A stretch of 64,000 nucleotides of DNA from Sagittula marina (GTDB taxonomy: Bacteria; Pseudomonadota; Alphaproteobacteria; Rhodobacterales; Rhodobacteraceae), in NCBI RefSeq assembly GCF_014196795.1, contig NZ_JACIEJ010000002.1, positions 62,001-126,000 of the forward strand, read 5' to 3'. Shown piece after piece: positions 1-64,000 of this stretch. Every line of letters starts with the position of its first letter. Position 1 is the first letter of the stretch. The translations under genes and the position numbers were made by a program. Under the pieces are notes generated by a model, which worked only from the letters and a program-made list of their open reading frames with translations, was not told the DNA's origin and ran no database searches.

Positions 1-1
1 C

Positions 2-1210
2 GGCGCGCGGCCGCTTTTCCGGTTCATCCACACCGCGCGCCTGCCGGAAATGTTCACCGCCGTGGCGCTGCTGATCGTCATCGGCATCGCGTTCCTCATG
101 ACGCTGGTCGGTCTCTCCCCCGCTCTCGGGACCTTTCTCGCGGGCGTGGTTCTGGCCAACTCGGAATTCCGGCATGAACTGGAATCTGACATTGCGCCGT
201 TCAAAGGGCTGCTGCTTGGGTTGTTCTTCATCACTGTGGGCGCGGGCATCGACGTAGAGCGCCTGATGGCAGAACCCGTCCTCATGGTGGGACTTGCGCT
301 GGCCGTGATCCTGATCAAGGGCTTGGTGTTGTACTTCATAGGGCGCGCCTTTGGCCTGCGAAAGCGAGGCCTGTGGCTGTTCACGTTAGGGCTCGCACAG
401 GCGGGCGAGTTCGGCTTTGTCCTCGTCTCCTTCGGCCTGCAACAAAGCGTTTTTCCAGAAATGCTGGCGAGCCGGATGTTGTTGGTGGTCGCCTTGTCGA
501 TGCTGATCACCCCACTGCTGTTTTTGCTGTTCGACTTCATCCGGGCAAGGCTCGAAACGGAGCAGGAACAAGCGCAAGCCGACGTGATCGACGAAGAAGG
601 GCCGGTCATCATTGCGGGCATCGGTCGTTTTGGTCAGGTGGTGAATCGCCTGGTGCAAAGCTCCGGCTATCGGACGGTGGTTCTGGATCACGATATGCCG
701 ACAATTCAATTGATGCGACGCTTTGGGTATAAGGGCTTCTTTGGCGACCCAACGCGACCAGAGTTGCTGCATGCAGCCGGGCTCGGGTCCGCCCGTGTGC
801 TGGTGGCAGCCTTGGACGATGCGAAGTCGACGACCAAATTGGTAGCCTATGCACGCCGCGTGCGACCGGATCTGCACATTGTCGCCCGTGCCCGCGACCG
901 AAACCACGTTTATGCACTGTATCAGGCGGGGGCCGATGACATCGTGCGCGAAATGTTCGATGCCAGCCTGCGCGCAGGACGTTATGTCTTGGAAAACATT
1001 GGCATGAGTGAATACGAAGCCGCCATCGCGGAAGAGACATTTTACCATCACGACCGGCAGACGGTGCGTGATCTCGCCAAACTTTGGAACCCCGCGATCC
1101 CCGCTGTGGAAAACGAAGCCTATATCGCGCGCGCCCGCGAACTTGAGAAAGAGTTGGAAACAGCGCTTTTCACGGCCTTGGAAGCACGGGGAAAACACGA
1201 CGTGGCCTGA
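2..1210 (+). CDS. Monovalent cation:proton antiporter-2 (KefB/KefC-like), 5' truncated by window edge
   Basis: The frame is open from base 2, so the true start lies upstream; 402 residues are visible. The first ~180 residues are hydrophobic, with the motif LSPALGTFLAGVVLANSEF and a run of membrane segments typical of the Na+/H+ exchanger domain of the CPA2 family. A cytoplasmic TrkA-N (RCK) domain follows, with a Rossmann start GPVIIAGIGRFGQVV and a conserved acidic residue near VLDHD. Such proteins exchange K+ or Na+ for protons across the inner membrane, gated by nucleotide or thiol ligand binding at the RCK domain. The charged C-terminal tail ends at a TGA. The ion and the ligand cannot be assigned from sequence. 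Confidence 0.9.
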   Translation, partial: GARPLFRFIHTARLPEMFTAVALLIVIGIAFLMTLVGLSPALGTFLAGVVLANSEFRHELESDIAPFKGLLLGLFFITVGAGIDVERLMAEPVLMVGLALAVILIKGLVLYFIGRAFGLRKRGLWLFTLGLAQAGEFGFVLVSFGLQQSVFPEMLASRMLLVVALSMLITPLLFLLFDFIRARLETEQEQAQADVIDEEGPVIIAGIGRFGQVVNRLVQSSGYRTVVLDHDMPTIQLMRRFGYKGFFGDPTRPELLHAAGLGSARVLVAALDDAKSTTKLVAYARRVRPDLHIVARARDRNHVYALYQAGADDIVREMFDASLRAGRYVLENIGMSEYEAAIAEETFYHHDRQTVRDLAKLWNPAIPAVENEAYIARARELEKELETALFTALEARGKHDVA

Positions 1211-1699
1211 ACTGTTATCCTCACGCGGCCCGCGCAAGAGGATTTGTTCTGCGGGCGCCGATCCATCGGCGTCACTCTTTGCGGTTGCCCACGGCCTGAG
1301 ATAGGCCCTGCGGTTCACGATCTGCCGGAAATATACCTTTCCGACACACCAGACGCGCAACCATCCCGAACCTTGCCCCCCCCCCTACAAACCGCCTTTG
1401 CAGCTGGGCTAAGCGGCGAGACCTTCTCGGGCGCGATGGGACCTGATCGTCCTCTATGCGGACCGGACGTGCCGACCTGTATCGGACCGCGATTTGGTGG
1501 AGCGGATCGATAATAGTCTGTCAGTCTCTGAAACCCAAACCTGGTAGATGTCTTCATAGGGCGCGAGCCCGCTGAGCGTCCTGAGCCTGCGTGCGACTTA
1601 TACGCTGTCGACTCACTGCACCATGCGAAATGGACGTGCGCTTAGAAGCGCCTGTCGATAAGTCTTCAAAATATTGCAAACTCAAGAAGAACAAACGAA
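1211..1699. other. Gene-free stretch between antiporter and carD terminator
   Basis: No open frame here has a ribosome site or recognisable protein. A run of nine C residues lies at about 1377-1385, and a short AT-richer patch lies at about 1660-1700. A plus-strand frame from 1244 (89 codons) has no family resemblance and was not called. Confidence 0.5.
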
Positions 1700-1722
1700 A
1701 ACGGCCCCCGCAAGGGAGCCGT
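1700..1722 (-). terminator. Intrinsic terminator after carD
   Basis: A GC-rich inverted repeat (ACGGCtCCC / GGGgGCCGT read on the minus strand, loop TTGC) is followed on the minus strand by TTTTCGTTTG. It lies 24 bases past the carD stop codon. Confidence 0.75.
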
Positions 1723-1745
1723 TCAGTCTGAAATCAATAATAGAT

Positions 1746-2252
1746 TTATGCTGCGCGCAGGCCGAGCACATCGTCAACCTGCTTGGCGGCGGCTGCTTCG
1801 TCGCCAGAGACAGCCGCAATCTCGCGGGTCAGGCGTTCCAGCGCAGCCTCGTACAGCTGACGTTCCGAATAGGACTGTTCACGCTGATCGTCGGCACGGT
1901 GCAGGTCGCGCACGACTTCCGCGATGGCGATCAAATCGCCGGAGTTGATTTTCTGCTCATACTCCTGCGCCCGGCGCGACCACATGGCGCGCTTCACCTT
2001 GGCTTTACCGCGCAACGTCTTCATCGCCTCATCCACCACGTCGGGGGAGCTAAGCGACCGCATACCGATTTCCGTTGCCTTGTGGGTGGGCACCCGCAGG
2101 GTCATCTTGTCCTTTTCAAACGAAATCACGAAAAGCTCGAGGCTCAGGCCTGCGATCTCCTGCTCTTCGATGGACACAATCTGGCCGACGCCATGCGCCG
2201 GATACACGACATAGTCATTGGGACGGAATTCGGATTTCTTCGCTTTGGTCAT
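1746..2252 (-). CDS. carD: CarD/CdnL family RNA polymerase-binding transcription regulator
   Basis: 168 residues. The N-terminal CarD/TRCF RNA-polymerase-interacting domain is recognisable from FRPNDYVVYPAHGVGQI and the following beta-rich stretch to about residue 65. The C-terminal helical DNA-binding half contains the conserved MWSRRAQEYEQKINSGD. Family members bind the RNA polymerase beta subunit and stabilise open promoter complexes, especially at rRNA promoters. The start MTKAKK was preferred over an upstream start seven codons earlier because it matches family length. An intrinsic terminator follows. It stands alone, 305 bases after fdxA, a neighbourhood common in Rhodobacterales. Confidence 0.95.
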   Translation of the reverse strand: MTKAKKSEFRPNDYVVYPAHGVGQIVSIEEQEIAGLSLELFVISFEKDKMTLRVPTHKATEIGMRSLSSPDVVDEAMKTLRGKAKVKRAMWSRRAQEYEQKINSGDLIAIAEVVRDLHRADDQREQSYSERQLYEAALERLTREIAAVSGDEAAAAKQVDDVLGLRAA

Positions 2253-2557
2253 ATACGTCTTTCCTCGCAGCACCGACCGCCTTTGCGCGCTTCTACTCCA
2301 CGGACAAGAAAAAACGCGGAAACCTCATAGGTTACCGTGCCCCTGTTCATCGGTGTTCAAGCTATGGCCCAAAGGTTGCAGTCTCTGGACAACAAGGCGG
2401 ATCGCCCTGCGCAGCGTGTCATCATGTAAACAATACATATAACATAAAAAGCGGGCCTAGGATAGCGCCCTGCTCATTCGAGAAAATGCAATACGGTCAA
2501 GTAGATAACTGCCGTCACTGCACCTTTGATCCGCTCCAGCGCGAATCAATCACGAAG
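2253..2557. other. Non-coding stretch upstream of carD
   Basis: 305 bases with no credible gene. The AT-rich part around 2425-2455 (ACAATACATATAACATAAAA) is a plausible place for the carD promoter, but no clear -35/-10 pair could be fixed. Confidence 0.4.
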
Positions 2558-2896
2558 TCAGCCGCCCTCGCCGGGCGCTTCGGAGAAGTACTTCTCCAGT
2601 TTGTCAGACTCGCCATCACGCTCTTCGGCTTCGGGCAGCGGGTCCTTCTTGGTGACGATGACAGGCCACATCTCGGAGTACTTGCGATTGAACTCCACCC
2701 ATTTCTCCATCTCCGGCTCGGTGTCCGGACGGATGGCATCGGCAGGGCATTCGGGTTCGCAGACACCACAATCAATGCACTCATCAGGATGAATCACAAG
2801 GGTGTTTTCTCCCTCATAGAAACAATCCACGGGGCACACTTCAACACAATCGGTGTATTTGCAGCCGATGCAGTTGTCGGTCACGACATAGGTCAT
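2558..2896 (-). CDS. fdxA: Ferredoxin FdxA, 7Fe (3Fe-4S/4Fe-4S) type
   Basis: 112 residues, the usual length of the Azotobacter-type FdxA. Cysteines 9, 17 and 50 fit the 3Fe-4S site, and 21, 40, 43 and 46 fit the 4Fe-4S site; C12 and C25 are also present, as in the family. The motif [16 protein letters not shown] is diagnostic. The acidic C-terminal extension is typical. It is a soluble low-potential electron carrier whose partners are not fixed by sequence. It lies 54 bases downstream of the S4-domain gene on the same strand and could be co-transcribed with it. Confidence 0.96.
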
Positions 2897-2950
2897 TGTG
2901 AGATCACTTCCGTCTAGAGCGTCAGGGCTTAGCTAAAGCAGCACCCTGAA

Positions 2951-3343
2951 TCATTCAAGCGTCCTACGGCGATCAAGATCGAGTTTCCGCCTGTCACGCT
3001 TCGTCGGACGCGCATTGCCTTCGTCACGGACGATTGGCGAAACATCCGTTCCGTCACGGGGCTTTGGCGGAGAAAGATCTTCGTAGAGCGCCTGCGCTTC
3101 CGGCGCCGGACCGCGGCGTTCGCCAGGTGCAATCACCTTGATGACCCGCACATCGCGGCCTTGTGAAAAGGTCAGCACATCCCCCGGCCCCACGCCGTAG
3201 GCGGGTTTGGCAATGTGCTGACCGTTGACGCGGCAATGCCCTCCAGACACGACCTTGGCAGCGAGGCTGCGGGTCTTGAAAAACCGCGCGTGCCATAGCC
3301 ACTTGTCGATGCGGATCTTGGAGGACACCGCCGAATCAGTCAC
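2951..3343 (-). CDS. S4-domain RNA-binding protein (HslR/Hsp15-like)
   Basis: 130 residues with an N-terminal S4 fold: IRIDKWLWHARFFKTRSLA, then GGHCRVNGQ and VGPGDVLTF (about residues 9-60). The remaining half is basic and probably disordered, ending in KRDRRKLDLDRRR. Hsp15 relatives bind stalled 50S subunits carrying nascent chains. The start codon is GTG at 3341-3343 and abuts the TAA of the upstream helicase gene with no gap, so translation is probably coupled. The pairing with an RNA helicase supports a role in RNA or ribosome handling. Confidence 0.9.
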   Translation of the reverse strand: MTDSAVSSKIRIDKWLWHARFFKTRSLAAKVVSGGHCRVNGQHIAKPAYGVGPGDVLTFSQGRDVRVIKVIAPGERRGPAPEAQALYEDLSPPKPRDGTDVSPIVRDEGNARPTKRDRRKLDLDRRRTLE

Positions 3344-6319
3344 TTACTTCTTGCCTTTCAGCCCCATGAGAGCCGCAGCAAAGGGGTTGTCCGGATCAAT
3401 CGGCTTGTCCTTGCGCGGGGGGCGTGCCTCGGCAGATTTACCGCCTTTCGGGGCACCCTTCCCTTTGGGACCGCCTTTGCCTCTGGGACCGTTGCTGCCG
3501 GGCTTACCGCCCCGTCCGCCCTCTCCCTGAGCATCACGACGCGGCTTGTTCGCACCACCGCGACGTTGATTGCCCCGGTTTCCACCGCGATTGCCACCCC
3601 AGGTGAAGGTGTAGAAAGCCTCCATCTCGGGGCCTGCCACGCCTTCGTCAGGCGCGGTGCCGGGCAGAATTTCTTCAGCCGGAATTTCAGCAATGACATT
3701 CTCGTTGGACTCCGCATCCATCGTCTCGGCAGGCTCCGCCGAAATAGGCGCCTCGCCCGCATCTTCCAGCTCTGCGATTGGCTCTGCAATATCTGCGGGC
3801 GCCGGTGTTTCCGCCGCATCTGGTTCCAGCGTCGGCGCGGTCTCCGAAGCGACGTCCATGACAGGCGTGTCTTCAGAAGCGACCGTGGCATCCCCCTCGA
3901 CCTGCTCGCCTGTCTCGGGCTGAACAACGGCGTCGACCGCTTTCACCTTTGCGCGTTCGCCTTTTTCGGCGCGATAGCCAAGGCCTTCCATGAGGTCAGC
4001 GAACTGCTCCAGCGTCATACCAGTGATGGAGAGCATGTCCGCTTTGGCTTCAAAGCCTCCGCGGCTGTCCTCGGAACGCAGCATGTCTGCCAGACGCTCC
4101 AGCATGTCGATACGGATCGCGCGTGCACCGGCCTTGCGGTAGCCGGACAGCGTGTAATGCTGGCTCGGCACCTCGGCCATGTTCGGTACGGTCACCAGTC
4201 CGGGCGGCGGCGCTTCGGGGAATTCATCCAGACCGTTGGACAGCGACCACAGCACCAGACGCAGACGCGTCGGAGCAGGCTTGAGCAGCAAGGGCATGAA
4301 GATGGTGAACTGACCGAACCGCACGCCGTGCTTGCGCAACGCGCCACGGGCGTCCTGATCCAGGGCCTTCACCTCATCGGCCACCTCGGAGCGCGGGATG
4401 ATGCCCATCCCCTCGACCAGACGGAAGGCAAAGCCGCGCGCCAAACCGGTCAACAGCTCATCGTCGCGCATCTTCACCAGCGGCTCGAACTGTGCGGCAA
4501 TCTTGCGGTCCATGAAGTGCTGCAGACGACGCTCTACCTTCTGCGCCACATCGGGACCAGCTTCATCATCCACGAACGCCACGACGCGCGGCTTCAGCGG
4601 ATCGTCGCCTTTCGACAGCTTCCCGACAGCCTGATCGCCCCACATGAGGCCACCCTGCTCGGTGAAATCGATCTCCGTGTCAGGGGCATTGTAAAAGCGG
4701 TCCGCGCGCAAATGAAAATGCGGCGTCAGGGCCTGGGTGGAGGCTTGACGCAATGTCTTTGCCTCCTGCCCCTGCGCTTCCTTGTCTTGACGGAAGCGGA
4801 AGCCTTCCAGCTTGCCCACGACATGACCCTCGACGGTCACTTCTCCAGAATCGTTTACTTCGGCCAAGAGGGCCTCCTTCTGTTTCAACCGGCGAAGCAG
4901 GACGCTGGTCCGCCGGTCTACAAATCTCTGTGTCAATCGGTCATGCAATGCATCCGACAGGCGGTCTTCTACAGCGCGAGTCGTCCCGCGCCAATGCTCT
5001 TCGTCCCGGGTCCATCCCTTGCGCTGCGCAACATAGGTCCAAGTCCGAATATAGGCGAGCCGTTTTGACAACGCATCAATGTCGCCATCGGTTCGATCAA
5101 TTCTTTTGACCTGACGTGCAAGGAAATCGTCAGGAATTGCGCCGGACTGGTGCAAATGGCCGAAAATCGTGCTCAGAAGGCCCGCATGCTCCGCCGGCGA
5201 AATGCCGCGAAAGTCGGGAATCCTGCACACGCTCCACAAAAGGCGCACACTTTCGACAGAGGAGGCCCTGGCCTGAACCTCCGCCTCCGCGGCCATGGCG
5301 CGCAAGGCCCGCAGGTCGTCGGCTTCGCGCGCCTTGGACAAAACATCCTGAGCCGGCGACACGTCGAGCGACCGCTCCAGCGCCTGGATGGAGCCAAAGT
5401 TCAGCTCAGCCGAGCGCCACTGCAGTTTCTTGATCGGTGTGAACTGGTGATTGCAGATGGCATCAGCCACGTTCTCGTCAAGCGGCGGCGCCTCCCCCGT
5501 TACCCCGAACGTGCCGTCTGACATTCCGCGCCCGGCGCGCCCGGCGATCTGAGCCAACTCGTTCGGCATCAGCGACCGCATCCGGCGTCCGTCGAACTTC
5601 ATCATGCTGGAAAACGCGACGTGATTGATGTCGAGGTTCAGCCCCATACCAATGGCGTCGGTGGCGACAAGGTAATCCACCTCACCGTTTTGATAGAGGT
5701 CCACCTGCGCGTTGCGCGTCCGCGGCGAAAGCGCCCCCATGACAACGGCCGCCCCTCCTTTTTGCCGCTTCAGCAGCTCGGCGATGGCGTAGACGTTATC
5801 AATGGAAAATCCGACAATCGCGGTACGCGGCTGCAGGCGGCTGATTTTCTTCGACCCTGTGTACACCAGCTGGGACATACGCTCGCGGCGCACATATTCG
5901 ACGCCCGGCACAATCTGCGCGATCGGCCCGCGCATGGTGTCAGACCCCAGAAACAGCGTCTCATGCGTGCCGCGCATCCGCAGCAGCCGGTCGGTAAAGA
6001 CATGGCCGCGCTCCGGATCAGCACAAAGCTGGATCTCATCTATCGCGACGAAATCCGCGCCCATTCCCTCTGGCATCGCTTCGACCGTGCAGACCCAGTA
6101 CTGCGCCCGCGGCGGAACGATCCGCTCTTCGCCTGTGACCAATGCCACAACGGAGGGACCACGCACCGCAACAATGCGGTCGTAGACTTCGCGCGCCAGC
6201 AAGCGCAGCGGCAGGCCGATCACACCCGTTCGATAGCCCAGCATCCGTTCGATGGCATAATGGGTCTTGCCCGTATTGGTCGGACCTAGAACAGCCGCGA
6301 CCCGCGCTCTCATTGACAT
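3344..6319 (-). CDS. SUV3-like DEAD/DExH-type RNA helicase with long disordered C-terminal tail
   Basis: 991 residues. Walker A is GPTNTGKTHYA near residue 12, and the Walker B-like VAIDEIQLC places it with the SUV3/MgpS helicase group. The C-terminal helicase lobe contains YLVATDAIGMGLNL and ELAQIAGRAGRG. A middle region of about 450 residues is less conserved. The last ~230 residues are low complexity: first an acidic Glu/Ala/Pro/Thr stretch (about 780-890), then Gly/Arg/Lys-rich RGG-like sequence. Mitochondrial SUV3 is an RNA-decay helicase; the bacterial role is inferred. It lies 21 bases after the TPR gene and directly before the S4 gene. Confidence 0.88.
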   Translation of the reverse strand: MSMRARVAAVLGPTNTGKTHYAIERMLGYRTGVIGLPLRLLAREVYDRIVAVRGPSVVALVTGEERIVPPRAQYWVCTVEAMPEGMGADFVAIDEIQLCADPERGHVFTDRLLRMRGTHETLFLGSDTMRGPIAQIVPGVEYVRRERMSQLVYTGSKKISRLQPRTAIVGFSIDNVYAIAELLKRQKGGAAVVMGALSPRTRNAQVDLYQNGEVDYLVATDAIGMGLNLDINHVAFSSMMKFDGRRMRSLMPNELAQIAGRAGRGMSDGTFGVTGEAPPLDENVADAICNHQFTPIKKLQWRSAELNFGSIQALERSLDVSPAQDVLSKAREADDLRALRAMAAEAEVQARASSVESVRLLWSVCRIPDFRGISPAEHAGLLSTIFGHLHQSGAIPDDFLARQVKRIDRTDGDIDALSKRLAYIRTWTYVAQRKGWTRDEEHWRGTTRAVEDRLSDALHDRLTQRFVDRRTSVLLRRLKQKEALLAEVNDSGEVTVEGHVVGKLEGFRFRQDKEAQGQEAKTLRQASTQALTPHFHLRADRFYNAPDTEIDFTEQGGLMWGDQAVGKLSKGDDPLKPRVVAFVDDEAGPDVAQKVERRLQHFMDRKIAAQFEPLVKMRDDELLTGLARGFAFRLVEGMGIIPRSEVADEVKALDQDARGALRKHGVRFGQFTIFMPLLLKPAPTRLRLVLWSLSNGLDEFPEAPPPGLVTVPNMAEVPSQHYTLSGYRKAGARAIRIDMLERLADMLRSEDSRGGFEAKADMLSITGMTLEQFADLMEGLGYRAEKGERAKVKAVDAVVQPETGEQVEGDATVASEDTPVMDVASETAPTLEPDAAETPAPADIAEPIAELEDAGEAPISAEPAETMDAESNENVIAEIPAEEILPGTAPDEGVAGPEMEAFYTFTWGGNRGGNRGNQRRGGANKPRRDAQGEGGRGGKPGSNGPRGKGGPKGKGAPKGGKSAEARPPRKDKPIDPDNPFAAALMGLKGKK

Positions 6320-6340
6320 GCGCCCCTGTGCGATCCGCCG

Positions 6341-6892
6341 TTACAGCGTCACGCCCTTTACCTTGGTTTCAAGCCGCTCCAGCGCGTCGATGACGTCCGG
6401 GTCGTGCGGTCGCAGGGTCAGTACCTGTTCAAAGGCCCCATAGGCAAGCACCTCGTTGCCCAATTGTTCGTGGATCGCCCCGACACCACGAAGCGCTGCA
6501 AAATGTTCCGGGTTCAGGGCCAGCACACGCTCCAATGCATCCAGCGCAGGTCCAAATCGCTCCTCCTGGTAGTACGCAAGGGCGAGACCGTGCCAACCTT
6601 CGGCAAATTCAGGCGCATGATCGGTCAGCGCCCGAAAATGTTCAGTCGCCGCGTCGAGCTCTGACACGTCCAGGGCATCGCGCCCCCGCTTCAAGAGCAG
6701 GTCCATCGCCGGTGAACCGCTCTTTGACCATTCGGTGATGATCTGATTCTCCAGCCGCAGCGCAGAGGTTTCATCCTCCGCCTGTTGCAGCTCCGACATC
6801 AGCGTATCGAGGCGATCCTGTGCCAATCCTGCGATTGGTAGGGATATCATGACTGTGGCGAGAAATGCCGTGACGATACTTTTGAAATTCAT
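6341..6892 (-). CDS. Exported tetratricopeptide-repeat protein
   Basis: 183 residues from the ATG at 6892; an in-frame ATG at 6907 is also possible. It opens with a signal peptide (MNFKSIVTAFLATVMISLP, cleavage after IAGLAQ). About three TPR units follow in the second half, with recognisable W-HG-LA-Y and NPEHFAALRGVGAIHEQLG patterns. It probably acts as a periplasmic protein-interaction scaffold, with no known partner. It is divergent from the SCP2 gene (87 bases between) and lies just upstream of the helicase gene. Confidence 0.8.
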   Translation of the reverse strand: MNFKSIVTAFLATVMISLPIAGLAQDRLDTLMSELQQAEDETSALRLENQIITEWSKSGSPAMDLLLKRGRDALDVSELDAATEHFRALTDHAPEFAEGWHGLALAYYQEERFGPALDALERVLALNPEHFAALRGVGAIHEQLGNEVLAYGAFEQVLTLRPHDPDVIDALERLETKVKGVTL

Positions 6893-6979
6893 GTCACCTC
6901 TGCTCATATCCTGTCATGAGTGTAGCGTCCGTGCGCGGAATGAACAGCGCACGTTTTTGAGAGAATGAAGGAGCGACGT

Positions 6980-7270
6980 ATGAGCGAAGTTGTGACCGCG
7001 GCCGTGACAGCCCTGAAGTCCAAGATGGCTGGCGAGTCCTTTGAGGGCAGCGCAAAATTCGTCATCGAGGACGAAGGCAGCGTGATCATCGAGGGTGACG
7101 ACGTGCGTGAAGGCGACGAGGACACCGACGTCACATTGACCGCCGACCAGGAAACATTCGAGGCGATCCTGTCCGGTGACCTCAATCCGACGGCTGCCTT
7201 CATGGGCGGCAAGCTTGCAATCGACGGCGACATGTCCGCGGCGATGCGCCTTGCCGGAGTCCTTGCCTGA
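6980..7270 (+). CDS. SCP2 sterol-binding domain protein
   Basis: 96 residues from the ATG at 6980, which has GGAG six bases upstream. The whole protein is one SCP2-like domain: a helix, acidic strands (DTDVTLTADQETFEAILSGDLNP) and the conserved end FMGGKLAIDGDMSAAMRLAGVL. Bacterial members bind hydrophobic ligands such as acyl-CoA or lipids. Its stop codon overlaps the next gene's ATG by one base (TGATG), so it is translationally coupled to the alpha/beta hydrolase, suggesting linked lipid handling. Confidence 0.9.
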   Translation: MSEVVTAAVTALKSKMAGESFEGSAKFVIEDEGSVIIEGDDVREGDEDTDVTLTADQETFEAILSGDLNPTAAFMGGKLAIDGDMSAAMRLAGVLA

Positions 7271-8232
7271 TGGACCTGACCCCCGCGCCTTTCTTTGCTG
7301 ATCTCGCCGAAGGCCCTGCCGGCGCCCGCGCCTGGTGGGTCAAGGCCGCAGATTCGCTGAGGCTGCGCATTGCGCACTACCCGTCCGAGGGGACGCGGGG
7401 GAATGTGCTGCTTTTTCCGGGCCGCACGGAATACGTCGAGAAATACGGCCGCGCCGCAGCGGTCTTCGCCGAGGCCGGATACCACACACTCGCCATTGAT
7501 TGGCGCGGTCAGGGATTGGCAGACCGGATGTTGGTCGAACGACGCACGGGCCATGTCGATCTGTTCGAGGACTACCAGCGCGACGTCGCCGCCATGACAT
7601 CGCTGGTCGACGTGTTGGACCTGCCGCGCACGCAGCATCTGGTTGCGCATTCGATGGGCGGTTGCATTGGTCTGCGGGCGCTGATGGACGGACTGGACGT
7701 GACCTCCGCTGTGTTCACCGGCCCGATGTGGGGCATTCGCATTGCAAATCCCGTGCGTCCGGCGGCTTGGGCGATCGCGCGGATGTCGAAGTCGATGGGT
7801 CTTGGCCATATGTTTGCGCCCGGCACCGGAGCAATCAGTTATGTCGTTGGCAGTGATTTCAACGACAACAGCCTCACCCGCGACCCGGAGACGTGGGAGT
7901 ACATGCGCCGCCAGGTCCTCGCTCATCCCGAATTGCAACTGGGCGGCCCTTCCCTCAATTGGTTGCATGAAGCACTGGCCGAGATGCGTCTCCTGTCCCG
8001 TCGCCCCGCGCCGAACGTCCCGTGCGTATGCTACACAGGCACCAATGAACGCATCGTTGATATCGATCGCATCCGCGCCCGAATGGCGGAATGGCCGAGC
8101 GGACGGCTGGAAATGGTGGCCGATGGCGAGCATGAGATCATGATGGAAGTGCCCGCGACCCGTAACCGCGTGTTCGCCGACATGATCGACCACTTCGCCA
8201 CGGCAGGAGAGGCACAGGCGCTGACCGCCTGA
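7270..8232 (+). CDS. Alpha/beta hydrolase, lysophospholipase-like
   Basis: 320 residues of the alpha/beta hydrolase fold, Hydrolase_4 (serine aminopeptidase S33/PldB-like) group. The nucleophile elbow is VAHSMGGCIG (serine near residue 127), preceded by the strand and turn AIDWRGQG. The catalytic acid probably lies near NERIVDIDRI, and the histidine is in ADGEHEIMME. No signal peptide, so a cytosolic or inner-face location is likely. It overlaps the SCP2 gene by one base. The substrate is inferred to be a lysophospholipid or monoacylglycerol and is not proved. Confidence 0.88.
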   Translation: MDLTPAPFFADLAEGPAGARAWWVKAADSLRLRIAHYPSEGTRGNVLLFPGRTEYVEKYGRAAAVFAEAGYHTLAIDWRGQGLADRMLVERRTGHVDLFEDYQRDVAAMTSLVDVLDLPRTQHLVAHSMGGCIGLRALMDGLDVTSAVFTGPMWGIRIANPVRPAAWAIARMSKSMGLGHMFAPGTGAISYVVGSDFNDNSLTRDPETWEYMRRQVLAHPELQLGGPSLNWLHEALAEMRLLSRRPAPNVPCVCYTGTNERIVDIDRIRARMAEWPSGRLEMVADGEHEIMMEVPATRNRVFADMIDHFATAGEAQALTA

Positions 8233-8272
8233 TTGTCCTCGCCAAGGTCATAAAGCGCATTATCTCCGCTGC

Positions 8273-9277
8273 ATGACCGATCCAGTTCTCACCTTCACTG
8301 ACCGGGGTATCTACTGCCCTGCCGGCGATTTTTACATTGATCCCTGGCGCCCCGTAGATCGCGCTTTGATCACCCATGGCCATGCGGACCACGCGCGGCC
8401 CGGGCATGGGCGGTACCTTGCGACCCACGCCGCTTTGCCGGTCATGCGGCACAGGCTGGGCGACATCACTGCCGAAGGCATCGCATACGGTGAGACACGG
8501 CAAATCGGCGGCGCAAACGTGTCGTTTCACCCCGCCGGCCACCTCCCCGGATCTGCGCAGATCCGTATCGAGGTGGACGGTTATGTCTGGGTCGCGTCAG
8601 GCGATTACAAAACCACCGACGATGGGTTCTGCGAGCCGTACGAGCCTGTACGCTGCCACAGTTTCATCACCGAATGCACCTTCGGCCTCCCTGTGTTCAC
8701 ATGGGAACCACAGGCGAAGGTCGCGGAAGAGATCAACGCTTGGTGGCAAACCTGTGTTGCCGAGGGGAAAACAGCTTTGTTGGGCGCCTATTCCCTGGGG
8801 AAGGCGCAACGGCTCTTGTCCCTGCTCGATCCAATTGGCCCGATCCTCACCCATGGTGCAGTGGAAGCCACAAACGAGATACTCCGTACACAAGGATACG
8901 CTCTTCCCGAGACAATTCACGTCACGCCAGACTTGGACGTAAAGGCACAGAAAGGCGCCTTGGTGCTGGCACCGCCATCGGCCTTGGGCAGCCAGTGGGC
9001 CCGTCGGTTTCGAAACCCTTCCACCAGCTTTGCCTCTGGCTGGATGAGGATACGCGGCATACGTCGCAGGCGGGGCATGGATCGCGGTTTTGTTCTGTCG
9101 GATCACGCCGACTGGCCCGGGCTTCAGGAGGCCATCAAGGCCACCGGCGCAGAAACAGTCTATGCCACGCACGGCTACACCGAGATCTTCTCCAAGTGGC
9201 TGAAAGAAGAAGGCTATGACGCACATGTGCTGCAGACCGAATTCGGCGACGATGGCCAAAGCGAGGAGGCTGTATGA
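8273..9277 (+). CDS. Ligase-associated DNA exonuclease (metallo-beta-lactamase fold)
   Basis: 334 residues. The metal-binding motif is THGHADHARPGHG (about residues 34-46). Further conserved blocks are ASGDYKTTDDGFCEPYEPV, FITECTFGLPVF and, near the C-terminus, FVLSDHADWPGL. This is the SNM1/Artemis-like beta-CASP exonuclease encoded beside bacterial ATP-dependent ligases. It overlaps the ligase start by four bases, so the two are surely co-translated. It is expected to trim DNA ends for the partner ligase during damage repair. The DEXH helicase and PdeM phosphoesterase commonly found in this operon are absent immediately downstream. Confidence 0.92.
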   Translation: MTDPVLTFTDRGIYCPAGDFYIDPWRPVDRALITHGHADHARPGHGRYLATHAALPVMRHRLGDITAEGIAYGETRQIGGANVSFHPAGHLPGSAQIRIEVDGYVWVASGDYKTTDDGFCEPYEPVRCHSFITECTFGLPVFTWEPQAKVAEEINAWWQTCVAEGKTALLGAYSLGKAQRLLSLLDPIGPILTHGAVEATNEILRTQGYALPETIHVTPDLDVKAQKGALVLAPPSALGSQWARRFRNPSTSFASGWMRIRGIRRRRGMDRGFVLSDHADWPGLQEAIKATGAETVYATHGYTEIFSKWLKEEGYDAHVLQTEFGDDGQSEEAV

Positions 9278-10863
9278 AACGCTTCACCCGCCTTTTTACC
9301 ACCCTCGATCAAACCACGAAAACCACGCTCAAGACGAAGGCCCTTGCCGAATACTTCATTACGGCTCCGGACGAGGATAAACTTTGGTGCATCGCCCTCT
9401 TCTCCGGCAGGCGGCCGAAGCGGGCGATCAACGCCACCGAATTGCGCAACCTCGCAGCGGAACAGGCGCGTATCCCCCTTTGGCTGTTCGAGGAAAGCTA
9501 CCCGATTGTCGGTGACCTGGCCGAGACCATCTCGCTGGTATTGCCCCCCCCGACGCGCGACAGCGATCTGCCTTTGTCCCGCTGGATCGAGCAGCTCCGC
9601 GCGATGACGGGTCTGCCGCTGGACGAGCGCAAAGCACAAATCCTTGACGCATGGGATCAACTCGACACAGCAGAGCGTTTTGTCTTCACGAAGCTTGTGA
9701 CCGGCGGCTTTCGCATCGGAATATCACGCAAATTGATGACCCGCGCCCTGGCTCAGGCCACCGATCAGGACGAGGCCGCCTTGGCGCTCAAGCTTATGGG
9801 CAATTGGACGCCGGAGACCACAAGCTATCACGACCTCATCGAAAAGGATGACCCGCGTGCCGATGGCTCACGCCCCTATCCTTTTTACCTGGCCTATCAA
9901 TTGGAAAGTGAGGCGAAAAATCTAGGTCCACCAGCGGATTGGCAAGCAGAATGGAAGTGGGACGGAATTCGCGGCCAGTTGATTTTGCGCGACGGTGAAC
10001 ACCATCTCTGGTCACGCGGAGAAGAGCTGTTGACAGATCGCTTTCCGGAATTCGAGCGAGCTCCGGATTTTCTGCCCGACGGCACCGTCTTTGACGGAGA
10101 ACTGCTGGCGTGGGACGATGGCCCCCTTCCCTTTGCAACATTACAGCCGCGCATCACGCGGAAGACTGTTTCCAAAAAACTTCTCCGAGACGCGCCCGTG
10201 TCCCTACTGGCATATGATTTGCTTGAAATCGGCGGTGACGACATCCGCCACCTTCCCTTGAAGGAACGCCGCCAATGCCTTGAAACAATGCTGGAGAATG
10301 CCCCGCCGGATTCTCCTGTACGCCTTTCGCCGAAACTCGATTTCGAAAGCTGGGACGCACTGGCAGACACCAGAGCAACTGCAAGAACGCACCGCGCCGA
10401 AGGCCTGATGTTAAAACGCTGCGACGCGCCATACCTTGCAGGCCGCAAAAAGGGCGATTGGTGGAAGTGGAAGCTGGATCCGCTGACCGTCGACGCTGTG
10501 ATGATCTACGCGCAACAAGGGCATGGCCGCCGCGCCAATCTGTTTACCGATTTCACATTTGCGGTTTGGAATGGCAACGAGTTGACCCCATTTACCAAGG
10601 CCTACTCAGGGCTCTCGGACAGTGAGTTCGAGGAAATCACCCGATGGGTTCGGCGCAACACATTACAGCGCTTCGGCCCTGTCCGGCAGGTCAAGCCGGA
10701 GCATGTTTTCGAGATTGCCTTTGAGGGCATTCAGGAAAGCCCGCGACACAAATCGGGCATTGCCCTGCGTTTTCCACGCATGAGCAGATGGCGCCGTGAC
10801 AAGCCTGTGAACGAAGCAAATTCTCTCAATGACCTGAAATCGTTGTTGAAACTCTACGGATGA
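9274..10863 (+). CDS. ATP-dependent DNA ligase (damage-response type)
   Basis: 529 residues. The N-terminal DNA-binding domain (about 1-200) includes RFVFTKLVTGGFRIGIS. The adenylation domain carries motif I as KWDGIR at residues 228-233, with the nucleotidyl-accepting lysine 228. Motif IIIa/III (DGTVFDGELLAW), motif IV (EGLMLKR) and motif V (GDWWKWKLDPLTVDAV) follow. The OB domain carries FTKAYSGL and the terminal FEIAFEGIQESPRHKSGIALRFPR. It seals nicks using ATP, independently of the essential NAD+-dependent LigA. It is co-transcribed with the exonuclease through a four-base overlap. Confidence 0.95.
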   Translation: MKRFTRLFTTLDQTTKTTLKTKALAEYFITAPDEDKLWCIALFSGRRPKRAINATELRNLAAEQARIPLWLFEESYPIVGDLAETISLVLPPPTRDSDLPLSRWIEQLRAMTGLPLDERKAQILDAWDQLDTAERFVFTKLVTGGFRIGISRKLMTRALAQATDQDEAALALKLMGNWTPETTSYHDLIEKDDPRADGSRPYPFYLAYQLESEAKNLGPPADWQAEWKWDGIRGQLILRDGEHHLWSRGEELLTDRFPEFERAPDFLPDGTVFDGELLAWDDGPLPFATLQPRITRKTVSKKLLRDAPVSLLAYDLLEIGGDDIRHLPLKERRQCLETMLENAPPDSPVRLSPKLDFESWDALADTRATARTHRAEGLMLKRCDAPYLAGRKKGDWWKWKLDPLTVDAVMIYAQQGHGRRANLFTDFTFAVWNGNELTPFTKAYSGLSDSEFEEITRWVRRNTLQRFGPVRQVKPEHVFEIAFEGIQESPRHKSGIALRFPRMSRWRRDKPVNEANSLNDLKSLLKLYG

Positions 10864-10950
10864 GATGCAATGTCAGACGCCGTGGGTCACATTCCCTTCG
10901 ATGGAGCGCCCAATACGCGGTATTGCTTGAGCACCGAAAGGGCATTTGAT

Positions 10951-11814
10951 TTGCGCATAATTAGCCTAATTCTACTTGTCTCCGCAGCCGCGCCCGCCGC
11001 TGCGCAATCCGTCAAATTCGAGGGAACCGTCGAGGCAGGAGTGACCAATCTGGCTGAACTCCCACTTTTCGGGGCTATGGATGCTACTGCGTCGGTGCCG
11101 TTTCCCACATCCCGTCCTCTAAGCTTCGAAGTCGGTACATATCTGTACGCCTTGGACGGGAAAAACCCGCATGAGACCTACGCTGCCTTCGTTTGGGACG
11201 GGCGCATTCGGCTCGGGGTCGTGCGCCCCGCCTTTGATTCGGTAATTCCATCGGTCTTTGAACACACCGCGCCGTACCTTTCGTATGACCGCCTTGAATA
11301 CACGCGGAGCCACAACACTGTCGAAGCCATGCGGCGCACCGCAGTGCCTTGGGGAATGTCTGTTGACGGTGAGATGGAGGCCTTGAAATGGTCTGTATCG
11401 GCGCATGGCGCCCACAAAGGCGGCTTTCGTACAGCCTCAGCCGCACTTTCGCGGGAAAGTGGCCGCTATGAGTTTGCCGCCGCTCTAGAGGGCATTTGGT
11501 CGGATGATGGACAACACGAAGGTGTGAATGCGAAACTTGGCACGCGCGCCGATTTTGGCAGTCTCGACCTGTCGGCCGCATGGCTAAGCATGGCCGCAAA
11601 CGATCGTCCAAACGCGATTGCATTGAAGGCTGAACTTGATCTCACTGGCGACTATCTCATTACAGTCATGGGTGAATTTTCAGAAGATCAAGAGGACGAT
11701 GCCTACGGGCTCGCTGTAAAACGCAGCTTTGATCAGTATGGAGATGCCGTCCTCGCAGCGACAGACGGCGAAGCAGGTCCCGGATTGCACCTGACATATG
11801 CATACACGTTCTGA
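10951..11814 (+). CDS. Porin-like outer-membrane beta-barrel protein (uncharacterised)
   Basis: The open frame begins at 10870 (ATG), but a TTG at 10951 is preferred. It has AAAGG nine bases upstream, and the product begins with a clean signal peptide (RIISLILLVSAAAPAAAQ); starting at 10870 would bury this signal 27 residues inside. The mature protein alternates polar and hydrophobic residues throughout, as in beta-barrels, and ends in the C-terminal phenylalanine pattern HLTYAYTF recognised by BamA. It resembles gram-negative porins in overall style but no named family is certain. It is probably a separate unit from the ligase. Confidence 0.7.
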   Translation: MRIISLILLVSAAAPAAAQSVKFEGTVEAGVTNLAELPLFGAMDATASVPFPTSRPLSFEVGTYLYALDGKNPHETYAAFVWDGRIRLGVVRPAFDSVIPSVFEHTAPYLSYDRLEYTRSHNTVEAMRRTAVPWGMSVDGEMEALKWSVSAHGAHKGGFRTASAALSRESGRYEFAAALEGIWSDDGQHEGVNAKLGTRADFGSLDLSAAWLSMAANDRPNAIALKAELDLTGDYLITVMGEFSEDQEDDAYGLAVKRSFDQYGDAVLAATDGEAGPGLHLTYAYTF

Positions 11815-11816
11815 AA

Positions 11817-11838
11817 GGGCGGGGTCATTTCCCCGCCC
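11817..11838 (+). terminator. Hairpin after the porin-like gene
   Basis: A perfect 8-bp inverted repeat GGGCGGGG/CCCCGCCC with loop TCATTT lies three bases past the stop. It has no following T-tract, so it may act as a weak terminator or 3' stabiliser. Confidence 0.55.
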
Positions 11839-12085
11839 AGTTCGAACTTGATCGCAAGAGCCTTAACCGCCAGCTGCACTGCTACCCCGCCTGAGCCGAG
11901 CGTACATGCTTGTACGCCTTCTGAAATCTCAGGGGGTAAACACCGACTGTTAAGACAGACAGGTGTCGGAGATCCAGAAAATCGCGCACTAACCGCCTAG
12001 CGTGCCCTTCCCGACATGTCGTGGCCACGAAGCGTTTCGTTTCACAGACGGTGTTTCCCGGCTTGGCTATATGTCTGAGAGCCGA

Positions 12086-12979
12086 TTACTCCGAGCTCGC
12101 TTCGTCCGGCGACTCCTCCTGCGTATCAGGCTCCTCCTGCGTACTGTCTTCCTGCGCACTGTCTGTGTTGGTGTCTTCCGACGCGGCCGCATCCTCTTCA
12201 GATGTGTTCTCCGATTGATCGGAGGCATCATCTGACGACTGGGCTGCGTCTTCCGCATCAGTCAGAACCGCTGAGCAATCAGATCCAAGTGTCACGCCTT
12301 GCGACGTCAACGCCATGATTGACAAAGCACATTCTGTTTCCTCGACGCTCACAGTCGTTGTGCCACCGGTTCCCAAGTTTACGGTTTCCCGATTGACCGA
12401 TAGCCGTGCAGAGCCTTGCTCCGGTTCCAAGCGAGAGACGAAAACGCGCAACGCCCCATCCGCAAACAGCGCGGTACTTCCAACCGACAGCGCATCGCTC
12501 ACTTCCATGTCGTCGCTCGGCATTGCGCCGCCACCGCTACCACCGTCGGAGGAGGCCACAGCAGAGGCTGCAATTTGCGCGCTGTTTGCCATGCTCGACG
12601 ACAGCTCATCCATAGCCGCCTGAACAGCTTCCGCCTGAGACGCGCCAGCTTCGGAAATCTGCGAGGACAGAGCGTCGCGCATGTCTTTGATCTGCTCGGA
12701 AAGACCCTGGGTCTGTTCCCCCATGCTGGCGGCCATTTCCTCTGGATCAACCGTATTTCCCGTTACGGCGGCTTCCAGCGCGGTCAACTGTTCCTGGATC
12801 GTCGCAAGCGCAGTTTGCGTGCTCGTCGCTGCATTGCTCGCCTCTTCCCGCGCGGGCTGAATTGTCCGACTGATCGCGTCTTGCATGGCAGTGTCGCTCA
12901 TGCCGTTGCCGATGACCGTGCCGCCGATCAGGCCAACAACCAGCCCCCCCACCGCAAAAATAAAGCCCTTGGTATCCAT
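12086..12979 (-). CDS. Membrane-anchored coiled-coil protein with acidic tail, function unknown
   Basis: 297 residues from the ATG at 12979, with a strong GGAGGAG site just upstream. Residues ~3-22 are one hydrophobic, glycine-rich membrane segment (GFIFAVGGLVVGLIGGTVIG). Residues ~30-155 are Ala/Gln/Glu/Ser-rich and likely helical coiled coil. Residues ~165-240 look like a small beta domain with two cysteines (ETECALS and GSDCSAVL) that could pair. The last 55 residues are almost all Asp, Glu, Ser, Thr, Ala and Gln, without a single Lys or Arg. I recognise no family. It is divergent from the oligoendopeptidase gene. Confidence 0.75.
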   Translation of the reverse strand: MDTKGFIFAVGGLVVGLIGGTVIGNGMSDTAMQDAISRTIQPAREEASNAATSTQTALATIQEQLTALEAAVTGNTVDPEEMAASMGEQTQGLSEQIKDMRDALSSQISEAGASQAEAVQAAMDELSSSMANSAQIAASAVASSDGGSGGGAMPSDDMEVSDALSVGSTALFADGALRVFVSRLEPEQGSARLSVNRETVNLGTGGTTTVSVEETECALSIMALTSQGVTLGSDCSAVLTDAEDAAQSSDDASDQSENTSEEDAAASEDTNTDSAQEDSTQEEPDTQEESPDEASSE

Positions 12980-13140
12980 GTTCGAAATCTCCTCCACTAG
13001 ATGAATCGCATCCTTCTCCTGACGTTGAGTTAGCTCAGAGATGCTCGGTGTCCGCAATTCTTTTAAGCCCGCTGCGCCTTGCCATCCCCGCAACCTCACA
13101 CCTATGTCTGTATGCAAACGTCAATCATCCGAGGTTCAAA

Positions 13141-14964
13141 ATGCCCCTTTCGCTTCCCCGTCCGCTTTTTGATGCAAATGCCACTTCTGGCGGCAAGGAT
13201 CTGGGCCCTCTGCCGGAGTGGGATCTGACCGATCTGTACCCGGCACCCGACGCGCCGGAGCTGAAGCGAGATCTCGATTGGTTGGAGAACGCGTGCCGGA
13301 CCTTCGCAGAAGATTACGAAGGCAAGCTGGACACACTCGACGCCTCCGGGTTTCTCGACGTCATTCAACGCCACGAAAAGATCGGGGCGATCGCAGGCCG
13401 TATCATGTCCTTCGCCGGTTTGCGGTACTACCAGCTGACGGTGGATTCCGAGCGGGCAAAGTTCCTCTCCGACATGCAGGAGAAGGTAACAAACTACACG
13501 ACGCCACTGGTGTTTTTCACGTTGGAGCTCAACCGGCTGGACGATGCAACACTGGACGCCCTGTTTGATGCCGATGCTGACCTTGCGCGCTACAAACCCG
13601 CCATCCGGCGCATCCGCGCGCTGAAACCTTACCAGCTCTCTGACGAGATGGAGAAGTTCCTGCATGATATGGGCGTGGTTGGCGACGCCTGGGAAAAGTT
13701 GTTCGACGAAACCATCGCGGGACTGACCTTCGAGATCGACGGCGAAGAACTCGGGATCGAGGGCACGCTGAACTTCCTCACCGATCAAGACCGCAGCAAA
13801 CGCGAAGCTGCCGCGCATGAGCTGGCACGCGTTTTCGGTGAAAACATCCGCACGTTCGCACGCATCCACAACACCACCGCGAAGGAGAAAGAGGTCATGG
13901 ACCGGTGGCGCGGAATGCCCACCGCTCAGACCGGGCGTCACCTGTCCAATGATGTGGAACCCGAAGTCGTCGAGGCGTTGCGCAATGCCGTGGTCGAGGC
14001 CTACCCGCGCCTGTCTCACCGTTACTATGAATTGAAGCGCAAGTGGCTTGGCCTCGACCGAATGCAGGTCTGGGACCGCAACGCGCCGCTGCCGATGGAA
14101 ACCGATCGCGTCATCGACTGGCCCGAAGCGCGCGAGATGGTGATGGATGCCTACAACGCCTTCGATCCACGTATGGGCGAAATCGCGACGCCCTTCTTTG
14201 ACAAGGGGTGGATCGACGCCGCCGTGAAACCGGGAAAGGCGCCCGGCGCTTTCGCCCATCCGACCGTCACCGACGTACACCCTTACGTCATGTTGAACTA
14301 CCTCGGAAAACCGCGTGATGTCATGACCCTGGCGCATGAACTTGGCCATGGCGTACACCAGGTTCTGGCAGCAGATCAGGGCGAAATGCTGTCCTCCACT
14401 CCCTTGACGCTTGCGGAAACCGCCTCCGTCTTTGGCGAGATGCTGACGTTCCGCAAGATGCTGGAAAACGCCAAGGACCAGAAGGAGCGCAAGGTCATGC
14501 TCGCCGGCAAGGTCGAGGACATGATCAACACCGTCGTGCGCCAGATTGCCTTCTATGACTTTGAATGCAAACTGCACGATGCCCGTCGCGGCGGCGAGCT
14601 GACCCCGGACGACATCAACGCGCTGTGGATGTCGGTGCAGGCAGAAAGCCTCGGCGAAGGCTTCGACTTCATGGAAGGATACGAGACGTTCTGGGCCTAT
14701 ATTCCACACTTCGTGCATTCGCCGTTTTACGTCTATGCCTATGCCTTCGGTGACGGTCTGGTGAACGCGCTCTACGCGACCTACGAAGAAAATCCCGAAG
14801 GCTTCCAGGACAAGTACTTCGACATGCTCAAGGCAGGCGGCTCAAAGCATCACAAAGAGCTCCTCGCCCCCTTTGGTCTCGACGCAACCGACCCCAAGTT
14901 CTGGGACAAGGGTCTGTCGATGATCGAAGGCTTCATCGACGAGCTTGAGGCGATGGAAGACTGA
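13141..14964 (+). CDS. pepF: M3 family oligoendopeptidase F
   Basis: 607 residues from ATG 13141; upstream in-frame codons lack family similarity. The zinc protease signature is LAHELGHGVHQVL (HExxH, here HELGH), with the third ligand glutamate in the following ETASVFGEM helix. The N-terminal part carries the oligoendopeptidase helical lobe (LPEWDLTDLY at residue ~20). It is a cytosolic metallopeptidase that degrades short peptides, without a signal sequence. It is transcribed alone and followed by a hairpin at 14977. Confidence 0.95.
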   Translation: MPLSLPRPLFDANATSGGKDLGPLPEWDLTDLYPAPDAPELKRDLDWLENACRTFAEDYEGKLDTLDASGFLDVIQRHEKIGAIAGRIMSFAGLRYYQLTVDSERAKFLSDMQEKVTNYTTPLVFFTLELNRLDDATLDALFDADADLARYKPAIRRIRALKPYQLSDEMEKFLHDMGVVGDAWEKLFDETIAGLTFEIDGEELGIEGTLNFLTDQDRSKREAAAHELARVFGENIRTFARIHNTTAKEKEVMDRWRGMPTAQTGRHLSNDVEPEVVEALRNAVVEAYPRLSHRYYELKRKWLGLDRMQVWDRNAPLPMETDRVIDWPEAREMVMDAYNAFDPRMGEIATPFFDKGWIDAAVKPGKAPGAFAHPTVTDVHPYVMLNYLGKPRDVMTLAHELGHGVHQVLAADQGEMLSSTPLTLAETASVFGEMLTFRKMLENAKDQKERKVMLAGKVEDMINTVVRQIAFYDFECKLHDARRGGELTPDDINALWMSVQAESLGEGFDFMEGYETFWAYIPHFVHSPFYVYAYAFGDGLVNALYATYEENPEGFQDKYFDMLKAGGSKHHKELLAPFGLDATDPKFWDKGLSMIEGFIDELEAMED

Positions 14965-14976
14965 CATTGGCCAAAC

Positions 14977-15001
14977 GTGAAGGGCCTTCCCGGCCCTTCA
15001 C
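14977..15001 (+). terminator. Hairpin downstream of pepF
   Basis: A perfect 10-bp inverted repeat GTGAAGGGCC/GGCCCTTCAC with loop TTCCC begins 12 bases after the pepF stop. No T-tract follows. It lies between convergent genes and could serve both strands. Confidence 0.6.
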
Positions 15002-15027
15002 CCTTATGGCTCAATAGGCCTGAGCCC

Positions 15028-15690
15028 TCAGGGCCGACGCAGCTGCTCCAGATACCCCGCACGCACCGCCTCGGGGTGAATGATGCCCAGCTGTGCCGGG
15101 ATCTTTGGCAGTTTCAGCACCCGCGCGATGGCAAATCTGTTCCTGCCACCGCCCGTGCGAAGCGGTTCGCCGTCCCGCGCGATGTGAAAGAAAATACCCT
15201 CATATTCGCGCCGCAAGTGACCGGGAAGCTCGCTGCGCGGACGCAATGTGCCCGTTTTCTGCGCATCTTCGTAGACCCGATCCAGATCTTCGTAGCGCGC
15301 CATGATCTCTTCGAGTGTGCGCGCGCCTTCGGAAATACCTTTCTCGGCGATCTTGCCCAGATGGTAGTCCACGATGCCGGTTTCGGCCCAGCTCATCCCC
15401 TTGACAAAGTGATCGTGGATCACCCGCGCCGCCCGCGTTTCGGGAAGCGGTTCACGCGATTGATCCCAGTCGCCCGCGACGACCATGCCACTTTCCCGCC
15501 GCCTGTACGCACGATCCACCGCCCTGTGCGCAAATTTGATGTCACACGGCGAAATGTAGATACGCTCGTCACTGAGGGGCGCTCCGGGCCCGTAGCGAAA
15601 GCGGTTCCATACGTCCCGCACCACCTTCTGCGGCACCCCCGCAGCAAGCTGGCGCCCAAGACGTGTCTTCGGTTGATCTGGATGCGGCAT
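15028..15690 (-). CDS. Conserved hypothetical protein with ParB/Srx-like C-terminal motif
   Basis: 220 residues, soluble, no signal peptide. The C-terminal part, IARDGEPLRTGGGRNRFAIARVL followed by LPKIPAQLGIIHPE, has the shape of the ParB/sulfiredoxin-like GxHR motif (GGGRNR, helix, IPxxL). Upstream parts include VVAGDWDQSRE and HDHFVKGMSWAETGIVDYH. This DWD plus W-E-T plus terminal GxxR layout resembles proteins I recall from haloarchaea and their viruses that are annotated as hypothetical; this is a memory-based, unverified comparison. The usual family histidine in GxHR is replaced by asparagine. No function can be assigned. It is convergent with pepF. Confidence 0.75.
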   Translation of the reverse strand: MPHPDQPKTRLGRQLAAGVPQKVVRDVWNRFRYGPGAPLSDERIYISPCDIKFAHRAVDRAYRRRESGMVVAGDWDQSREPLPETRAARVIHDHFVKGMSWAETGIVDYHLGKIAEKGISEGARTLEEIMARYEDLDRVYEDAQKTGTLRPRSELPGHLRREYEGIFFHIARDGEPLRTGGGRNRFAIARVLKLPKIPAQLGIIHPEAVRAGYLEQLRRP

Positions 15691-15820
15691 CTTGGACCCT
15701 CAATTTTCCGATCGGGCCGCGCGGTGCCCAAAACGCGGGAAAATCAAATCGGTGCCGAGCTGTCAATGCAGGGTTGTGCCGTCAGCGACCAGCGCGGATA
15801 TGCGGATAAGCTGCCAGCGC

Positions 15821-16090
15821 TTACTTCAATTGGCTGTCCTTCGATCCCCGTCGATTGTACGACGATTGCCGCACGTCGCGCCCTTGCCGCTCGGCAGCGC
15901 AGTCCACGCAAAACTTTACGCCGGGCAAAGCGACGCGCCGCTTCTCGGGGATCTCCTCACCACACTCAGCACAGTCCATCAGGCTTTCTCCGACAGGCGC
16001 GCGCCGCAGCTTCATCCGCTCCAACTCTTCCTGAATCGAAGCTTCCATCTGTTCATTTTCCGCTCCGTCGCGGCTCCATCCTCCAGCCAT
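15821..16090 (-). CDS. DksA/TraR-type C4 zinc-finger protein
   Basis: 89 residues from ATG 16090 (MAGGWSRDG), chosen because the upstream extension has no similarity to the family. Four cysteines form the zinc site: CAECG and, 17 residues later, CVDCA, flanked by IPEKRRVALPG as in YbiI/TraR proteins. It is short and lacks the long coiled-coil with the DxxDxA tip of true DksA, so it resembles the small TraR-like set that can enter the RNA polymerase secondary channel. The basic tail is RQSSYNRRGSKDSQLK. Confidence 0.85.
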   Translation of the reverse strand: MAGGWSRDGAENEQMEASIQEELERMKLRRAPVGESLMDCAECGEEIPEKRRVALPGVKFCVDCAAERQGRDVRQSSYNRRGSKDSQLK

Positions 16091-16273
16091 TGCGTGCCTC
16101 CTTGGGGCTTTGCTTGGATATTCATCCAGTAATATAGGGCATCTTTGGATTTGTCGCGGTGTCGCGTCGTGGGTCACACCACGTGCCGATGTGATGGCGC
16201 GAAGAGCGCCCCACAACCGAATGAGATCATCGATCCGTCTGGCCGATCATGATTAAGGTTTTACAGCAGACGC

Positions 16274-16957
16274 TCAGCGTTTTGCGGGACGCCAGCCCGC
16301 AAGCCGCGCATCCTCTGCCGTGTCAAAGCAGCGCTCGCCCTTCGACAGGTTAATCCGCGTCGCTTTGTAATCGCGCTGCCCCGGCATATGATAAATGCGT
16401 TCAGCACCGTCCCGGCTGATGTTGCCCTTTATAACGCACTCTTTTTGCGCGTTTTTTGTGGCCTTCTGCGCTGATCGCTTGCGGTACTGCGCCGGCGGAT
16501 CGAATGCGACCGCATGAAGCCCGAGCCCGGCCTCACGTGCAGCTGTCTCATGCGTTGTGTAGTCCATGGAGTACCGCGTGAAAGCCACGGCAAACCCGCG
16601 GCTCACCATCTGTTCACCAACATCCTCGCCGTCAACAAAGCAACGCGCGACGATTCGGTCATAGCGATCCCGGTCAAGTTCGACACAACGCGCCATCCGC
16701 CCCTCGACCATTTGGCGCAGATTTTCAGTCACCCAAGCGCCGCAAGCCCAATGACCGGAGCCGCCAGCCCCGCAGTGTTGCCCCTGCTCCGGCGCATCTA
16801 TGCCATGCAAGCGCACACGCGCGGTGCCAACGTCGATCGTATCGCCGTCGATTACGCGAACGGAACCGACAAGATCGGTGGCAGAGGCCTGGGAGGCGCA
16901 CAAGGTCGACACGCCAAGCGTGACGATCAGGAGCATTTGGTTAACGGAGTTTAACAT
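16274..16957 (-). CDS. Secreted thermonuclease-family (SNase) nuclease
   Basis: 227 residues with a signal peptide (MLNSVNQMLLIVTLGVSTLC, ending near ASQASA). The SNase domain keeps the active-site set: D39 in VIDGDT, R49 and D54 and E57 in VRLHGIDAPE, and R101 in DRYDRIVAR. These correspond to D21, R35, D40, E43 and R87 of staphylococcal nuclease. A C-terminal extension of about 60 residues ends in GERCFDTAEDARLAGWRPAKR, as in many alphaproteobacterial homologues. It is expected to be a Ca2+-dependent extracytoplasmic nuclease. Its neighbour upstream is a decayed-looking paralogue. Confidence 0.9.
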   Translation of the reverse strand: MLNSVNQMLLIVTLGVSTLCASQASATDLVGSVRVIDGDTIDVGTARVRLHGIDAPEQGQHCGAGGSGHWACGAWVTENLRQMVEGRMARCVELDRDRYDRIVARCFVDGEDVGEQMVSRGFAVAFTRYSMDYTTHETAAREAGLGLHAVAFDPPAQYRKRSAQKATKNAQKECVIKGNISRDGAERIYHMPGQRDYKATRINLSKGERCFDTAEDARLAGWRPAKR

Positions 16958-17037
16958 TCCCTTTATATCGCCACAGCATCTGGCGAGTACAATGTAAAAA
17001 GGTCGTCAACCTTAACGCTAAAACTGCCTGCGCCGTG

Positions 17038-17532
17038 TCACGGAGTCATCTTCGCGCTTTGGATGCGGGGCTGCGCCTTCCGCGGGGGGTGAACCTGAGA
17101 CGTCCCGTGAACGCCCAAGGCGCGAAGCCCGGCACCAACACGGCGGGACCGCGCGACCTCACGCCCGTAGGGACCTTGTGCCGGGGCAAATGCCAAGCCA
17201 GATGCCACGAGATCTGCGCCAATCTCGCGCCTGCCATCAAGACAAACGGCCTCTGTTACCTCATTGATTTCAGGTTTCATTTCGACACAAAGGACATCTC
17301 GTCCGTCGTAGCGCGCGGCAACTTCGCCAGCAGCCCAAGCCCCACATGCCCAGCCGTGGTCGCACTGATGGTTCACCGCTGGTGCCCAAATCCCTGATAG
17401 TTTGAAGACCTGTCCGCGCACACGCAGGTGCCCGGCATCCAACACCTCCGCCGGACCAAACACCACGCGGGTTTCAGAGGACGCTGGCCCCGCCAGAGCG
17501 ACAAGCGCGAGAATTTTTACAAAGTTTAACAT
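17038..17532 (-). CDS. Catalytically degenerate SNase-like secreted protein
   Basis: 164 residues with a short signal peptide (MLNFVKILALVALAGPASS). It aligns with the neighbouring SNase over LSGIWAPAVNHQC and WACGAW, but the catalytic positions are changed: the second Asp of the DGDT turn is Gly34, Arg becomes Lys44, Asp becomes Trp49, Glu becomes Ala52, and the later Arg becomes Glu91. The paired cysteines and the WACGAW motif remain, so the fold is probably kept. It is likely a non-enzymatic nucleic-acid-binding or vestigial paralogue. The frame is intact and GC-rich like its neighbours. Confidence 0.75.
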   Translation of the reverse strand: MLNFVKILALVALAGPASSETRVVFGPAEVLDAGHLRVRGQVFKLSGIWAPAVNHQCDHGWACGAWAAGEVAARYDGRDVLCVEMKPEINEVTEAVCLDGRREIGADLVASGLAFAPAQGPYGREVARSRRVGAGLRALGVHGTSQVHPPRKAQPRIQSAKMTP

Positions 17533-17754
17533 ACCGCTAAGCTGACCAACGCAGACCGCCAGATCAAGCCTTGCCGGTAAGTATGCTTAACGCGCGCCCC
17601 TTTTCGCACCGGGAAGCACGCGGAAACTGTCGCATCATGCAAAAGCAACTGCTTTTCGGCTGTCAAATGCCCGATACAGTCCCGACGGTCCGTTCCGTTA
17701 AATCCGGCCCGCCCCGCATGGGACGCACCTATCGTGTTGGCAAATACGTCAGCT

Positions 17755-17952
17755 TCAAAATTTCAGCGTGCCCAGGACGCGGTTCTGCGGCAGGCGCGCC
17801 ACTTCGATACCACAGTCTGTGCGGCGCAGGTTGTAGCCGTAACCACGCATCCGAAAGCGCCACTCCGCGTCCGACAGAACCTTCTCGCGCTCACGCAACA
17901 GGAAGGCTTCGATCTCGATCATGTCTTCAGTCAACTTGTTATCCGCAAACAT
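17755..17952 (-). CDS. Small hypothetical protein (65 aa)
   Basis: The ATG at 17952 has a good ribosome site (AGGAGAG, 6-8 bases upstream). The sequence is charged: an acidic helical N-terminal half (KLTEDMIEIEAFLLREREKVL), then WRFRMRGYGYNLRRTDCGIEV and a short hydrophobic end. One cysteine, no membrane segment. I recognise no family. Strong initiation signals and protein-like composition support it as a real gene. Confidence 0.6.
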   Translation of the reverse strand: MFADNKLTEDMIEIEAFLLREREKVLSDAEWRFRMRGYGYNLRRTDCGIEVARLPQNRVLGTLKF

Positions 17953-18184
17953 TTTACACTCTCCTGAAAATCACTGTTTACAGATCAAGAAATGCCCATG
18001 AAACAAGGCGCAATTGCGTCCAAGGCGCGGACTTTTCGCGGTTTGAGAACAATCCCGGCACCTGCCCGCAGTTCGTTGCAAGCTCAGCGACTGTGACCGC
18101 CCCCCCCCCGCGCATTGGACCAAAGCCACCCAGGCCGAGCTCTTGATGCTCAAGCCGCGATATGCCCCGTGACGGATGCCCGCC

Positions 18185-18787
18185 TCAGCCCAAGGTTAGG
18201 GACACGGCAATCGCCCACATGGTCAGCCCGACCAACAGGTCCAGCACGCGCCAGGCTGCCGGACGTTTGAACACCGGCGCCAGAACCCGTGCGCCAAATC
18301 CCAGCGAAAAGAAGAAGGTGGTCGAGGCGGTCACCGCGCCAAACGTAAATGGCACCGCTTCATAGCGGGCGGAAATCGTCCCCAGCAGCACCACCGTGTC
18401 GAGGTAGACATGCGGGTTGAGCCATGTGAGCGCGAGGCAGGTCAGCACGGCTTTGCGGCGGCTCTGCGCGCCCTCCCCGGCCTCCAGCGCCTCTCCTCCC
18501 TTCCAGGCCGACCAAAGCGTCCGTGCGCCGTACCACACCAGGAAGGCCGCGCCGAAGACGCGCATCGCCAATTCCAGCCCCGGAACCGCCATCGCCAGCG
18601 CCCCGAACCCGGCCACACCTGCGGTGATCAGCAGGGCATCCGACAGCGTGCACACCAACACCACGGGCAGCACATGCTGGCGGCGCAAGCCTTGCCGCAG
18701 CACAAACGCGTTCTGCGCGCCGATGGCCATAATCAGGCTAAAGGCCAAGGCAAATCCCGGCAGGTAAGAGGACCAGATGGCCTGCAT
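18185..18787 (-). CDS. argO: LysE/ArgO family amino-acid exporter
   Basis: 200 residues with about six membrane segments. Family hallmarks are MAIGAQNAFVLRQGLRRQH near residue 20 and TWLNPHVYLDTVVLLG around residue 125, typical of the LysE superfamily ArgO branch. It exports basic amino acids (arginine, lysine) across the inner membrane. It is divergent from a LysR gene of the ArgP type (111 bases between), the standard arrangement in which ArgP activates argO. Confidence 0.93.
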   Translation of the reverse strand: MQAIWSSYLPGFALAFSLIMAIGAQNAFVLRQGLRRQHVLPVVLVCTLSDALLITAGVAGFGALAMAVPGLELAMRVFGAAFLVWYGARTLWSAWKGGEALEAGEGAQSRRKAVLTCLALTWLNPHVYLDTVVLLGTISARYEAVPFTFGAVTASTTFFFSLGFGARVLAPVFKRPAAWRVLDLLVGLTMWAIAVSLTLG

Positions 18788-18898
18788 GTCTCATGCTCCT
18801 TGTCGTCGTCGCCTGCAGGTACGCAGCACCGCTGGATTAAGCAAATTAAGGATTCTAAAACTGGTGAAGCAGCTCTAATCCAGACGAGGTCCCGCAGC

Positions 18899-19771
18899 AT
18901 GTACGATCCAGCCCAACTGGCCGCTTTGGAGGCCGTGCTTCGCCTCGGCGCCTTTGACGGGGCCGCGGCGGAGCTGGCGATCACGCCCTCAGCCGTGTCG
19001 CAACGCATCCGTGCATTGGAGGATCGCGTCGGTGCCCCCTTGGTTTTGCGGCAATCCCCCGCCCGTGCCACGCCCACCGGCGCCCGGCTGTGCCGCCACG
19101 CGCGGGAGCTGGCCCTGCTGGATGCGGCCTTGGCACAGGATCTGGGCCGCGTCGCCGAGGCCCGCGTCAGGATCGCGCTGAACGCCGACAGCCTCGACAC
19201 CTGGGCCATTCCGGCCTTGGCAGAAACGGACTTCCTGTTCGATATCGTGATCGAGGATGAAACCGCCGCGCACCACATTCTGCGCGAGGGAGAGGTGTGC
19301 GCCGCCATAACCACCCGCGCGGCGCCGCTCCAGGGATGTGATGTGCTGCCGCTCGGCGTCACGCGCTACATCGCGACCTGTGCGCCAGGCTTTGCAAAGC
19401 GATACTTCCCGGACGCCGTCACAGCCGCCACGCTGGGCAAAGCGCCGATGCTGGATTTCTCCGGCAAGGACCGCCTGCAACGGGGGTGGCTGGCGGATGT
19501 CTTTCCCGACGCCCCCGCACCTCCCGTCCATATCCTGCCCTCGACACATGGTTTCGTCACGGCATCCGTCGCAGGGCTGGGCTGGGGGCTGAATCCCCTG
19601 CCGCTGGTGGAGGACCACATTGCCAACGGCACTTTGATCGCGCTGTCGGACAGCCCGCGCGACGTGGCCTTGTATTGGCAGGTCAGCAGCCACCTCGGCC
19701 CGGCCTTGCGCCCGTTGACCAAGGCGCTGCAACGGGCGGCGCGAAACGCGCTTTTGTCGATTCCGCAATAG
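18899..19771 (+). CDS. argP: LysR-family regulator of ArgP type
   Basis: 290 residues from ATG 18899. The N-terminal winged helix-turn-helix is clear: AALEAVLRLGAFDGAAAELAI, then TPSAVSQRIRALEDRVGAPLVLR. The LysR substrate-binding domain follows. ArgP senses lysine and arginine and controls argO. The divergent position next to an argO homologue supports this assignment. The shared 111-base spacer should carry the regulator's site. It converges on yebC with a terminator between. Confidence 0.92.
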   Translation: MYDPAQLAALEAVLRLGAFDGAAAELAITPSAVSQRIRALEDRVGAPLVLRQSPARATPTGARLCRHARELALLDAALAQDLGRVAEARVRIALNADSLDTWAIPALAETDFLFDIVIEDETAAHHILREGEVCAAITTRAAPLQGCDVLPLGVTRYIATCAPGFAKRYFPDAVTAATLGKAPMLDFSGKDRLQRGWLADVFPDAPAPPVHILPSTHGFVTASVAGLGWGLNPLPLVEDHIANGTLIALSDSPRDVALYWQVSSHLGPALRPLTKALQRAARNALLSIPQ

Positions 19772-19775
19772 AAAA

Positions 19776-19801
19776 CGCGCGGCAGGCTCCCCTACCGCGC
19801 G
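19776..19801 (-). terminator. Terminator between argP and yebC
   Basis: A 7-bp GC stem CGCGCGG/CCGCGCG lies between the convergent genes. Read on the minus strand it is followed by TTTTC, suiting yebC. Confidence 0.6.
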
Positions 19802-19825
19802 CTCTTACATCCCGCCGAACCCGGT

Positions 19826-20572
19826 TCAGCCGTCGAGCTGCGCCATGACCTCATCGGACGCCTCGAAGTTGGTGGTGACGCGCTGCACGTCGTCGTCTTC
19901 TTCCAGCGCATACACCAGCTTCATCAGCGTGGTCATGCCGTCCACGTCCATCTCTGTGGTGGTGGTCGGTTTCCAGATCAGCTTTGTCGACTCGGATTCG
20001 CCAAGGTCGGCTTCCAGAGCGTTCGCCACCTCGTTCAGATCCGTGTCGGCGCAATAGATCACGTGACCATCCTCGGACGATTCCACATCCTCGGCCCCGG
20101 CCTCGATCGCCGCCATCATGATGTCGTCAGCATCGCCTGCGTCTGCCGGATAGATGATCTCGCCCTTGCGCTCGAACATGAACCCGACGGAGCCTGTCTC
20201 GCCCAGATTGCCGCCGTTCTTGGTAAAGGTCGACCGCACGGTAGAGGCGGTGCGGTTGCGGTTGTCGGTCATCGCCTCGACGATCACCGCAACACCGTTC
20301 GGGCCGTAGCCCTCGTAGCGGATCTCTTCGTATTCTTCACCCTCGCCACCGATGGCCTTCTTGATGGCGCGTTCGATGTTGTCCTTGGGCATGGACTGGC
20401 CCTTGGCTTCCTTGACTGCCAGGCGCAGGCGCGGGTTCTTTTCAGGATCGGGGTCGCCCATCTTTGCCGCGATGGTGATCTCCTTCGACAACTTGGAGAA
20501 GATTTTCGCCCGCAGTTTGTCCTGACGGCCCTTGCGGTGCTGAATGTTTGCCCATTTGGAATGGCCGGCCAT
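19826..20572 (-). CDS. yebC: YebC/PmpR family protein (TACO1-like)
   Basis: 248 residues, full family length. It starts with the signature [18 protein letters not shown] and contains [23 protein letters not shown] and [11 protein letters not shown]. Members were described as DNA-binding transcription regulators, and more recently as factors that help ribosomes through polyproline or difficult sequences, like human TACO1. The start is fixed by the conserved MAGHSKW. It is divergent from the amidotransferase gene. Confidence 0.95.
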
Positions 20573-20686
20573 GATCTCGCCTCTTCGGGTAGACTGTTTG
20601 AAAATTCGCGTCTCTATAATCCATCCACGCCCCTCTTGCCAAGGCCACCCATTGCGCGACGTCCTGTCCGCGCGTAAGCCAGCGTC

Positions 20687-21421
20687 ATGGCCCGGTTTCT
20701 TCTCCTCCAGTTGCGCCCCGAAACAGAGGCGAGCGACGATGAATATCACGCGATCCTCGACAAGGGCGGTCTGCGCGAGGCGCAGGTGCACCGTCTCCAG
20801 CTCGACCGAGAGGACCTCCCCGCCACATTGGACCCGCGCGATTATGCAGGCGTGATCGTCGGCGGCGGCCCGGGCTGCGTTTCCGATCCCGCCGACACCA
20901 AGGACCCCGTCGAGGCCCGGATCGAGGCCGCCTGCCTCTCCCTGATGCCTTCGATCACCGGGCACGACCTGCCCTTCATGGGCTGCTGCTACGGTATCGG
21001 CATCCTGGCCCACCACTTGGGCGCAGAAGTGTCAAAGGCCCGCTACGGCGAACCTGTGAGCGCCGTCACCTGTACCCAGACCACAGACGGCCAGGCCGAC
21101 CCGCTGATGCGCGCCCTGCCCGCTCAGTTCGACGCATTTGTCGGACATAAGGAAGCGGTGCAGCATCTGCCCGAGGGCGCGGCGCATCTGGCCCGGGCAG
21201 ACAGCTGCCCGTACCAGGTGATCCGTCACGGGCAGAACGTCTACGCCACGCAATTCCACCCGGAGGCCGACGCCCGCGGGTTCGAAACCCGCATCCGCAT
21301 TTACCGGCACAAGGGCTACTTCCCGCCGGAGACCGCAGACGCGCTGATCGACATGTGCCGCGCGGCGGATGTGACCCATCCCGAAAAACTGCTATCGGCT
21401 TTTGTTCAACGCTATCAATGA
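20687..21421 (+). CDS. Class I glutamine amidotransferase-like protein
   Basis: 244 residues. GATase1 fold with nucleophile cysteine in [15 protein letters not shown] (near residue 104) and the His/Glu pair in TQFHPEAD (near residue 189). The oxyanion loop is [14 protein letters not shown]. It is a free-standing domain similar to GMP-synthase-like amidotransferases of the YfeJ type, with no synthetase domain nearby. The acceptor substrate is unknown. Confidence 0.88.
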
Positions 21422-21465
21422 CCTCTCGCGACCGGCCCGGTCCCGAAAGCTCCGCCTCGTGCGTT

Positions 21466-23244
21466 TCATAACGGAAAGAACATCGGGATGAACAGCGCCG
21501 CCAGCGCCCCCATGATCAGGTTCAGCGGCAAGCCGACCTTCACGAAATCCGTAAACTTGTAGCCACCCGGCCCATAGACCAGCGTGTTGGTCTGATAGCC
21601 GATCGGCGTGGCAAAGCTCAGGCTCGCCGCCACCATCACCGCGACCACCAGTGGTCTCGGATCGACCCCGATCGCCGACCCGATGCTGACCGCAATCGGC
21701 GTCACGACCACGGCGACCGCGTTGTTCGACACCGTTTCGGTCAGCAGGCTGGTCAGCAGGTAAATCCCCCAGACCAGAGCCCAGGGCGGCATGCCGTCCA
21801 TCAGTGGCGCCACGGCGCCGGCGATCATCGACACCGCGCCGGTGTGCTCCAACGCGGCGCCCACCGCCAGCATGGCAAAGATCAGCGCCAGAAGCTGCCC
21901 TTCCACAAAGCTGAACGCCTCCTCGCTGTCGATGCAATGTCCCAGCAACACTACGGCCACAGCCACCACTGCCAGCGCAAGGATCGGCGCGATCCCCAGC
22001 GCGGCAAGCACGACGATGCCCACAAGCGCGGCCAGGGCCACCGGCGCATGCCCGCGCCGAAACGCCCGCGCGGATGGCTGTGTCACGTCCACCAGCCCCA
22101 TTTCATCAGCGAGCCGCTTGATGTCTTCCGGGTTGCCTTCGAGCAGCAGAGTGTCCCCGATCCGCACCACCAGTTCGTCCAACTGCCGCCCGATATTCTG
22201 GTTCCGCCGATGCACTGCCAGCGGATACACCCCGAACCGCCGCCGCAGACGCAGCCCGCCGAGGGAGCGGCCAACCATCTTGCAACCCGGCGTGATCAGG
22301 ACCTCGACCGTGCTGGTCTCCTTGGACGACACCTGATCCACCCGCTTCAGCGACGGGTCGCGTTGCAGCGACAAAAGCTCGGTCATCTGGGTGCGCAAGA
22401 CCACGCGGTCGCCCACCTGCAACGTCACGTTTTCAAGGTTGCGTCGCAGGGATTCATCGCCACGCACCACGTCGACCAGCCGAACCCCCTCGCGCTTGAA
22501 CAACTGCACGCTCAGAACTTCACGCCCGATCATGTTGCTCTCCGGCGGCACCACGGCTTCGGTAAAGAACTTCATCCGCGACCGATCCGACAGCATCCCC
22601 GCCATGCTCATCCGTTCCGGAAGCATCTTCGGCGCCACGAAAAACAGATAGCACATGCCCACGGACACCAGGATCAACGCCACCGGCGTGACCTCGAAGA
22701 TGCCAAAGGGCTCCAACCCCTGCGCACGCGCGACACCATCCACCAACAGGTTGGTCGACGTCCCGATCAGCGTCAGCGTGCCGCCCATGATGGCGGCGTA
22801 GCTCAGCGGGATCAAAAGCTTCGATGGCGCGATTTTCAACTGCCCGGCGATCTGCACGAAAACAGGCAGCATCACCACAACGACCGGCGTGTTGTTCATC
22901 ACCGCAGAGGCCAGAACCACAACGATCAGGATCACCGACATCCCCAGACGTGGCCGCACCGCCACCTTGCGCTGCGCATAGGCGGTGAACGCGTCCAGCG
23001 CCCCGGTCCGCACCAGCGCGCCCATGACGATGAACATCGCCGCGATGGTCCAGGGGGCCGGGTTCGACAGCACGCTCAGCGCATCGTCATACGGCAGCGC
23101 CCCGAACAACAGCAGCGCCGCGACGCCCCCGATGGCCGTGACTTCGGTTGGATACACCTCGCGGATAAAGAGCACGAACATGCCCACCACAACCGCGATG
23201 GCAACCCAGGCCTCCGCCTGTTGGCTCAAATCAATCCATCCCAT
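21466..23244 (-). CDS. SLC13-family permease with two TrkA-C domains
   Basis: 592 residues from the ATG at 23244; a TTG 12 codons earlier is less likely. The N-terminal and C-terminal transport blocks carry paired motifs: MNNTPVVVVMLPVF and IGTSTNLLVDG in the first, TETVSNNAVAVVVTPIA and TPIGYQTNTLVYGPGGY in the second. Between them (about residues 200-390) lie two TrkA-C/RCK-C domains (for example LSVQLFKREGVRLVDVVRG and LGGLRLRRRFGVYPLAVHR). This layout fits sodium-coupled dicarboxylate or sulfate carriers of the inner membrane; the substrate is not resolved. Confidence 0.9.
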   Translation of the reverse strand: MGWIDLSQQAEAWVAIAVVVGMFVLFIREVYPTEVTAIGGVAALLLFGALPYDDALSVLSNPAPWTIAAMFIVMGALVRTGALDAFTAYAQRKVAVRPRLGMSVILIVVVLASAVMNNTPVVVVMLPVFVQIAGQLKIAPSKLLIPLSYAAIMGGTLTLIGTSTNLLVDGVARAQGLEPFGIFEVTPVALILVSVGMCYLFFVAPKMLPERMSMAGMLSDRSRMKFFTEAVVPPESNMIGREVLSVQLFKREGVRLVDVVRGDESLRRNLENVTLQVGDRVVLRTQMTELLSLQRDPSLKRVDQVSSKETSTVEVLITPGCKMVGRSLGGLRLRRRFGVYPLAVHRRNQNIGRQLDELVVRIGDTLLLEGNPEDIKRLADEMGLVDVTQPSARAFRRGHAPVALAALVGIVVLAALGIAPILALAVVAVAVVLLGHCIDSEEAFSFVEGQLLALIFAMLAVGAALEHTGAVSMIAGAVAPLMDGMPPWALVWGIYLLTSLLTETVSNNAVAVVVTPIAVSIGSAIGVDPRPLVVAVMVAASLSFATPIGYQTNTLVYGPGGYKFTDFVKVGLPLNLIMGALAALFIPMFFPL

Positions 23245-23389
23245 TTCGGCTGTTCCCGCCTCGCGTATGCTGCTCGTCAAACGGACGTAGTCTGCAGTGC
23301 CATCCAGGTGGGCACAAGCGGGATGCGCAGGCGATGCCCCGGCGTGTCATCCGCTGCTGTCCGTCTGAGCATCTAGGGGCAAGCTGCCG

Positions 23390-24205
23390 TCAGGACGGTC
23401 CGCATTGCACCAGCCGCCCACCCTGGCGCACCATGGCCATGGATTTGGGTTTGCCGGTGAGATCGTCGGTCTCGATGAACACACCGGACAGCGTGGCCTC
23501 GCCCTTGGCAGGCTCGAACCGGCCTTTCGACATGCCGTTGACAAAGCGGCGCAACGGCTCGGCCGGCTCCATCCCGATCACGGAATTGTAGTCGCCGCAC
23601 ATGCCCGCGTCGGACAAGAAGGCCGTGCCCTTCGGCAGGATCTGCGCGTCGCCCGTGGGCACGTGGGTGTGCGTGCCGACCACAAGGCTTGCCCGTCCGT
23701 CGCAGAAATGGCCCATGCCCATCTTCTCGGATGTTGCCTCGCAATGCATGTCCAACACGATGGCCTGCGCCTGCCCGCCCAGCGGATGACGTTTCAACAC
23801 CTCGTCCACGGCGGCAAAGGGGCTGTCGTAATTGCGCGACATGAACACCTGGCCCAACGCCTGCACCACCAGCACCTTGCGCCCGCGCGCATCGCTGTAC
23901 ATCGCGGCACCGCGCCCCGGCGCTTGCCGGGCAAAGTTCAGCGGCCGCACGATCCGGGTGTCGCTTTCGATGTGCGTCAGCATTTCTTTCTGGTCAAACG
24001 CATGGTCGCCCAGGGTGATCACATCGGCGCCAGCCTCGAAGATCTCCTTGGCGTGGGCTGCGCTCAGCCCGTGCCCATTGGTGGTGTTCTCGGCATTCAC
24101 GATAACGAAGTCGAGTTTCCAGTCCGTCCGCAGTCCCGGCAGCCGGTCCACGATCCCCTGCCGCCCGGAGCGGCCCATTACATCGCCAAGAAAGAGTATA
24201 CGCAT
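23390..24205 (-). CDS. ymdB: YmdB-type metallophosphoesterase (TIGR00282)
   Basis: 271 residues from MRILFLGDVMG. Metal-binding motifs run in order: GDVMGRSGR, NAENTTNGHG, GDHAFDQKE, DMHCEATSEK and GTHTHVPTGDAQ. Homologues hydrolyse 2',3'-cyclic nucleotides and affect global gene expression in Bacillus. Cytosolic, no signal peptide. It lies 64 bases downstream of the FG-GAP gene on the same strand. Confidence 0.93.
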   Translation of the reverse strand: MRILFLGDVMGRSGRQGIVDRLPGLRTDWKLDFVIVNAENTTNGHGLSAAHAKEIFEAGADVITLGDHAFDQKEMLTHIESDTRIVRPLNFARQAPGRGAAMYSDARGRKVLVVQALGQVFMSRNYDSPFAAVDEVLKRHPLGGQAQAIVLDMHCEATSEKMGMGHFCDGRASLVVGTHTHVPTGDAQILPKGTAFLSDAGMCGDYNSVIGMEPAEPLRRFVNGMSKGRFEPAKGEATLSGVFIETDDLTGKPKSMAMVRQGGRLVQCGPS

Positions 24206-24269
24206 GGGCAGCAGGCCTAATGCGCCGCGCCGGAAAAGCAAAGACCCAAACGCAAGCCGGACCGCCAGT

Positions 24270-25051
24270 TTATCGGCAGTCCATGGCGGTCTTCAGGGCC
24301 GCTTCGCTGTAGGGGCCGATCCGCGCCACCTGCACCATGCCGTCAAAGTCTACGGCCACCAGATCCCGCCAGTCGCCAGAGGCCAGCACCATCTCCTGTC
24401 CCTGCCCGCAATCGCGCAGGCCACCGGCGATGAAGTCCCAGCCGATGCGATGATTGGTCAGCCCCCCTTGCGTCGCCACTTCGGTCAGCCTGCCCTCGGT
24501 GTAGCGCCAGATCCGCAAGGTCTTTGCCAGATGAGGGCGGTCGATATAGGCGATCTCCACCGCACCGTCACCGTCCAGATCCACCGCGCCGATCACCGAC
24601 AGCCACCGATTGCGCTGGCCGATGTGCGGGGTTGCCGCCACTTTGGTCCCCGTGCCGTCATAGATCGCCAGTTGCGCGCCGCGCGTCATCTGGCTTTCGA
24701 CGACGATCACTTCGGCACAGCCGTCAGGCCCCAGATCGCTGACCAAAGGCGCAATGTCCTCGAACACCCGGTCGTCAGGCAATGTCACCCGCACCCTTCG
24801 CAGGGTGCCGTCCATGTCCTCGGTCTGCAACAAAAGGCCGCCGAACTCGCCACCTCCGCCCAAGACGTTGTGACCATAGCGCGTGACCGGGTCCACATAG
24901 CGCGCCCCGGTGATACAGGGCGCGGCCTCGACCGCTGCGGCGCCCGCCACAAGCGCCAAAGCCAGACACGCGCCGCGGGTGAGCGCGTGCCAGATGCACC
25001 ACGGTTTGCGCGGCGCTTGTGCGGGCGGCCCCAAGGGAACCGCCCAGCCCA

Positions 25052-25052
<1 letters not shown>
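24270..25052 (-). CDS. Exported FG-GAP/VCBS-repeat protein
   Basis: 260 residues. An extended basic N-region is followed by a hydrophobic export segment (LALALVAGAAAVEAA, about residues 31-45). The mature part has short repeats of the FG-GAP type: LGPDGCAEVIVVES and the Ca2+-binding-like VDLDGDGAVEIAYIDR, then VAVDFDGMVQVARIG. A beta-propeller-like fold is likely. Its ATG overlaps the ferredoxin stop by one base (TGATG), so translation is coupled. Function unknown. Confidence 0.75.
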
Positions 25053-25510
<458 letters not shown>

Positions 25511-25516
25511 TCAAAT

Positions 25517-25531
25517 GTTCTATTTATGTTC
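25517..25531 (+). promoter_or_regulatory. LexA (SOS) box of the alphaproteobacterial type
   Basis: GTTC-TATTTAT-GTTC exactly matches the GTTC-N7-GTTC operator bound by alphaproteobacterial LexA. It ends two bases before the ATG of the DnaE2 remnant. imuA-imuB-dnaE2 cassettes in this class are controlled by such a box. Confidence 0.75.
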
Positions 25532-25533
25532 TC

Positions 25534-25890
25534 ATGAATTGGCCCCGTCCCCCTTCCGCCCTTCCCGCAGAGCTCCTGTCGCGTCCGCCGCTGGGGGCCC
25601 GCATCACCGTGGCCGGGCTGGTGATCCTGCGGCAACGCCCCGGCACCGCCAAGGGCGTGATTTTCCTGACGCTGGAGGATGAGACCGGCGTGGTGAACAT
25701 CATCGTCTGGCGCGCCATGTACGAACGGTTTCGCCGCGCGGTGATCGCCGGACGGATGCTGCGTGTCACCGGGCGCTTGCAGCGGGATCATGGCGTGTCC
25801 CATGTCATCGCCGAGGAGATTGAGGACATTTCGCAACTGCTCGACCGGCTGCTGGATCCCACGCTTCCACAAGGCCCGGAAATACGGTAG
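25534..25890 (+). pseudogene. dnaE2: C-terminal OB-fold remnant of error-prone DNA polymerase DnaE2
   Basis: 118 residues. Residues 19-105 match the C-terminal end of DnaE2 (ImuC): GARITVAGLVILRQRPGTAKG, FLTLEDETGVVNIIVW, ERFRRAV, and VTGRLQRDHGVSHVIAEEI followed by a leucine-rich end. The remaining ~950 residues of a DnaE2 (PHP, palm, fingers) are absent upstream, where a ferredoxin gene lies. The reading frame is intact, with an ATG two bases after a perfect SOS box. It is either a deletion scar of an imuA-imuB-dnaE2 operon or a small expressed OB-fold protein under LexA control. Confidence 0.8.
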
Positions 25891-25928
25891 CGTTTCGCCG
25901 GACAACAGGCACGAAAGAGGCCAAAGCA

Positions 25929-26540
25929 GTGACACCCAAGCCCGATACGCGCCCCGCCGCGCGTCTCGTCTGGACCGGCGCGCGCCGCCGGGCTGCCTTC
26001 TGCGCGCTGTTGTTGTCCGCCACCGCTGCCTGCACGGATGGGCCTACGAATTCCGGGCCGGACGATACGGTCTATTCCGACATACAGCCCGTCGCCTTGT
26101 CCCCCGTGCCGCTCGCCACGCCTGTCATCGCCCTTTCGGACGGACGGTGTCAGGCGCGCGAGGAAACCCCCGCCGTTTACCAACAGGTCATGGGCGAGGT
26201 CAGGGTCATTCAGGCCGAAATCGCCGAGGATGGCACGGTCGTCACGCCCGCCGTCTATCGTCGCGCGCCGGTGCCCAAGGTCGTGAGAGAACGGTCCCAA
26301 TTCATATTCGAGGCCGTCTGCGGCCACCAGTTGACGCCGGAATTCATCTCCTCCCTGCAACGTGCCTTGGCGGCCCGCGACTACTTTGCCGGCAATGTCA
26401 CCGGCCGGATTGACGCGCCAACCTCCGCCGCCATTCACCGCTACCAAAAGGAACGCGGTCTCGACAGTGCGCAGCTGTCGCTGGAAACCGCGCGCTCTCT
26501 CGGGCTGATTACGGTGGACCTCCCCGATCCAAAAGGCTGA
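25929..26540 (+). CDS. Peptidoglycan-binding-domain lipoprotein
   Basis: 203 residues. The N-terminus has an arginine-rich start, hydrophobic core AAFCALLLSATAAC and a lipobox-like end (TAAC, cysteine near residue 35), suggesting lipidation. The C-terminal ~60 residues form a peptidoglycan-binding domain type 1 (LTPEFISSLQRALAARDYF, then GRIDAPTSAAIHRYQKERGL). It probably tethers the outer membrane or an assembly to the cell wall. The middle region is unassigned. Confidence 0.78.
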   Translation: MTPKPDTRPAARLVWTGARRRAAFCALLLSATAACTDGPTNSGPDDTVYSDIQPVALSPVPLATPVIALSDGRCQAREETPAVYQQVMGEVRVIQAEIAEDGTVVTPAVYRRAPVPKVVRERSQFIFEAVCGHQLTPEFISSLQRALAARDYFAGNVTGRIDAPTSAAIHRYQKERGLDSAQLSLETARSLGLITVDLPDPKG

Positions 26541-26613
26541 CAGGGCCAGCAGATTTGCGGCTTTCCCAATGTCACCTTCTGCGCCATCGTCAGGCAACCC
26601 AAGGAGACGCCCC

Positions 26614-27405
26614 ATGACACAGACAATCACGACACAGACAATCGGATTGATCGGCAGCGGGATGCTTGGCGCGGCCATGGCACGGGGATGGCTGGACAGC
26701 GGCATCCTGACGCCAGACACCTTGCTGATTGCCACCCGGAGCGGCACCAGCGACGTGCCGGGCGTTGAGGTCGTCACCGATCCGCAGGCCCTCGTGAGCC
26801 GCTGCGATGCTCTGCTGCTCTGCGTGCCTCCGGACGCGCTGCCGAACGTGAAGATGCACGCCCCAAACCTGCCAATCCTGTCCGTCGTGGCCGGCGCCAC
26901 CCAAGACCGGCTGTCCAGCCTCTTCGGCAGCGCCCGCATCATTCGCGCCATGAGCAGCCCGGCCGCCGCCCAGCGCCTTGCCTTCTCGCCGTGGATTGCC
27001 AGCGCCGCCAGCACTGCCGCCGACCGCCAACTTGCGCAACATCTGTTCGGCGCCCTCGGCAAAGCTGCCGAAGTCACAGACGAGCACCATATCGACGTGT
27101 TTACCGCGCTGACCGGCCCGGTGCCCGGCTTCGTTGCCGCCTGCGCCGCCGCGATGTCCAACCATGCTCGATCAGAGGGCGTGCCAGAGGAAATCGCCAC
27201 CGCAGCGGTCAAACAGCTTTTCCTCGCCTCCGGCATCGCAATGACTGACGATCCCCGCGCGCCAGAGGCCTTGGTACAGGAGATGATCGACTACGCAGGC
27301 ACCACCGCCGCCGGGCTGAGCGTGCTCCGCGATGGTCCGCTGCGGAACGCACTGGCAGATGGGCTGCGCGCCGCCACACAACGGGCGAAAACGATCGCAG
27401 AATAG
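26614..27405 (+). CDS. proC: Pyrroline-5-carboxylate reductase-like oxidoreductase
   Basis: 263 residues from ATG 26614 (AAGGAG seven bases upstream). The N-terminal NAD(P)-binding fold begins IGLIGSGMLGAAMARGWLDSG. The C-terminal dimerisation domain has LTGPVPGFVAACAAAMSNHA and EMIDYAGTTAAGLSVL, related to the P5CR signature (GSGPAY...PGGTT). The signature is diverged (TGPVPGF for GSGPAYV, AGTTAAGL for PGGTTxxGL), so true proline synthesis is probable but not certain; another imino-acid reductase is possible. Confidence 0.8.
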   Translation: MTQTITTQTIGLIGSGMLGAAMARGWLDSGILTPDTLLIATRSGTSDVPGVEVVTDPQALVSRCDALLLCVPPDALPNVKMHAPNLPILSVVAGATQDRLSSLFGSARIIRAMSSPAAAQRLAFSPWIASAASTAADRQLAQHLFGALGKAAEVTDEHHIDVFTALTGPVPGFVAACAAAMSNHARSEGVPEEIATAAVKQLFLASGIAMTDDPRAPEALVQEMIDYAGTTAAGLSVLRDGPLRNALADGLRAATQRAKTIAE

Positions 27406-27415
27406 CCACGCAACG

Positions 27416-27446
27416 AAAAAAGGGCGCCCTCTCGGACGCCCCTTGT
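27416..27446 (-). terminator. Intrinsic terminator between proC-like gene and degP
   Basis: Inverted repeat GGGCG/CGCCC with a ten-base loop. On the minus strand a TTTTTT run follows, so it ends degP transcription. Some support for use in the other direction as well. Confidence 0.65.
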
Positions 27447-27463
27447 CATTTTGTGTCCAAGCT

Positions 27464-28936
27464 TTACTCGCTGCCAAGCCCCAGCGCGACAAAGCGCGGG
27501 TCGCCACCACGGCGCACCAGAAGCAGGATGGACTTGCGCCCCTCGTCGCGGGCTTCCGCCACGCGGTCTTCCAGCTCACCCACGGTGCTAATCGCACTCT
27601 GACCAGCCTCGGTGATGACATCGCCAGCGCGCAGCCCCTTCTCAAAGGCCTCCGCTGTCTCGTCCACCGACATCACGGCGAGACCGTCGATGCCAGCCGG
27701 CACCTGCAGCTCTTCGCGCAGCTCGTCCGTCAACGGCGCGAGCGTCAGACCGATGGCCTCCATTTCCTGCGGCTCATCTGCCGGCATGTCGGCGGATGCG
27801 GGAATGGCGGTGTCGCCTTCTTCGCGGCGGCCCAGCGTGATCTTCAGTGTCTGGGTTTCGCCGTCACGGTTCACGACCACGCGCACCGTCTTGCCCACCG
27901 GGGTATTGGCCACGGTGCGGACAAGCTGGCGGGTGTCCTGCACCTCGACGCCGTCAAACGACATGATCACATCGCCTGCTTTCATGCCGCCTTCCATGGC
28001 GGGACCTTCCGGCACGTCGGAGACAAGCGCACCCTTGGCGTCGGCCAGTGCCAGCGCTTCGGCCACGTCTTCGGTCACGTCCTGGATCCGCACGCCCAGC
28101 CAGCCGCGGCGGGTTTCACCGAACTCCTTGAGCTGATCCACCACGCGGGTCACCACGTTCGACGCCATGGAGAAGCCGATGCCGATGGAGCCACCATTGG
28201 GCGACAGGATCGCCGTGTTCACACCGATGACCTCGCCGTCCATGTTGAACAGCGGTCCGCCGGAGTTGCCACGGTTGATGGCCGCGTCCGTCTGGATGTA
28301 GTCATCATAGGTGCCCGACAGCGCCCGGTTGCGCGCCGATACGATCCCGGCAGACACGGAGAAGCCCTGGCCAAGCGGGTTGCCCATGGCCATGACCCAG
28401 TCCCCGACACGAGAGGTGTTGGAGTCGCCGAAGTTGACGTATTTCAACGCGTTGTCGGCCTCGACCTTCAGCAGCGCGATGTCCGTATTCGGATCGGTGC
28501 CGACCAGCTCCGCAGGCAATTCGAAGCCTTCGAAGAACTCGATCTGAATTTCATCCGCGCCTTCGATGACGTGGTTGTTGGTGACGATATAGCCGTCTTC
28601 GGAAATGACGAAGCCGGAGCCCAGTGCTGACGAGCGACGCGGGCTTTGACCGTTCGGTCCCTGGCGGTCCTGGAATTCACGAAAGAAATCCTCGAACGGC
28701 GACCCTTCGGGAACGATGCCCTGCGGACCGGTGCGGCCTGCAACCGTGGTCGTGGTCGTGATGTTCACAACGGCGGGGCTGATACGCTGCGCCAGATCGG
28801 CGAAGCTTTCCGGCGCGCCACGGGCGTGGGCCATCAGCGATTGCGAAAGGATCAGGACCATCGAGAGCGTCGTCAGCCAGAAAAGCCGAAGCGGCGTCGC
28901 ATCCTCCCGAGTCTGCGCGATAACTTGCGGTTTCAA
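27464..28936 (-). CDS. degP: Do-family serine endoprotease DegP/MucD
   Basis: 490 residues if translated from the TTG at 28936, which has AAGGAG five bases upstream; longer in-frame starts lack such a site. An N-terminal export segment (LFWLTTLSMVLILSQSLMAHA) is followed by the trypsin-like domain with catalytic His in TNNHVIEG, Asp in NTDIALLKV and Ser in GNSGGPLFN. Two PDZ domains follow (GWLGVRIQDV and IGLTLAPLTDEL regions). It is a periplasmic protease/chaperone for misfolded envelope proteins. It is downstream of hflK-hflC-DUF2065, 246 bases apart. Confidence 0.95.
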   Translation of the reverse strand: MKPQVIAQTREDATPLRLFWLTTLSMVLILSQSLMAHARGAPESFADLAQRISPAVVNITTTTTVAGRTGPQGIVPEGSPFEDFFREFQDRQGPNGQSPRRSSALGSGFVISEDGYIVTNNHVIEGADEIQIEFFEGFELPAELVGTDPNTDIALLKVEADNALKYVNFGDSNTSRVGDWVMAMGNPLGQGFSVSAGIVSARNRALSGTYDDYIQTDAAINRGNSGGPLFNMDGEVIGVNTAILSPNGGSIGIGFSMASNVVTRVVDQLKEFGETRRGWLGVRIQDVTEDVAEALALADAKGALVSDVPEGPAMEGGMKAGDVIMSFDGVEVQDTRQLVRTVANTPVGKTVRVVVNRDGETQTLKITLGRREEGDTAIPASADMPADEPQEMEAIGLTLAPLTDELREELQVPAGIDGLAVMSVDETAEAFEKGLRAGDVITEAGQSAISTVGELEDRVAEARDEGRKSILLLVRRGGDPRFVALGLGSE

Positions 28937-29182
28937 AGAGATCTCCTTGTCTCTGGTCAGGTCAATTGCCCCCACCCTCAGGCGACAGCTGCCCTGCGTT
29001 CTGTCTTCAGTGTGTCTTACATAAGCGCAACGGCGCAACACCAAAGCTATATGTCGGCCATCTCACGCCCAAGTGACGGCCAGTGAGTGAACCGCGCGCG
29101 GGTCCCCTGCAGCAAAGCTGAGACCGGACACCCCGCGCGCGGTACGATAGCATGACGCGGCAAATCCCGCCGGACGCAGGTC

Positions 29183-29374
29183 TCAGCCCCGCGCCAGCCA
29201 CAAGACCAGAATGCCGGTCACAGCCGACAAGAGGCCCACAGTGCGCCGCGCCTCCAACGGCATCTCGCGCAGCGCCTCAAGCAGTCGCTCCACAAGCGAA
29301 GGGGCCAGTGCGTACACCAGCCCCTCGATCACAAGAACCATGCCGATTCCCGTTGCTATGTCACTGAACCCCAT
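29183..29374 (-). CDS. DUF2065 (YjeT-like) small membrane protein
   Basis: 63 residues with two membrane helices (IATGIGMVLVIEGLVYAL and VGLLSAVTGILVLWLA) linked by a charged loop LLEALREMPLEARR. This matches DUF2065, regularly encoded after hflC. It starts four bases after the hflC stop, so it is in the same operon. Function unknown. Confidence 0.88.
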   Translation of the reverse strand: MGFSDIATGIGMVLVIEGLVYALAPSLVERLLEALREMPLEARRTVGLLSAVTGILVLWLARG

Positions 29375-29378
29375 CGGA

Positions 29379-30491
29379 TCAGTTGCTTTCCTCGGATGTC
29401 TCCGGCTCGGCCGGTGCATCGGTTTGAGTTGAACCGGTGTCCTCGACAGGCTCACCCACCGGGGATGTGTCGGTGGCCGGGCCATCGACCGCATCATTGG
29501 CCTCCTGTTCTTCGGCTTCCATGTCACGAGACACGTCTTCAGCCGTCGGGGCCACAGGATCGGCCGCCGGTTCGACGTTCTGCAACGTTTCAGGCGTTTC
29601 GATCGGCGACGTCGGTGTGATCTCACCCTCGCTCTTGAAGTAGTCAAAGAACTGGCTGTTCGGCGTCATCACCATGGTGGAATTGCCACCCTGGATCGCA
29701 GTCTCATAGGCCTGCAAGGACCGGTAGAACGCAAAGAAGTCAGGGTCCGCACCGTAGCTGTCCGCAAAGATCGCGTTCCGCTCGGCGTCCGCTTCACCGC
29801 GTGTCACGTTGGCTTCACGGTCGGCTTCCGACAGGGTTTCCACCACGGTACGATCCGCAAGCGCGCGCACGCGCTGTGCCGCTTCATTACCGCGGGCGAT
29901 CTCGTCGGCCGCTTCCCGTTCACGCTCCGCCCGCATACGGGCAAAGGTCGCTTCAAGGTTTTGCGTCGGCAGGTTGGTCTGCTTCAGCCGCACGTCCACC
30001 ACGTCCAGACCCAGCGAGCGTGCCTCGCCCCGCGCCTGATCCCGGATACGGATCATCAGATTGCCGCGATCCTCGGAAAGGATGGTGTCAGACGTCACCT
30101 GATCGGCACCCAGAACTTCGCGGATCTGCGCGTTCAGAATACCTTGCAGACGGTCTTCGGCCACGCGCACGCCGCCAACACCGACAGCCTGACGAAACTG
30201 AACCACGTCCTGAATACGATACCGCGCAAAGGCATCGACCACGAGACGGCGGTCATCGGAGGGTGTGACCTCGATGGTTTCGGTGTCCAGCGACAGGATA
30301 CGGTCGTCATAGGTCACGACCTCGTCCAGCAGGGGCATCTTGAAGCCCAGACCGGGCTCTTCCTTGACGCTTTGAATTTGGCCAAAGCGCATCACCAGCG
30401 CCTTTTCACGCTCATCGACCACAAAGATCGACGACAGCAGCACCACCAAGATCACGACGATGGCGGGCAGGATATAGGTTGTCTTGTTCAT
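29379..30491 (-). CDS. hflC: HflC, FtsH protease modulator subunit
   Basis: 370 residues. One N-terminal membrane anchor (ILPAIVVILVVLLSSIFVV) precedes the SPFH/band-7 domain, with EREKALVMRFGQI and VDAFARYRI, then a coiled-coil (MRAEREREAADEIARGNEAA). HflC forms a periplasm-facing cage with HflK around FtsH. The last ~80 residues, rich in Glu, Asp, Thr and Pro, are an extension beyond the usual end around SQFFDYFK. It lies 14 bases after hflK. Confidence 0.95.
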   Translation of the reverse strand: MNKTTYILPAIVVILVVLLSSIFVVDEREKALVMRFGQIQSVKEEPGLGFKMPLLDEVVTYDDRILSLDTETIEVTPSDDRRLVVDAFARYRIQDVVQFRQAVGVGGVRVAEDRLQGILNAQIREVLGADQVTSDTILSEDRGNLMIRIRDQARGEARSLGLDVVDVRLKQTNLPTQNLEATFARMRAEREREAADEIARGNEAAQRVRALADRTVVETLSEADREANVTRGEADAERNAIFADSYGADPDFFAFYRSLQAYETAIQGGNSTMVMTPNSQFFDYFKSEGEITPTSPIETPETLQNVEPAADPVAPTAEDVSRDMEAEEQEANDAVDGPATDTSPVGEPVEDTGSTQTDAPAEPETSEESN

Positions 30492-30505
30492 CTCTAAGCC
30501 CTCCC

Positions 30506-31657
30506 TCAGTTCGACTGGCCGGATTGACCGGACGAGCGGCTAAGCTCGTTGAGCGGCAGATACGGCACGACGCCGCCTTCGCCACCGGTCAGCGCTTCGT
30601 CGAGGATCATCTTGTCCACGTCGCCCAGCACTTTTTCCATGGTTTCAAGGTACAGGCGGCGGCGTGTAACCTCCGGCGCCTGCGCGTATTCCTGCTGAAC
30701 AGAGGTAAAGCGCGCGGCCTCACCCAAAGCACCGTTCACGACCTGCGCGCGGTAGCCTTCAGCTTCTTCGCGGGTCTGCGCAGCCTGACCACGGGCCTCT
30801 GCGACCACACGGTTGGCGTATGCGTCCGCTTCGCGTTCCAGACGGTCACGCTGCTGCTCGGCGGCCTGCACTTCGCGGAACGCATCAATCACCTCGGAGG
30901 GCGGCTCTGCGCCACGCAGGTTGACACGGACGATGCGGATGCCGCTTTCGTATTCATCAAGCGTCGTTTGGATATTCTCGCGCGCGGTATCGGCAATCAG
31001 CCCACGGTCACGGTTGAGGATCGGCGCAAGGTTGGACGCCGCGATGATCTCGCGCATCACGGATTCGGACACCGCCTGAACCGTCAGCTTCGGATCTGCG
31101 ATGTTGAACAGCATCAAGGCCGGGTCAGCGACGTTCCAGACCACCTGGAAATCAATGTCGACGATGTTCGCATCCGTGGTCAGCATAAGACCGTCGGAGC
31201 GTCCGCCGCCAATGGTTTCCGTCCGCTCGGAGGTCACGTTGACCTTGTCATAGGTCACAAAGGGCCAGGGCGCAAAGTTCAGACCCGGCTCGCCGGTGCT
31301 GGAATAGTCGCCAAGGAAAAGCTCGACCGACTGTTCTTCGGGCTTCACGGTGTAAAAGCTCGAAAACGCCCAGATGCCCACCAATACAAGAGCACCCAGA
31401 CCGATCATCCCCTTGGAGATGTGCGGACCGCCGCCACCGCCGCCGGAGGGACCATTTGAACGCCCCTTCCCGCCGCCGCGACCGCCCATAAGAACGCGCA
31501 GTTGCTCCTGGCCTTTCTTCATCAGCTCGTCGATCTCGGGGATCTGGTTGTCCTCGGGACGACGTCCGCCGCCACCACCACCCGAAGGTGGGCGCTGGTC
31601 ATTGCCGCCACCCTGGTTGCCACCACCCCCCCAGGGGCCGCCGCTGTTTCCTGCCAT
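30506..31657 (-). CDS. hflK: HflK, FtsH protease modulator subunit
   Basis: 383 residues. The Gly/Asn/Pro-rich cytosolic N-terminus (about 1-75) is typical. A membrane helix follows (GLGALVLVGIWAFSSFYTV), then the SPFH domain (EEQSVELFLGDY, VDIDFQVVWNV, SVMREIIAASNL) and a coiled-coil up to SVQQEYAQAPEVTRRRLYLETMEKVL (quoted in pieces). It is the partner of HflC and is co-transcribed. Ribosome site GGGTAGAG before the ATG. Confidence 0.95.
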   Translation of the reverse strand: MAGNSGGPWGGGGNQGGGNDQRPPSGGGGGGRRPEDNQIPEIDELMKKGQEQLRVLMGGRGGGKGRSNGPSGGGGGGPHISKGMIGLGALVLVGIWAFSSFYTVKPEEQSVELFLGDYSSTGEPGLNFAPWPFVTYDKVNVTSERTETIGGGRSDGLMLTTDANIVDIDFQVVWNVADPALMLFNIADPKLTVQAVSESVMREIIAASNLAPILNRDRGLIADTARENIQTTLDEYESGIRIVRVNLRGAEPPSEVIDAFREVQAAEQQRDRLEREADAYANRVVAEARGQAAQTREEAEGYRAQVVNGALGEAARFTSVQQEYAQAPEVTRRRLYLETMEKVLGDVDKMILDEALTGGEGGVVPYLPLNELSRSSGQSGQSN

Positions 31658-31796
31658 GAAGCTCTACCCTTCTTTGAATTCAATATATTCACGTATCATA
31701 ATCATACCTGTGCACGCCGGCGTGGAATTCAACCTCCATCACCTGCGGCATTCACGGCACCAGCCCGACAGATTGCCGGGTTGGCGCAAGACCGTA

Positions 31797-33239
31797 TCAC
31801 ACAGTGCGCGTCGGGTTGCGCATCGTGACGATCTCCTCCGACATGGTCGGATGCACGGCGACGGTGCGGTCAAAGTCCTCTTTGGTCGCCCCCATCTTTA
31901 CGGCAATTCCGGCCAGCTGGATCATTTCCCCCGCGCCCGGCGCCACGATATGGCAGCCCAGAACCGTGCGGTTCGCCTTTGAGACGATAAGTTTCATCAA
32001 AACACGTCCTGACCCATCTGCAAAGGCCGTCTGCATCGGACGGAACGAGGTGCAGTAGACCTCCACCTCCTCCTGCTCGGCCGCGGCTTCCTCGGTCAGG
32101 CCCACGGTGCCCATCTCCGGCTGCGTGAACACCGCGCTTGGGATCAGTTCGTGATCCACCGGCGTCGGGTTGCCATGGAAAACCGTGTTCACAAAGGCCA
32201 TGCCCTCGCGAATCGCCACCGGTGTCAGGTTCACCCGGTCGGTCACGTCGCCAATGGCATAGACAGACGGCACGCCGGTCTGGCTGTATTCGTCCACCTG
32301 GATCGCGCCATTGCGCCCCAGCTCAAGCCCCAGCCCTTCGATCCCCAGGTCGTCGGTGTTCGGCTTGCGCCCGGTGGCAAAGAACACGGCGTCGAAATCG
32401 CGGATCGTGCCGTTGGTCGCCTTGACGCGCAGCGGGCCGTTGCCAGTTTCCTCGACCTCGGAATGACCGTATTGCACGTCGTCTACCGGCGCCTCGCCCA
32501 TGTTCTCGGCTTCCGGCGTCCCGATCTTGTGCATCTCGACGATGGTTGTCCCGGTATGAAGGTCGATGCCGCGGTCCGACATGGCCTCCGCGATCAGGCC
32601 GCGCGCTTCGTCGTCAAAGCCGCGCAGGATTTGCGCGCCCCGATAAAACTGCGTCACTTCGACACCCAGGCCATGCAGGATGCAGGCGAATTCACAGGCG
32701 ATGTAGCCGCCGCCCACGATCAAGACCCGCTTCGGCAGCGTTTCGAGGTGGAAAATATCGTCCGACACCATGCCCAGATGTGCGTTCGGCATGTCCGGGC
32801 GCATCGGGCGTCCGCCTGTGGCCACAAGAATGTGCTTGGCTGTCTTTTCCTCGCCGGTGGACAGCGTGACGGTATGCGCATCCTTGATCGTCGCGCGCGC
32901 GTCAAACGTCTCTACGCCGGAGCCTGCCAGCAACTTGCGATACACCCCTTCGAGACGATCAAGCTCGGCGTTCAACTTCTGGCGAAAGGTCGTCCAATCG
33001 AACTGGCCGTCCTGTATGTCCCATCCGTAGGCACGTGCAGCGGCGGGCATGTCCCGGTATTCGCTGGCAAAAACCATCAGCTTCTTGGGCACGCAGCCGC
33101 GGATGACGCAGGTCCCGCCATAGCGGTCTTCCTCTGCCAGCGCCACTTTTGCGCCCGCCTCGCCGGCGGCCACGCGCGCCGCCCGCACGCCGCCGGAGCC
33201 GCCGCCGATGACAAAGAGATCGTAGTCGAATTCGCTCAT
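31797..33239 (-). CDS. gor: Glutathione-disulfide reductase
   Basis: 480 residues of the class I pyridine nucleotide-disulfide reductase family. FAD site FVIGGGSGGVRAARVA near residue 10, redox-active disulfide GGTCVIRGCVPKKL (C43 and C48), NADPH-binding GGGYIACEFACIL, and second FAD motif SVYAIGDVTDRV. The catalytic histidine is in VAVHPTMSEE. It keeps glutathione reduced in the cytosol. Same strand as hflK, but 139 bases separate them. Confidence 0.95.
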   Translation of the reverse strand: MSEFDYDLFVIGGGSGGVRAARVAAGEAGAKVALAEEDRYGGTCVIRGCVPKKLMVFASEYRDMPAAARAYGWDIQDGQFDWTTFRQKLNAELDRLEGVYRKLLAGSGVETFDARATIKDAHTVTLSTGEEKTAKHILVATGGRPMRPDMPNAHLGMVSDDIFHLETLPKRVLIVGGGYIACEFACILHGLGVEVTQFYRGAQILRGFDDEARGLIAEAMSDRGIDLHTGTTIVEMHKIGTPEAENMGEAPVDDVQYGHSEVEETGNGPLRVKATNGTIRDFDAVFFATGRKPNTDDLGIEGLGLELGRNGAIQVDEYSQTGVPSVYAIGDVTDRVNLTPVAIREGMAFVNTVFHGNPTPVDHELIPSAVFTQPEMGTVGLTEEAAAEQEEVEVYCTSFRPMQTAFADGSGRVLMKLIVSKANRTVLGCHIVAPGAGEMIQLAGIAVKMGATKEDFDRTVAVHPTMSEEIVTMRNPTRTV

Positions 33240-33319
33240 GATCCGCTCCGTAAGTCTGGGAGTATTAACTTGGCGGGAGGTATTTCATGCGGCGGCGCAG
33301 AAGGCCAGAGCCGCCGCTC

Positions 33320-33847
33320 TCACCTCCCGGCGGTGCGCGCCATTTGCTCTTGCGCGGGCAGCTCGGCATCCGGCCAGTAGTGCGTGAGGACGCCCAGCGC
33401 ATCCTGGGCCTGAACGTGATCGAGGCGCGCAAACGGCAACACGTCCACCCGCCGCGCGCTGCCATGCCCATGGGTGACGTAGCTGCGCACGAGATGGCTG
33501 CCGACGCGGTTCAGCTCGACACTGGTAACCGCCCCCCACGGGATCCGCGCGCCCTGCCCCTTGCCCGGCCGATCCGGCAAATGCAGGCCATCCGCATCAA
33601 TGCGCAGAACCTCCGTCACGCTTGGGCGGATCAGGCCCCACATATGGGCAATCAGCAAACCGGCGATCATCATCACGACCAGCAGATTGAAACCGATCCA
33701 GAACCAGGACAGATCCGGCTGCTGCAGATCCTGAAAAAGACGCCATAAAAACCAGCTCAGCAACACAACGGCGATGGCCTCATGCACGCGCGACAACGCC
33801 CCGCGCCCCGTGGACAGCGTCGCCTCGAAGCTGGGTGCCTCCGCCAT
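33320..33847 (-). CDS. Two-helix membrane protein with PH-like domain
   Basis: 175 residues. Two hydrophobic segments (HEAIAVVLLSWFLWRLF and LLVVMMIAGLLIAHMWGLI) are followed by a beta-rich cytosolic region (LRIDADGLHLP, IPWGAVTSVELNRVG) like bacterial PH-domain (DUF304-like) proteins. It lies 12 bases after the rpiA stop, so it is probably co-transcribed. Function unknown. Confidence 0.7.
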   Translation of the reverse strand: MAEAPSFEATLSTGRGALSRVHEAIAVVLLSWFLWRLFQDLQQPDLSWFWIGFNLLVVMMIAGLLIAHMWGLIRPSVTEVLRIDADGLHLPDRPGKGQGARIPWGAVTSVELNRVGSHLVRSYVTHGHGSARRVDVLPFARLDHVQAQDALGVLTHYWPDAELPAQEQMARTAGR

Positions 33848-33859
33848 GCCTGCTCCGCT

Positions 33860-34642
33860 TCAGATGTCGCTGAAAAGGTTGTCGTCTTCGACAAAGGCCA
33901 GTTGGCTTTCGCTGATCGTGCCTTCGTTGATGTCGCGCACTTCGACGCGCCCGTCACTGTGCCCCACCACAAGCTTGTCGCAAATATCTATGAACAGCCC
34001 ATTCTCCACCACGCCGGGGATCTGGTTGAGCACCATAGACAGCTGGCGCGGATTGCCGATGCGCGACAGGTGCAGGTCAAGGATATGGTTCGCCTCATCC
34101 GTGATGTAGGGCCGCGCACCGTTCATGCGCAGCGTGGTCTGCCGCCCCATCACGTCCATCGACACCAGAACCTCTTCGATCAGCGCCTGCGTGGTTTGCC
34201 AGCCAAACGGGATAATCTCCAGCGGCAGAGGGAACGCGCCCAGCGCCTGCACTTCCTTGGCGGCGTCGGCGATGACAATCATCTGGTCGCTGGCCGTGGC
34301 CACGATCTTTTCCTGCAACAGCGCGCCGCCGCCGCCTTTGATCAGGTTCAGATCCTCATCAAATTCATCCGCGCCGTCGATAGTCATGTCGAGCCACTTT
34401 GCCTCATCGAGGCTGATGACCTCCAGCCCCACATCCCGTGCAAGCTCCGCCGTGCGGGTCGAGGTCGGCACCCCCTTGAAGCGCAGGCCGTCTTCGCGGA
34501 CCTTTTCCCCGAGACACCGCACCAGCCATGCCGCGGTCGACCCCGTCCCAAGGCCGACACGCATTCCGGATTCCACGAATTCCGCCGCTTGTTTGGCCGC
34601 TACAAACTTGGCCTTGTCGATGGGCGAGAGTTCTCCGGACAT
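33860..34642 (-). CDS. rpiA: Ribose-5-phosphate isomerase A
   Basis: 260 residues from ATG 34642 (GGGGGAAAG ribosome site). Conserved blocks: VGLGTGSTAAWLV (phosphate loop), DGADEFDEDLNLIKGGGGAL and LLQEKIVATAS (catalytic Asp and Glu), and GVVENGLFIDICDK. It interconverts ribose-5-phosphate and ribulose-5-phosphate in the pentose phosphate pathway. Confidence 0.96.
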   Translation of the reverse strand: MSGELSPIDKAKFVAAKQAAEFVESGMRVGLGTGSTAAWLVRCLGEKVREDGLRFKGVPTSTRTAELARDVGLEVISLDEAKWLDMTIDGADEFDEDLNLIKGGGGALLQEKIVATASDQMIVIADAAKEVQALGAFPLPLEIIPFGWQTTQALIEEVLVSMDVMGRQTTLRMNGARPYITDEANHILDLHLSRIGNPRQLSMVLNQIPGVVENGLFIDICDKLVVGHSDGRVEVRDINEGTISESQLAFVEDDNLFSDI

Positions 34643-35155
34643 GTCTTTCCCCCTGTTCAGCTGACGGCACACTTATATCAGGGACATGGCGCGGTGCGAG
34701 GTGCAATTGCCTAAAGCCCGCGACACTTGGGCAAAGCATCCAATCCCGCGCGTTTCATGCACGAAATATCCCGTTCAAGGCTAAAAGTACCCACCACCGA
34801 AGCCACCATTCGGGTTTTGGTCCAAGCCGTTTTCCAACTGTACCAGAAATACCCAAAATCATCCATCAAACGCAGCCTGGTTTCACGCGATGGAGGCGCA
34901 ATTTTGCGCCGGATTTCCGGAGCTTTTCGCACGCTCGCAGAAAATTCGTCACTCTTTCGGTAGTCCTGTTCTCAAGGCGTGAAACGCGACCGGAACCCAG
35001 CTTTCGTGCAGAACTTTACCTGAATCATACATGAAACGGCGCATTCGCTGAATTGTCAGCTGACAATTTATGATGGATCCACCTCTCTCCGCCGTTTTAT
35101 TGCCAAGTTTGACGGCGACACTTCACGTGCAACCACAGGGAGAAGAAAGAAACCC
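34643..35155. other. Long intergenic region upstream of rpiA
   Basis: 513 bases without a convincing gene. Short open frames on both strands lack ribosome sites and family resemblance. It holds the 18-bp palindrome at 35051, and presumably the rpiA promoter near its left end. Confidence 0.5.
35051..35068. promoter_or_regulatory. Perfect 18-bp palindrome, candidate operator
   Basis: AATTGTCAGCTGACAATT is its own reverse complement. Its core TTGTCAGCTGACAA resembles operators of GntR- or MarR-type dimeric regulators. It is 105 bases upstream of the small frame at 35156. No regulator gene of those families is adjacent. Confidence 0.55.
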
Positions 35156-35365
35156 ATGCCTGATCGCCAGACCTCCTGCCGGCTCACCGGTCCGGACGCC
35201 GTGCGTCCGGCCCCCCTTCGTGCCGACCTCTTCTCACGTCTCTTGCGCAACAGTCAGCCGGTCCATCCCATGATGGCTGCGGAGGCCACGGTCATTGGAT
35301 ACCCTTTCGACGTTCTGGTCCTCGATGGGCTGGTGAGGCGCAACGCCCCACCGCGAAAGAGCTGA
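35156..35365 (+). CDS. Possible small protein (69 aa), doubtful
   Basis: Starts MPDRQTSCRLTG, with a purine-rich GGGAGAAG 12-16 bases before the ATG, a rather long spacing. GC-rich third positions look coding. No family recognised. It converges with the anti-sigma gene and ends four bases from it. An upstream palindrome at 35051 could regulate it. Confidence 0.3.
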   Translation: MPDRQTSCRLTGPDAVRPAPLRADLFSRLLRNSQPVHPMMAAEATVIGYPFDVLVLDGLVRRNAPPRKS

Positions 35366-35368
35366 CCA

Positions 35369-36058
35369 TCACAGTGGAATAGGCACGCCAGCAGCCTGGA
35401 TCGTCCCGGTCGGTGCGCCCGTCGGGGACCCGCCAACAGGCTCGTCCGTCACGGCCAGGGTCGCCCCCGGAACGCGCGCCGCCATGGCGTCAGACAAGCG
35501 CGTGGCAAAGGTCCCGTCCTCGGTCGCCAGACCCAGCGAAATGGGCTCAGCCCCGGCAGGGATCAGCCAGACCTCCAGCGACCGCCCCTCGGGCACGGCG
35601 CCTGCGGTCAAATCCAAAGACACCGTGTGGGACGGCGGATCGATCAGCACCGCAAAGGCCAATTGCCCTTCCGCCGGTGCAAGATCAGCCCGGATCCGCC
35701 CATCGCCCGGCGCCTCGATCAAGATGCCCGACATGAAGACAGCCCAAGCGATCAGCGCGCCGCCAACGGCCCCCATCAGGTAGGGCACGAGCGACCGCCA
35801 TATGGGCGGCTCAGGCGCACCATGGACCGCCAACTCGATTCGCTTCAGCACGCGCGCCGGCGGCGTCTTGGATGGCATGCCATCGGTCAGCGTGACAAAA
35901 TACTCTGTCCACGCGTCGACATCCTGAGCAAGATCGCGATCCTGCGCCATGCGCGCCTCGAAGGCCAGACGCTCGTCGCCGGAAAGCAAACCCAGCGCAT
36001 ATTCAGCTGCTTGGGTCTCGATCTCGCCGGGTTCATCTGTGAGGGGTTCATCGGTCAT
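35369..36058 (-). CDS. Anti-sigma factor, RskA type
   Basis: 229 residues from ATG 36058, which overlaps the sigma gene stop by four bases (ATGA). The N-terminal ~90 residues form a zinc-free anti-sigma helical domain (AAEYALGLLSGDERLAFEARM). One membrane helix follows (LVPYLMGAVGGALIAWAVFMSGI). The C-terminal RskA domain is extracytoplasmic (LEVWLIPAGAEPISLGL). It should hold the partner ECF sigma factor at the membrane and release it on an envelope signal, probably by regulated proteolysis. Confidence 0.9.
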   Translation of the reverse strand: MTDEPLTDEPGEIETQAAEYALGLLSGDERLAFEARMAQDRDLAQDVDAWTEYFVTLTDGMPSKTPPARVLKRIELAVHGAPEPPIWRSLVPYLMGAVGGALIAWAVFMSGILIEAPGDGRIRADLAPAEGQLAFAVLIDPPSHTVSLDLTAGAVPEGRSLEVWLIPAGAEPISLGLATEDGTFATRLSDAMAARVPGATLAVTDEPVGGSPTGAPTGTIQAAGVPIPL

Positions 36059-36624
36059 CCGCCCAGACACTCCCTCAGTTGCATAAGGCTTCGTCGTAGC
36101 CAGGTGCGTACGGTGTTCAGCTTAATCCCGGTCTCTTCTGCGATCTCCTGGTAGGTCAGCCCTTGCAGGTACACACGCTGCACCATCTCGGACCGATCCA
36201 GAGGCAGTTCTGACAGGCACGCCTGCAACGCCTTCGCCTCGGACCGCATTTCCGCCTGTTGGGCTGGTCCCGGCGCGTCGTCGTACAAACGCTCGGCAAT
36301 ATCCACCGGCGCCATGGCAGATCCCTCGCGACGCGCCTTGCGCAGGCGGTCGATGGAGGCGTTCCGTGTGATCGTGATCAGCCAGGTCATGGGAGAATAT
36401 CCATTGCTTCGGTATGCGCCCGCCCGATCCCAGAGTTTTACATAAACTTCCTGCAGGACCTCTTCGGCCAGCGCTTCGTCTTTCAAGATACGAACGCTCA
36501 CGCCAAAGAGTTTCGCCGACGTGCGAGAATAGAGGTCGCGAAAGGCCTTTCTGTCAGCCATGGCAACCCGCGCGATCAGCGCTTCGATCTCTTCCTGCGG
36601 TGTCATACTGTCTGAACCACCCAT
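36055..36624 (-). CDS. ECF RNA polymerase sigma factor (SigK-like)
   Basis: 189 residues from ATG 36624 (AAGGGG eight bases upstream); ATG 36606 is an alternative. Region 2 is [20 protein letters not shown] to [19 protein letters not shown], and region 4 is [19 protein letters not shown] to [18 protein letters not shown]. It is coupled by ATGA overlap to a RskA-type anti-sigma gene, so the pair forms a transmembrane stress-signalling unit. It is divergent from cobS with only 70 bases between them. Confidence 0.92.
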
Positions 36625-36694
36625 CCCCCTTGCCCCTTCTCGCGATATGTTGCACCAACGCGTGCAAGACAATGGATCAGAGGACACGGGCACC

Positions 36695-37681
36695 ATGGCG
36701 GACGGCACGATCGATATCAACGCGAAACCGACCGAGGAAATCTCGGTGCGCGAAGTCTTTGGCATCGACTCCGATATGGTCGTGCATGGCTTTCCGGATC
36801 GCACCGACCGCGTGCCGGACATTGATTCCACTTACAAGTTTGACCCCGACACCACGCTGGCCATCCTTGCGGGGTTCAACCGCAACCGCCGTGTGATGAT
36901 CCAGGGATACCACGGCACGGGCAAGTCGACGCACATCGAACAGGTGGCCTCGCGGTTGAACTGGCCGGCTGTGCGCGTCAACCTCGACAGCCACATTTCG
37001 CGGATCGACCTGATCGGCAAGGATGCCATCAAACTGGTCGACGGCAAGCAGGTGACGCAATTCCAGGAAGGCATTCTGCCTTGGGCGCTGCGCAACCCGA
37101 CAGCGATCGTGTTCGACGAATACGATGCCGGTCGCGCAGACGTGATGTTCGTGATCCAGCGGGTTCTGGAAACAGACGGCAAGCTGACGCTGCTCGACCA
37201 AAACCAGGTCATCACCCCGCACAAGTACTTCCGTATTTTCGCCACGGCCAACACCGTCGGCCTTGGCGACACCACCGGCCTCTACCACGGCACGCAGCAG
37301 ATCAACCAAGGTCAGATGGACCGCTGGTCGCTGGTGGCGACGCTGAACTACCTCAGCATCGACGCCGAAACCGCGATCATCCTGTCCAAGGCCCCGCACT
37401 ACAACAATGAAAAGGGTCGCAAGACCGTGCGGCAGATGGTGACCGTCGCGGACTTTACCCGCCGCGCCTTCATGAATGGTGAATTGTCCACCGTGATGTC
37501 GCCACGGACCGTGATCGCCTGGGCCACCAACGCGGAAATTTTCCGCAACATGGGCTACGCCTTCCGCGTTTCGTTCCTGAACAAATGTGACGAGCTGGAG
37601 CGCCAGACCGTGGCGGAGTTTTACCAGCGTTGCTTTGACGAAGAGCTGCCGGAAAGCGCTGCGTCGATCAGCCTGGGTTAA
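36695..37681 (+). CDS. cobS: Cobaltochelatase AAA+ subunit CobS
   Basis: 328 residues from ATG 36695. Walker A is [10 protein letters not shown] (about residues 73-82), Walker B region [10 protein letters not shown], and arginine-rich sensor parts near [12 protein letters not shown]. CobS and CobT form the AAA+/VWA motor that, with CobN, inserts cobalt into hydrogenobyrinic acid diamide in aerobic cobalamin synthesis. cobT lies 1.1 kb downstream on the same strand. A terminator follows. Confidence 0.95.
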
Positions 37682-37704
37682 CTCCGGTAGACAGCACCCG
37701 ATAC

Positions 37705-37730
37705 AACGCGCGTCCAACAGGGCGCGCGTT
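37705..37730 (+). terminator. Terminator after cobS
   Basis: AACGCGCG/CGCGCGTT inverted repeat (8 bp, 10-base loop) followed by TTCGCTTTTC, 24 bases after the cobS stop. It lies just before the end of the convergent small gene. Confidence 0.6.
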
Positions 37731-37737
37731 TCGCTTT

Positions 37738-38004
37738 TCAGCGGGTGTCATCGCTACGGTCGTAGGCGCTGCGCATCCCGAGCTCGGCTTGCTGCATGAG
37801 GACGCGCGCCTCCGCTTCGATCCGCTCCAGCCGCGCCTCCATCCCGTCTAGAAAGCCGCCCATATTTTGCACGTCTGTGCCCACACCGGACAGCTTTCTC
37901 AGCATCGCCTTGACGCGGTCGACGCTTGGTCCACCGATCTTCAGCATCCTCTTGCTGACCTTCGGCTCGGGAGCCTGACGCATACTTCCCGGATGTATCG
38001 ACAT
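37738..38004 (-). CDS. Small helical protein (88 aa), unknown
   Basis: The ATG at 38004 has GAGAGGA eight bases upstream. The product is basic in its first half (PKVSKRMLKIGGPSVDRVK) and heptad-like in the second (LDGMEARLERIEAEARVLMQ), suggesting a short coiled coil. No signal peptide or cysteine. It sits inside the cobS-cobT interval on the opposite strand. No family recognised. Confidence 0.6.
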   Translation of the reverse strand: MSIHPGSMRQAPEPKVSKRMLKIGGPSVDRVKAMLRKLSGVGTDVQNMGGFLDGMEARLERIEAEARVLMQQAELGMRSAYDRSDDTR

Positions 38005-38131
38005 GTCCAAGATCCTCTCGTTGCATCCGGTAAGTATGACGCAAAGGTTAATGCTTCGCTTTTACATAAACTTTTAGTTTATTTTGAACGGATGAATGCC
38101 TGGCCGGTCTCGGTAACAGTTTTCTCCGAAA

Positions 38132-38266
38132 ATGGCCGTGGTTCCGACGCTCTATGTGGCAGGGCGAACGATCCCGCCAGAGGCGAAGGTTTACCGCCCT
38201 AGCGAACGGAACGCCGCCAAGAAAGCAGGCTGGAACGATGCTGCGGCATGGGACAGCGCTGTTTGA
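38132..38266 (+). CDS. Candidate 44-residue protein, doubtful
   Basis: Reads MAVVPTLYVAGRTIPPEAKV then a lysine/alanine stretch KKAGWNDAAAWDSAV. Composition is protein-like, but the ribosome site is weak (CTCCGAAA). No family recognised. Lies between the small minus-strand gene and the exported protein. Confidence 0.3.
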   Translation: MAVVPTLYVAGRTIPPEAKVYRPSERNAAKKAGWNDAAAWDSAV

Positions 38267-38326
38267 TGTGACGGCTGTGCGATGTGGCAACCTATCGTTC
38301 ACAGGTCTCTGCTAACCTTTGAAGCC

Positions 38327-38755
38327 ATGATATATCCGCGCCCCTTCCCCCGGCTCGCGCCGTTGATCCTGGCCTTGATGCCCGGTTTGGCCAGTGCGGC
38401 GACCGGTCCGCCGCCGCCTGAGGGCGCGCTCAATCTGGCGGCGTGTCATGGATTTTACACTGCCGTCGTCGAACACAGCCGCCTCGTCGCCACGGAAAAC
38501 GACGCCGCACGCCTGCGACGTGACATGCTCGCCGCAATGATGAACGCCCTTCTGGCAGAACAGGTGGAGAACAGAAGCTACAAGGTGGCGTTGATGCAGT
38601 CGCGTGTCCGCGCCCGCAGCCAGATGCGCAATTTGTTTCGCAACGCGGACTTCGACAGTGACCCGCGCCGCAATCGCATTGCCAAGGGACAGATCCGACG
38701 CAGCCTTCGGGCTTGTGACAGCCTCATGATTGGCAACCGAACCGCACACTCCTGA
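38327..38755 (+). CDS. Exported hypothetical protein (142 aa)
   Basis: Starts at ATG 38327 with a signal peptide (FPRLAPLILALMPGLASAA). The mature part is helical and charged, with two cysteines (NLAACHGFY and LRACDSLM) that may form a disulfide in the periplasm. No family recognised. It ends 57 bases before cobT and may be transcribed with it. Confidence 0.65.
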   Translation: MIYPRPFPRLAPLILALMPGLASAATGPPPPEGALNLAACHGFYTAVVEHSRLVATENDAARLRRDMLAAMMNALLAEQVENRSYKVALMQSRVRARSQMRNLFRNADFDSDPRRNRIAKGQIRRSLRACDSLMIGNRTAHS

Positions 38756-38812
38756 ACATCGCTGCCACGCGCCCCCTTGCCAAGACCGTCCGCAGGGTTC
38801 AAATCTGCAACC

Positions 38813-40693
38813 ATGAGCAAGCCCAGCGACAACCCCGCCGATCCGTTCAAGAAGGCCCTTGCCGAGGCCACCAAGGTCATGGCCGACGATCCCGATCTGT
38901 CGGTCAGCTATACGGTGGACCCTGCCGGCGTGTCGGGCGATGCCATGCGTCTGCCGCAGGTATCGCGCCGCATGACCCGTGACGAAGTGCTGCTGGCCCG
39001 CGGCACGGCGGACGCCCTCGCGTTGCACCGGCGCTATCACGATGCGCCCACCCATGCGCGCTACCTGCCGCAAGGCGATATGGCCCGCGAGCTGTACGAC
39101 GCCATGGAAACCGCGCGCTGCGAAGCCATGGGCGCACGCGACATGCCCGGGACTGCCGGCAATGTGGACGCCAAGATCGGCCATGAGGCCGCGCGCCGCG
39201 GCTACGGTCAAATTCGCGACCGGGCGGAGGCGCCCCTTCCCGTTGCCGCCGGCTATCTGATCCGCCATCTGGCCACGGGCCGCGACCTGCCGCCCGATGC
39301 GGCCAACGTCATGGAACTTTGGCGTGGTTTCGTGGAGGAACAGGCGGCCGGCACACTGTCCGACGTCGAGACCGTGCTGTCCGACCAGTCGGCCTTTGCC
39401 AAGTTCGCGCGCAAGATGATCACCGACCTGGGCTATGGCGATCAGCTTGGTGATGATCCTGACAATATGGATGACGACGCCGACGACGACGGCGAGCAGG
39501 ATGGCCAGGACGAAGAGGAACAGCCTGATTCCACCGGCAATGACGAGGATGAGGGTGAAGAATCCGAAGCCTCGCCGGAGCAAAGCCAGGAGGAAACGCA
39601 AGACCCCTCTCAGGCGCAGGTCAGCATGGACGACATGGCCGACCAGGAGCTGGGAGACGAGGCGGAATTGCCCGAGGGCGACGCCCCAATGGATCCGCCC
39701 TCGCCGCAGCCGATTTCCGACGCCGATCCGGATTATCGTGTCTACTCGACGGAAAACGATGAGGAAATCGCCGCCGAAGACCTCGCCGAGCCAATCGAAC
39801 TGGAACGGCTGCGGGCCTACCTCGACCAACAGCTGGAGCCCCTCAAGGGTGCGGTGAGCCGTTTGGCCAACAAGCTGCAACGCCGCCTGCAGGCGCAGCA
39901 GAACCGGTCTTGGGAGTTCGACAAGGAAGAGGGCGTTCTTGACGCCGGTCGGCTGGCGCGCGTGGTGGCGAACCCGACGACGCCGCTGTCGTTCAAGGTC
40001 GAGAAGGACATGGAATTCCGCGACACCGTCGTGACCTTGTTGCTGGACAACTCCGGCTCGATGCGCGGGCGCCCGATCTCGATCGCGGCGATTTGCGCGG
40101 ATGTTCTGGCCCGCACGCTGGAACGCTGCAACGTGAAGGTCGAGATCCTCGGCTTCACCACGCGCGCCTGGAAGGGCGGGCTGGCACGCGAGGAATGGCT
40201 GAACGCCGGACGCGAGCAGCAACCCGGCCGTCTGAACGACCTGCGCCACATCATCTACAAGCAAGCCGATGCGCCCTGGCGACGCACCCGCGACAACCTT
40301 GGCCTGATGATGAAGGAAGGCCTGCTGAAGGAGAACATCGACGGCGAGGCGCTGGAATGGGCGCACCGGCGCATGGTGGGACGTCCCGAGGCGCGCAAGA
40401 TCCTGATGGTGATTTCGGACGGTGCGCCGGTCGATGATTCCACGCTGTCCGTGAACCCGGCGAACTATCTGGAAAAACACCTGCGCGATGTCATCGCCAT
40501 GGTGGAAAAGCGGCGTCAGGTCGAACTGCTTGCCATCGGGATCGGCCACGATGTGACGCGCTACTATGATCGCGCGGTCACGATCACCGATGTGGAACAA
40601 TTGGCGGGGGCCATGACGGAACAGCTGGCCTCTCTGTTCGACAGTGATCCACGCGCCCGTGCGCGGTTCATGGGCGTGAACCGCGTCGCCTGA
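38813..40693 (+). CDS. cobT: Cobaltochelatase VWA subunit CobT
   Basis: 626 residues from ATG 38813 ([12 protein letters not shown]). The N-terminal CobT domain spans about 1-220. A very acidic linker follows (about 225-330, runs of Asp, Glu and Gln). The C-terminal VWA domain has the MIDAS motif [13 protein letters not shown] (about residue 405) with the later [13 protein letters not shown]. It acts with CobS and CobN to insert cobalt during aerobic cobalamin synthesis. Confidence 0.95.
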
Positions 40694-40712
40694 CTGGGGT
40701 GGCGGTTGGCCT

Positions 40713-41150
40713 TCAGGCCGCCGCCTGCCCCATCAAGGCGCGACCATAGGGCGAAGTGCCGGAGACCGCGTGTTGACAGGCATTGATCTGCCAGACGCCG
40801 TCTTTGTGAATGTAGGTTCCCATCACGGGATATGCTGCGCGGTGCAGCACATTGCCGTGGCAGATCATACGCGTCTCATGCGTGGCCTTGATGCTGCCAT
40901 CGGGCTGCATTTGGGCAGAAACACAGCTGCGGACCAGATCCTTCAGACCAATCTGCGCGTAGTGATCGCGGATCGCGGCAAACATGGCGGCCAGCTCCGC
41001 TGGCGTGGTGACGCTGTGGTGACCGTCGAAGGTTTCAAACCGCGCGGGCAACAGGAAATGTCGGGCGTAGGTTTCGAAGTCGCCCTGCAACAGCGCCTGC
41101 CCGGTTGTTTCGAGGACCGCATCCACGATTTTCTTTGCATCCGCTGTCAT
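40713..41150 (-). CDS. NTF2-like (SnoaL-type) protein
   Basis: 145 residues. An N-terminal helix pair (VDAVLETTGQALLQGDFETYA, quoted in part) leads to a beta-sheet cone, with LPARFETFDGHHSVTTPAELA and AYPVMGTYIHKDGVWQINACQHAV. This pattern is the NTF2/SnoaL fold. It is a small soluble protein, and a binding or isomerase role is possible. It converges on cobT. Confidence 0.75.
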   Translation of the reverse strand: MTADAKKIVDAVLETTGQALLQGDFETYARHFLLPARFETFDGHHSVTTPAELAAMFAAIRDHYAQIGLKDLVRSCVSAQMQPDGSIKATHETRMICHGNVLHRAAYPVMGTYIHKDGVWQINACQHAVSGTSPYGRALMGQAAA

Positions 41151-41315
41151 CGACGGTCTCCTGACTGGCCACGCTCATCGGCGCTGCACGTTATCTATGA
41201 CCTTTACGCGGCGGCGGATAGGGGAAGTCAAAACATCTTTACCGAGACCTCAGGCGTCGGCATCTTCTTGCCCTCGCCTGCAGGCCAGATACTCTGCGCG
41301 CCAAAGGAGATATCA

Positions 41316-43085
41316 ATGTTCCAGAGCTTTACCGAAACGGCCTCTCCCGCGCAGGGACCGGCCCGCCTCAGCGCCCTTCAGGATCTGCTCGCCGACCGTG
41401 GCTTTGACGGATTTCTCATCCCGCGCGCTGACGCGCATCAAGGCGAATATGTCGCCGCTCATGATGACCGCCTTGCATGGCTGACCGGGTTTACAGGGTC
41501 TGCGGGCTGGGCAATCGCGCTGCGCGACCGCGCCGCTATATTCACCGACAGCCGCTACACCGTGCAGGTGAAGGCGCAAACCGCCGATGTGTTTGAAAAA
41601 GTCGACTGGCCGGGTATTTCGCTGTCCGACTGGTTGGCGAAGGCGCTGCCGCAGGGGCGCCTTGCCTACGATCCATGGCTGTTGACGGTCAGCCAGAAAA
41701 AGGAACTGGAAAAGAACCTGCCAGAGGTCGAGCTGCGCGCCACCGACAACCTGATCGATGCCTTGTGGGAGGATCAGCCTGCGCCGCCGATGGCTGCGGC
41801 CTTTGTGCACCCGATGGACCTGGCGGGCGAATCCCACATGGACAAGATCGCCCGGCTGGCCAAAGACATCGCGCCGCAGTCTGCGGCTGTCATCACCCTG
41901 CCGGATTCGATTGCCTGGCTTCTGAACATCCGCGGCGGGGACATCCCGCGCAATCCGGTGGCGCATGGCTTTGCCATACTACATGCCGATGCACGGGTGG
42001 ATTTGTTCATGGACCCGGCGAAAACCGATGGCATTCGCGATCACCTGGGCGACAGCGTGCGCCTGATGCCGGTGGAAGCGTTTCTGCCCGCACTTGCCGC
42101 GCTGACCGACCCCGTGCGCATTGACCCGGAGTCCTGTCCCGTTGCAGTGGTTGATGCCTTGGCCAATCCGGTCGAGGGCCGCGATCCGTGCATCATGCCC
42201 AAGGCGCGAAAGAACCCGGCGGAACTGGAGGGCAGCCGCAACGCCCATCTGCGCGACGCCACCGCGATGGTGCGGTTTCTCGCATGGCTCGATGCCCAGG
42301 CGCCCGGCACGCTGACCGAGATCGCCGTGGTGAAGCAACTCGAAGCCTTTCGGGCGGAGACCAACGCGCTGCGCGACATCTCCTTTGACACGATTTGCGG
42401 TGCGGGAGACCATGGCGCAATCGTGCATTACCGCGTGACGGACGCCACCGACCGCGCCGTCCACGAAGGCGAGCTGTTGCTGGTGGATTCCGGGGGCCAA
42501 TATGTCGACGGCACGACCGACATCACCCGCACGATTGCCGTTGGCGAGCCGACAGAGGAACACCGCGATGCCTTTACCCGCGTGTTGAAAGGCATGATCA
42601 CCCTGTCCCGCCTGCGCTTTCCCAAGGGGCGGTCCGGGTCGGATATCGATGTGCTCGCGCGTCACAGCCTGTGGGAGGCGGGCCTCGATTATGGCCACGG
42701 CACGGGCCACGGCGTCGGCGCATATCTTTGCGTGCACGAAGGGCCGGCGAGCATTTCGCCCAAGGGGCGCGTCCCGCTGGAGCCAGGCATGATCCTGTCC
42801 AACGAACCGGGGTTCTACCGCGAGGGAGAATACGGCATTCGCATTGAAAACCTCATCATTGTCGAAGAGGCCCCCGCCCTGCCGCGCCAGAGCGTCGCAC
42901 AGATGTACCGCTTTGAAACGCTGACGTTGGTGCCCATCGACCGCCGCCTGATCGTGCCGGAATTGCTGCTCGACGCAGAGAAAACCTGGCTCGACGGGTA
43001 TCATCAGAGAGTGCTGGATACGCTCCTTCCGCATGTCGAAGATGCCGCAGAAGACTGGTTAAGGGTTGCATGTGCCCCCCTCTGA
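41316..43085 (+). CDS. pepP: Xaa-Pro aminopeptidase (M24B, AMPP-like)
   Basis: 589 residues from ATG 41316 with AAAGGAG upstream. Two creatinase-like N-terminal domains (RLSALQDLLADRGFDGFLIP, quoted in part; SVRLMPVEAFLPAL) precede the pita-bread catalytic domain. Metal ligands: the Asp pair in LLVDSGGQYVDGTTDITRT, His in GHGTGHGVGAYLCVHEGP, and the Glu pair in ILSNEPGFY and YGIRIENL. It cleaves N-terminal residues before proline. Cytosolic; length matches the three-domain family. Confidence 0.94.
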   Translation: MFQSFTETASPAQGPARLSALQDLLADRGFDGFLIPRADAHQGEYVAAHDDRLAWLTGFTGSAGWAIALRDRAAIFTDSRYTVQVKAQTADVFEKVDWPGISLSDWLAKALPQGRLAYDPWLLTVSQKKELEKNLPEVELRATDNLIDALWEDQPAPPMAAAFVHPMDLAGESHMDKIARLAKDIAPQSAAVITLPDSIAWLLNIRGGDIPRNPVAHGFAILHADARVDLFMDPAKTDGIRDHLGDSVRLMPVEAFLPALAALTDPVRIDPESCPVAVVDALANPVEGRDPCIMPKARKNPAELEGSRNAHLRDATAMVRFLAWLDAQAPGTLTEIAVVKQLEAFRAETNALRDISFDTICGAGDHGAIVHYRVTDATDRAVHEGELLLVDSGGQYVDGTTDITRTIAVGEPTEEHRDAFTRVLKGMITLSRLRFPKGRSGSDIDVLARHSLWEAGLDYGHGTGHGVGAYLCVHEGPASISPKGRVPLEPGMILSNEPGFYREGEYGIRIENLIIVEEAPALPRQSVAQMYRFETLTLVPIDRRLIVPELLLDAEKTWLDGYHQRVLDTLLPHVEDAAEDWLRVACAPL

Positions 43086-43190
43086 CATGTCTATGTCACA
43101 ATACCCGGCCAGTTGGTCAGGAGTGAGGGGACGGCGGGATCTCACTGCCGCCACCTGACCATTGCACCGGGCACGTCACTCAGGGAGATC

Positions 43191-43541
43191 ATGACTATGA
43201 CCAAGCACATCACCATTACACCTGCCGTGGGCACTTGGGTTGTTCGCGCCGGTGGCGCCGTGCTGGGCGAATCGTCCCGTGCGCTGGAGCTGGTCGAGGG
43301 CGATCTGCCTCCGATCATCTATTTTCCGCGCGAAGACCTTGGCATGGCGTTCTTTGACGCCACGGACCACAAGGAAACCTGCCCGCACAAGGGCGAAGCT
43401 TCTTACTTCTCGATCATGTCCAAGTCGCGGACCTACGAAAACGCGGTCTGGTCCTACGAGAGCCCCAAGGAAGAGGTCGCAGAGATCAAGGGATACCTCG
43501 CCTTTCACGTCCAGGACGGCGTGGCTGTCGAACAGGTCTGA
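43191..43541 (+). CDS. DUF427 family protein
   Basis: 116 residues from ATG 43191; ATG 43197 is also possible, with GGGAG upstream. Recognised by VVRAGGAVLGESSRALEL, YFPREDLGM and TCPHKGEASYFS, with VWSYESP near the end, all standard DUF427 blocks. Fold is a small beta-sandwich; function unknown. A strong terminator follows. Confidence 0.9.
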   Translation: MTMTKHITITPAVGTWVVRAGGAVLGESSRALELVEGDLPPIIYFPREDLGMAFFDATDHKETCPHKGEASYFSIMSKSRTYENAVWSYESPKEEVAEIKGYLAFHVQDGVAVEQV

Positions 43542-43568
43542 GGTCCTCCGGCTTTCAACGGCCCAAAA

Positions 43569-43600
43569 GCCTCGATCCGCGTGATCGAGGCTTTTTCTTT
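43569..43600 (+). terminator. Strong intrinsic terminator after the DUF427 gene
   Basis: 9-bp stem GCCTCGATC/GATCGAGGC with loop CGCGT and a T-tract TTTTTCTTT. AAAA on the other side makes it possibly bidirectional. Confidence 0.85.
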
Positions 43601-43719
43601 GGCCACACGCCGGATCAGCGGAAAACCCGCGCTGTTAACCTCTTTTTCGCGGCCGTTATTGAATAGCAAACCACCTGCCCCCTAGTGTTGCGCATCGTTT
43701 CAAGCCGAAAGGATATTTG

Positions 43720-44817
43720 ATGTCTCTGCGTCTGCCCTTTTTCATGTCCATCGTACTCAGTGTTTGCGCGGTGCCGGCCCTGGCCGCCCAAGGCGTCATA
43801 GACACGCCCCGTGGCACCACGGTGGAGATGCGCAACGGCCCGGCAGCGGCGTTTGACATCGAGAGGCTGCTGCGCGACGGCACCGTGGTGGACATTCTGT
43901 CCGACGATCCTGCGGGCATGTGGGTGGAAGTGCGCGGCCCCTCCGGCGCGACCGGCTGGATCCCGAGGTCCAAGCTGGAGGACCCGGAGCAAGAGGCCGA
44001 AAACACGCTGCGCCGCAGTGCCGACCGCCCGGACTGGATCCGCAGAGACGCCTCTGATGACGCGCGCAGTGCCCGGCGTGATACGGTGACCAACACGCCC
44101 ACACGCAGTGCTGGCCGCACCACGACCGCGGGTGGATTTGACCGCGACGCCTCTGGTCGCGAGACGCTTTACGTCAATTCCCCCTCTGCAGGAGCTTTGA
44201 ACCTGCGCAGCGGTCCCGGCACGAATTACAACATTCTGGATCAACTCGCTCACGGCGATCAGGTCGTCATCCTGGGCGGCAGCGCCCCGTGGCGACGCGT
44301 GCGCGCCGAAAGCGGATGGACCGGATATGTGTATGGCACCTACCTGTCCGCCACACCCCCTGACCAGCTGCAACCGCCGCGCACGCGTCCCACGGATCCG
44401 CCGTCGGCCGGTCGTGTGGTGGACACACTTTGGGTCGATGCGCCGCAATATGGCGGATTGAACCTGCGCGCAGGCCCCGGCACGTCTTATGACATCCGAG
44501 AGACGATGGACCACCGCTCCCGTGTCGAACTGCTGGAAGGTGGCACCGAGACATGGAAACTGCTGCGCAGCGACACCGGCGAAGTGGGGTTTGCGCACGT
44601 AGATTATCTGTCTGAGAATCGGCCGCCCCGTGCCGTTCCGAGCGCCGATGATCGGCGGCAGGACTGGCCGCGCCAACGCGACGAACGGAAACGCAATGAT
44701 CGCAACGTTTTGCGTGTCACGCCTGAGGATTTGCCACGCATTCTGGCGGAATGTGCCTTCTCCGGAGACAACCTCGAAAGCTGCGTGGTGCGGGAATTGG
44801 GACGCGGCAGCCGCTGA
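43720..44817 (+). CDS. Exported protein with three bacterial SH3 domains
   Basis: 365 residues. Signal peptide SIVLSVCAVPALAA. Three SH3b-like units: about residues 25-90 (VEMRNGPAAAF, GATGWIPRSKL), about 148-210 (LNLRSGPGTNYNILDQL, WTGYVYGTYL) and about 240-305 (LNLRAGPGTSYDIRETM, VGFAHVDYL). Linkers are charged. Such proteins bind cell-wall peptides in the periplasm. A C-terminal tail with two cysteines (ILAECAFSGDNLESCVV) is unassigned. Confidence 0.87.
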   Translation: MSLRLPFFMSIVLSVCAVPALAAQGVIDTPRGTTVEMRNGPAAAFDIERLLRDGTVVDILSDDPAGMWVEVRGPSGATGWIPRSKLEDPEQEAENTLRRSADRPDWIRRDASDDARSARRDTVTNTPTRSAGRTTTAGGFDRDASGRETLYVNSPSAGALNLRSGPGTNYNILDQLAHGDQVVILGGSAPWRRVRAESGWTGYVYGTYLSATPPDQLQPPRTRPTDPPSAGRVVDTLWVDAPQYGGLNLRAGPGTSYDIRETMDHRSRVELLEGGTETWKLLRSDTGEVGFAHVDYLSENRPPRAVPSADDRRQDWPRQRDERKRNDRNVLRVTPEDLPRILAECAFSGDNLESCVVRELGRGSR

Positions 44818-44834
44818 AGGAATGAGCGGCGGGC

Positions 44835-46523
44835 TTAGGAATGCTCTTCCTCGGCCGTGGCCGCCAACGCCCGGTTATAGGCCTTCAAGGCGTCTACGTG
44901 GAACAGGGCGCCTTGCAGAACCGGCTGCCCGTCCTCCATCGTCACCACGGGCAGGAACGGTTTTGTCGAACTGTCGAGCAGCGGCAAAGCGGTTTTCAAC
45001 GTCGCGTTCAACTGAACGTAGAGCCCCTGCTCTACCATTTCGAGGCAGACATCCTCGTCCGCGGCACCCTCGTCCGTTGGTTTGCGCATGACCCCTTTCA
45101 CCCGGAACATCCCCAAGAGGTAGGCTTGTGGCCCGGCGGCCAGCGCGACCTTGCGCCGCTCCAACTGCGTGAGGAAGAACGACCGATGCACCACGCGGCT
45201 GGCCAGCGCGGTCGACATGGAGACCGAGATCATCACCGCCAATCCGGTCTGCCAGTCCCCGGTCAGTTCAAACACGATCAGCGTGGTGGAAATCGGCGCC
45301 CCCAGAACCGCCGCCGCCACAGCGCCCATCCCGGCCAATGCGTAGAGGGTGAAGGCGGAGGAAGCCTCCGGCACCAGCGCTGTCGCCAGGTGGCCGAAGG
45401 TCAGACCGGTCAGCGCCCCTACCATCAACGACGGGGAAAAGATGCCGCCCCCCATACGACCCGCGATCGTGATGGACACGGCGATGACCTTAATGATCGC
45501 AAAGACCAGAGCCTCCCACATCAAAAGCTGGCCGGACAGGGCCAGGCTCGTGGTCTCGTATCCGACGCCAATGATATGTGGAAACCAGATCGCCAAGGCA
45601 CCCAGCAACAGCCCCGCCACCGCAGGCCGCAGCCAACGTGGCAGGCCAAGACGCTTTTGCAGCTCTGTCTCCACATCGTCGGCAAAGAAGATCGCCCGTA
45701 TCATGGCAACGGCGATGATTCCACACACCAGCCCCAACAGGAAAAACGCCGGCAGTTCGAGGTAGAATTCCACCGTAGTGGTGCCCGGCAAGATGAATTC
45801 CGTTACGTCACCGTAGACCAGTCGATTGACCACGGTTCCCGCCGCGCTGGCCACGACGATCGGTGCAAAGGCGTGCAGCGCAAAGTGTCGCAGCACCACT
45901 TCCAGCGCAAAAAGAGCACCGGCGATGGGCGCGTTGAAGGAGGCGGAGACGGCCGCCGCGACCGCACAGCCCAGGAGATCGCGCCCGGTGATCCCGTCCA
46001 CCCCAAGGCGGTTCGCCATCCAGGTGGAGGCCAGGGCGGCCATATGGACCACGGGCCCTTCCCGCCCCGTGCTGCCGCCCGTGGACAAGGTGATCCACGA
46101 ACAAAGCACGCTTGCCACGCCCGCGCGCCGCTCCACCCGGCCATCGTTCAAAGCCGCGCCTTCTATGACGTCTCCCACGGAGCGGACCCGCCCATCAGGC
46201 GTGAACCTCTGTAAGATCAGACCGACGACAACACCGCCGCACACAGGGATCAGGAGAACCAAAGCCCAGTGCAGTTCCCCGGCCCAGCTTGCCAACATGT
46301 TAACATCTTCCGTGCCATAAAGCGCCGCTTGCAGCACCTCCACAGCGAAACGAAATCCGATGGCCCCCAGTCCGGCGACAACCCCCAGGAGCAAGGCAAT
46401 GAACCAAAAGCTCAGCTGCCCCGGTCCGCGATGTCGAACCATGTCCCAGCCGCGATTCAGGTCGCTCTGGATGGTTTCCCAGTGTTGCCGGAACACACCT
46501 CGCACGATTGTCTCCTCTTTCAC
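44835..46523 (-). CDS. ClC-family chloride channel or transporter with C-terminal CBS-like region
   Basis: 562 residues. The ClC membrane domain has the gate glutamate E155 in GREGP and the motif GRMGGGIFSPSL. E208 is kept in NAPIAGALFALEVV, but the residue matching E203 of E. coli ClC (the internal proton glutamate) is V209. The first selectivity motif GSGIP is replaced by VGDVI. The C-terminal ~110 residues look like a CBS-type regulatory part (GLYVQLNATLKTALPLL). Valine at that site is found in ClC channels, so this may be a channel rather than an H+ exchanger; that is inference. Confidence 0.88.
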   Translation of the reverse strand: MKEETIVRGVFRQHWETIQSDLNRGWDMVRHRGPGQLSFWFIALLLGVVAGLGAIGFRFAVEVLQAALYGTEDVNMLASWAGELHWALVLLIPVCGGVVVGLILQRFTPDGRVRSVGDVIEGAALNDGRVERRAGVASVLCSWITLSTGGSTGREGPVVHMAALASTWMANRLGVDGITGRDLLGCAVAAAVSASFNAPIAGALFALEVVLRHFALHAFAPIVVASAAGTVVNRLVYGDVTEFILPGTTTVEFYLELPAFFLLGLVCGIIAVAMIRAIFFADDVETELQKRLGLPRWLRPAVAGLLLGALAIWFPHIIGVGYETTSLALSGQLLMWEALVFAIIKVIAVSITIAGRMGGGIFSPSLMVGALTGLTFGHLATALVPEASSAFTLYALAGMGAVAAAVLGAPISTTLIVFELTGDWQTGLAVMISVSMSTALASRVVHRSFFLTQLERRKVALAAGPQAYLLGMFRVKGVMRKPTDEGAADEDVCLEMVEQGLYVQLNATLKTALPLLDSSTKPFLPVVTMEDGQPVLQGALFHVDALKAYNRALAATAEEEHS

Positions 46524-46585
46524 CGCGACTTTAACCCCGTCAGACCCTTAGATAAGGTAACTGCGTGAAAAATCGGAGCCTTACT

Positions 46586-47959
46586 ATGTCCCTCGCCCAG
46601 GCGCTTGACGACTTGCAGCTGTTCCTAGGCGAACGTTTCAGCAGGTCCAAGCCCGATCTCGATGCGCACGCTCAATCCGAAAGCCATTTCCCCCCTGCGC
46701 CGCCGGATGCAGTGGCCTACCCCGAGAGCACAGCAGAGGTGGCGCAGATCGTAAAGGTCTGTGCCAAATACGATGTGCCTGTGGTCGGATGGGGCGCGGG
46801 CACATCGCTCGAAGCGCAGGCGCAAGCCGTGCGTGGCGGCATCATCGTTGACTTTGCACGCATGAACCGTGTGCTCAATATCCGGGCCGAGGATATGGAT
46901 GTCACGGTCCAACCCGGCGTGACGCGCGAGTCCCTGAACGAGGAGCTGCGCGCGACGGGCCTGTTCTTTCCGGTGGATCCCGGGGCCAATGCCTCACTTG
47001 GTGGGATGGCGATGACCCGCGCCTCTGGCACGACGACGGTGCGCTACGGGTCGATGCGTGACAACGTGCTGGGGTTCGAGGCCGTTCTGGCCGATGGTAC
47101 GGTGATCCGCACGGGAACGCGCGCGCGAAAGTCTGCCGCCGGCTATGATCTGACGGCCCTGCTGGTCGGATCAGAGGGCACTCTGGCCCTCGTCACCGAG
47201 ATCACGCTGCGCCTGCACGGGATTCCGGAATCCATTTCCGCCGGGATCTGCGCCTTTCCGGACATGCACACCGCCGCAAATGCCGTGATGGAAACGATCC
47301 AGATGGGTATTCCCATGGCGCGCATCGAATTCGCCTGCGCCGACACCGCACGGGCTTTCAACACCTATGCCGGAACGGACATGGCACCGCTACCGCATCT
47401 CATGGTGGAATTTCATGGCTCTCCCGAAAGCGTCGCCCAGGACGCCGCCCGCTTTGCCGAGATCGTGGCAGATCACGACGGCACCGATTTCCAGTGGTCC
47501 GCGCGGGCGGAGGAGCGCAATGCGCTCTGGGCGATGCGCCACAATGGCTATTACGCGATCCTCGCCTCGCGGCCCGGCGCACGTGGGCTTGTCACCGATA
47601 TCTGCGTCCCGATCAGCCAACTTGCCCGCGCCGTCGAGGAAACCCAGGACGATATTGCCGCCTCTGGCATCCCCGGCCCGATCCTCGGCCATGTGGGCGA
47701 CGGAAATTTTCATGCGATCCTCTTGATCGATCCGGATATTCCGGCAGAAATTGACATCGCCAAGGCCCTGTCAGCGCGCATGGCAGAGCGGGCGCTACGG
47801 CTTGGCGGCACCTGCACTGGCGAACATGGCGTCGGCCTTGGCAAGAAGGATTACATGCAGGCGGAACATGGTCACGGCTGGCAGGTCATGGGCGCGTTGA
47901 AAGCGACGATGGACCCCCAAGGCATTCTCAACCCAGGCAAGCTTGTGCCGGGACGCTAG
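46586..47959 (+). CDS. FAD-linked oxidase, D-lactate dehydrogenase (cytochrome)/GlcD type
   Basis: 457 residues from ATG 46586; a GTG seven codons earlier is an alternative. FAD-binding type 4 domain: VVGWGAGTSLEAQAQAV and ASLGGMAMTRASGTTTVRYG. The C-terminal FAD-oxidase domain has GHVGDGNFHAIL and TCTGEHGVGLGKKDYM. Such enzymes oxidise D-2-hydroxy acids (D-lactate, glycolate) and pass electrons to cytochrome c or quinone. No GlcE/GlcF partners follow, favouring a self-contained D-lactate dehydrogenase. Confidence 0.9.
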   Translation: MSLAQALDDLQLFLGERFSRSKPDLDAHAQSESHFPPAPPDAVAYPESTAEVAQIVKVCAKYDVPVVGWGAGTSLEAQAQAVRGGIIVDFARMNRVLNIRAEDMDVTVQPGVTRESLNEELRATGLFFPVDPGANASLGGMAMTRASGTTTVRYGSMRDNVLGFEAVLADGTVIRTGTRARKSAAGYDLTALLVGSEGTLALVTEITLRLHGIPESISAGICAFPDMHTAANAVMETIQMGIPMARIEFACADTARAFNTYAGTDMAPLPHLMVEFHGSPESVAQDAARFAEIVADHDGTDFQWSARAEERNALWAMRHNGYYAILASRPGARGLVTDICVPISQLARAVEETQDDIAASGIPGPILGHVGDGNFHAILLIDPDIPAEIDIAKALSARMAERALRLGGTCTGEHGVGLGKKDYMQAEHGHGWQVMGALKATMDPQGILNPGKLVPGR

Positions 47960-47962
47960 CGT

Positions 47963-48550
47963 TTATCCACATAAAATCAGCACCCGCGTTGCGGCCAGTG
48001 TGGCGCGGGTGTGGCGCGCATCTGCCTCTGGCGGCTTCAAGGCCCCTGTCACGCAGCGCAAAGGCACATCGCCAACAAGCAGGTCGAGCCACAGCGAAGC
48101 CGCATCCTGTGCCTTCTGCCGAACCAGCCCTTCGGCGCGCAAACCTTCAAAAAAGAGCAACACCCGCGGGAACACGCGGCCACGTCCGCCCTCTGCCAAG
48201 AGAGCGCCAAGCTGGTTTTTGGGATCGGCGGCGGCGGCGCGGTTCAGTTCGATGGCACGCGGAGACAAAAGCAATTCCAAGAGCAAGGAACCAAGCTCTA
48301 TCAACGCGGCCTCATCGCGCGCCTGCGTGACCTGATCCAGACGGTCGGAGATTGCGTCGACATTGCGCGCGATCAGCATGGCAAAAAGGCCCGACTTATC
48401 GCCGTACCAACGATAGAGTGTCTCGTTCGATGCCTTGGCTTTGCGCGCGACAGCCAGCATCGACATGCCGCCAAACCCCTTTTCCTTCAGCAAATCATAG
48501 GCGGCATCAGCAATTTGTTTTTCACGGGCTTCTTTTTCGTCCGGGGTCAT
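47963..48550 (-). CDS. TetR/AcrR family transcription regulator
   Basis: 195 residues from ATG 48550. N-terminal helix-turn-helix: MSMLAVARKAKASNETLYRWYGDKSGLF. The C-terminal ligand domain is unassigned. It is convergent with the D-lactate dehydrogenase gene (3 bases apart) and divergent from a small membrane protein gene, across a spacer holding two similar inverted repeats. It probably represses that neighbour and itself. Confidence 0.9.
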   Translation of the reverse strand: MTPDEKEAREKQIADAAYDLLKEKGFGGMSMLAVARKAKASNETLYRWYGDKSGLFAMLIARNVDAISDRLDQVTQARDEAALIELGSLLLELLLSPRAIELNRAAAADPKNQLGALLAEGGRGRVFPRVLLFFEGLRAEGLVRQKAQDAASLWLDLLVGDVPLRCVTGALKPPEADARHTRATLAATRVLILCG

Positions 48551-48586
48551 GCGGCATCCGATTTCCAATTAGGTGTTGACTCAAAA

Positions 48587-48632
48587 CCGTACACACGATT
48601 ACGGATATAGCAAGGCGTACATTAAATTACGG
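48587..48632. promoter_or_regulatory. Twin inverted repeats, likely TetR operators
   Basis: Two copies of (C/G)CGTA-N8-TACGG at 48587-48604 and 48615-48632, centres 28 bp apart, lie in the 105-bp gap between the divergent TetR gene and membrane-protein gene. Confidence 0.6.
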
Positions 48633-48655
48633 AACTTCCAACCGAGGTATTTTCC

Positions 48656-49039
48656 ATGATCGATCCACTGCCCACCCGAGCCGCTCTCGCGACACTTCTG
48701 GCAATTCACCTATTGATGCTCTTTGCGCTATACACGGAAACGGCGCCGCACCCGCCGCCGACCATTCCACTGTTCGCGCTGGGTCCATTCTTGACCGCAG
48801 TCATCGCCATCGGATGCGCAACATGGATGATGGCCGGCCGCCCTGGCGCAACTTGGCTGAGTGTCGTCACCGCAATATTGGCAATGGTCTCACTTGGCCC
48901 GCAAAAATACGTCGACCCGGCGTTTGCAGAGATCTGGCCCGCCGTAATCACCGGCCAGGTCGCGATCTTTGTCCTGCTGGCGCAAGCGCTGGACGCCTTT
49001 CGCACACGGACAAAGGCACAGGCTGACGTGACCACCTAA
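48656..49039 (+). CDS. Small four-helix membrane protein, unknown
   Basis: 127 residues with about four hydrophobic segments (ALATLLAIHLLMLFALY, LGPFLTAVIAIGCATWMM, ATWLSVVTAILAMVSLG, AVITGQVAIFVLLAQAL). No family recognised. Divergent from the TetR gene with shared operator-like repeats, so it is the likely target; an efflux or membrane-stress role is possible. Confidence 0.7.
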   Translation: MIDPLPTRAALATLLAIHLLMLFALYTETAPHPPPTIPLFALGPFLTAVIAIGCATWMMAGRPGATWLSVVTAILAMVSLGPQKYVDPAFAEIWPAVITGQVAIFVLLAQALDAFRTRTKAQADVTT

Positions 49040-49095
49040 GCCGCACACCAGCTTTCGCCCCGGTGAAAACGCAACAGGCTCAAGGCCTTGGCAAG

Positions 49096-50748
49096 CTATC
49101 CTGCCAACAGCGCCCGCGCCGCGGCCCGTGCGGCGTCGGTCACCGTGTCACCGGACAACATGCGCGCGAGCTCCGTCTCTCGTTCATCCGCATCCAATGG
49201 CACAACTTCCGAAAGCGTCATGCCCTCTTCGACGCGCTTGGCCACGCGCCAATGGTGCGCGCCCAAAGCCGCCACTTGCGGCGAGTGCGTCACCACAAGA
49301 ACCTGTCCCGCGTCGGCCAAAGCCTTGAGGCGACGGCCCACAGCATCCGCTGTTGCGCCACCCACGCCACGGTCGATCTCGTCAAAAATCATCGTGACGC
49401 CCTGCCCTGCTTCCTCGTGAAGCGCGACCTTCAGGGCCAGGAGAAATCGAGATAGTTCACCGCCCGATGCGATTTTATTCAACGCTCCGGCAGGTGCACC
49501 GGGGTTGGTCGCAACGCGGAAGGTCACCGCATCTCGCCCCTCGGGCCCGTCGGGGGCTTCGGCAACCTCGGTCTGGAACACGGCTCGGCCCATCTTGAGC
49601 GGCTCAAGCTCTGAAGCCACCCCTTTGTCCAAGCGTACAGCTGCTTTCTGGCGCAGTTCGGTCAAGGATTTCGCCGCATCCGTATACGAGATTTCGGCAT
49701 CTTTGACCGCGGCTTCCAACGCGCCAATCTGCGCCTCGCCCGCGTCCAACGCAGCCAGGCGCGCGCCAAGTTCCTCTGTCAAACTTGCCAGATCGTCCGC
49801 TGCCACCTGATGTTTACGGGCCAAGCCCCTGAGCGCGAACAGGCGTTCCTCGGTGTCCTCGAGCTCGGACGGATTGAAGTCCAACGCATCCAGACAATCG
49901 GCCACACCGCGCGCGGCCTCATCCAATTCGGCCATGGCACGCACCAAGGCCTCGATCGGGGAATCAAGCCGTCCGTCGGCCTTTTCAGATGCCCCTTCCA
50001 GCCAGCGCAACGCGCCAGACATGGCCCCCTCGGCGCCCTCATATCCAAGTGCCGATGAAGCCTGAGCGATATCGGCGCGGATTTTCTCCGCCGCCTGCAT
50101 CTGCCGCCTGCGGGTGTCGAGCACAGCCTCTTCGCCCGGCTCAGGAGACAGGGCTTCCAGCTCCGCCACAGCGTGCCGCAGGAAATCTTCCTCTGCGCGC
50201 ACCTTTTCCAAGGCCTCACGGGCTTGCGCCAGATCCTTGCGCGCCGCGCCGACCTTGCGCCACGCCAGCCGCACGGCTTCTTGCGCCGGTCCAGCGACCG
50301 CGTATTCATCAAGGATCGCGCGATGCCCTTTGGGATCCAGCAAACCCTTGTCGTCATGTTGTCCGTGCAGTTCCACCAAGGTGTCGGACAGACGCCGCAA
50401 CACCTCCCCGGACACACGGCGATCATTGACCCAACCGGTCTTGCGACCGTCCGCCGTGTTCACGCGCCTCAGGATCAGTTCGCCGTCAACGGGCAATCCC
50501 GCGTCACGCATGACATCCCATGCGGCGTGATCCGACGCGAGATCGAAGACGGCAATCACCTCGCCCTGAGCGGCGCCCGCGCGCACCAGTTCGGCCCGCC
50601 CGCGCCACCCCAGAACAAAACCCAAGGAGTCCAGCAGGATGGACTTGCCCGCCCCTGTCTCGCCAGTGAGCACGTTCAGGCCGGGCCGGAAATCCAGTTC
50701 CAGCCGGTCGATGATAAGCATGTCCCGAATTTCAAGCGCGCGCAGCAT
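49096..50748 (-). CDS. recN: DNA repair ATPase RecN
   Basis: 550 residues. Walker A GETGAGKSILLDSLGF near residue 32, a long coiled-coil centre, signature SGGELSRFLLALK and Walker B VTMIFDEIDRGVGG near the C-terminus. SMC-like protein acting early in double-strand break repair. It follows bamD by 54 bases, with a hairpin between. No GTTC-N7-GTTC box was seen in that gap. Confidence 0.96.
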   Translation of the reverse strand: MLRALEIRDMLIIDRLELDFRPGLNVLTGETGAGKSILLDSLGFVLGWRGRAELVRAGAAQGEVIAVFDLASDHAAWDVMRDAGLPVDGELILRRVNTADGRKTGWVNDRRVSGEVLRRLSDTLVELHGQHDDKGLLDPKGHRAILDEYAVAGPAQEAVRLAWRKVGAARKDLAQAREALEKVRAEEDFLRHAVAELEALSPEPGEEAVLDTRRRQMQAAEKIRADIAQASSALGYEGAEGAMSGALRWLEGASEKADGRLDSPIEALVRAMAELDEAARGVADCLDALDFNPSELEDTEERLFALRGLARKHQVAADDLASLTEELGARLAALDAGEAQIGALEAAVKDAEISYTDAAKSLTELRQKAAVRLDKGVASELEPLKMGRAVFQTEVAEAPDGPEGRDAVTFRVATNPGAPAGALNKIASGGELSRFLLALKVALHEEAGQGVTMIFDEIDRGVGGATADAVGRRLKALADAGQVLVVTHSPQVAALGAHHWRVAKRVEEGMTLSEVVPLDADERETELARMLSGDTVTDAARAAARALLAG

Positions 50749-50777
50749 AGGTCACCAAGAGCCTCTGGAGCGTAAGA

Positions 50778-50794
50778 CGGGGAGAGCCTCCCCG
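50778..50794 (-). terminator. Hairpin between bamD and recN
   Basis: Perfect 7-bp stem CGGGGAG/CTCCCCG with a 3-base loop just after the bamD stop on the minus strand; no long T-tract, so probably partial termination. Confidence 0.5.
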
Positions 50795-50802
50795 CCGCCC
50801 CC

Positions 50803-51657
50803 TCAGAGCCACTCACCTTTCAGCATCTGGCGGTAAACCGCACCCAGCCAATTGCTGTCGAAGGCTTTCGGCTCCAGCCCTTGTTTGGTCAGCAATGCAT
50901 AGCTGTCTTCGTACCATTCCGTAGACTGGTAGTTGTAGCCAAGCACCGCGCCAGCGGTCTGCGCCTCTTCCAGCAGGCCCAACGACAGGTAGCTTTCCAC
51001 CAAGCGGTGCAACGCCTCTGGGGTATGGGTTGTGGTCTGGAAATCCTCGACCACCACACGGAACCGCGAGATCGCCGCGCCGTAGTGCTGACGCTTCAGG
51101 TAGTAGCGCCCGATTTCCATTTCCTTGCCGGCAAGGTGATCGAAGGCCAGATCGAATTTCAGCACCGAAGAGCGCGCATATTCGCTGTCGGGATAGCGTT
51201 CGATCACGGCGCGCAGGGCCTGCAACGCCTGAAACGTCAGCCCCTGATCACGCCCCACCAGTTCGATCTGATCGTAGTACGACAAAGCCAGGAGATACTG
51301 CGCATAGGCCGCGTCATCATCGGCAGGATAAAAGTCGATAAAGCGCTGCGCCGATGAGCGTGCGTTCTCGTAATCCTTATCCTTGTGATAGGCGTAGGCC
51401 TGCATGATCAGCGCACGCTTGGCCCATTCGGAATAGGGATACAGACGCTCGATTTCACCGAAGTAAAATGCGCCGTCTTCCCAATCCTTGCGCGACATCT
51501 CGTATTCGCCGCGTTCAAAAATCTGTTTAGCTGTATAGGTTTCCAACGGCGCACCGTCCGGCCCCACACCTTTGCGCTGCAGTTCACCGCAGCCCGACAA
51601 CAGCAGAACAACGATGCCCATCCCGAACACCACAGCCCGCGATCTGCCCCCAGTCAT
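50803..51657 (-). CDS. bamD: Outer-membrane assembly lipoprotein BamD
   Basis: 284 residues from ATG 51657. Lipoprotein signal with lipobox LLSGC (about residues 19-23). The mature protein is a TPR series (AKQIFERGEYEMSRKDWEDG, AKRALIMQAYAYHKDKDYENA, EYARSSVLKFDLAFDHLAGKE read in parts). It is the BamA-partner scaffold that inserts beta-barrels. Placed after lpxC in the dcw-linked run, as usual in Rhodobacterales. Confidence 0.94.
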   Translation of the reverse strand: MTGGRSRAVVFGMGIVVLLLSGCGELQRKGVGPDGAPLETYTAKQIFERGEYEMSRKDWEDGAFYFGEIERLYPYSEWAKRALIMQAYAYHKDKDYENARSSAQRFIDFYPADDDAAYAQYLLALSYYDQIELVGRDQGLTFQALQALRAVIERYPDSEYARSSVLKFDLAFDHLAGKEMEIGRYYLKRQHYGAAISRFRVVVEDFQTTTHTPEALHRLVESYLSLGLLEEAQTAGAVLGYNYQSTEWYEDSYALLTKQGLEPKAFDSNWLGAVYRQMLKGEWL

Positions 51658-51829
51658 CACCACCACCGTCCTCTGTTCTTCCCGGCCCTCACGCGGAAGC
51701 GATCATCGAGCCATCTTTGGACCGGGTCTAGCATACTAATTCGGCGGGCAAAACGCCCTATTGGCGGATTGGGAAGATGAAGGTCGCAAGAAGTTGCCGC
51801 AGCCATGACGTGCAATAGGACCAGCGGCT

Positions 51830-52768
51830 TCAGGCGACGGCCACTTGCGGGATCTCATCGCTCTCCACGCCTGCGCCCGGAAGGCTGGCGGCCGTCATCG
51901 GGTCACAGGTCACCAACCGCCATGCGCCCGGCTTGGCGAACATCGCGCGCAACAGGGCATTTGTCATGGCATGACCCGCCTTGTGCCCCTCGTACAGGCC
52001 AAGGATCGGGGCACCGGCGAGGGCAAGATCGCCCAACGCGTCCAGCATCTTGTGGCGCACAGCTTCATCCGCGTGACGCAGGCCGCCGGGGCTGAGGACC
52101 TTGTCGCCATCAACCACAACTGCATTTTCAAAGGTGCCGCCCAAGGCCTTGCCCGCGGCGCGCATCGCGTCAACGTCGGACGCGCGACAAAATGTGCGGC
52201 TGTCGGAAAGTTCGCGAACGAAGGTGCCATTGGCAAGGCTCAGCCGCTTTTCCTGACGACCGATTGCAGCATCCGCGAACTCGATCTCGAAGGACATTTC
52301 CAGGCCGTTCGACGGCTCCGCCGACGGCGACAGGCGCGCCCAACCGGATGGCGTCTGCACCTCGATGGTGTCGAGAACCTCGATGGCCCGGATGCGCGCA
52401 TTCTGACGACGAAGACCGACCGAAAGGATGCCGCGCACGAAGGGAACGGACGACCCATCCAGGATCGGTGCCTCCGGCCCGTCAATCTCGATCAATGCGT
52501 TGTGCACGCCGCAGCCGGCCAGCGCGGCCATGACGTGTTCAATCGTCGAGACCGCCACGCCTTCGCCGTTAACTATTTCCGTACACAGGGGCGATGTTTC
52601 GACCACGTCCCAGCGCGCCGGAATCAAACCGTTGCCAACTTCGACATCGGTTCGACGAAACCACACGCCATGGTTCGCAGGCGCTGGACGAATGATCATG
52701 CGCACGGCTGCACCTGAGTGCAGACCGGTGCCTTCGAAGATGGCGCTGGAGCGCAAGGTGTTTTGCAC
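51830..52768 (-). CDS. lpxC: UDP-3-O-acyl-N-acetylglucosamine deacetylase LpxC
   Basis: 312 residues. N-terminal start QNTLRSSAIFEGTGLHSG. Zinc ligands are the His in TIEHVMAALAGCGV and the His/Asp in VRHKMLDALGDLAL; the catalytic His is in YEGHKAGHAM. First committed step of lipid A synthesis. It follows ftsZ across a 567-base gap. Confidence 0.96.
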   Translation of the reverse strand: MQNTLRSSAIFEGTGLHSGAAVRMIIRPAPANHGVWFRRTDVEVGNGLIPARWDVVETSPLCTEIVNGEGVAVSTIEHVMAALAGCGVHNALIEIDGPEAPILDGSSVPFVRGILSVGLRRQNARIRAIEVLDTIEVQTPSGWARLSPSAEPSNGLEMSFEIEFADAAIGRQEKRLSLANGTFVRELSDSRTFCRASDVDAMRAAGKALGGTFENAVVVDGDKVLSPGGLRHADEAVRHKMLDALGDLALAGAPILGLYEGHKAGHAMTNALLRAMFAKPGAWRLVTCDPMTAASLPGAGVESDEIPQVAVA

Positions 52769-53335
52769 GAGATCATCCTAACGTTTTGCACGCCTCCCGA
52801 AAACGGGTGCGGCTCTGAGGTTAGAGATAGGGCATGGGGGGCGGTGGCCTCAAATCAAAGATTGTAACCGAGTGAAACATCTACCAGTGGCCATAGGCGC
52901 TGCCCCGCGCAAATCGCTTTTGGATACAGGCAACCCTCTGATATAAATCAATATATCATGTTGTTCCTCGTGAGGCGCGCCGCCCACAAAACACGACATC
53001 CACCACAATTGCTACAAGACTGTGACACAGATGTCTGCTTCAGGCGACCAGTTGGCCGCAATCGAGCGGGGCAGCTACCCACTCACAGATGGTTCATCCG
53101 ACACCACTTAGCGATGCGAGGTGCCTTGAGGACACGTGACCGGACGAAAGGGTCGCAAACTGGAAGGCCTGATTGACGACCTGAAACCCCCTTGGGCACC
53201 GCAGACCATGCACGAAGTGACGCAATCCATAAACAAAAGCCCCTTCCCGAAATGGAAAAGCGCCCCCTGTTTTCCAGAGAGCGCCATCCAAGAGGATCTC
53301 GGTTACCCGAGACGATTTCTTTAGGTTCGGTACGT
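52769..53335. other. Intergenic region between ftsZ and lpxC
   Basis: 567 bases with no gene I can support; two small plus-strand frames (52958, 53136) and one minus-strand frame lack ribosome sites and family resemblance. Contains an Fnr-like site and a TGATATA/TATATCA inverted repeat at 52939-52958. Confidence 0.5.
52938..52951. promoter_or_regulatory. Fnr-like box
   Basis: CTGAT-ATAA-ATCAA matches the TTGAT-N4-ATCAA Fnr/FnrL consensus at nine of ten defined positions. It lies about 170 bases upstream of lpxC. Confidence 0.35.
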
Positions 53336-54964
53336 TCAGTTTGCCTGGCGACGCAGGAACGCCGGGATCTCGATACGGTCTTCCTCCGGGTCCGCTTCCG
53401 GAGCGGGCGCAGGTGCCGGGCGTTGGCCCTGCATCGGAGGCTGACGACGTGCGGGCTGCGCCGGTTGCTGCTGCTCGCCGCCGTGGCCAGTCATCCGGCC
53501 GATCAAGGAATTCACCGAGAAGCGCGGTTTGTCCTCACCCTGAGCGGCAGCAGCATCCGCTGCGGCACCAGGTGCTTGGCCGTGCTCGTCACGGGTACGG
53601 GCTGCGGCTGCCTTCAAGCGATCCAGAGCGGCAGGGCTCGGCTCACCGGGGACCGGCTTGCGCGGAGCGACGAAATCGTTCGGGTCCGCTTCGATATCGG
53701 CCTGAGGACGGAAATCCGCGACCTGTGGCTGGTAGGCTGGCGGCGGCAGGCCGTCGTCATCCATACGCACCGGCGCAGGGGTCTGCGCCTCGTCTTCGAA
53801 GACGTCGTCCATGTGGTCGTCAGAGGCGGACCGGTTGGACTCCATTTCGTCAAACAGCGGTTCCTGTACAGGCTTCTGCGCCACGGCAGGCTGGGCCTTC
53901 GGGGCGGGCGCCGGAGCAGGCTCCTCAGCAGCGGCTGACTGCTGACGCAGCGGATGCGACAGCGAACGGCGCGGGACAGGCGTGTCGGCGATGTTGTCAG
54001 TCGCGTCGATGCCGGTGGCCACGACAGACACGCGCATCATACCGCCAAGGCTTTCGTCCATTGTCGAGCCGACGATGATGTTGGCGTCCTGGTCCACTTC
54101 TTCGCGGATGCGGTTCGCCGCTTCGTCCAGTTCAAACAGGGTCAGGTCAGTGCCGCCCGTGATATTGATCAGCACACCCTTCGCGCCCTTGAGCGAGATT
54201 TCGTCCAACAGCGGGTTCGCGATTGCCTTCTCGGCGGCCTGAATGGCGCGATCTTCGCCCTCTGCCTCACCGGTGCCCATCATGGCTTTGCCCATCTCGT
54301 CCATGACGGCGCGCACGTCGGCAAAGTCGAGGTTGATCAGGCCGGGACGGACCATCAGATCGGTCACACCCTTCACGCCCTGATACAGGACATCATCCGC
54401 CAAAGAGAACGCCTCGGTGAAGGTCGTCTTTTCATTGGCCAGACGGAAAAGGTTCTGGTTGGGAATGATGATCAGCGTGTCGACCATCTTTTGCAGCGTC
54501 TCGACACCTTCCTCAGCTTGGCGCATGCGTTTCGCGCCTTCGAACTGAAAAGGTTTCGTGACAACACCGACGGTTAGAACGCCAAGTTCACGCGCTGCCT
54601 GAGCAATGATCGGGGCCGCGCCAGTGCCGGTTCCGCCGCCCATACCAGCGGTGATAAAGCACATGTGTGCGCCCGCCAGATGGTCCACAATGCTCTCGAT
54701 GCTCTCTTCAGCGGCTGCGGCGCCTACGCTTGCGCGCGCCCCTGCACCAAGACCTTCGGTGACCTTCACACCCAGCTGGATGCGGCTTTGCGACTGGCTT
54801 TGCTGGAGCGCTTGAGCGTCCGTATTGGCGACAACGAAGTCGACGCCTTCGAGCCGTTTTTCAATCATGTTGTTGACGGCGTTGCCGCCTGCCCCGCCCA
54901 CGCCAAAGACCGTGATGCGCGGCTTCAATTCATCCTGTCCGGGCATGGAAAGGTTCAGTGCCAT
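53336..54964 (-). CDS. ftsZ: Cell division GTPase FtsZ
   Basis: 542 residues, longer than the ~380 of E. coli. GTPase domain: [13 protein letters not shown], tubulin signature [14 protein letters not shown]7-loop region [12 protein letters not shown]. After residue ~320 comes a long, Pro/Ala/Gln-rich linker of about 200 residues, then the conserved C-terminal peptide [12 protein letters not shown] that binds FtsA. Long linkers are common in Rhodobacterales. It polymerises into the Z-ring. Separated from ftsA by 442 bases, so it probably has its own promoter. Confidence 0.97.
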
Positions 54965-55406
54965 GGTTTGTCCGCCTGTGTTCTTATCGACTTGGTTTTC
55001 TCACCCATCCAGGCACGTAGCCTGCCTGTTAATGATGAGTTTACCGGGATTAGCCCTTGGCGTCACGCAAAAATCTGGGTTAATCCACCAAATATGGCAG
55101 AAAAAAGGCTCCCAACCGCGCCTTTTCGCTGTCGCGTCCACATGCAGTAGGCAAGAGTTCGCGCACCACAAATCACGGCGCAAAGCGCACCGCATCAAAA
55201 GTGTCTACAGGTCACGTTTGGATCCTGCCCGATCCCGGTATGGCGGGTTTATCCCGCCGTTATCCACAGAGTTCCTAACAGCTGTGAAGCCTGCCGTCAC
55301 CCCCATATTGTGCTCGGTTTACCTGCACACGCCAAATTGACGGTGGATATCTAGAGCAAGGTCCGACACGGGGGAACCCTTCGTGCCAGACCAAAGCAAA
55401 ATCATA
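54965..55406. other. Intergenic region upstream of ftsZ
   Basis: 442 bases with no gene. Contains a CtrA-like TTAA-N7-TTTA site at 55029-55043 close to the ftsZ start, in the place where ftsZ promoters lie. Confidence 0.5.
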
Positions 55407-56735
55407 TCACCAGTTGTCGCGGAACCATTGCACCGCCCGCTTCAACGAGCGGGCCGGATAGCGATCAACCGGCAATTCGAAGTCCCACCATTCGTCCTGC
55501 GGATGCGCCGCGAAAAGCGACAGGCCCACGGCCCCGGCAAATCCCGGCCCGGTCGCGGCCTGCGGCAAACCGTGCACGCGCAGCGGACGCCCCAAACGCA
55601 CCTGCTGCCCAAGGATCTTGGACGCCAGGCCATCAAGCCCGGGGATCTGCGATGCGCCGCCTGTCAAAACGATCTGCTGGGACGGCAAATGGTCAAAGCC
55701 CGCAGCGTCCAACCGAGCACGCACATCTTCGAGGATTTCCTCAACCCGGGGACGCATGATGCCGATCAATTCGGTTCGGGACACCGTGCGACGATCATGT
55801 TCCCAGTCGCCGGTTTCCCCACCGCATTCGATCATCTCGCGGTCGTCCATGCCCGTGGCCTGAACCCCGCCATAGAATGTCTTGATCCGTTCAGCTGTCG
55901 CCATGGGCACTTGAAGTCCCATGGAAATATCGGAAGTTACATGGTCGCCGCCCATCCGCACGCTGTCGGCATAGATCATGTGCTTCTTGATGAAGATAGA
56001 GATCCCCGTCGCGCCGCCCCCCATGTCGATACACGCCGCGCCGAGCTCTTGCTCGTCTTCGACCAGAGCCGCGATGCCAGAGACATAGGCCGAAGACGCC
56101 AGGCCCGCGAGCTCCAGATCACAGCGCTTGACGCAATGGGCGAGGTTCGCCACCGCCTGCGCCTGCACCGTAAGCATGTGCATGTCGCAGGACAGCTCTG
56201 TGCCGATCTGGCCGCGCGGATCAATCAAACCCGAACGATGATCCAGGGCAAAGTTTACCGGCTGCGCGTGCAGCACTTCCCGGTCGTGGCCAAAGTCCGG
56301 CGCATCACAGGCTGACAGCACGCGGGCCACGTCCTGCTCATCCACCGTGACGCCCATGACATCCACCTGCCCGGCCAAGCCATAGCTGCGCGGATCAGCA
56401 CCGGCGAATGCGGCAATCACGTGATCGACGCGAATGCCCGCCATCTTTTGCGCGGCCTGAACGGCTGTGCGAATGGCGCGCTCGGTTTCCTGCATGGCGC
56501 TGATCTCGCCAAAGCGGACACCGCGCGATCGGGTCGTCGCGGCACCGATCACGCGGAAACCGCTCTGCCCCGCCAACGAACCAATGCCGTCGTCACGTGC
56601 CTCCGTCCCGTCGAAGCGCAGGACAAGACAAGCAACCTTGGACGTCCCCACGTCCAGGATGGCCACCACGCCCCGTTGCATCGCCGCGCGCCGCATATTC
56701 CGCATCGCGCGCTGGGATTCGTATAGCTCGATCAT
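55407..56735 (-). CDS. ftsA: Cell division protein FtsA
   Basis: 442 residues. Actin-like ATPase fold: phosphate 1 ILDVGTSKVACLVL, AAFAGADPRSYGL, phosphate 2 GAACIDMGGGATGIS and adenosine part IVLTGGASQIPGLDGL. C-terminal amphipathic helix SLKRAVQWFRDNW should anchor it to the membrane. It tethers FtsZ filaments. It follows ftsQ by 19 bases. Confidence 0.95.
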   Translation of the reverse strand: MIELYESQRAMRNMRRAAMQRGVVAILDVGTSKVACLVLRFDGTEARDDGIGSLAGQSGFRVIGAATTRSRGVRFGEISAMQETERAIRTAVQAAQKMAGIRVDHVIAAFAGADPRSYGLAGQVDVMGVTVDEQDVARVLSACDAPDFGHDREVLHAQPVNFALDHRSGLIDPRGQIGTELSCDMHMLTVQAQAVANLAHCVKRCDLELAGLASSAYVSGIAALVEDEQELGAACIDMGGGATGISIFIKKHMIYADSVRMGGDHVTSDISMGLQVPMATAERIKTFYGGVQATGMDDREMIECGGETGDWEHDRRTVSRTELIGIMRPRVEEILEDVRARLDAAGFDHLPSQQIVLTGGASQIPGLDGLASKILGQQVRLGRPLRVHGLPQAATGPGFAGAVGLSLFAAHPQDEWWDFELPVDRYPARSLKRAVQWFRDNW

Positions 56736-56754
56736 TGCCGCTGCCCCGTTCTGT

Positions 56755-57726
56755 TCAATTGCCCGTTCCCAGGCCTGCCTCGATCAATTTGATACGCCAC
56801 ATCTGTTGTGTGGCCTGGTCTGTCATTCGGATCACCGGCCGCCGTGGCAGCCGCAGATCCACAACCGTCAGGTCGCGCGCCAGCAGGTCCACCTGCGGCG
56901 CCATCGCCATGGCGATCACTCTTTCCAAAGCTTGAACCGGTTGTTTTTCCGGCAGCATGATACGCTGGTCACGGTCCAGGACAACATCCCAACGGCGCGC
57001 CCCGATGCGTTCAAACCCGCGCAATCGCATCTGAATGGGACCGCTCACCGACCAAAGACGCAGAGCCTGCGCCACGGCATCCTCGGAGGCCTCGCCCGCA
57101 ATCACGGGCAGATCCGGACGGTCGCCACGTGAATTCGCCGGGCCAACCAATACGCCAGCCTCGTCAAGAAGACGCAGCCCATCCGCCGTACGCCAAAGTA
57201 CGGCTGGCTTGCGCTCATCCACATCAATCTGCAGAACGCCGCCTTGGCGAATGCGCACCTCAACCGAGCGAATTGGATCCAGCCCCCCAATCCGCGCCTG
57301 CATCTCTGAAAGGTCGACATCGAAGGAGCTGATCGGAAAGTTGTATGGCAACTCGGCGCGGATCAGTTCGGCAACCGGTTCAGAGGCGCCATCGATGGCC
57401 ATCAATTTGACCTGAAATTCGGGACGGCTTTCCACTGCTGCACGCACGTCAGCGACCATCAGATTGAAAGCTTCACGGTTGTTTTCAACGGAAAACCACG
57501 CTGAAACACCGCCAACCACCACCGCAATGGGCAGCGCAACGCGAAGCGCGAAGCGAAAGATCGGGGTCAGCATCAGCCGTTCCAGCCGGTACTTCAGTCG
57601 GCTGGCGGTGGGGTCGAGCCGCGCCATGCCCATATCCGGCATGTCATCATTGCTCGGCTCCGGCGTGACCTCCAGGTCACGTTCGTTGCGGATCACCTGT
57701 CGCAAGATGCGTCCTCCACCATCCAT
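56755..57726 (-). CDS. ftsQ: Cell division protein FtsQ
   Basis: 323 residues from ATG 57726. A cytosolic N-terminus (about 70 residues) precedes one membrane helix ([20 protein letters not shown]), then a POTRA domain ([34 protein letters not shown]) and a beta domain ([21 protein letters not shown] read in parts). It is the periplasmic divisome linker to FtsB/FtsL. It overlaps the end of ddl by 34 bases. Confidence 0.92.
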
Positions 57727-58607
57727 GCGCAAAACTGGCCAAAGCTCATCTCATGCAGCGCAGCGTGTTCGGGCGACAGTGAGGTCGGTGTCATACCGGG
57801 CTGGGTGTTCGTTTCCAGCAAAACAAGCCCGTCGATGCCTTTGGCATCGTCCCAACGAAAGTCCGTTCGGCTGACACCGCGACAGCCCAAGGCCCTGTGG
57901 GCGCGCAAGGCGTAGTCCATGCAGGCTTCGGTTATGCCATTTGGCAATTCTGCCGGGCAGACGTGGCGCGACCCGCCGGACTTGTATTTCGCATCGTAAT
58001 CGTACCAGCCGTCAGTGAAAATCTCTGTCACTCCCAGAGGGCTGTCCCCCATAACCGTACACGTTAATTCGCGTCCTGGGATAAAGGCCTCCACCATCAC
58101 CGTATCCGGCATTTCGGGGCCAAGAACAGGCGGTCCGTTGGCCGCGTCATGCACAAGATAGACGCCGACCGAAGAGCCTTCGTTGTAAGGTTTCACGACG
58201 TAAGGCGGCGGCATCACGTGAGCCGCCATAACGCACGTCTTTGATTTAAGAAAACTATCCGCAACAGGCAGATTGGCCATGCGATAGGCGGTTTTCGTCT
58301 TTTCCTTATCGATTGCCAAGGAAGAGGCAAGCACCCCGGAATGTGTGTAAGGCACGCGAAGCCACTCAAGCAAACCTTGAATGCAGCCATCCTCACCCCA
58401 CCGGCCATGCAGTGCATTGAAAACCACGTCCGGGGCGATCTTTGCAAGACGCTGGGCCACATCGACGCCAGCGTCCACTTCGAACACCTCGTATCCTTCG
58501 CCCCTCAAGGCAGCGGCACATTCCCGACCGGAAACCAGCGACACCTCGCGCTCAGCTGAAGGTCCGCCTTTCAGTACCACAACCTTCGGGAGTGTCCTGC
58601 TCGACAT
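57693..58607 (-). CDS. ddl: D-alanine-D-alanine ligase
   Basis: 304 residues from ATG 58607 (MSSRTLPK), chosen over an ATG 12 codons upstream. ATP-grasp fold: [81 protein letters not shown]. It makes the D-Ala-D-Ala ends of the peptidoglycan peptide. A GGGGG/CCCCC hairpin lies just upstream of the start. Gene order murB, ddl, ftsQ is standard. Confidence 0.95.
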
Positions 58608-58906
58608 CCCAAAATCGCCTTTTGCCCGGGGGTTGTCCCCCATGTCATCTATCGACCTGCCTGTGGTCGTGCCCCCGTCCGATGTTCTTATTCTGGATCA
58701 TGAGGCGGTTTTCGACCTGCAGCAGGCAAATCACCCGGCAAGCCTTGCCACATCTTAGCCGCATTCCCAGCCCATGGAAAACCCTTTTTCGTTAATTAGA
58801 TACCGATGACTCCATGGGAGCACACCCAGCGTACCCGGGTCCGTGCACTACCTGCGGATATCACGGCGCTACTATGCTGAAGTCGACCTAAATCGGCCGG
58901 AAAAGC

Positions 58907-59824
58907 CTAAGGTTCGCCAACTCGGATCACCTCCCAGACCAGATCCAAGCCAGAGGTTTCACGCACTTTCTCGCGAACCTCTTCGCCCAAGCGTTCCAAA
59001 TCGGACGCCGTAGCATCCCCCGTATTCAACAGAAAATTGGAATGCTTTTCAGACATCTTGGCGCCTCCGCGACGGGCTCCGCGCATGCCAGCGTCATCGA
59101 TGACCTTCCAGGCCTTCAGCTCATGTGTGTCATCTGCTTGGCCCGTGGAGGAAAATCCCGCCGGATTCCGAAACGTGCTGCCTGCGGTGCGATCCTTCAC
59201 TGGCTGGGTTTCATTCCGCTTCGCCAACTGCTCCTCCATTCGAACCGCCAGCACATCCGGGTCGCCTGACGGCGCCTGGAACACGGCCTCTACCAGCACT
59301 GCGCCCTCGGGGAGCACCGAGGAACGGTACCCAAAGGCGAGGTCCTCGGGTGAGAGTTTTACCACATCGCCGGTACGTGTGACTGCTGTCGCTTCGACCA
59401 AGACATCTGCCACGTATGATCCATAACACCCCGCATTCATCCGTATGGCCCCACCGATAGTGCCCGGTATCGTGCGCAAAAACCCGAGGTCCAGCCCCGC
59501 GGCGGCCGCCCGTTTCGCAACATGCGCGTCCAAAGCCGCGGCGCCGCAGCGCACTCTGCCGCCGGCGATATCGATTTCATTGAAGCCACGCCCCAAGCGG
59601 ATGACCGCGGCACGCAGACCACCGTCCCGCACGATCAAATTCGACCCCACGCCCATCGGAAAGACCGCGATCTCGTCAGGTAACGCGCTCAAGAAGGTGC
59701 ACAAGTCATCAAGGTCCGCTGGTTGAAAGAACCAATCAGCGGGTCCGCCGACACGAAGCCACGTCAGATCGTTGAGCGGGCGCTGGGGCGTCAAGCGCCC
59801 CCGAATTTCGGGCATATCCATCAT
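58907..59824 (-). CDS. murB: UDP-N-acetylenolpyruvoylglucosamine reductase MurB
   Basis: 305 residues. FAD-binding part: [19 protein letters not shown] and [14 protein letters not shown]. The substrate half carries [14 protein letters not shown], as in type II MurB, and AGSTFRNP with the catalytic serine. It reduces the enolpyruvyl group to form UDP-MurNAc. 299 bases without a gene separate it from ddl. DUF2484 is upstream by 95 bases. Confidence 0.95.
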
Positions 59825-59919
59825 GGCAAAACTGCTATCCCGGCGCTACGTCCAAAGCAATAACCACACGCATAATAGCCTACGCCTGCGCGCTGCCACA
59901 ACGCCATGTCGGGAGAGAA

Positions 59920-60180
59920 TTATCCGCCCTCTGGCCCCGAAATCACGCGTTTTCCCCAACGTGCGAAGTATACCAAAGGCCAGCGCAAGACGCTCATCCC
60001 GCCCACCAATATGACCAAACCGATCCACGGGCCATTTTGATATGTAACGAAGCCGACCAAAGGAATGCCCAGACCGATCAGCACATAAGCGCGCGTCCAA
60101 TGATTGTCGCTTGACGGGATCATTGCGGCCAGATTGGCCAGCACTGCCCACAGGCAGGCAAGTGTTAAAGAGAGCGTCAT
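59920..60180 (-). CDS. DUF2484 small membrane protein
   Basis: 86 residues with about three membrane segments (LTLACLWAVLANLAAMIP, AYVLIGLGIPLVGFVTY, WIGLVILVGGMSVL). DUF2484 proteins are encoded between murC and murB in Rhodobacterales. A GGAGG-type ribosome site precedes the ATG. Function unknown; the location suggests a cell-wall role. Confidence 0.88.
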   Translation of the reverse strand: MTLSLTLACLWAVLANLAAMIPSSDNHWTRAYVLIGLGIPLVGFVTYQNGPWIGLVILVGGMSVLRWPLVYFARWGKRVISGPEGG

Positions 60181-60340
60181 GGCTCACCTCCGGTTGCCCC
60201 CTCAGGCTGCGGTCAGTGTGCCAGCAACCGGGCTTTCACACAAGCCCGCCGACCAATGCAATTGCAGACAACAGCGATCCAACCACCGGGGGTTAAAGTT
60301 GGGACCAAGGAAGACGTATCGTTCGCCCATGAAACGAAAA

Positions 60341-60360
60341 AGGGGCCGCTGACGGCCCCT
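60341..60360 (-). terminator. Intrinsic terminator after murC
   Basis: Perfect 8-bp stem AGGGGCCG/CGGCCCCT with a four-base loop. On the minus strand it is followed by TTTTTCGTTT. It is 21 bases past the murC stop. Confidence 0.8.
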
Positions 60361-60381
60361 GAATCAGTCATTGGCTGCTCT

Positions 60382-61812
60382 CTACTTCGACAACCGATCC
60401 GGAAGGCCATTCGCCCAAGCAGAGATCGTCCCGGCCCCGAGGCAAACGACCATGTCACCTGGCCGCGTCTGCTCACGAACCAACCGCTCCAGATCGTCTT
60501 CGTTCATGACTGCGCGCGCGTGACGGTGACCATGCCGTACAAGACCCGCAACAAGATCGTCGCGCGATGCACCCGGTATGGGCTCTTCTCCAGCGGAGAA
60601 GACCTCCGCAATCGCGACCACATCTGCCTCGTTGAAACAGGTGCAGAACTCTTCGAAGTGATGCGACAGGCGCGAATACCTGTGCGGCTGATGCACGGCG
60701 ATGACACGTCCCTCACAGGCCTGGCGCGCGGCCTTCAAGACAGCCGCGATTTCGACCGGGTGATGACCGTAGTCATCAATGATTGCGACGCCATTCACTT
60801 CGCCGACCTTTGTGAAGCGCCGGTTCACGCCCCCGAAAGCGGCAAGCGCCGTGCGGATCTCATCGCCTGACATACCCAGATGTCGCGCCACAGCAATGGC
60901 CGACAGAGCATTGGAAACATTGTGATCGCCCGGCATGGGCAGCACCATGCCCTCGATCACCTCACCCGATGCCTGAAAATGTACATCGAAATACGCCTCG
61001 CCGCCTTTGTAGGTCAGGTTTACAGCCCGGACGTCCGCCTGCGTGTTGAAACCGTACGTCACAATACGGCGATCCGTGACGCGCCCAACAAGGGTCTGAA
61101 CCTCAGGGTGATCGGTGCAGCAGACGGCCAAGCCATAGAAGGGAATGTTCGACACGAAGTCGTAAAAGCCCTGACGCAAGTTCTCGATCGAGCCCCAGTG
61201 CTCCATATGCTCCGGGTCGATGTTGGTCACGATGGCAATCGTCGCGGGCAGACGGTTGAAGGTGCCGTCAGATTCATCTGCCTCCACCACCATCCACTCG
61301 CCCTGCCCCATCCGGGCGTTTGAGCCGTATTTGTGAATGATGCCGCCGTTCACAACAGTGGGATCAAACTGGCCGGCATCAAGCAGCGTCGCCACCATGG
61401 TTGTCGTGGTGGTTTTGCCGTGGGTTCCGGCAATGGCCACGTTGGATTTCAGGCGCATGAGTTCCGCCAGCATCTCTGCCCGGCGGACCACGGGCAAGCC
61501 GCGGCGACGCGCCTCGTCCAGCTCCGGATTGCCGGGTTTGATGGCAGAGGAAATCACGACGACTTCGGCGCCATCGAGGTTCTCGGCGCGCTGTCCTTCG
61601 AAGATCGTCGCCCCCATCTCTGCCAGGCGCGTCGTGATCTTGGAGGCCTTCAGGTCGGACCCCTGGACAGTGTAGCCATGGTTCACCAACACTTCGGCAA
61701 TGCCGGACATGCCGATGCCGCCAATCCCGACGAAGTGGATCGCCCCGACGTCCCCGGGCAGCTTGGTTGCTCCAATCATGCGCGCGCCCCGCTCATTCTC
61801 CAGATCTTTCAT
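60382..61812 (-). CDS. murC: UDP-N-acetylmuramate-L-alanine ligase MurC
   Basis: 476 residues from ATG 61812; ATG 61779 is an alternative. Rossmann-like start [19 protein letters not shown]-loop [16 protein letters not shown], conserved [11 protein letters not shown] and HQPHRYSRL. It adds L-alanine to UDP-MurNAc. The start overlaps the murG end by 20 bases. A terminator follows. Confidence 0.96.
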
Positions 61813-62926
61813 ATGCTGCCCTTTCCTCAGAGTCATATCCGGCCAGTTCTTCGACCAGCGCGGCCAGATGCGCTGCCGCATCGGGTTTTGCCACACTCAA
61901 TGCCGCTTGCGACATCCGAATGGCACCTTGTTCATTTGACAGGATCGCCTCGATGGCGTCCCGCAGGCTCTCTATCGTCAATTGCGTCTCAGGGATGCGG
62001 ATGGCGGCCCCTGCCTCCACCAACGCCTGGGCGTTGACCGTTTGATGGTCGCCGGTGGCAATTTTCAGAGGGATCAGGATCGAAGGCCGCCCGATCACCG
62101 AGATATCAGCCACCGACGATGCACCAGACCGCGAGACCACTAGCTGGGCTTCGCTCATCAAGGCAGGCAGGTCATGGAAAAATGGCTGCACGTCGGCCTG
62201 CACACCATTCTCCGCGTAATAGGTGGCGACACGTTCGCCATCCTCGTCCCGCGCCTGATGGTAAACACGCAGATTTCCGACCATGTCCAGTTCGAGCGCC
62301 GCGATGGCGGGCGGCACCACATCGGACAGAATGCGCGCGCCTTGCGAGCCGCCGATCACCAGCATCGACATCGGGTAAGGTCCCGGCGCGATATAGCCGG
62401 CCGCCGCGCGTTCGTGCACTGAGGCACGGACGGGGTTCCCTACATGCACGCCTTCGACGCCGTCGGGCAATGCGGTGGGCCAGGTGCCGCAAGCAACGCG
62501 ATCGACCTTCTTGGCGAAGAGTTCATTCACCCGGCCCAGCACGCCATTTTGCTCATGGATCATGCGCGGACGTCGCAGCACCCAGGCCGCCGTCAGGGCG
62601 GGGATGGATGGATAGCCCCCAAAGCCAACGACAGCGGCGGGCTTGTCCCGCGACATGCGCAGGATGGCCGAAAACACGCCCCCCGCCACACGAAATGGCA
62701 CCATCAGTTTGGCCAGCGGACCACCACGTGAAAAGGTTGCGGAGGTGACTTGTTCGATCTCGACGCCATCAGGAAATGCGCCAGTGTAACGGGCTCCGCG
62801 CGCATCCGTGGACAGCTTGACCCGCCAGCCGCGGGCCAGCATTTGCTCTGCCAAGGCCTGAGCGGGAAACATATGCCCACCAGTGCCTCCAGCTGCCATC
62901 ACCAACAGAGGCGCTTGCTCCGTCAT
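61793..62926 (-). CDS. murG: Lipid II synthase MurG (UDP-GlcNAc transferase)
   Basis: 377 residues from ATG 62926 (MTEQAPLL). Glycine loops [13 protein letters not shown] and [22 protein letters not shown], and the C-domain GGSQGARI with [17 protein letters not shown]. It adds GlcNAc to lipid I at the inner face of the membrane. 81 bases separate it from ftsW. Confidence 0.96.
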
Positions 62927-63007
62927 ACCGTCACTCCCTCGACACGTATCTGCGGCCACTTATAGGAGTCCCGCAGGTCCGTCCACCAATGGTAGAATCA
63001 GACGGGA

Positions 63008-64000
63008 TCAGCGGCGTCCCCCGCGCAAGATATCGCCGATTTCGCCTTGCGGACGCGTGCGCGTCAGCGCCAGCAACATGCCGACCGCTATGCCGCCTGC
63101 AATCAGGGACGAGCCGCCGTAGCTGACAAACGGAAGGGTCATGCCCTTTGCCGGCAGAAGGCGCACGGCCACGCCCATGTTGATCATCGCCTGCACGCCA
63201 AAGATCGCGGCGAGACCTGTTCCTGCCAAGCGGATGAACGGGTCACGTTCGCGCATCAGCCGGATAAAGCTGCGGACCACGATGGTTGAATACAGGGCCA
63301 GCACGAACATCACCATGACGAGGCCGTATTCTTCGGCGGCAACAGCAATGATGAAGTCGGTGTGCGCATCGGGCAAAGACCATTTTACCGTGCCTTCGCC
63401 GACTCCCACCCCGAGAAACCCGCCCTCTCGGATGGCGTTGGTCGCATACCCAAGCTGTGTGGTCGGGTCGACCTCGGGATTGAGGAAGCCGTCGATGCGG
63501 CGCGCGAAGTGTTCGGATGCATTGTAGAAAAAGGTCCCAGCCATGACGACAACGCCAGCCAGCGTGGCCAGCAAGACCATCGGCGCCCCGCCGACAAACC
63601 ACATCACAGCCCAGCTGAACAGGATCAGCGACGCCTGCCCGAAGTCCGGCTGCATCGCCAGCATCAGAACAATCGCAACCATGATGACAAAGGAGTAAAG
63701 CCGTCCGGGAGGGCCGCCCAATTCCTGCCCCGCAGCCATCAGCCAAGCGGCCACGATGATGAAGACCGGCTTGAGGAACTCAGACGGCTGCACCGAGGCA
63801 AAGCCCAGCGAGTACCACCGCGTGGCCCCTTTGCCGAAGTCCGTGCCCAGAATGGGCAGGAAGGCCAGGGCCACAAACGCGAGGAAGAAACCGACAACGG
63901 CCATACGCCGCACCATCAACGGCGTCATGAGCGACGTGACAAACATCGTGATCATCGCCAAACCGCCGAAAAACGCCTGTCTTTGCACATAGTGGAACGT
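63008..64000 (-). CDS. ftsW: FtsW, SEDS-family division protein, 5' end cut by window
   Basis: 331 residues visible; the frame remains open to the last base (reading FHYVQRQAFFGGLAM), which in full-length FtsW is internal, so the start lies beyond the window. About eight membrane segments. Conserved SEDS parts: FASVQPSEFLKPVF, QPDFGQASLIL, GVGEGTVKWSLPDAHTDFI and LPFVSYGGSSLIAG. FtsW polymerises lipid II at the septum with its transpeptidase partner. Confidence 0.95.
   Translation of the reverse strand, partial: TFHYVQRQAFFGGLAMITMFVTSLMTPLMVRRMAVVGFFLAFVALAFLPILGTDFGKGATRWYSLGFASVQPSEFLKPVFIIVAAWLMAAGQELGGPPGRLYSFVIMVAIVLMLAMQPDFGQASLILFSWAVMWFVGGAPMVLLATLAGVVVMAGTFFYNASEHFARRIDGFLNPEVDPTTQLGYATNAIREGGFLGVGVGEGTVKWSLPDAHTDFIIAVAAEEYGLVMVMFVLALYSTIVVRSFIRLMRERDPFIRLAGTGLAAIFGVQAMINMGVAVRLLPAKGMTLPFVSYGGSSLIAGGIAVGMLLALTRTRPQGEIGDILRGGRR

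What the first reader, a model, noticed from the sequence alone, without database searches (positions are those of the whole stretch)
25517..25890. SOS box fused to an orphan DnaE2 C-terminal OB-fold
A perfect GTTC-N7-GTTC LexA box lies two bases before the ATG of a 118-residue frame whose residues 19-105 match only the last part of DnaE2. imuA, imuB and ~90% of dnaE2 are missing. One internal deletion that joined the imuA promoter to the dnaE2 3' end would explain this. The frame is undamaged, so a DNA-damage-induced OB-fold mini-protein (a possible competitor in the ImuB/DnaE2 complex or an ssDNA binder) is a real alternative to a dead scar.
Basis: partly seen in the sequence, partly recalled or inferred. 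Interest (0 to 1): 0.72.

Follow-up and report, generated by a model that had tools for sequence, protein, structure and literature searches.

The report
DNA-damage polymerase split into two genes
A small gene with a DNA-damage switch, in a bacterium of the Roseobacter group, is not a leftover scar but the detached last domain of a mutation-making DNA polymerase whose body is encoded elsewhere in the same genome, an arrangement kept in dozens of related genera.

Summary
In detail: a LexA box (25517-25531) lies two bases before a 118-aa gene (25534-25890) that matches only the C-terminal OB domain of DnaE2. The deletion-scar reading does not. On another contig the same genome carries a DnaE2 that ends just before the OB domain: on NCBI's DnaE2 profile (1047 positions) the core covers 6-938, the window protein 944-1040. 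Of 150 family genomes (one per genus), 63 have both the stand-alone OB gene and an OB-less DnaE2, 71 a fused DnaE2 (one also has the split set), 12 neither, two only the OB gene, three only the core. Among 53 stand-alone OB loci read, 52 keep a ferredoxin neighbour and 50 the LexA box; the gene is under purifying selection. The 41 OB-less cores compared form one group in a tree. In the window genome ImuB and a distant ImuA homologue also lie apart, with LexA-type boxes; in some relatives ImuB lies near the core. Best explanation: one gene fission in the Roseobacter group made a two-chain SOS polymerase whose OB domain works in trans. Assembly, damage induction and LexA binding are inferred, not shown. 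I found no description of this in the papers searched.

The parts
25498..25503 (+). TTGGCG, -35-like element, 17 bp before the TATTTA inside the LexA box (inferred promoter)
   Evidence: Read from the sequence. A TTGN- or TGGAC-type element lies 13-22 nt before the box in 47 of 50 boxed loci, against 83 of 500 control windows. Promoter activity not tested.
25517..25531 (+). LexA box GTTCTATTTATGTTC (GTTC-N7-GTTC); its spacer holds a -10-like TATTTA, so LexA would cover the -10 region
   Evidence: conserved in 50 of 53 stand-alone OB loci read, controls 2 of 1060; the spacer begins TAT or TAC in 40 of those 50.
25534..25890 (+). Stand-alone OB-domain gene, 118 aa: the detached C-terminal OB domain of DnaE2. 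The start 2 nt after the box suggests a leaderless mRNA.
   Evidence: First in-frame start codon 16-17 nt from the first base of the box in 39 of 50 boxed loci. dN/dS 0.13-0.25 in 6 of 6 within-genus pairs.
25052..25375 (-). 2Fe-2S ferredoxin gene, divergent neighbour; the syntenic anchor, probably not part of the system
   Evidence: Fer2 E 7e-14; the same Fe-S motif on the opposite strand beside the OB gene in 52 of 53 loci.
25929..26540 (+). Downstream gene with a peptidoglycan-binding domain (lipoprotein-like start); no sign that it belongs to the system
   Evidence: PF01471 E 4e-7; its conservation beside the OB gene was not checked.

Best explanation
The window gene is the OB-domain part of a split DnaE2 (ImuC) translesion polymerase. 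Shown by sequence: in the Roseobacter group the C-terminal OB domain of DnaE2 was separated, most likely once, from the polymerase body. The body (PHP, palm, fingers, helix-hairpin-helix) and the OB domain are now two distant genes, each with a LexA-type box; in the window genome ImuB and a candidate ImuA also lie apart with such boxes. Inferred: DNA damage makes RecA trigger LexA self-cleavage, these promoters open together, and the small OB protein joins the DnaE2 core in trans, at the place the domain holds in one-chain DnaE polymerases: bridging fingers and thumb and touching the beta clamp and/or single-stranded DNA. This would complete the mutasome for error-prone bypass. The window promoter looks compact: the LexA box covers the -10 element and translation starts two bases after it, probably on a leaderless mRNA.
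For: Complementary coverage of NF004225: core 6-938 at 1218 bits, OB 944-1040. Co-occurrence in 150 family genomes: both 63, OB alone 2, core alone 3, fused 71 (one of them among the 63), none 12 (tally). All 12 'none' genomes also lack ImuB at the threshold used, and two of them (G117, G051) sit next to the window genome in a DnaE1 tree of 30 chosen genomes (SH-aLRT 95 and 98), so OB, core and ImuB seem to be lost together. 41 of 41 split cores tested (of 66 known) fall on one side of one branch (SH-aLRT 95). LexA-type boxes: OB 50 of 53; cores 39 of 40 in the form GAAC-N7-GAA[C/T] (15 of 40 in the exact form), controls 0 of 800; ImuB 26 of the 30 best-matching loci, and the window genome's ImuA candidate. 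Pairwise distances of OB follow those of the core (r 0.84) far better than those of the adjacent ferredoxin do (0.53; partial r 0.78; 38 genomes). Remnants of the fused C-terminus (HPRxQxKxLFPSRDFH) persist in three cores (HPRNVRFFS and similar) and, in G079, on the OB protein (THPRDQSKLLF). AlphaFold2 gives an OB fold, pLDDT 88. The loop RQRPGTAKG, nearly invariant, aligns with the E. coli alpha loop that holds R1004, K1009 and R1010, which lie at the clamp interface in PMC4703070 (passages).
Against: No physical interaction, induction or phenotype was tested; only the OB chain was modelled, not a complex. Five of 68 genomes with either split part have only one of them (some assemblies are fragmentary). 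The short OB tree (86 columns) needs two changes rather than one, although a single clade is not rejected (AU p 0.23). The exact LexA consensus is present in only 15 of 40 cores. The ImuA candidate scores 32 bits against a curated cut-off of 150, and no ImuB model named the ImuB, which is called so from its similarity to cassette ImuB. ImuB is not far from the core everywhere: same contig in 23 of 64 genomes, match centres within 5 kb in 5. The C-terminal SRDFH motif of DnaE2 is absent from all 41 split cores tested, so the split protein is not simply the fused one cut in two.
Confidence: 0.74

Rival explanations
1. Dead scar: one local deletion fused the imuA promoter to the dnaE2 3' end.
For: The frame matches only the last tenth of DnaE2 and has a LexA box like an SOS cassette.
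Against: Same gene, place and box in dozens of genera; purifying selection; the body of DnaE2 is elsewhere in the genome; no ferredoxin motif in 25 stretches read around fused cassettes.
Confidence: 0.01
2. The OB protein has left DnaE2 and now works alone as an SOS-induced single-strand-binding protein, while the OB-less core works without an OB domain.
For: OB folds often bind single-stranded nucleic acid; Foldseek's best matches include Stn1 and an RPA chain; PMC4703070 cites ssDNA binding by the isolated E. coli OB domain (passages). Some DnaE2 and DnaE3 are known to lack OB (PMC3919608, passages). Two genomes keep OB without the core.
Against: 63 of 68 genomes with either part have both, and OB is absent from all 12 genomes that lack core and ImuB; OB distances follow core distances. 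No SSB-family membership (PF00436 E 0.07).
Confidence: 0.13
3. The OB protein belongs to the mutasome but docks mainly on ImuB or the clamp rather than on the DnaE2 core.
For: ImuB is the hub that binds the clamp (PMC10421592, passages); OB is absent where ImuB is. An N-terminal WP[RKA]PP motif, in 50 of 53 stand-alone proteins and 0 of 20 fused ones, could be a new docking peptide.
Against: In one-chain DnaE the OB domain packs on fingers and thumb (PMC4703070, passages); distance correlation with the core is strong, though ImuB was not compared.
Confidence: 0.09
4. Split-intein trans-splicing rejoins core and OB, as recalled for cyanobacterial DnaE1.
For: A split C-family polymerase gene is known in that form (recalled, not tested here).
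Against: The cores end 1-59 residues (median 16) after the conserved LTP (39 of 41 measured), too short for an N-intein in most; no long extra stretch between start and OB in the aligned proteins (A1, 15 rows shown). No intein profile search was run.
Confidence: 0.01
5. Competitor or dominant-negative of the ImuB/DnaE2 complex.
For: A free domain could occupy a docking site.
Against: Only G033 of 66 genomes with an OB-less core has a fused DnaE2 too, so in the others there is no full-length DnaE2 to compete with.
Confidence: 0.02

Closest known systems
DnaE2 / ImuC error-prone C-family polymerase (NCBIfam NF004225)
   Same: Core and OB together cover the profile almost end to end; PHP, palm, fingers and HhH domains present; LexA-type boxes.
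   Different: The OB domain is a separate, distant gene; the C-terminal SRDFH motif is absent from the 41 split cores tested.
imuA-imuB-dnaE2 SOS cassette, including the split imuA'-imuB/dnaE2 form of mycobacteria
   Same: Same polymerase, ImuB and (candidate) ImuA, with LexA-type boxes.
   Different: Four separate places in the window genome (ImuB lies near the core in some relatives), and the polymerase itself is divided within the protein; the split cassettes described in the passages read keep DnaE2 whole.
DnaE2 lacking OB, noted as 'several' in Timinskas et al., PMC3919608 (passages read)
   Same: OB-less DnaE2 cores like those found here; whether the same sequences are meant is not known.
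   Different: That passage counts OB as missing; here the domain is present as a second gene with a LexA box.
Stand-alone ImuB-C modules (PMC6511836, passages read)
   Same: A mutasome domain that also occurs as its own gene.
   Different: Another domain (ImuB C-terminus), with other partners.
Cyanobacterial split DnaE1 with split intein (recalled)
   Same: A C-family polymerase encoded by two unlinked genes.
   Different: No room for an intein in most cores here; the cut is at the OB boundary; the polymerase is DnaE2, not the replicase.

Membership tests
DnaE2 / ImuC polymerase (NF004225) | PHP-Pol3-fingers-HhH core over the DnaE2 profile, above its cut-off | tested here: met
   Core in L003: 1218 bits, cut-off 939, profile 6-938; Pfam palm, fingers and HhH above cut-off, PHP just below it (25.0 against 26.4 bits).
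DnaE2 / ImuC polymerase (NF004225) | OB domain in the same chain | tested here: not met
   Core ends before OB; OB is a separate gene.
DnaE2 / ImuC polymerase (NF004225) | Acidic active-site motif (PDIDVDFEH-type) | tested here: met
   Found in all 61 core loci scanned by pattern; that this is the active-site motif is recalled; metal binding not tested.
DnaE2 / ImuC polymerase (NF004225) | C-terminal SRDF[H/R] motif (about 77% of DnaE2, PMC3919608) | tested here: not met
   0 of 41 split cores; 19 of 20 fused relatives have SRDFH.
ImuA-ImuB-DnaE2 mutasome | All three genes present | tested here: inconclusive
   DnaE2 core clear; ImuB by similarity to cassette ImuB and an IMS domain; ImuA only a distant match, 32 bits against a cut-off of 150.
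ImuA-ImuB-DnaE2 mutasome | Genes in one or two operons | tested here: not met
   Window genome: C1 (ImuB), C8 near 13 kb (core), C8 near 150 kb (ImuA candidate), C2 (OB). In relatives ImuB is within 5 kb of the core in 5 of 64.
ImuA-ImuB-DnaE2 mutasome | LexA control | tested here: inconclusive
   LexA-type boxes at all four genes of the window genome; binding and induction not tested.
ImuA-ImuB-DnaE2 mutasome | Required for induced mutagenesis | not testable with these tools
   Needs mutants.
SSB family | Match to PF00436 above cut-off | tested here: not met
   E 0.073, 13.6 bits against 26.
Split-intein DnaE | Intein halves at the break | tested here: not met
   Median 16 residues (1-59) after the core's LTP; no long extra stretch before the OB fold in A1. 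Judged by length; no intein profile was run.

The most novel reading that the evidence does not exclude
A natural two-chain C-family DNA polymerase without intein: the OB domain has become an exchangeable SOS subunit that is titrated separately from the core, so that the core stays poorly active until its OB partner is made and brings it to the clamp, and the same OB protein may also serve other clamp-bound partners. Mutagenesis in a large group of bacteria would then depend on up to four separately tuned LexA promoters.
Probability: 0.25. Interest if true: 0.82.

Novelty: new variant of a known kind. Interest (0 to 1): 0.64.

Why it matters
What the OB domain of C-family polymerases does is disputed (single-strand binding or clamp contact; PMC4703070, passages read). 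A lineage in which evolution has already cut the domain off, kept it, and put it under the same kind of damage box makes the question directly testable by simple gene removals. It also shows that the SOS mutasome can be scattered over several places with the polymerase itself divided, so surveys that look for an imuA-imuB-dnaE2 cassette or a full-length DnaE2 can miss or misname it.

Tried and rejected
Scar, competitor and intein readings: see rivals. PF20114, which I recalled as a mark of the ImuB C-terminus, gave nothing in the window genome. A first search for core start sites by pattern was poor and was replaced. In one search core L103 was skipped because its frame (901 aa) lacks the N-terminal motif; whether this is a frameshift was not examined. 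The sorting into split and fused was made by me from frame lengths and places. Partial frames at contig ends (G087, G091, G142, one copy of G011) were counted as fused where the OB match follows the core match on the same contig (for G011 across the ends of one contig), and G143's core frame (482 aa, at a contig start) as split. The 'stops inside' flags were not examined. ImuB was called absent at E above 1e-25; two genomes with fused DnaE2 (G023, G061) also fall below that line, so 'no ImuB' means none at that threshold. The DnaE1 tree is one gene, a quick search, with long branches that its own checks warn about; over its 30 rows the split, fused and 'none' genomes are not clustered (changes near the shuffled mean), and I use it only for the place of G117 and G051. 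The OB tree needs two changes; the AT-rich long branch L114 (G086) is my guess at the reason, and L114 has the same ferredoxin neighbour and an identical LexA box. dN/dS compares blocks cut at fixed offsets from a motif, without an alignment. Of the two other LexA-box matches in the window (38558, 41703), the second lies inside an aminopeptidase-like frame and the first was not pursued; their number is what chance gives. Paper searches for a separate OB gene of DnaE2 or for OB-fold SOS genes in this group, and for neighbouring topics, showed no description in the listings and passages seen; most subscription papers are not held, and the dispersal paper of Erill et al. 2006 was not held. The D. 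shibae LexA paper (PMC6473078) was read only as passages; its supplement, which lists predicted LexA sites, was not readable here.

Full report
WHAT IS IN THE WINDOW. The finding is exact: GTTCTATTTATGTTC at 25517-25531, then TC, then ATG at 25534, and an open frame of 118 codons to 25890. In this window alone the motif is no better than chance (3 found, 2.05 expected). The protein is an OB fold (PF01336, E 2.5e-13) and matches the error-prone polymerase model NF004225 only at positions 944-1040 of 1047. AlphaFold2 with 57 aligned sequences gives a confident OB fold (mean pLDDT 88, pTM 0.80). Foldseek's first 50 matches are OB domains of Stn1 and related telomere complexes, of aspartyl-, asparaginyl- and lysyl-tRNA synthetases and of RPA; no DnaE is among them. 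A profile of the family aligns, weakly (E 0.04), with residues 986-1074 of E. coli Pol III alpha.

THE REST OF THE POLYMERASE IS ELSEWHERE. A search of the window's own genome with the polymerase family found two C-family polymerases: DnaE1 and, on contig C8, a second one. The second is a DnaE2 of 1007 aa that covers NF004225 positions 6-938 with 1218 bits (cut-off 939) and has palm, fingers and HhH domains and a weak PHP match, but no OB domain. Its last conserved residues are the LRAHPVALLR..LTP segment that leads into the OB domain in fused relatives. The window protein is the only match to its own sequence in the genome. The two genes therefore complement each other almost to the residue.

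IT IS A CLADE-WIDE STATE. In 150 genomes of the family, one per genus, asked for at 90% completeness or more, 135 match the OB protein and 136 the C-terminal part of the core. Sorted by frame length and place: 63 genomes have a stand-alone OB gene and an OB-less core, 2 only the OB gene (G049, G059), 3 only the core (G042, G062, G146), 71 a fused DnaE2, 12 neither. G033 is counted both as split and as fused: its fused copy lies on a 126,304-bp contig with the same length and place as pDSHI03 of Dinoroseobacter shibae, so G033 is very probably that species. In the window's genus 4 of 4 genomes, its own included, have the stand-alone gene (the three others 77-83% identical). In 241 genomes of the class, 116 match; outside this family 109 of 112 matching genomes have OB in a frame of at least 1000 codons, and the other three (G285, G315, G343) were not examined further.

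ONE ORIGIN. A tree of 61 DnaE2 bodies, with the OB region cut off, puts all 41 split cores in it on one side of a branch (SH-aLRT 95, quick search; 1 change against a shuffled mean of 17). Of the 68 genomes known here to have a stand-alone OB gene (65 of the 150 and three more of the genus), 53 loci were read. The OB gene lies divergently beside a 2Fe-2S ferredoxin motif in 52 of them; the exception is G079 (the script's own count of 51 leaves out L030, whose motif lies 1505 bases away). None of the 25 stretches read around fused cassettes and none of the 41 split-core loci has that motif. Even the AT-rich genome G086, whose OB protein is only 40% identical, has the ferredoxin motif and the identical box GTTCTATTTATGTTC. 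The OB tree is weaker: 86 columns, two changes, single clade not rejected (AU p 0.23). The fused relative that branches nearest to the split cores, G007, carries DnaE2 with OB and SRDFH and its own LexA box; no imuA or imuB was seen in the roughly 4 kb read upstream, and its best ImuA and ImuB matches lie on another contig. This suggests that dnaE2 left the cassette before it was split. Remnants of the fused C-terminus (HPRxQxKxLFPSRDFH) occur at the end of three cores that form one clade (HPRNVRFFS and similar; 0 of 2000 shuffles reach three, although one clade is one event) and near the end of the OB protein of G079 (THPRDQSKLLF). The simplest inference is a duplication of dnaE2 followed by complementary loss; this is not proved.

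SELECTION AND LINKAGE OF FATE. Within the genus, dN/dS of the OB block is 0.13-0.25 in 6 of 6 pairs; over all 53 loci the median is 0.22 (1128 of 1378 pairs with dS below 3; highest 0.62; blocks of 92 codons cut at fixed offsets). The aligned proteins of A1 (15 rows) show no internal gap in the OB fold. OB distances follow core distances (r 0.84), the adjacent ferredoxin's much less (r 0.53), partial r 0.78, in 38 genomes. The 12 genomes without core and OB also lack ImuB at E 1e-25, and two of them, G117 and G051, sit next to the window genome in a DnaE1 tree of 30 chosen genomes, so the set seems to be lost together. Core and OB gene are on the same contig in 8 of 63 genomes, never nearer than 323 kb.

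CONTROL. An exact GTTC-N7-GTTC box (either strand) lies within 250 nt upstream of the RQRPG motif in 50 of 53 stand-alone OB loci (missing: L017, L113, L125; L113 has one 647 nt upstream of its match), against 2 of 1060 control windows. GAAC-N7-GAA[C/T] or its mirror lies upstream of 39 of 40 split cores (15 of 40 in the exact form; missing L110; L103 skipped), against 0 of 800, but only 2 of 20 fused genes have a box of their own. In the three fused cassettes read further upstream (G089, G112, G033) dnaE2 follows imuB. ImuB has an exact box in 26 of its 30 best-matching loci, all from genomes with the split core, and the window genome's ImuA candidate has GAACATTTCGCGAAC ending 17 nt before its start. 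ImuB is not far from the core everywhere: of 64 genomes with both listed, 23 have them on one contig and 5 within 5 kb between match centres, so core and imuB may come from one old neighbourhood. In 39 of 50 boxed OB loci the first in-frame start codon lies 16-17 nt from the first base of the box, so the mRNA is probably leaderless. The box spacer begins TAT or TAC in 40 of 50, and a TTGN- or TGGAC-type element lies 13-22 nt before the box in 47 of 50 (controls 83 of 500). The window's TTGGCG at 25498-25503 is 17 bp upstream of its TATTTA. These are readings of sequence; no promoter was tested.

HOW IT MOST LIKELY WORKS. Shown: fission of DnaE2 into two conserved genes, shared LexA-type boxes, linked fates. 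Inferred from what is known of the families: in E. coli Pol III alpha the OB domain bridges fingers, thumb and exonuclease and touches the clamp through a loop and a short helix; its isolated form binds ssDNA, and the residues whose mutation reduced synthesis lie at the clamp interface (PMC4703070, passages). The loop RQRPGTAKG, nearly invariant in the stand-alone proteins, aligns with that loop. I therefore think the OB protein supplies this contact in trans. An N-terminal WP[RKA]PP motif is present in 50 of 53 stand-alone proteins (not L114, L118, L129) and in 0 of 20 fused ones; it may be the docking handle, which is a guess.

COMPARISON WITH PRINT. Timinskas et al. (PMC3919608, passages) state that several DnaE2 lack the OB domain and describe the SRDF[H/R] motif; the passages do not mention a separate OB gene ('separate gene' does not occur in the main text). 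PMC6511836 (passages) describes stand-alone ImuB-C. PMC10421592 (passages) gives ImuB as the clamp-binding hub. PMC9426580 (passages) reports a plasmid imuA-imuB-dnaE2-type cassette of D. shibae. PMC10883770 (passages) reports imuB-dnaE2 covariation in P. inhibens and calls them one operon there, so that strain may carry a cassette. PMC6473078 (passages) lists LexA sites of D. shibae; imuA, DNA polymerase and OB-fold do not occur in its main text. PMC1839093 (passages) is about Caulobacter. Nine paper searches showed no description of a DnaE2 with its OB domain in trans; subscription journals are mostly not held.

VERDICT. Not a scar and hardly a competitor, but one half of a divided SOS polymerase conserved across the Roseobacter group. 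The architecture is a new variant of the known DnaE2 mutasome. The assembly in trans is likely but untested.

Noticed in passing
G000:C8:149951-150376 (L193:2805-3461 -): A distant ImuA homologue (35% identity, below the NCBIfam cut-off) stands apart from imuB, with a LexA-type box ending 17 nt before its start.
   Followed up: partly
L113 (G079): In one genome the OB protein carries a long low-complexity insertion between the WPRPP motif and the OB fold, and keeps the DnaE2-type tail THPRDQSKLLF; it is also the only one of 53 loci without the ferredoxin motif.
   Followed up: partly
G033 (contigs C1 and C4; plasmid record NC_009957.1): A genome that is very probably Dinoroseobacter shibae carries both the split chromosomal set and a fused imuA-imuB-dnaE2 cassette on a conjugative plasmid.
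   Followed up: partly
G092, G030, G133, G041, G055: In these genomes ImuB lies within 5 kb (match centres) of the OB-less DnaE2 core; perhaps a trace of an older shared neighbourhood.
   Followed up: partly
G049, G059; G042, G062, G146: Genomes with only one of the two parts (OB only, or core only); whether these are losses or assembly gaps was not settled.
   Followed up: no
G315:C8:33253-33555: Outside the family, an OB match in a 650-codon frame, possibly a broken or differently divided DnaE2.
   Followed up: no
window 38558-38572 and 41703-41717: Two further GTTC-N7-GTTC matches; the second lies inside an aminopeptidase-like frame. The number of matches in the window is what chance gives.
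   Followed up: partly
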